From: a virus
IMG/VR virus record: IMGVR_UViG_3300020472_000218
Location: 1 to 20,035 of that record
Reading direction: 5' to 3' (one strand)
DNA: 20,035 bases
The translations under genes and the position numbers were made by a program. Under the pieces are notes generated by a model, which was not told the origin of the DNA, made no database searches, and was given only the letters and a program-made list of their open reading frames with translations. The stretch's first letter is position 1. Each line of letters opens with the position of its first letter. Shown in pieces: positions 1-20,035 of the stretch.

Positions 1-16
1 ACAGTGGGGATTTTTT
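1..16 (+). terminator. Right arm of a rho-independent terminator cut by the window edge
   Basis: The window opens with a G-run (GTGGGGA) followed by six T, which looks like the 3' half of the C-run/G-run terminators found at 402-424, 840-862 and 1143-1164. The left arm is outside the window, so the hairpin itself cannot be seen. The placement, directly before an extended -10 promoter, matches the other three blocks. Confidence 0.5.
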
Positions 17-24
17 GCTATTAT
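16..24 (+). promoter_or_regulatory. Extended -10 promoter for the 45-aa/66-aa gene pair
   Basis: TGC followed by TATTAT lies directly after the T-run of the preceding terminator and is followed by AAAGAGT. The same arrangement recurs at 427, 865 and 1168. No -35 box is visible, since that position is taken by the terminator, so the TGn extension probably compensates. Transcription would begin near base 31, giving a leader of about 9 nt. Confidence 0.55.
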
Positions 25-39
25 TAAAGAGTCAAACAA

Positions 40-177
40 ATGAATTCTAAAATGTTCGTTGATCCACGTTTTGAAGAAGAAGCACTCGCCGCACTAATGG
101 AAGAGGCATTTTCACAAACCACGGAAGAGACCAAATTTGATGTTGATGCCTATTTCAATTCTGACATTGAATATTAA
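40..177 (+). CDS. Small acidic hypothetical phage protein (45 aa)
   Basis: I do not recognise this family. The frame runs from ATG at 40 to TAA at 175-177. The protein is acidic, with EEE, EE and several D residues, and has an Ala/Leu-rich segment (residues 15-24) that could form an amphipathic helix. It has no membrane segment. The ATG at 40 is chosen because it is the first in frame after the promoter; an internal ATG at 52 is an alternative. No Shine-Dalgarno sequence is visible and the predicted leader is very short. The stop is followed immediately by the ATG of the next gene (TAAATG), so the two are probably translated from one message. It lies in the accessory early-type block, where host-directed small proteins are common, but nothing in the sequence shows a role. 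Confidence 0.6.
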   Translation: MNSKMFVDPRFEEEALAALMEEAFSQTTEETKFDVDAYFNSDIEY

Positions 178-378
178 ATGAAATCCTTCCCATCCGTCAA
201 CCTTACTGATTTTCACATGACAAACTACCCTGCAAGCATCTACACTGAAATTGAAACATTTTGTAATGAAAATGAGTTCACAGTGGATTACTTCCTAAGT
301 GAGTTTGCTCGCCAGGAAGACCAGTTACAGAGACCTTTTACAGCATACCGTGGCAGGTCAGCACTAAACGACTGCTAA
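178..378 (+). CDS. Hypothetical small phage protein (66 aa)
   Basis: I do not recognise this protein. It starts at the ATG touching the stop codon of the 45-aa gene and ends at TAA 376-378, 24 bases before a terminator. Residues 20-50 (IYTEIETFCNENEFTVDYF) look helical and aromatic/acidic; the C-terminal part is more basic (YRGR). There is one Cys near residue 29 and a C-terminal Cys, and no transmembrane segment or signal peptide. The contact with the upstream stop and the shared promoter at 16-24 and terminator at 402-424 indicate a two-gene unit. The lack of a Shine-Dalgarno sequence fits translational coupling. Its function is unknown; small proteins in this setting often modulate the host, but that is only context. 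Confidence 0.65.
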   Translation: MKSFPSVNLTDFHMTNYPASIYTEIETFCNENEFTVDYFLSEFARQEDQLQRPFTAYRGRSALNDC

Positions 379-381
379 AGC

Positions 382-424
382 CAGTTCACAAAGTGTCCAC
401 TAAAACCCCCAAAGGGGTTTTTTT
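382..424 (+). terminator. Rho-independent terminator (cassette B) with upstream conserved box
   Basis: The hairpin arms AAAACCCC (402-409) and GGGGTTTT (414-421) are separated by CAAA and followed by a T-run. The A-run on the left arm could make it work in both directions. Just upstream is the box AGTTCACAAAGTGTCCACTAAA, nearly repeated at 821-842 and partly at 1133-1145, so the conserved unit is larger than the hairpin. Confidence 0.85.
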
Positions 425-426
425 AT

Positions 427-435
427 TGCTATATT
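427..435 (+). promoter_or_regulatory. Extended -10 promoter of the basic 117-aa protein gene
   Basis: TGC followed by TATATT (with TATTAT overlapping at 432-437) and then AAGAGT lies directly behind the terminator T-run. No -35 hexamer is recognisable because that position falls inside the terminator stem. It matches the promoters at 16, 865 and 1168. Transcription would start near 442, giving a leader of about 22 nt without a clear Shine-Dalgarno sequence. Confidence 0.6.
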
Positions 436-463
436 ATAAGAGTAAACAAACGAATCAATTCGT

Positions 464-817
464 ATGCCAGTTAAGTCAACACCCGTTTCAACTCCTACAA
501 AGGCAACAACCCCACGTAAGAGAAGAACCCGTAAGACTTCAACAACTGCAAAAGCAACAAAACCAGCAGTTAAAAAAACACCCGTTGCCAAAGTTACAGT
601 CACAACTTTCAAAAGTGGCAAGGTCGTTGCTAAGAAGACCACTCTTAAACGCCCTTCAACTGCCCGTCTTATCTCAACGGATCGTTATATCAAGGATATA
701 CAAACCCGTTGGGCAATCCACAATTTTGAAATTCAAGAGTTAATCTCTGATTTTATCAAAGGATTTGAGGCAGTGAAACCCTACCACGCTAAAATGGTAA
801 AAATGGTCAACAAGTAG
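464..817 (+). CDS. Histone-H1-like basic protein (117 aa)
   Basis: The first 65 residues are low-complexity and strongly basic, built from K, R, T, P, A and V, with the patch PRKRRTRK (17-24) and PAVKK/PVAKV repeats resembling the Lys/Ala/Pro-rich tails of histone H1 and bacterial H1-like proteins. Residues 70-117 are ordinary and look helical (IKDIQTRWAIHNFEIQELI). The simplest reading is a nucleic-acid-binding protein with a disordered tail and a small folded or oligomerising C-terminal domain. It is transcribed alone, between its own promoter (427-435) and terminator (840-862). The start at 464 is the first ATG in frame; no Shine-Dalgarno sequence is seen. Known: phages use small basic proteins to bind host or phage DNA. 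Inferred: that this one does so. A ribosome- or RNA-binding role is equally possible. Confidence 0.75.
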   Translation: MPVKSTPVSTPTKATTPRKRRTRKTSTTAKATKPAVKKTPVAKVTVTTFKSGKVVAKKTTLKRPSTARLISTDRYIKDIQTRWAIHNFEIQELISDFIKGFEAVKPYHAKMVKMVNK

Positions 818-819
818 AC

Positions 820-862
820 CAGTTCACAAACTGACCACTAAACCCCCCACGGGGGTTTTTTT
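820..862 (+). terminator. Rho-independent terminator (cassette C) with upstream inverted repeat
   Basis: AAACCCCC (840-847) pairs with GGGGGTTT (851-858) across a three-base loop, followed by a T-run to 862. Upstream, CAGTT-CACA-AACTG (820-833) is a perfect small inverted repeat, and TGGTCA (805-810) can pair with TGACCA (832-837), so a second structure may precede the terminator. The block closely matches cassette B. Confidence 0.88.
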
Positions 863-864
863 AT

Positions 865-873
865 TGGTATTAT
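865..873 (+). promoter_or_regulatory. Extended -10 promoter of the 76-aa gene
   Basis: TGG followed by TATTAT and AAGAAAGT forms an extended -10 element right after the terminator T-run. No -35 element is visible. Unlike its siblings, this unit has a good ribosome-binding site, AAAAGGAG at 886-893, five bases before the ATG. Confidence 0.62.
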
Positions 874-898
874 AAGAAAGTAATCAAAAGGAGCACTT

Positions 899-1129
899 AT
901 GCAACTTCGCCCTATCGCAGCAAACCAAACTGAACTAACACTCAGTAACGGAACTCAGGTATTTTTCTCTTATAGAACACCCGTTGCCGCATACTTAGCA
1001 GATAAGGCAAAATACGTAAGAACTGCGACCAAGTGGAGCACCACAACCTCACGCCACATCAACAAATGGTTAGAGGGTGTAAATGCTGACACAGTGGACC
1101 AGGAAATGCTTGACGCACTGACCGCTTAA
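899..1129 (+). CDS. Conserved small phage protein of unknown function (76 aa)
   Basis: The start is well fixed: AAAAGGAG lies five bases before ATG 899, and the frame ends at TAA 1127-1129. The sequence alternates short predicted strands (residues 1-30, with ELTLSNGTQVFFSYRTPVAAY) with a helical C-terminal half. The block TKWSTTTSRHINKWLEG (residues 43-59) resembles small proteins I recall from marine T4-type phages, where the phrases VFFSY..PVA and TSRHINKWL recur; this is memory of the family, not a search. No catalytic motif, membrane segment or Cys is present. It is transcribed alone between promoter 865-873 and terminator 1143-1164. Function is unknown. Confidence 0.75.
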   Translation: MQLRPIAANQTELTLSNGTQVFFSYRTPVAAYLADKAKYVRTATKWSTTTSRHINKWLEGVNADTVDQEMLDALTA

Positions 1130-1132
1130 GAA

Positions 1133-1164
1133 ACTGTCCACTAAACCCCCTAACGGGGGTTTTT
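1133..1164 (+). terminator. Rho-independent terminator (cassette D)
   Basis: AAACCCCC (1143-1150) pairs with GGGGGTTT (1155-1162) around the loop TAAC, followed by T residues. The preceding ACTGTCCACTAAA matches part of the conserved box in cassettes B and C. It starts only about 13 bases after the 76-aa gene. Confidence 0.87.
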
Positions 1165-1167
1165 ATT

Positions 1168-1176
1168 TGGTATATT
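1168..1176 (+). promoter_or_regulatory. Extended -10 promoter of the nucleotidyltransferase-like gene
   Basis: TGG followed by TATATT and AGAAGAGT lies directly behind terminator D, in the same layout as the promoters at 16, 427 and 865. Transcription would begin near 1183, so the small hairpin GTGG-GAAA-CCAC (1183-1194) would sit at the 5' end of the transcript. Confidence 0.58.
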
Positions 1177-1182
1177 AGAAGA

Positions 1183-1194
1183 GTGGGAAACCAC
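1183..1194 (+). promoter_or_regulatory. GAAA-loop hairpin in the 5' leader
   Basis: GTGG and CCAC flank a GAAA tetraloop 26 bases before the ATG at 1221. GNRA loops are unusually stable, so this short stem could protect the 5' end or affect translation. The leader lacks a Shine-Dalgarno sequence. A four-base-pair stem can arise by chance. Confidence 0.35.
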
Positions 1195-1220
1195 CCAAAG
1201 CATTTTTTACGATTTTTAAC

Positions 1221-2120
1221 ATGACAAAAAACATTCATTTAGAGCACCCCGAAGATAGCATCCTTGACGGAACCCTTTCTGTCTTGGGTGCTTTTTTAAA
1301 TGTGTTTAGTCTCTCAGTTAAGATTGACGGTGCACCCGCTATCGTATGGGGCACTAACCCTATGACGGGAAATTTCTTCGTTGGCACGAAGTCCGTTTTT
1401 AATAAGAACAAAATCCGTATATGTGAAACCCAAGAACAGATAAGAGAATGGTATACGGGCACACCCCTTGAAATGATCTTAGGGTCATGCCTGTGTAACC
1501 TGCCACATACTGACCGAATATTTCAGGGTGACTTTATCGGGTTTGGGGGTGAGTGTGATTATACACCCAACACCGTGACCTATTCATTTGGTCAACCCGT
1601 AGCGGAGGAAATCATCATGGCACCTCATACAGAATATTTGGCAACCGATGATTTAAGAAATGCGGTTGCCCGTCCTATAAAGTCGTTTGCTGATTTCCCT
1701 GCCACTAACCCCGACGGGTCATATTTCGTTAAGTGGATCATGCCTAAGGCGTTCGGAGATTTCGCAGGGTTAGAGGATAGCATTGCGGATGCGGCATGGT
1801 TAGCACGTGGCGTGATATTCCCAAGTCCTAAGGCAGCAAAAACTGTGAAGCGTTTGCTTAATGATCACATTCGTGAGGGCATGGAAGTTGACCCCGAAGA
1901 GTGGGAGAATCCTGCGTTGATTTCTCTCTGGTTAGCAGTTAAGAAAATCAAAGAGGATGCCATATGGTTATCATATCACATCGGATGCCCTGCTGCATAC
2001 ATTGACCAAAAACGCATAGACTGTGAAGGGTATGTGATGCACACTCATGAGGGGTCATGGAAATTGGTTGACCGTGAGGAGTTCAGTTATGCTAATTTCA
2101 AAATGGGCGTGGGTGCTTAG
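1221..2120 (+). CDS. Putative covalent nucleotidyltransferase (RNA/DNA ligase-like, 299 aa)
   Basis: The protein shows in order the motifs of the superfamily that includes DNA ligases, RNA ligases and mRNA-capping enzymes. Motif I is K34-I-D-G37 in VKIDGAPAIVWG; K34 would be the lysine that carries the AMP or GMP. GTKSVFNK (55-62) lies where motif Ia is expected, FQGDFIGF (101-108) resembles motif III, EGYVM (269-273) motif IV and WKLVDREEF (280-288) motif V. About 160 residues separate motifs III and IV, partly helical (183-250). No OB-fold or zinc domain follows motif V. Phage proteins with K-x-DG-(A/S)-P and G-T-K-x-x-F-N are known to me mostly as uncharacterised. The start at 1221 is the first ATG in frame after the promoter; no Shine-Dalgarno sequence is seen. 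RNA ligase or repair is the leading guess; a self- or protein-modifying enzyme, or an inactive homologue, is possible. Confidence 0.7.
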   Translation: MTKNIHLEHPEDSILDGTLSVLGAFLNVFSLSVKIDGAPAIVWGTNPMTGNFFVGTKSVFNKNKIRICETQEQIREWYTGTPLEMILGSCLCNLPHTDRIFQGDFIGFGGECDYTPNTVTYSFGQPVAEEIIMAPHTEYLATDDLRNAVARPIKSFADFPATNPDGSYFVKWIMPKAFGDFAGLEDSIADAAWLARGVIFPSPKAAKTVKRLLNDHIREGMEVDPEEWENPALISLWLAVKKIKEDAIWLSYHIGCPAAYIDQKRIDCEGYVMHTHEGSWKLVDREEFSYANFKMGVGA

Positions 2121-2149
2121 ACAGTCCATTCGTTCGTGAATCAGACAGT

Positions 2150-2174
2150 GCCCCCGTTTATGGGGGCGTTTTTA
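2150..2174 (+). terminator. Rho-independent terminator after the nucleotidyltransferase-like gene
   Basis: GCCCCC (2150-2155) pairs with GGGGGC (2162-2167) around GTTTAT and is followed by GTTTTTA. It closes the last cassette unit. Unlike the others it has a different loop and no promoter block immediately behind it. Confidence 0.85.
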
Positions 2175-2243
2175 TGGGGGGCGGTTTAAAATCAATGGAT
2201 CCCTTTAAGCTATAAACGACCCAGATCGACCTTTCAATATCAA

Positions 2244-2275
2244 TCTATATAAAAAAATTTTTCACTATATAAAAA
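2244..2275 (+). promoter_or_regulatory. Possible promoter region: two CTATATAAAAA boxes 20 bp apart
   Basis: CTATATAAAAA occurs at 2245-2255 and again at 2265-2275, exactly two helical turns apart, with a run of A and T between. Either copy could act as a -10-type element for the small genes starting at 2296. No matching -35 hexamer is obvious and the match to the late TATAAATA motif is imperfect. The rest of the gap 2121-2295 holds only the terminator at 2150-2174. Confidence 0.35.
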
Positions 2276-2295
2276 CAACGGTAGGGTTTACATCG

Positions 2296-2466
2296 ATGCA
2301 AAAAAATTCGCCAGATTTATTTACGACCATAGAGGTCGATCCTCTAACAGGGGAGTATAAAACAATTATTCCAGAATGGATTATTAATGAAGAGGGGTGG
2401 TATGAGGGCACTGAACTTCATTTTAATATTGAAGATAAGGAAATTATCATAAAGGAAAAGGAATGA
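2296..2466 (+). CDS. Small conserved phage protein, AbrB-like sequence pattern (56 aa)
   Basis: The frame runs from ATG 2296 to TGA 2464-2466. The protein begins with a strand-like segment, TTIEVDPLTGEYKTIIPEW (10-28), then GWYEGTEL (34-41), and ends with an Ile/Lys/Glu-rich strand (IIIKEKE). The order 'strand, IPEW, GW-x-EGTEL-x-F, ED-x-EIIIK' resembles small phage proteins I recall and superficially the swapped-hairpin AbrB/SpoVT DNA-binding fold (IP-x-x-... G-x-x-x-G-D/T-x-(L/V)). The resemblance is by eye, so function stays open; candidates are a transcription factor or antitoxin-like protein. The start follows a weak TAGGG about 10 bases upstream. Its last bases overlap the next start (ATGA), so the two are translated together. 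Confidence 0.65.
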   Translation: MQKNSPDLFTTIEVDPLTGEYKTIIPEWIINEEGWYEGTELHFNIEDKEIIIKEKE

Positions 2467-2630
2467 GAACTTACCACATATACTTAAACGAAAGGTGTCT
2501 ATTTAAAAATCTTGATGAAGATGAGTTTAATGTTATATGGGGAAGAATATACCATTCTTATTGGGATGGACTAACATATTCAGAAGTTGTAGAGATACCC
2601 GATGAAAAATACATCGAATCATCTTATTGA
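2463..2630 (+). CDS. Small conserved phage protein (55 aa), related in layout to the 58-aa protein at 3441
   Basis: It starts in an ATGA overlap with the 56-aa gene, with a good ribosome-binding site (AAGGAAAAGG) inside that gene, and ends at TGA 2628-2630. The layout is M-R-TYHIYLN, then RCLFKNLDEDEFNVIWGRIYHSYW: a beta strand, a 'LF-x-x-L-x-x-x-EF' turn and an aromatic helix. The same pattern (TYSILIKG...VFSDLTQFEY) opens the 58-aa protein at 3441, so the two may be distant paralogues. The function is unknown. The -35 box of the consensus promoter at 2627 overlaps the stop codon. Both features suggest tight packing of a conserved small-gene cluster typical of cyanophages. Confidence 0.7.
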   Translation: MRTYHIYLNERCLFKNLDEDEFNVIWGRIYHSYWDGLTYSEVVEIPDEKYIESSY

Positions 2631-2655
2631 CAATTGCTATATAAACTGATATAAT
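2627..2655 (+). promoter_or_regulatory. Perfect sigma-70 promoter (TTGACA - 17 bp - TATAAT)
   Basis: TTGACA at 2627-2632 and TATAAT at 2650-2655 are both exact consensus with the optimal 17-bp spacing. The -35 box overlaps the TGA of the upstream gene. Transcription would begin near 2662, 16 bases before the ATG at 2678. The spacer also holds TGCTATATA (2635-2643), resembling the extended -10 elements of region 1, so a second overlapping start is possible. Host RNA polymerase should read this promoter strongly and early. Confidence 0.85.
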
Positions 2656-2677
2656 TGAAGTGTAATTAAAAGGCATT

Positions 2678-3439
2678 ATGGCTAAAGGATTTACAGTAAA
2701 AGCAAATACTCCTACTAAAAAGAAAAAAGACCAACCAGAGTGGGATTATGATAAAGCAAAGGAGATGGTCAAAGGAAAGACTGTTGTATTTTGTCTACCT
2801 GGTAGGGGAGTATCATACGTTTACTTAAAGAACTTTGTTCAACTTTGTTTTGATTTAGTTCAAGCAGGTGCAAGTATACAGATTTCACAAGACTATTCAT
2901 CAATGGTGAATTTTGCCCGTTGTAAGTGTCTTGGTGCTAATGTTCTTCGTGGTCCTGATCAATTACCTTGGGATGGTAAGTTAAAGTATGATTATCAGTT
3001 ATGGATTGATAGTGATATAGTCTTTAATAGTGATAAGTTCTGGCAATTAGTCCTTATGGATCAAGATATTGCTTCAGGTTGGTATTGCACAGAAGATGGA
3101 AGAACTACATCAGTTGCACATTGGTTAGATGAGGAAGACTTCTCTAAGAATGGTGGAGTTATGAATCACGAAACTATTGATAGTATTGATAAGCGTAAGA
3201 GTCCTTTTACTGTTGATTATGCAGGATTTGGTTGGTTATTAATTAAGCATGGTGTATGGGAACATGAAGAACTTAAGTATCCTTGGTTTGCTCCTAAGAT
3301 GCAAGTCTTTGAATCAGGTGCAGTTCAGGATATGTGTGGAGAAGATGTATCGTTCTGTCTCGATGCTATAGCAGCAGGTTTTGAAATTTGGTGCGATCCA
3401 CGTATCAGAGTTGGACACGAGAAGACAAGGATTATCTAA
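2678..3439 (+). CDS. GT-A glycosyltransferase-like protein (253 aa)
   Basis: The start is supported by AAAGG five bases upstream and the consensus promoter at 2627-2655. Residues 1-25 are Lys/Thr-rich and probably disordered. From residue 33 the protein follows the GT-A pattern: strand TVVFCLP (35-41), a helix with NFAR (78-81), strand and metal-binding DSD (111-113) in YQLWIDSDIVF, then GEDVSFC (221-227) and a closing D240 with RVGH (244-247). In GT-A enzymes the DXD binds the metal and nucleotide sugar, the later ED is near the catalytic base, and a His near the end can complete the metal site. No signal peptide or membrane segment is present. The acceptor is unknown: phage DNA bases, virion proteins or host glycans are options. 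It precedes two small genes, the first after a one-base gap. Confidence 0.72.
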   Translation: MAKGFTVKANTPTKKKKDQPEWDYDKAKEMVKGKTVVFCLPGRGVSYVYLKNFVQLCFDLVQAGASIQISQDYSSMVNFARCKCLGANVLRGPDQLPWDGKLKYDYQLWIDSDIVFNSDKFWQLVLMDQDIASGWYCTEDGRTTSVAHWLDEEDFSKNGGVMNHETIDSIDKRKSPFTVDYAGFGWLLIKHGVWEHEELKYPWFAPKMQVFESGAVQDMCGEDVSFCLDAIAAGFEIWCDPRIRVGHEKTRII

Positions 3440-3440
3440 G

Positions 3441-3617
3441 ATGAAGACGGAAACTTACAGCATCTTAATAAAAGGTAAGGAAGTTTTCTCAGATCTTACT
3501 CAATTTGAGTATATGGAGCGTATGGAGGACTTGTCAATTGAATACTATCAGACAGGTTCTCCACGTCCAGACGACATCACTACTAAAATTAACGGAGAAC
3601 TTATAGGTAATGGCTAA
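3441..3617 (+). CDS. Small conserved cyanophage-type protein (58 aa)
   Basis: The start at ATG 3441 follows the upstream TAA by one base and is preferred over an in-frame ATG at 3381, which lies inside the glycosyltransferase gene. AAGGA (3426-3430) lies about 10 bases upstream. The protein is a strand (ETYSILIKG), a turn (VFSDLTQFEY), a helix (MERMEDLSIEYYQTG) and a short tail, SPRPDDITTKINGE. I recall small proteins with '(E/D)L-(S/A)-IE-(F/Y)-YQTG-x-P' near the baseplate genes of cyanophages. It resembles the 55-aa protein at 2463. Function is unknown. Its stop overlaps the next start by eight bases. Confidence 0.75.
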   Translation: MKTETYSILIKGKEVFSDLTQFEYMERMEDLSIEYYQTGSPRPDDITTKINGELIGNG

Positions 3618-3756
3618 GGCAACAACAGGAGCATGGGGTAGAGAAGAAATTGAATCGACCCCGAAAAAGACTCGTCAGGGAAACGGAAAGCACACAAAAT
3701 ACGCTTCTACCTCCCGTAACTCGGCTCGAAAACCCTCTCGTGGTCAAGGAAAATGA
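3610..3756 (+). CDS. Small Gly/Lys/Arg-rich phage protein (48 aa)
   Basis: The frame begins at ATG 3610, overlapping the end of the previous gene by eight bases, and ends at TGA 3754-3756, five bases before a terminator stem. The protein is basic and probably disordered: it begins MAKATTGAWGREEIE, continues PKKTRQGNGKHTKYAST and ends SRGQGK. I recall this opening (AKATTGAWG-R) from small proteins of unknown function in cyanophages; the call rests on that memory and on the tight packing. A nucleic-acid-binding or virion-packaged role would fit the charge but is not shown. GGAG (3594-3597) upstream is a possible ribosome-binding site, with re-initiation after the preceding stop also likely. Confidence 0.75.
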   Translation: MAKATTGAWGREEIESTPKKTRQGNGKHTKYASTSRNSARKPSRGQGK

Positions 3757-3760
3757 TCTC

Positions 3761-3786
3761 AGCGTCTCGAAAGAGACGCTTTTTTA
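3761..3786 (+). terminator. Strong rho-independent terminator with GAAA tetraloop
   Basis: AGCGTCTC (3761-3768) pairs perfectly with GAGACGCT (3773-3780) around GAAA, followed by six T. It ends the glycosyltransferase/small-protein unit and separates it from the late promoter at 3807. Confidence 0.95.
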
Positions 3787-3806
3787 TTGTTTTGTTAAGA
3801 AAGGAG

Positions 3807-3814
3807 TATAAATA
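3807..3814 (+). promoter_or_regulatory. T4-type late promoter TATAAATA in front of gp25
   Basis: TATAAATA is the exact -10 motif used by the T4 late sigma factor gp55, and late promoters of cyanophages share it. It lies 21 bases after the terminator hairpin and 21 bases before the ATG of gp25, the expected position for a leader of about 14 nt. No -35 hexamer at the right spacing is seen, as expected for late promoters. It should drive gp25, gp6 and the giant gene. Confidence 0.85.
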
Positions 3815-3835
3815 AATTCAGTAAAGTATTGACAA

Positions 3836-4237
3836 ATGCCTGTACAGAGGATATCTAGATCATTTAAAGATATTAGTTTGTCCTTTAAACCACATCCCGT
3901 GACAAAGGATATAACAGTTCTGAGGAATGAAGACGCAATTAAAAGGTCTGTAAGGAATATTGTGCAAACTATTCCTATGGAACGTTATTTTAACTCTGTT
4001 TTAGGATCTGAGGTACGTTCATTACTCTTTGGATTCGTTGATTTTGGTACTGCATCTGCTATTGAACGCCAAATTCGTATTGCAATTGAAAACTATGAGC
4101 CAAGAGTCGATAATTTACAGGTAAATGCTACTCCTAGACCAGAAAGAAACGAATTTTCGATAAATATTTTATTCGATATCGTTGGACAGCAGTTTCCTAC
4201 ACAAGAATTTACGTTTATTTTAGAAGCAACCAGATAA
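3836..4237 (+). CDS. 25: Baseplate wedge subunit gp25 (133 aa)
   Basis: This is the gp25/GPW lysozyme-like baseplate protein, the sheath initiator at the inner baseplate in T4-type phages. The length (133 aa) matches T4 gp25 (132 aa). The family's EPR core motif is present at residues 88-90 in IENYEPRVDNLQV, preceded by the helix SAIERQIRIAI (75-85). RNIVQTIPMERYFNSVLGSEV (40-60) corresponds to the family's 'L-x-T-x-x-G/P-x-R-x-(N/F)-x-x-(F/L)-G' helix, and the C-terminus forms alternating strands (FSINILFDIV, EFTFILE). It starts 22 bases after a TATAAATA late promoter; no clear Shine-Dalgarno sequence is seen. Its stop is followed by one base and the start of gp6, the usual order 25-6 in cyanophages. 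Confidence 0.95.
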   Translation: MPVQRISRSFKDISLSFKPHPVTKDITVLRNEDAIKRSVRNIVQTIPMERYFNSVLGSEVRSLLFGFVDFGTASAIERQIRIAIENYEPRVDNLQVNATPRPERNEFSINILFDIVGQQFPTQEFTFILEATR

Positions 4238-4238
4238 T

Positions 4239-6164
4239 ATGCCTTTTACTAAGTTCCAAAACCTTGATTTCGATCAAATAAAGACCCAAATTAAGTCATA
4301 TCTACGTGCAAATTCAACTTTTACGGATTTTGACTTTGAAGGATCTAATTTTTCTGTCTTAATCGACACTTTAGCATATAATACGTATATTACGGCATTT
4401 AATTCCAATATGATTGTCAATGAATCCTTCTTGGATTCGGCAACATTAAGGGAAAATGTTGTATCTTTAGCTAGAAATATAGGATATGTTCCACGCTCTA
4501 GAACTGCTTCTACTGCTAATGTGACATTTACTGCAACTACAGGTGCTAATACCCCTTCTTTGACCTTACAAGCAGGTTTGGTAGCGGTAGGTGATTATGA
4601 TGACACTACATATACATTTTCTATACCTGAAACAGTTACTGCAACCACTACTCATACATATGATGGTGCAGGTAATGTTGCTAGTAGCACTGCTACTTTT
4701 GGAACATCAGACGTTCCTATTAAAATACATGAAGGAACATTCTTATCTACAGTCTTTGAAGTTGATGCATCATTAGATCAAAAATTTATACTGAATAACT
4801 CATTTATTGATACCTCAACTTTAGTTGTATATGTTTCAGATGATCCAAATAAACTAGGTAGAGAATATAGACAAGTTGATAATATTTTACAAGTTAAAAA
4901 AGATTCTGAGATCTTCTTAATGCAGGAAGTACAGGATGAAAAATATGAACTAATCTTTGGTGATGGTTTATTTGGTAGGAAAATACCAAATGGATATTAT
5001 ATAACATGTAATTATATTGTTACTAATGGTAAATTAGGTAACGGTCCTTCAAGATTTTCATTCTCTGGTAGTTTTGCTAATTCTGATGGTGCTTTAACAA
5101 CATTAACAGCAGCACCAACAGTTAATACAATTACATCTGCTTCTAATGGTGGTGACATTGAATCATTAAATTCTATTAAATATTTTGCACCTAGACTGTA
5201 TTCTGCACAAAGTAGAGCAGTTACAAATAGAGATTATGAGGCAATTATACCTACAATTTATCAAAATACTGAATCTATTTCAGTAATTGGGGGTGAAGAG
5301 CTTGATCCACCACAATTTGGGACAGTTTTTATCTCAATTAAACCAAAAAATGGTGAATCTATCTCTGATTTTGATAAAACACAGATTTTATCCAAATTAA
5401 AGAACTATACACTTACAGGCATTAATCAAAAAATTGTCGATTTACAACTATTATATGTTGAGTTAGAAAGTTACATTTATTATAATACTTCTCAGGTTTC
5501 TAATGTAAATGATCTGAAAAGTAGAGTAATGAATGGTTTAACTACATATTCCACATCCAAAGATGTGAATAAATTTGGTGGAAGATTCAAATATAGTAAA
5601 GTTTTAAATGTAATTGATCAAGTTGATGAAGCAATTACATCAAATATTACTAGAGTTAAAATTAGAAGAAATTTAGCTGCTCTTTTAAACCAATATGCAC
5701 AATATGAGTTGTGTTTTGGTAACGAATTTAATGTAAAAACTGAAGGATATAATATTAAGAGCACTAAATTTAGAATAGAGGGTGAAAATAGTGAAGTTTT
5801 TATAACAGATACGCCAAATGCTGATAAAAAAACAGGTGTTATTTCTATAGTCAAATTAGATCCTACAAATAATACTGATATTATTGTTGCAAAATCAGCA
5901 GGAACTGTAGATTATATTAAAGGTGAAGTTAATTTATCAACTGTTAACATAACTTCAACTGATAAACCAAATAATATCATTGAAATTCAAGCATATCCAG
6001 AATCAAATGATGTTATTGGGTTAAAAGATCTATATCTCGATTTTAGCATCGGAAATAGTTCAATAAATATGGTAAAGGATACTATTACTTCAGGCGAACA
6101 AATATCTGGAGTTGGTTATAAAGTAACTTCTAGTTATAGCAACGGAGAAATAACAAGGAACTGA
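4239..6164 (+). CDS. 6: Baseplate wedge subunit gp6 (641 aa)
   Basis: The protein is close in length to T4 gp6 (660 aa) and sits directly behind gp25, as in T4-type phages. gp6 dimers link neighbouring wedges into the inner baseplate ring, and the core belongs to the baseplate J/gp47 family. The N-terminal 100 residues (LDFDQIKTQIKSYL, then NFSVLIDTLAYNTYI and LARNIGYVPRSR) are the conserved gp6 start. FGDGLFGRKIPNGYYI (about 240-256) and APRLYSAQSRAVTNRDYEAI (about 316-335) are typical of baseplate J-type proteins, the latter with the RAVT-x-x-DY signature. Residues 500-641 form a beta-rich tail. The start one base after gp25 without a clear Shine-Dalgarno sequence suggests coupling. The TGA is followed by one base and the giant gene. 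Confidence 0.95.
   Translation: MPFTKFQNLDFDQIKTQIKSYLRANSTFTDFDFEGSNFSVLIDTLAYNTYITAFNSNMIVNESFLDSATLRENVVSLARNIGYVPRSRTASTANVTFTATTGANTPSLTLQAGLVAVGDYDDTTYTFSIPETVTATTTHTYDGAGNVASSTATFGTSDVPIKIHEGTFLSTVFEVDASLDQKFILNNSFIDTSTLVVYVSDDPNKLGREYRQVDNILQVKKDSEIFLMQEVQDEKYELIFGDGLFGRKIPNGYYITCNYIVTNGKLGNGPSRFSFSGSFANSDGALTTLTAAPTVNTITSASNGGDIESLNSIKYFAPRLYSAQSRAVTNRDYEAIIPTIYQNTESISVIGGEELDPPQFGTVFISIKPKNGESISDFDKTQILSKLKNYTLTGINQKIVDLQLLYVELESYIYYNTSQVSNVNDLKSRVMNGLTTYSTSKDVNKFGGRFKYSKVLNVIDQVDEAITSNITRVKIRRNLAALLNQYAQYELCFGNEFNVKTEGYNIKSTKFRIEGENSEVFITDTPNADKKTGVISIVKLDPTNNTDIIVAKSAGTVDYIKGEVNLSTVNITSTDKPNNIIEIQAYPESNDVIGLKDLYLDFSIGNSSINMVKDTITSGEQISGVGYKVTSSYSNGEITRN
6155..6159 (+). promoter_or_regulatory. 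Ribosome-binding site of the giant gene
   Basis: AAGGA lies six bases before the ATG at 6166, inside the end of gp6. It fixes the start of the giant gene and suggests independent initiation as well as coupling to gp6. Confidence 0.7.
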
Positions 6165-6165
6165 T

Positions 6166-9100
6166 ATGATAACAACAGGATTGGATACTAGGGTAAACGT
6201 ACAGCAACTCATTGAGAGTCAGTTGCCTGAATATTTAAGGTCAGAAAATCCAAACTCTATTGATTTCTTTAAGCAATATTATGCATCTCAAGAGTATCAG
6301 GGTGGAAATATTGATATTGTCGATAATTTAGACCAATATTTAAAATTAGATAATTTAACACCAGAAGTTGTTAATACTGGAACAACTCTTTCTGCTGGTA
6401 TTGGAACTGATGATGCGACAATTCAAGTTGCTACTACTAAAGGATTTCCAAAATCATATGGTCTTTTCAAGATAAATGATGAAATTATTACATATACTGG
6501 CGTTACAACTAATAGTTTTACTGGTTGTATACGTGGATTCTGTGGTATAACTTCATTTCATGCTGAAGATAATCCAAAAGAGTTAGTTTTTTCAACATCT
6601 GTTGCTGGTGCTGCATCTACAAATACATCTGTTACCAATTTAAGTAGTCTATTTTTAAAAGAATTTTATAAAAAACAGAAATTTACATTAACTCCAGGAC
6701 TAGAAGATACTCCTTTTGTATCAAATGTTAATGCTGGAACCTTTATAAAAGAATCAAAATCTTTATATCAATCAAAAGGAACGGAAGAATCGTTTAGAAT
6801 ATTATTTAATGTATTGTATGGTATTGATCCTAAGATAATTGATTTAGAACAATTAGTATTAAAACCATCAGCTGCAGAGTTTATTAGGAGAGAAATTTTA
6901 CTTACTGAGAGAATTTCTGGTGATCCAAACAAATTAATCGGTCAAACAATTACTCTATCAACTGATTCTGAGACAAGAGCTGCAATTTCTGAAGTTCAAC
7001 CAGTAACGACTAAAGGTGGTAAAACATATTATAAAGTATCACTATTTGTTGGATATAATGAACAAGATTTAATAAAAGGAACATTTAGAGTTGCTGGTGC
7101 AACTAAGGTTATTGGTAATATTGGTGTAGGTGCTAGTGTTGTAACGGTTGATTCTACAGTTGGATTTACGACTATAGGAACTTTTGTTAGTGGAATTAAT
7201 ACTGTTACATATACTGATAAATCAATTAATCAATTTTTAAATTGTAGTGGAATATCATCTGCTATTACTACTTCGGATAGTGTTAGGTCTGATGAGGTAG
7301 TTTTTGGTTATGAAGATGGAGATTTAACTAAAAAGGTAGAATTAAGAATTACTGGAGTTTTATCAAAATTTATCCCAACTAATGATATAATTTTAAGAAG
7401 TGAAGGGGAAGTCCTTGGTATAAGAAACCTTGGTAAAGAGATTTTAAATCCTTCTTCTGATAAGAATAATAAAGAAATTTTTGCAAATTCTTGGATTTAT
7501 AATACATCTTCAAGATTTCAAATTTCTAATAATTATAGTGCTTCTACAAAATTAACACCATCTCTGTTATCTGAAGTTGATACAACCAATTTAAGAGAAG
7601 ATGATCAAGTAGAAATACTAGTTAGAGGGGAAAAAACAGCAAAAGCAACTGCAACTGTTTCAATAATAGGTGCTAATAATAAAGATATTACGCTTACAAA
7701 TTTATTTCCTACATCTTTTGCCCCTATTCCAAATGAATTTTATGATTTAAGAAGATCTTTAAGGACAGCATCAAGTGTTGGTAAATCTGTTGGTATTGGA
7801 ACTTGGGCTTTAGATAATGCGAAATTGGATATTGAGTATGGTAATGATATCTTAGTTTCTGATATTCAAAATGTATATATTGAAGAAGATCAAGAAAATG
7901 ATAATTTTTATGTAGCATCTAACTCCTTATCATCTGAAACAATAGATGTTGGAATAGCAAGAACTAGTATTAAATATGATCTAGCTAATAATAATGCTAT
8001 AAGAGATTTAAATGTTACCACTCAAAAATATACAACAATATTTTTTGATACTGATGTTCCATTTATTACTGGTGATGAAGTTGTTTATAATACAACTGCA
8101 GCAAATCCTATACCTGGATTAGTAGAAGGATCTAGTTATTTTATTAAAGTATTAATAGATCCTGTTGGAAATACAAATAGAATTCATTTATATAGTTCAA
8201 GATCCTTTATTTTAGCACCAGATACAAACGCAGCTAAACCAACTAAAACTGAATTTGGATTAGTTCCTCCAGATGCTGGTTATCATTCATTTACTTTAAA
8301 AAGATATAGTAAAGAAAAAATAGGAGCTCAGAAATTATTTAAAAAATTTCCAATATATCCTAACATAGGAAGTGGAGAAGCTACTAAAGTATTACCTGGT
8401 GGTGTTGGACTTTTAGTAAATGGAATAGAAATTGATAGTTATAAATCCTATGATAAGATATATTATGGTCCTTTAACAGAAGTTACGGTATTTAAAGGTG
8501 GTAGAAATTATGATGTTGTTGATCCACCTACAATTAGAATTGCTCAACCACCAACATATTCATTAGTTCAGGCTGGTGTTGTTACTACTGGAGCAGGTGT
8601 TTCAGCAACTGTTAGACCAATTGTTACTGGTCAGATTGAAGTAGTTCATGTTGATCAACAAACCTTTGACGTTGATAATGTTAAATCAATCACTGTAAAG
8701 GGAGGTAATGGTAGTGGAGCATTATTACAACCTATTGTTACTCAAAGATTTAGAGAATTAAGTTTTGATGCAAGAGTTAAAAAGAATGCTTTAGTTGGTG
8801 GTATTGATATTAACAAAGATAATCTTATTTTTGATACTACTCATAATTTAGAAGATGGTATTAAATTGGTTTATGATACTAATGGTAATAATCCTTTAGG
8901 TATTGGACCTTATCAAGGAAGTAATGCACAGGCAGTTGGTATAAACAGTACATTACAAGATGGAGCAATTTATTGGGCAAAAACTGTAGGTATAAGTTCT
9001 GTTAAATTATATCCATCAGCATCTGATTATGCTGCTGGAATTAATACTGTAGGTTTTACAACATATAATGCTGCTGGAACTCATAAATTTAGATTATATG

Positions 9101-12100
9101 AAGGTAGAAATCATCTTCGTTCTGTTAAAATAGTAGATTCTGGATCTGGATATACTAATAGAAAACTAGATGTATATCCTGTAGGAATTTCTACTGTGAG
9201 AGATAGTGTTCATTTTAATAATCATGGATTTAAAAATGGTGAATTTATAACATATGCAACTACAGGATCAGTAATAAGTGGATTGGTTACTACAAATCAG
9301 TATAAAGTTATTGAAATAGATGATAACGAATTTAGATTAGCTAACGCAGGTGCTGGAGGAACAAATACTTCAGATTTTGATAGAAATAAGTATGTTAAAT
9401 TTGAAGCAATTGGAAGTGGTGTTCATAGTTTTGCATATCCACCTATCGAACTTGTTGTTGATGCAAAATATGCTAAAGTTGCAGTAGCATTAACAGAATC
9501 TATTACTGTAACTCCTGTAGTTCGAGGTAGTATTAAAGAGATATATGTTTATGATGGTGGAACTGGATATGGATCTACTGTATTAAATTTTGAAAAAAAT
9601 CCAATAGTTACGATAGTAAATGGTGAATTAGCCGAATTAAAACCTATTATATCGAATAAAAAGTTATATCATGTTGATATTCAGAACCAAGGGGGAGGAT
9701 ATACTGCACCTCCAGACTTAGTAGTGGAAGGAGATGGTTTTGGTGCTGAAATTAGGGCAATAATAGAAAATGGTGTAATAGTTGATGTTAAAGTTCTTAA
9801 CTCAGGTACTGGATATAGTGCAGATAAAACTTCAATTAAAGTAACTTCTCCTGGAGTTGAAGGATCATTAATATCTAAAGTTAGGCAATTATCAGTAAAT
9901 AATTATAGATTTGCTGACAAATTAGATACAAGATATCATTCTGCAACATTATCTGAATCTAAAAATGAAACCAATCAATTAAAATACTCCTTTGTAGGAT
10001 ATGCAACTGATTTTGGTAAGACTTATTTTAATGATCCTAATCCTATTGATGGTCATTCCTCAATTATAGGGTGGGCATATGATGGTAATCCAATTTATGG
10101 TCCATATGGATTTACTGATCCATTAGATAGTAGTTCATCTATAGTTATTTTAAAACCTAGTTATAAGAGAAATAATTGGTCTAGAAATGAAGATACTGGT
10201 GCAATTGTTGGTGTTGTTAGTGATAGACCAATTGGATTTAATATTGGATTCTTTGTTGAAGATTATAATTATGATGCATCTGGAGATCTTGATGAAAAAA
10301 ATGGAAGATATTGTAGAACTCCTGAGTATCCTAACGGAACATATGCATATTTTGTTGGAGTAACAACAAGTTCAACAACTGGTAAGTTAGTTCCAAAATT
10401 CCCATATTTTATTGGAGATAGTTATAGATCTATTCCACAATCACAAAATTTACTTGGAGAAGATCAAAAAACTTTCAATTTTAATGGAAAGTCTTTAGCA
10501 AGAAATACTTTCCCATATAAAGTTTCTGATGATTTTGCAGATAATGATTTCTTAGTTGAATCTAATGAATTAGTTGATCAAATTACTGTAATTGATTCTA
10601 TAACTAAAGGATCAGTTGATTCTTTCCAAATTCTTCAAGTTGGTTCAGGATATAAGGTGGGTGAAGTTGCTGGTTTTGACAATACTGGAACTAATGGTGG
10701 TGGTTTAAGTGCATCAATTAAAAGAATTACTGGAAAGGATATTTTTGATATAAACACTACAATTGAAAAATATCAAGATGTTGTATTTAAATGGAATAAA
10801 CCAGATGAAGTTGTTGGATATATTTCAACATCACATTCCCTTATTCAAAAAGATAATATTACAGTTTCTGGTCTTTCAACATCTATAAATTCTCTTTCAT
10901 TACAAAATCATAATATTGGAATAACTACTGGTAAGACTTACTTATATAAAGCTCTTGGTATTAGTCAAGGTTCCACTGTTGGAGTAGTTACTGACATATA
11001 TGTTGCAAATATACCAGAACAAGTTTCTGTTGGTAGTACTATAGAAATAGGAACTGAAAAATTATCAGTTTTAAATTTATTTGAAGATAGGAATATATTA
11101 CGTGTTAAAAGAGGTGAAAGTGTAGGTATTCATACATTATCTACAGAAGTTAGAACAGTACCTAGTTACTTTACAATCCCTGTTAAAACCCCTTATTTTG
11201 AGTCTAGAATCAACGATAAAGTATATTTTAATGCATCCCAAGCAATTGGTGTTGGAACGCAGGTAGGAATCGCTACAACTGTAGGTGTTGGTGTAGGCGA
11301 AACAACTAATTGGGTCTCAATACCATCTCAAAGTATCCATATTCCAAATCATCCATTTAAGCATAATCAAAAAGTTTCATTTAATATTCCTTCTGGGGCT
11401 AATCAAGTAGCAATATCAACATTGCCTGGATTAGTATCCCCTTGGAATTTTGGTGTTAGTGGTGGAAGTAAAGACGTTTATATAATTAATAAATCTAAAG
11501 ATTACATTGGATTTACTACTATGCTTGGAATATGCACTAGTGGTGTATTTTTCCATACTAGTGGATCTAATAATCCCCAATATTCATTTGAATCATCATA
11601 TACTCAAGTTACTGGTAAAGTTGAAAAAATTACTACATCTGTATCAATATCAACATCTTTAACAACATCTCATGGAATGTTGAACGGTGATGTAGTTGGG
11701 TTTACTGTTAAATCAAATAGTACAGTTGGAATAGGAACTTCTACTGCTATTAAAGTTAAATTTAATGATAATGATAAAAAACTTTTAGTTAATCCTATTA
11801 CATTTGCTGCTGCTAATGTTACTTCAGCATCAAATTCAATAAATTTAGAATTACATAATCTTAAAAGTGGTCAAAAAATATTCTATGATGGTGGTAATAG
11901 TCAAATAGTTGGATTATCTACAAGGTCATATTATGTTTATAAAGTAGATGATGATAATATTAAATTAGGAGAAAGTCGTAAAGATGTAATTAATGATCCA
12001 CCAATATTAATAAATTTCACATCTACTGGAGGTTCTGGGCAAGAGTTATCTTTAATTAATCCACAAATAGAAGTAATTAGAAATAATAATTTAAAATTTG

Positions 12101-15100
12101 ACTTAACTGATAGTTCACTTCAAGGATATGACTTTAAGTTATTCTATGATAATAAATTTAATAATCAATATGTTTCTACAGGACAAACAGATGTTATAAC
12201 AGCTCTTAGCAATGGGATACCTGGTGTATCAATAGATGCATCATTTACTTTAAATTATTCTGAAGATAATCCTGAAAAATTATATTATTCACTTGAAAAA
12301 TCTGGATTTATAAGCACTTCTGACACTGATGTTGTTAATTTTGCAGAAATTAATTTCATTGATAGTAAGTATAATGGAAATTATGTTATTAGTGGAGTTG
12401 GTGACACAACATTCAAAATATCATTAAGGAGTTATCCAGAAAGTTTATTTTATTCTGGATCTGATCAAGTAAAATATAATACAACTTCTCGTAATACTAC
12501 TGGTGGTATTGGTAGTATGAGGATTGAATTTGGTGGAGTTGGTTATAAAAAGTTACCAGAATTTACTGGAATAACCAATACTAATGGAAAAGATGGTAAT
12601 ATTGTTCCAGAATCTAAAGAAGCTAATAGAATTGGTGAAGTTAGAATTGTTGATCCAGGATTTGAGTATTCTGCTGATCCAACTCTTAGACCAGAAGCTC
12701 TTATATCACCAATAATTACTATTAAAGATGCATCTACAATTACTAATATAGAAGTTGTTGATGGTGGTAAAGATTATATTTCTGCACCAGATCTAATTAT
12801 TGTTGATCCTGAAACAAACACTCAGGTTGATAATGGATTTGTATCTGCAGTTATGGATGCTAATGCTTTAACTAAAGTTAATATTATTGATCCAGCACAA
12901 GGTTTAACTTCATTAGAACAAAGAATTGTTGCTCTTAATAATAGTAATGGCATACAAATTAGTAAATTGGAGTATAATAATGTAAGTGGTAGAGCAACTG
13001 CAACTTTACAAACACCAACTTTAGGATTTACAACACCACCATTTACTGCAGGTGATGAGATTTTTGTAGAAGGTCTTGACCAATTTGTCCCTCCTGGTGG
13101 AACTGCAGGTGATGGTTTCAATTCAACAGATCATGGATATAAGTTCTTTAAGGTTAACTCAAATACTGATGGATCTGCACTAGCTAGTAACCCAGTTAAA
13201 GTTGCATTCCAAATAAATGAATTTACTGCAAATCCAGGTCTTGCCCAGACATCTCAATTGGGATATGCAACAGTAGTTAAAAAACTAAATTATCCAGTAT
13301 TTAAAACTACACAAGACTTATCACTATTTCAAATTGGTGAAAGTGTTGCTGTGTTTATTAATGGTAATTGGGCTAAAACTGATATAGTTATTACTGAATC
13401 TTTACCAAATTCTATTAAAATTGGTGGAAAATATAGATTATCAGTAGATAGTAGAATTAAAGGGGAAACATCAGGAACTATTGCTACTATTAACACATTA
13501 TCTGAAAATAGTGGTTATTTTGGTATTGATTATTCGTTAAGAAAGGATGAGGGATGGAATAATGAAACTGGAAAATTAAGTGTAGATCATCAAGTCTTAT
13601 CTGATAATGACTATTATCAGAATATGTCATACTCTATTAAGAGTCCACTTGAGTATGAAGACGTTATAAGTCCAGTAAATAGACTTCTTCATACTGCTGG
13701 AATGAAGAATTTTGCAGATGTTGGTATTAAGTCCTCTACAAAAGCTGGAATATCTTCAGAATCTGAAAATGCTACTATTATTAGTCAAGATTTAATTTCA
13801 GAGCATAGAGTAGATACTGTTAATATTTTTGATTTTGCAAAGGATGTTGATACTCTGAATGATAAATCTAGATTTTTATCAATACAAAATAAAAAGTTAA
13901 CAAGTTATATTTTATGTGAAAGTAATAGAGTATTAGAAATTGATGATATTAGTTCCCAATTCTCTAATTCTTTGAATCTTTCTGTTCAATCAAATGAGGT
14001 TGAGATAGATAATGATTATTCACAATTCTTAATTCAAATTAAGAGTCCAATTACTGATGATACTCAGTTAACTGAATTAACTGTTTTTAGGGATGTAAAT
14101 GATATATTTACCTTAGAACGTGGAAGTAATTTTAATACAAGTCAACAAATAATTGATATAACAGGTAAAGTTCAAAGTAATGGAATTTCTGTATTATCTT
14201 TTAATCCAACAGACCCTCTTCAAGATTATGATATTAAGATTTATACCAGTAAATTTAATACTAGTGTAGCTGGTCTTAATACATCACCCATTGGGTTTAT
14301 AGATCTAGTAGGTGTAACAACAACTGTAGGTATTGGAACATCCACTAATATTATTTCTGTTGATAAAGATAAATTAGATGCTTATCAGGCAAAAGTTGAA
14401 ATTACTGATCTTTTCAATTCTGATACTACTATTGTTGATTTATATTTAACCCATGATGATACAAGTGTTTATAGTGCAGAGGTCTATACGGATAGTCAAA
14501 ATCAATTAGGTGGATATTCATCCAACTTTATTGGTACATTCCATTCAAATATTAGTAATGGTGTTTTAAGTTTAGATTATGAAAATACTACTTCTAATGC
14601 AGTCTCTGTTAGATCTAAGATTGTAGGTTTTGGAACAACTGCTGTTGGAGTTGGTACTCATAGATTTAAAGATTCTGGTCAGGCAGCTGGAACTGAAAGA
14701 TCTATGAAATTAGAATCATCATTTGTTAATATTGGAGTTTCTACTGGAGGTATTGCTTTTGATAATACTACACCAGGTGCTTATGTTGGCAGTTCTCCTA
14801 CTGGAATTAGTTCTACTCTTGTAACTTCTATTAAGAGTAATATTAGAGTTTCTATTGGTCAAACTAGTGCAATTCATCAACTATTAACAATATGGGATGG
14901 AACAGATGCTAGAGTGGTTCATTATCCATTTGTTTCTATTGGAACTACTACTGGTATAGGAACATTCCAATCTAATGTTACTGATGCATTACGCTTACAA
15001 TTTATTCCTGATGCTCAATGGAATGGACAATCTATTGAAATTCAAAGATATGATGAGATAATTTATTCAGATACTGATAGTGCTAATACGTCACCAAATT

Positions 15101-18100
15101 TAATTATTGGTGGATCTGGTGGAGTTACAGAATCTTTAACATTAATGTCATTTAATGGAACTGGAGCAAGAAAAAATAAAACTGAATTTGATTTAAATTG
15201 GAATGGAGTTCCTATATTTGAGAAGACATTTAACCCTTCAAATTCCAATTCACTTAATACAACAACTGGTGTATTTACGATTAATGATCATTTCTTTAAT
15301 ACTGGTGAACAATTAGTCTATACTCCAAAATCAACTTGGATTGGAGTTGCAGGGACAGCAATAGAAACTTCACCTGGCACTGTTTTACCAACAACGGTTT
15401 ATGCAATAAGAGAGACTAAAGATACATTTAAACTTGCTATATCAAAAGCAAATGCTTTAGTAGGAACTAATGTTGTATTTACTTCTACTGGTGGTGGTAA
15501 TAAGCATGAATTAGAAATGCTTAAGAAGATGGAAAAAAGTGTCATTCTTATAAGTGGATTGATACAATCTCCAATTACATATAGTCCTCTTACAACTACA
15601 TTAAAAAATAATGTAGGTAATGTTTCTGCAGCATCAACTATCATTAATTTAGCAGGAATATCTTCAATAGCTCCAAATGATATATTTAAAATTGATGATG
15701 AATTTATTAAAGTTAATCAAGTTGGTGTTGGTACAACTAGTGTTGGACCAATAAGTGGAATTGGAACATTTAATTTAATTACTGTTGATCGAGGATTTGT
15801 TGGAACATCAACTGCAACTCATAATAATGGAGCAACTGTTAGGGAATATAAGGGATCTTTTAATATTGTTGGTTCTAAGATTCATTTTACAGATCCACCA
15901 GCAGGATCAAATACTTCATTGAGAGATTTATCAAATCTTGAGTTTGTTAGATCAACTTTTGATGGAAGAGCATTTTTAAGACAGGATTATAGGAGTAATG
16001 TAATTTTTGACGATGTTTCGCATGAATTTACTGGAATTAAATCAGAATTTACAGCAACTGTTTCTGGAGTTACTACTGCTCCAATTCCAGGTATAACTGG
16101 AGCAACTGGTATTGGAACTGGAAGTTCATTAGTACTTGTTAATGGAATATTCCAAACACCATCTACACCAAATAATGATATATTAGAAGCAAATTATAAG
16201 TTTATTGGAGTTGGAACTGGTCCTGCAGGTATAAGCAGTGTACAATTTACTGGTATAACTTCAACTGATGGAACTCACATTACAAGTACTATTGATGCTA
16301 ATTTAAATCAACTTCCAAGAGGAGGAATGATAGTATCTCTTGGATCTACAGGTGGAATAGGTATTGCACCCCTTAAAGGGGCAAATTTACGCCCTATAGC
16401 AACTAATAAGACTATTACTGGGTTTGTAGGGTTCCCAACTACTGGATCATCTTTAGCAATTAGTACAGCATCTTATGATAATATAACAGGATATCTTAAA
16501 GTTACAACAACAACTGAACATTTCTTCCAATCTCCAAATGAATTGGTAAGATTGCGTGATCTTCATTTTACTTGTGGTGGTTATTCGGGTGCTGGAACAA
16601 CTGTTATATTCCCAGATGCAGTTAATGATAAACCTTTTGATATTGTTGCAGTTGATTCAGCAACAGAGTTTACTGCAGATGTTGGGGTTAGCACAATACC
16701 ACATACATTTGTTGGTGCAGGTGGTTCTTTAAGTAGAACTGGTATTGCTTCTGCATATTATGCCGATTTAACTTGGGGTTCTGGATACTCAGGAGTACCT
16801 GGAATAGCAACAATATCTGTATATGATCAAGCATATGAACATAAGTTTGTAAGTGCTACAACTAATGCTCTTACAGTCAATGCAGGAGGTATTGGAGCTA
16901 ATTCCAATATTACTCCTACAACAGTTTCTTATGCATCTACAAGTGGAGATTTGGTAATATACAAAACAGGTATTGGCAAAACTACACCAAACGGTTCATT
17001 AACATTTGATCGTTATACAGCAGCAACTGGAACACTTTATAGTGGAAGTGTTGGTATATTAACTGTTAGGTTAGGTTCTAATCCAAGTCCTGCACTTGCA
17101 GTAGGTCAATTAGTTTGTATTGACGATCTTGGTTTAACATTTACATGTGCAAAAGATAATCATGCAACTGATCACAAATATCCAAGATATAGTGATCCAG
17201 CAAGTATGAGGTGGTTCCCAATTAGTAATATAGTTTCTAATATTCAATTTGAGATTAATGTTTTAGATACAATTCCTTCATCTAATGTAAGTCACCATAT
17301 ATGGAAAGTAGGTGCTTCAGATACAATTAAGAGATCTGCTAATACAATAGCAATAACTAACAATTCTCTATCATTTACTTGTGCTAGAGATAATCATAAG
17401 ACTGAACATTCATATCCTAGAGCAACAGACCCAGTATCTGGACTCAATACCTCTATTCTTTCTGCACAGGAAAATAGTATTACCGTTAATGTAAGACCTG
17501 GTGGTGGTGCTGGAACGGGAGCGAATATTGTAGGTGTTACAACATTCAATACTCACAGATATAATGGTGGAACAGCAACTAATGCTATATTCCAAAATAC
17601 TTGGGGCAATAATCCTAAGAATGTTACTAATGCCACATATGCTCCAGATACTGGTTTATTAGTTTTAACTAGTGCATCACATGGGTATTCTAATAGTGAT
17701 ACTGTTGGAATTGATACTGGTAAGATAGTATTTACTTGTGCTAGAGATAATTTCACTACAGATCATGGATATCCTCGTGCTGGTTATGCACATTCATTCA
17801 GTTCATCGGCAAGTACATTAACTAATGCTATTGTTTCTGGTGGTGCATGGAATGGAACTGGACATACACCTACAGATGCTTCATACAATCCAACTACAGG
17901 TCTACTAGTTTTAACAAAAGCAAGTCATGGATTGACACTTAGTGATACTGTTGGAATTAGGACAGGATCTTTAGTATTTAAATGCTCTAAAGATAATTAT
18001 GCTACAGATCACACATATCCAAGAGTAACTGATCCTATTAATGGATTGGCTAATATAGCAATTGTAGAAAAAACAACTGATACAATTACTATTCAAGTTG

Positions 18101-20035
18101 GAAGGTCATTGACAGGTGCAGACCCAATAGCTGGTATTTCCACTATACCTATTGTTTCAAAAACAACTGATACAATTACTCTTAATGTTGGTAGGGCACC
18201 ATATAACACTGGAACTGGTGGATCATTATTATTCAATGTTACTGCTCCTGGTAGTGGATATGTAAATCCAGCAATAGCGGTTTCTCCACCATCATATGAA
18301 AATTTAGAGATTGAAGGTGTTTCTAGATTGGGTGTTGGTGCAACAAAAAATCTTGGAAATGGTTCATTAATTACAGTTAATGTTGGGTCTGTATCCACAG
18401 TTGGAACAGCATCTACATTAGTTTCAGTAGAATCATTTAAGATTGCTAGATCAGGTTTTGGATTTGAAGTTGGAGATGTATTTAAGCCAGTTGGATTAGT
18501 AACTGATTATAGAATACCATCTTTAATAGAAGATCTTGAGTTTACTGTTGATGAAATATTTACAGATAGGTATTCATCTTGGAATTTTGGTGAATTTGAT
18601 TATATAGATTCTATAAAATCATTACAAAATGATTCAAGAACTAGATTCCCATTATATTACAATGGCAATTTATTAAGTTTTGAAACTGATAATAATAATA
18701 GTCAATCAGCACTAATTGATATAAATGCGTTATTAATGATTTTCTGTAATGGAGTATTACAAAATCCAGGAGATTCTTATGCATTTAATGGTGGTACATC
18801 TATAGATTTTGCAGTTCCTCCAAATGTAACTGATAATATTGCAATATTTTTCTATAGAGGCACAGTAGGTGTTGATAGTAGATTAGTAAATATTAGACAA
18901 AGTTTGAAAGTTGGTGATAAATTACAAATTAGGAAAGATAATACATTAACATCTAAACCTACACAGAATCCAAGAACAGGAGTTAATTTATTTACTTCTG
19001 ATATTATTGAGACTGACATATATTCTCAACAGGGAATTGATGAACAGGTTTATAAACCTATGAGTTGGACAAGACAAAAAGTTGATAAAGTAATTAATGG
19101 ACAGATTGTTTATAAAAATAGGGATTTATATGAACCATTAGTTTATCCTTCTGCTAGAATTATTGCAGATGTTTCTACTACTGATACTAATATATTTGTA
19201 GATAATGCTGATTTCTTTAAGGAAGATGTTACTGGTACTCCAAATATTGATGGTTTGATTATTCCATCAACAATATTTGCTCCAGCAGAACTTACTGCAA
19301 CTGTTTCTGCTGCAGGAACAGTAAATCCATTAACAATTGTTAGTGGTGGTAGTGGTTATGTGGGATCAACAACTTCTATTATTATTGGTATTCCTACTAC
19401 TGGAATAGGAGCTGGTGTTGGAGTAACTGCAACTGCAACTGCAACTATAACTAATGGTTCTATTAGTGCAGTAACTATTGTAAATCCAGGACTTGGATAT
19501 ACTAATAGATCTGGTCTTGCTCCACAAGTTATAGCACCAACACCACAATTTGTTAAAGAAGAAGTTACAACTATAACTTCAATTGAAGGTTTTTCTGGTA
19601 TTATTACTGGAATTACTACTACTAGACCAACTTCTACTAAATTAGCATTTGAATTCCATTTACGTAAAGAAACTGGAGACTTTAGCACTTTAAGTGTTGG
19701 TGATTCGGTTTATATTTACGATACTGCTATAGGATCTGGATCAACATCTCTTTGGAATAATAACAATAATAATCCTATTGGTATAGGAACTACTTTCATC
19801 GATAATGTTTATCGTATAGCACAACTTAGTTCTGCATCAAATCTAGGTATTATTACATGTTTTGTTCATACTGGACTTACTACAACAACTCTTGGAAATA
19901 AGGGTGATAGAGCACCAGGTATTATTACTGGTAGAGATTATAATCTTGGTGGAGTTGGTAAATTCTCTTGGGGTAAGTTATCATCTTTGACTAGAGATGA
20001 TACTCCAATTGCTATAGGAGTTACTGGATTTACTG
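6166..20035 (+). CDS. Giant tail/baseplate-associated virion protein with YHYH domain (partial, at least 4,623 aa)
   Basis: One frame is open from ATG 6166 to the window edge; I translated it line by line and found no stop. Its place behind gp6 and its features match the very large structural proteins of T4-type cyanophages, which may take the role of T4 gp7 or of outer baseplate proteins. In order: conserved N-terminal module (1-260) with DEIITYTG (105-112), CIRGF (121-125) and FKINDE; a beta-rich body with GG-x-GY turns (for example residues 1131-1135, 1177-1179, 1196) and several 'tGdeVvY...GL...Y.v' repeats; a YHYH domain (about 1299-1418); a second KIDDE...DRGF module (about 3174-3225); four F-x-C-...-DN-...-H-x-YPR motifs (3657-3957); and a conserved C-terminal module (about 4086-4362). 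FSWGKL (about residue 4597) resembles the last part of the family. Codons are AT-rich. The stop lies beyond the window. Confidence 0.9.
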   Translation, partial: MITTGLDTRVNVQQLIESQLPEYLRSENPNSIDFFKQYYASQEYQGGNIDIVDNLDQYLKLDNLTPEVVNTGTTLSAGIGTDDATIQVATTKGFPKSYGLFKINDEIITYTGVTTNSFTGCIRGFCGITSFHAEDNPKELVFSTSVAGAASTNTSVTNLSSLFLKEFYKKQKFTLTPGLEDTPFVSNVNAGTFIKESKSLYQSKGTEESFRILFNVLYGIDPKIIDLEQLVLKPSAAEFIRREILLTERISGDPNKLIGQTITLSTDSETRAAISEVQPVTTKGGKTYYKVSLFVGYNEQDLIKGTFRVAGATKVIGNIGVGASVVTVDSTVGFTTIGTFVSGINTVTYTDKSINQFLNCSGISSAITTSDSVRSDEVVFGYEDGDLTKKVELRITGVLSKFIPTNDIILRSEGEVLGIRNLGKEILNPSSDKNNKEIFANSWIYNTSSRFQISNNYSASTKLTPSLLSEVDTTNLREDDQVEILVRGEKTAKATATVSIIGANNKDITLTNLFPTSFAPIPNEFYDLRRSLRTASSVGKSVGIGTWALDNAKLDIEYGNDILVSDIQNVYIEEDQENDNFYVASNSLSSETIDVGIARTSIKYDLANNNAIRDLNVTTQKYTTIFFDTDVPFITGDEVVYNTTAANPIPGLVEGSSYFIKVLIDPVGNTNRIHLYSSRSFILAPDTNAAKPTKTEFGLVPPDAGYHSFTLKRYSKEKIGAQKLFKKFPIYPNIGSGEATKVLPGGVGLLVNGIEIDSYKSYDKIYYGPLTEVTVFKGGRNYDVVDPPTIRIAQPPTYSLVQAGVVTTGAGVSATVRPIVTGQIEVVHVDQQTFDVDNVKSITVKGGNGSGALLQPIVTQRFRELSFDARVKKNALVGGIDINKDNLIFDTTHNLEDGIKLVYDTNGNNPLGIGPYQGSNAQAVGINSTLQDGAIYWAKTVGISSVKLYPSASDYAAGINTVGFTTYNAAGTHKFRLYEGRNHLRSVKIVDSGSGYTNRKLDVYPVGISTVRDSVHFNNHGFKNGEFITYATTGSVISGLVTTNQYKVIEIDDNEFRLANAGAGGTNTSDFDRNKYVKFEAIGSGVHSFAYPPIELVVDAKYAKVAVALTESITVTPVVRGSIKEIYVYDGGTGYGSTVLNFEKNPIVTIVNGELAELKPIISNKKLYHVDIQNQGGGYTAPPDLVVEGDGFGAEIRAIIENGVIVDVKVLNSGTGYSADKTSIKVTSPGVEGSLISKVRQLSVNNYRFADKLDTRYHSATLSESKNETNQLKYSFVGYATDFGKTYFNDPNPIDGHSSIIGWAYDGNPIYGPYGFTDPLDSSSSIVILKPSYKRNNWSRNEDTGAIVGVVSDRPIGFNIGFFVEDYNYDASGDLDEKNGRYCRTPEYPNGTYAYFVGVTTSSTTGKLVPKFPYFIGDSYRSIPQSQNLLGEDQKTFNFNGKSLARNTFPYKVSDDFADNDFLVESNELVDQITVIDSITKGSVDSFQILQVGSGYKVGEVAGFDNTGTNGGGLSASIKRITGKDIFDINTTIEKYQDVVFKWNKPDEVVGYISTSHSLIQKDNITVSGLSTSINSLSLQNHNIGITTGKTYLYKALGISQGSTVGVVTDIYVANIPEQVSVGSTIEIGTEKLSVLNLFEDRNILRVKRGESVGIHTLSTEVRTVPSYFTIPVKTPYFESRINDKVYFNASQAIGVGTQVGIATTVGVGVGETTNWVSIPSQSIHIPNHPFKHNQKVSFNIPSGANQVAISTLPGLVSPWNFGVSGGSKDVYIINKSKDYIGFTTMLGICTSGVFFHTSGSNNPQYSFESSYTQVTGKVEKITTSVSISTSLTTSHGMLNGDVVGFTVKSNSTVGIGTSTAIKVKFNDNDKKLLVNPITFAAANVTSASNSINLELHNLKSGQKIFYDGGNSQIVGLSTRSYYVYKVDDDNIKLGESRKDVINDPPILINFTSTGGSGQELSLINPQIEVIRNNNLKFDLTDSSLQGYDFKLFYDNKFNNQYVSTGQTDVITALSNGIPGVSIDASFTLNYSEDNPEKLYYSLEKSGFISTSDTDVVNFAEINFIDSKYNGNYVISGVGDTTFKISLRSYPESLFYSGSDQVKYNTTSRNTTGGIGSMRIEFGGVGYKKLPEFTGITNTNGKDGNIVPESKEANRIGEVRIVDPGFEYSADPTLRPEALISPIITIKDASTITNIEVVDGGKDYISAPDLIIVDPETNTQVDNGFVSAVMDANALTKVNIIDPAQGLTSLEQRIVALNNSNGIQISKLEYNNVSGRATATLQTPTLGFTTPPFTAGDEIFVEGLDQFVPPGGTAGDGFNSTDHGYKFFKVNSNTDGSALASNPVKVAFQINEFTANPGLAQTSQLGYATVVKKLNYPVFKTTQDLSLFQIGESVAVFINGNWAKTDIVITESLPNSIKIGGKYRLSVDSRIKGETSGTIATINTLSENSGYFGIDYSLRKDEGWNNETGKLSVDHQVLSDNDYYQNMSYSIKSPLEYEDVISPVNRLLHTAGMKNFADVGIKSSTKAGISSESENATIISQDLISEHRVDTVNIFDFAKDVDTLNDKSRFLSIQNKKLTSYILCESNRVLEIDDISSQFSNSLNLSVQSNEVEIDNDYSQFLIQIKSPITDDTQLTELTVFRDVNDIFTLERGSNFNTSQQIIDITGKVQSNGISVLSFNPTDPLQDYDIKIYTSKFNTSVAGLNTSPIGFIDLVGVTTTVGIGTSTNIISVDKDKLDAYQAKVEITDLFNSDTTIVDLYLTHDDTSVYSAEVYTDSQNQLGGYSSNFIGTFHSNISNGVLSLDYENTTSNAVSVRSKIVGFGTTAVGVGTHRFKDSGQAAGTERSMKLESSFVNIGVSTGGIAFDNTTPGAYVGSSPTGISSTLVTSIKSNIRVSIGQTSAIHQLLTIWDGTDARVVHYPFVSIGTTTGIGTFQSNVTDALRLQFIPDAQWNGQSIEIQRYDEIIYSDTDSANTSPNLIIGGSGGVTESLTLMSFNGTGARKNKTEFDLNWNGVPIFEKTFNPSNSNSLNTTTGVFTINDHFFNTGEQLVYTPKSTWIGVAGTAIETSPGTVLPTTVYAIRETKDTFKLAISKANALVGTNVVFTSTGGGNKHELEMLKKMEKSVILISGLIQSPITYSPLTTTLKNNVGNVSAASTIINLAGISSIAPNDIFKIDDEFIKVNQVGVGTTSVGPISGIGTFNLITVDRGFVGTSTATHNNGATVREYKGSFNIVGSKIHFTDPPAGSNTSLRDLSNLEFVRSTFDGRAFLRQDYRSNVIFDDVSHEFTGIKSEFTATVSGVTTAPIPGITGATGIGTGSSLVLVNGIFQTPSTPNNDILEANYKFIGVGTGPAGISSVQFTGITSTDGTHITSTIDANLNQLPRGGMIVSLGSTGGIGIAPLKGANLRPIATNKTITGFVGFPTTGSSLAISTASYDNITGYLKVTTTTEHFFQSPNELVRLRDLHFTCGGYSGAGTTVIFPDAVNDKPFDIVAVDSATEFTADVGVSTIPHTFVGAGGSLSRTGIASAYYADLTWGSGYSGVPGIATISVYDQAYEHKFVSATTNALTVNAGGIGANSNITPTTVSYASTSGDLVIYKTGIGKTTPNGSLTFDRYTAATGTLYSGSVGILTVRLGSNPSPALAVGQLVCIDDLGLTFTCAKDNHATDHKYPRYSDPASMRWFPISNIVSNIQFEINVLDTIPSSNVSHHIWKVGASDTIKRSANTIAITNNSLSFTCARDNHKTEHSYPRATDPVSGLNTSILSAQENSITVNVRPGGGAGTGANIVGVTTFNTHRYNGGTATNAIFQNTWGNNPKNVTNATYAPDTGLLVLTSASHGYSNSDTVGIDTGKIVFTCARDNFTTDHGYPRAGYAHSFSSSASTLTNAIVSGGAWNGTGHTPTDASYNPTTGLLVLTKASHGLTLSDTVGIRTGSLVFKCSKDNYATDHTYPRVTDPINGLANIAIVEKTTDTITIQVGRSLTGADPIAGISTIPIVSKTTDTITLNVGRAPYNTGTGGSLLFNVTAPGSGYVNPAIAVSPPSYENLEIEGVSRLGVGATKNLGNGSLITVNVGSVSTVGTASTLVSVESFKIARSGFGFEVGDVFKPVGLVTDYRIPSLIEDLEFTVDEIFTDRYSSWNFGEFDYIDSIKSLQNDSRTRFPLYYNGNLLSFETDNNNSQSALIDINALLMIFCNGVLQNPGDSYAFNGGTSIDFAVPPNVTDNIAIFFYRGTVGVDSRLVNIRQSLKVGDKLQIRKDNTLTSKPTQNPRTGVNLFTSDIIETDIYSQQGIDEQVYKPMSWTRQKVDKVINGQIVYKNRDLYEPLVYPSARIIADVSTTDTNIFVDNADFFKEDVTGTPNIDGLIIPSTIFAPAELTATVSAAGTVNPLTIVSGGSGYVGSTTSIIIGIPTTGIGAGVGVTATATATITNGSISAVTIVNPGLGYTNRSGLAPQVIAPTPQFVKEEVTTITSIEGFSGIITGITTTRPTSTKLAFEFHLRKETGDFSTLSVGDSVYIYDTAIGSGSTSLWNNNNNNPIGIGTTFIDNVYRIAQLSSASNLGIITCFVHTGLTTTTLGNKGDRAPGIITGRDYNLGGVGKFSWGKLSSLTRDDTPIAIGVTGFT
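8020..8310 (+). repeat. Beta-type repeat 1 in the giant protein (ITGDEVVY...GL...Y)
   Basis: Residues about 619-715 hold the pattern PFITGDEVVYN, then PGLVEGSSYFIKV, then RIHLYSS, and end at AGYHSFTL. The same order of elements recurs at 8821-9120, 9190-9440, 11821-12060 and 15265-15520, so it is a domain-sized repeat of roughly 80-100 residues, probably an all-beta virion module. Confidence 0.6.
8821..9120 (+). repeat. Beta-type repeat 2 in the giant protein
   Basis: Residues about 886-985 read THNLEDGIKLVYD, then QDGAIYWAKTV, then SVKLYPSASDYAAG, and end with GTHKFRL. The GTH ending and the 'H-x-L-x-x-G' start match the other copies, though the middle is shorter or diverged. Confidence 0.55.
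9190..9440 (+). repeat. Beta-type repeat 3 in the giant protein
   Basis: Residues about 1009-1092 read NNHGFKNGEFITYATTG, then SGLVTTNQYKVIEID, then FRLANAG, and end with GSGVHSF. The match to repeat 1 in element order is clear by eye. Confidence 0.6.
10060..10420 (+). other. YHYH domain within the giant protein
   Basis: Residues about 1299-1418 carry GWAYDGNPIYGPYGF (1302-1316), then YCRTPEYPNGTYAYF (about 1382-1396) and FPYFIG (1412-1417). This is the marine-phage form of the YHYH domain. The eponymous H positions are replaced here (YAYF), as I recall also in cyanophage relatives. Only one copy is seen in the window. Its function is not established. Confidence 0.85.
11821..12060 (+). repeat. 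Beta-type repeat 4 in the giant protein
   Basis: Residues about 1886-1965 read INLELHNLKSGQKIFYDGG, then VGLSTRSYYVYKVDDDNIKL, then INFTSTGGSGQELSL. It aligns by element order with repeats 1, 3 and 5 and keeps the closing 'F-T-S-T-G-G' found again in repeat 5. Confidence 0.6.
15265..15520 (+). repeat. Beta-type repeat 5 in the giant protein
   Basis: Residues about 3034-3118 read GVFTINDHFFNTGEQLVYT, then TTVYAIRETKDTFKLAIS, then VVFTSTGGGNKHEL. The closing F-T-S-T-G-G matches repeat 4. Confidence 0.6.
17134..17199 (+). repeat. HYPR motif copy 1
   Basis: LTFTCAKDNHATDHKYPR followed by YSDP. It is the first of four copies of F-x-C-(A/S)-(K/R)-DN-x2-T-(D/E)-H-x-YPR in residues 3657-3957 of the giant protein. 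Confidence 0.85.
17368..17433 (+). repeat. HYPR motif copy 2
   Basis: LSFTCARDNHKTEHSYPR followed by ATDP. Exact same length as copy 1; it starts 234 bases (78 codons) later. Confidence 0.85.
17725..17778 (+). repeat. HYPR motif copy 3
   Basis: IVFTCARDNFTTDHGYPR, but without the TDP ending. It is preceded by TGLLVLTSASHGYSNSDTVG (17650-17709), an element shared with copy 4. Confidence 0.85.
17971..18036 (+). repeat. HYPR motif copy 4
   Basis: LVFKCSKDNYATDHTYPR followed by VTDP. It starts 246 bases (82 codons) after copy 3 and is preceded by TGLLVLTKASHGLTLSDTVG (17896-17955), closely matching the same element before copy 3. Copies 3 and 4 are thus a duplicated domain of about 82 residues. 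Confidence 0.85.
18061..18195 (+). repeat. Direct repeat with 90-bp period
   Basis: The segment starting at 18061 is repeated from 18151. In the first 30 bases 27 match, with 22 identical in a row, and similarity continues through GTTGG. In protein, IVEKTTDTITIQVGR is repeated as IVSKTTDTITLNVGR 30 residues later. The period is a whole number of codons, so the frame is kept; it looks like a relatively recent in-frame duplication. Confidence 0.85.

Follow-up and report, generated by a model that had tools for sequence, protein, structure and literature searches.

A dyad operator at fixed spacing from the −10 element marks a putative activator-dependent promoter class in T4-like cyanophages

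At its left end, the stretch of viral DNA analyzed here (the window, a complete viral record of 20,035 bp) carries four repeated blocks that we read, with a probability of roughly two in three, as promoters of an activator-dependent class in which an intrinsic terminator is packed between an operator and the −10 element. The core of this class would be a 24-bp dyad that stands at a fixed distance from the −10 element and recurs in T4-like cyanophages; we infer that the protein reading it is a phage-encoded activator.

The relatives of the window are T4-like cyanophages (Kyanoviridae and kin), with matches to Synechococcus and Prochlorococcus myoviruses. Baseplate genes of the gp25 and gp6 type lie at 3836–6164, and the sequence beyond the blocks consists mostly of late structural genes; the record is a genome fragment. 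For the block region, the closest relative is the single-cell contig AG-345-L05 (MH319756, locus L004), which is 72% identical across positions 1–1298.

Four blocks at the left edge of the window

The first-pass annotation had described four repeats of a stem, a T-run and a −10 element, and these are real: three blocks are complete and one is cut by the left edge of the window. In each complete block, the C/G stem, the T-run, TGn-TATWWT and the start follow one another in the order proposed, at the slightly corrected coordinates 382–442, 820–880 and 1123–1183, with the edge copy at 1–31. Placing +1 at 7 nt past the −10 element yields predicted starts at 31, 442, 880 and 1183, which are the figures given before and agree with the Y/A-R-T initiator of the relatives. 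No −35 hexamer is found in the window blocks, again as described, and the stem sits at the −35 position. The upstream box that three blocks were said to share, CAGTTCACAAA.TG.CCACTAAA, is exact in two of the three complete blocks, whereas the third reads CGCTTAAGAAACTGTCCACTAAA, carrying CGCTTAAGAAA instead of an exact CAGTTCACAAA. A degenerate dyad fits all three complete blocks; its axes (388.5, 826.5 and 1129.5) all lie 53.5 bp upstream of +1, and the dyad together with TGn/−10 at the observed spacing occurs three times in the window versus 0.004 times expected (mean over dinucleotide-like shuffles of its first 1300 bp). The remainder of the 20-kb record, mostly late structural genes, holds no further copy of the block.

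All of the following features lie on the plus strand. The edge-cut block 1 (1–31) retains the right stem arm, the T-run, TGn at 16–18, the −10 element TATTAT at 19–24 and the predicted +1 at 31, and has a complete homologue, CAAACTGTCCACCAAATCCCCCACAGTGGGGATTTTTTGCTATTATTAAAGAGT, in L004. Behind it lies a small gene (40–177) whose 45-aa product is similar to family F0, one of the gene families bordered by cassettes in relatives, and gave no match in searches of Pfam and PHROG. Block 2 comprises a predicted operator dyad (377–400; core CAGTT-CACA-AAGTG at 382–395, axis 388.5 at −53.5), an intrinsic terminator within the operator-to-−10 spacer (402–424; stem 402–421 plus T-run) and an extended −10 element (427–442; TGC and TATATT at 430–435, predicted +1 at 442), and is followed by a family F1 gene for a basic 117-aa protein (464–817). 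Block 3 is built likewise, with a predicted operator dyad at 815–838 (core CAGTT-CACA-AACTG at 820–833, axis 826.5 at −53.5), an intrinsic terminator within the spacer at 840–862 (stem 840–858) and an extended −10 element at 865–880 (TGG and TATTAT at 868–873, predicted +1 at 880); it precedes a family F4 gene (76 aa, phrog_5643; 899–1129), whose stop codon falls within the dyad of block 4. This last predicted operator dyad (1118–1141; core CGCTT-AAGA-AACTG at 1123–1136, axis 1129.5 at −53.5) has a weaker left arm and is followed by an intrinsic terminator within the spacer (1143–1165; stem 1143–1162), an extended −10 element (1168–1183; TGG and TATATT at 1171–1176, predicted +1 at 1183), a transcript leader (1183–1220) with a small hairpin, GTGG-GAAA-CCAC, at 1183–1194, and a family F2 gene (1221–2120) encoding a DUF6267 protein (PF19782, E = 6e-66; phrog_455).

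In relatives, the leader that separates block 4 from the DUF6267 gene is 110–141 nt long and folded, with GTGGAAGG...CCTTCCAC closing it and T-runs behind it (L004: 8129–8275; L139: 369; L145, minus strand: about 2830–2720). That of L004 folds at −43.5 kcal/mol, and the counterpart in the window is reduced to the 4-bp hairpin; it is possibly a small RNA or a structured leader. A promoter of another kind, a perfect TTGACA-17-TATAAT with TG, stands at 2627–2655 ahead of the gene at 2678 and differs from the block promoters.

Coupling of the dyad to the −10 element across cyanophages

Dozens of homologous blocks were found in public viral contigs and in a phage collection: further copies bordering small genes, which had been anticipated, are abundant in related phages. 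When these homologues are aligned, the C/G stem and the T-run are missing in many, with the upstream box and the −10 element retained. The consensus of the dyad is TGTGmCAsTT-N4-AAsTGkCACA, an imperfect palindrome of 24 bp, and the isolates share the succession of dyad, about 25 nt, tgcTATAAT and a Y-R-T initiator at the predicted +1. With an independent definition of the dyad, the spacing peaks sharply where the −10 element starts 33–36 nt past the second TG of the dyad, and the main spacing class puts the dyad axis at −53.5.

Twelve complete cyanophage genomes contain 3–18 core dyads each, versus 0–2 for the reversed pattern. Ten joined cyanophage genomes hold about 102 dyads, giving 205 oriented dyads when each is taken in either orientation; 60 of these are followed at 33–35 by a −10 element matching at least 5/6 of TATAAT, where about 3 would be expected from other offsets. 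At a threshold of at least 4/6, 14 complete genomes, several of which entered via cassette similarity, hold 103 dyad/−10 units, versus about 11 on average when other 3-nt offsets are taken and about 4 after shuffling; per genome, this background amounts to 0.2–2.2 units at other offsets and 0–0.6 in shuffles. Five of the phages were picked from the literature, independent of similarity, and their genomes contain 3 (Syn9), 7 (S-PM2), 7 (P-SSM4), 7 (P-HM2) and 4 units (S-RSM4). Syn9, S-H35 and S-CAM9 have just 2–3 candidate units apiece, some of them doubtful, and P-SSM4 has a high background at other offsets. An apparent absence of units from Syn9 proved to be a threshold effect: two good Syn9 units carry TATTCT.

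An unbiased set was obtained with the perfect dyad alone as the pattern, which in all viral contigs matches at least 120 stretches with at least 180 distinct dyads. Among the matches listed, 180 perfect dyads have 119 −10 boxes at offsets 33–35 versus 4.7 expected, and 80 of the 120 listed loci hold a unit, 74 of these 80 with cyanophage protein matches. Among bacteria and archaea (257 Gb of genomes), the same pattern matches 65 stretches, which display no −10 spacing peak. Three occurrences of the dyad are recorded here in their own right. The acidobacterial MAG Pyrinomonadaceae bacterium SSF56 contains six perfect dyads (L267, L276, L284, L296, L312, L315) that are not clearly coupled to a −10 element and may represent another system with a similar operator; the marine Flavobacteriales MAG TMED113 (L328 / G004), the exception to the lack of −10 coupling among bacterial dyads, has twelve dyads confined to a few contigs and mostly clustered on one, and probably includes cyanophage contigs that were binned into it; and L360 and L405 (IMGVR_UViG_3300008113_001711) carry tandem perfect dyads, many of them about 58 bp apart.

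The terminator is an optional part of this arrangement. A −10 element lies at 33–35 in 65 of 69 dyads with a terminator and at 33–36 in 55 of 88 dyads that have no stem of at least 5 bp. About half of the related copies have no terminator, even ahead of the same gene family: genes of families F3, F0 and F8 can follow a block with a terminator in one phage and a unit that lacks it in a second. The fused terminator–promoter of about 60 bp, initially taken as the defining unit, has to yield this role to the dyad and the −10 element at fixed spacing, which form the constant pair. A stem-loop described in S-PM2 at 11369–11391 (PMC4503421) sits within the spacer of the dyad unit at 11,350. The initial statement that a −35 is lacking holds for the terminator form, but terminator-less copies often have a weak one: a match to at least 4/6 of TTGACA with a 16–18 spacer occurs in 23 of 46 terminator-less isolate units, with about 5 expected. 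For this reason, the class is one in which the −35 is weak or absent rather than strictly missing, and, as the terminator-less units retain a weak −35, activator dependence may be less than full. Of 60 isolate units, 32 have an exact TGn.

The protein at the dyad and alternative readings

According to the mechanism that we propose, a dimeric protein would bind the dyad at −53.5 and contact the host RNA polymerase, which, equipped with the housekeeping sigma factor, would start at the −10 element, often extended by TGn. The dimer would aid this start, the −35 being absent in the terminator form and weak in the terminator-less form. The intrinsic terminator in the spacer would end the transcript of the preceding gene and, where genes are closely spaced, would be fitted between operator and −10 element: because a −35 is not needed, a terminator in the spacer would cost nothing, and because the terminator lies within the block, each small gene would become its own insulated transcription unit in about 60 bp.

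The origin of the protein can be approached through the hosts. Across 61 host-family cyanobacterial genomes, the dyad with 1 mismatch is not enriched, occurring 8 times versus 5 times for the reversed control pattern, with four of the eight in a single genome; this favors a phage-encoded protein. Alternatively, the phage could exploit a host transcription factor, as it does with PhoB or NtcA boxes. Such a factor could act immediately upon infection, and host PhoB does bind promoters of cyanophage S-PM2d (PMC10976474), yet single phage genomes have up to 18 cores against the 8 versus 5 found in all 61 host genomes, and the dyad differs from both a Pho box and GTA-N8-TAC, which leaves this possibility unlikely. 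For a phage regulator, core small protein families were listed from 10 genomes. The AbrB/MazE-like family phrog_661 is present in 12 of 12 genomes examined and in the window, where its gene (2296–2466, plus strand) encodes a small acidic protein. We regard it as a weak candidate and do not claim it as the regulator of the dyad: it is strongly acidic, weakly AbrB-like and, on paper, a poor DNA binder. Nor do we claim phrog_1308, which is HTH-like by eye and is missing in the unit-bearing P-SSM4.

The regulator might also be a repressor that shuts the genes off later in infection, as a palindromic operator at a fixed position suits any dimeric regulator and the −10 element is strong, with a weak −35 in the terminator-less units. 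We consider this similarly unlikely: the center at −53.5 lies upstream of the main polymerase contacts, which is unusual for repression, the spacing to the −10 element, constant within ±1 bp, points to polymerase contact, and the terminator form is entirely devoid of a −35.

PeSLs (promoter-early stem-loops) are small intergenic composites of terminator and promoter that occur in hyperplastic regions at the borders of exchanged genes. They have been described in T4-like phages (Arbiol 2010 and Comeau 2014, as cited in PMC4503421), and the blocks could be ordinary cassettes of this kind, a stem-loop terminator and a host-type early promoter retained for gene shuffling, in which the box would be merely a repeated sequence. 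As first annotated, the blocks are indeed repeated units in which terminator and promoter stand together at small-gene borders, and the accompanying idea that genes are exchanged at them is borne out by one clean replacement: over one gene and its block, as far as AGAGT, L004 and L009 show 87% identity; beyond this point lie two unrelated genes (families F11 and F3, about 200 bp each), and the match returns at AAACTGTCCAC of the dyad of the following block. Moreover, the gene ahead of family F0 varies by contig (F11, F3, F18, F20 or F38), and the blocks remain. With the same sequence at both ends of a gene, recombination can swap that gene between blocks. Frequent shuffling from block to block is, however, not seen: similarity is 81% among blocks before the same gene family, 77% among blocks in one contig and 75% among unrelated blocks, so that blocks mostly stay with their gene. 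That the blocks are nothing but such cassettes is rather improbable, since the box keeps its fixed spacing also where the terminator is absent and core replication operons share just the dyad code and the −10 element. In S-SKS1 (L006, 8090–11520), many small genes are split by near-identical CTTACTCATTCACTCACTAACTAACA spacers with no dyad, which is another repeated intergenic module.

Returning to the dimeric protein, we compared the two arms of the dyad. At the G/C position of the half-sites, 168 distinct boxes, pooled across related sequences with their kinship ignored, comprise 62 G-C, 56 G-G, 27 C-C and 23 C-G combinations (Fisher p = 1.0); the A/C position shows no dependence either (p = 0.12, with a trend opposite to that of pairing). 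The arms thus vary independently, which argues that each is read separately, as by a dimeric protein, and judged by its sequence variation the dyad is a protein operator and not a hairpin. An inverted repeat directly past stop codons would also suit a 3′-terminal RNA hairpin of the upstream transcript, whether as the second of two terminator stems or as a processing signal, but this reading is highly improbable and effectively ruled out by the lack of compensatory changes in the arms, with 83 of the 168 boxes (about half) mispaired in such a fold and the spacing from dyad to −10 element kept where the terminator is absent. A search of window positions 1–4000 against Rfam gave no match.

Downstream genes and comparison with known systems

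Units stand before the cobS-gp45-gp44-gp62-regA region in metaG-MbCM1 (125,041), P-SSM7 (131,227), P-RSM1 (107,940) and S-RIM50 (124,842), before the T4-GC146 peptidase gene just ahead of the cobS-regA region in metaG-MbCM1, P-SSM7, P-RSM1 and P-HM2 (125,045), before NrdB in metaG-MbCM1 (145,276) and before the gene that precedes nrdB in S-H35; the sites in S-RIM50 (cobS-regA region) and S-H35 (nrdB) fit the consensus more loosely than the 14-genome rule demands. Many further units lie in small-gene regions of ACG-2014f, P-SSM4, P-SSM7 and S-PM2, with hypervariable small genes downstream. The middle genes of T4 include those for the sliding clamp, the clamp loader, regA and ribonucleotide reductase. 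In cyanophage P-HM2, the ribonucleotide reductase genes are middle genes (PMC5082946). T4-like cyanophages are devoid of motA and asiA, and a review called their early/middle mechanism unclear (PMC2984593); earlier motif searches in cyanophages employed sigma70, late, Pho and NtcA models only (PMC3037559). On the basis of these sequence contexts, the promoter class is probably a delayed-early or middle one in phages without MotA and AsiA. Going further, T4-like cyanophages may have exchanged the MotA/AsiA switch for a dimeric activator encoded by the phage, which recognizes a palindrome of 24 bp at −53.5 and whose regulon comprises the replication operon, nucleotide genes and hypervariable host-takeover genes, a proposal that we advance tentatively and place slightly below an even chance.

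We found no earlier report of the dyad in the literature, leaving aside Arbiol 2010, Comeau 2014 and Doron 2016 (the Syn9 transcriptome), and the dyad switch is apparently both widespread in ocean cyanobacterial viruses and undescribed. T4-like cyanophages are among the commonest viruses of the ocean, and a two-armed docking site may explain the timing of their genes in the absence of T4's regulators. The fixed-spacing operator makes the early/middle question directly testable and would mark a regulon common to replication genes and small genes, many of the latter being likely host-takeover factors; if a phage activator did replace MotA/AsiA, the operator could serve as a tag by which host-takeover genes are listed across cyanophages.

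Among known systems, the T4 middle promoter combines a MotA box at −30 with a sigma70 −10 element that is often preceded by TGn (PMC2988021). It resembles the units in its phage-specific upstream element, its host −10 element, a weak or missing −35 and the downstream genes, which in cyanophages are counterparts of T4 middle genes, but its box is asymmetric, 9 bp long and located at −30, whereas the site described here is two-fold symmetric, 24 bp long and centered at −53.5. In the aligned units, a MotA box (TGCTT at −30, 12–13 bp from the −10 element) was sought and no strongly conserved −30 element was seen. At bacterial class I activator promoters such as those of CRP, the dyad is usually centered at −61.5. 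The units share with these a dyad operator upstream of the −35 position and a strict helical position, and differ in the center at −53.5 and in a dyad that marks no regulon in the hosts. PhoB and NtcA sites in cyanophages (PMC10976474, PMC3037559) are likewise regulatory boxes before cyanophage genes; they have another sequence and belong to host regulons, whereas the dyad appears phage-specific. There is also a resemblance in form to PeSL cassettes: the window blocks, like these, are intergenic stem-loop terminators fused to promoters (about half of the related units are not) and border exchanged genes, as seen for L004 versus L009 and for the neighbors of F0. They depart from PeSLs in having the dyad instead of the −35 of a sigma70 −35/−10 early promoter, in a 24-bp dyad that is fixed while the terminator is optional, and in a dyad promoter that would drive core replication operons as well. 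Terminator–promoter composites are thus already known as PeSLs; what would be new here is a dyad promoter of the putative activator type packed as a PeSL-like cassette, and the blocks illustrate that a promoter can accommodate a terminator.
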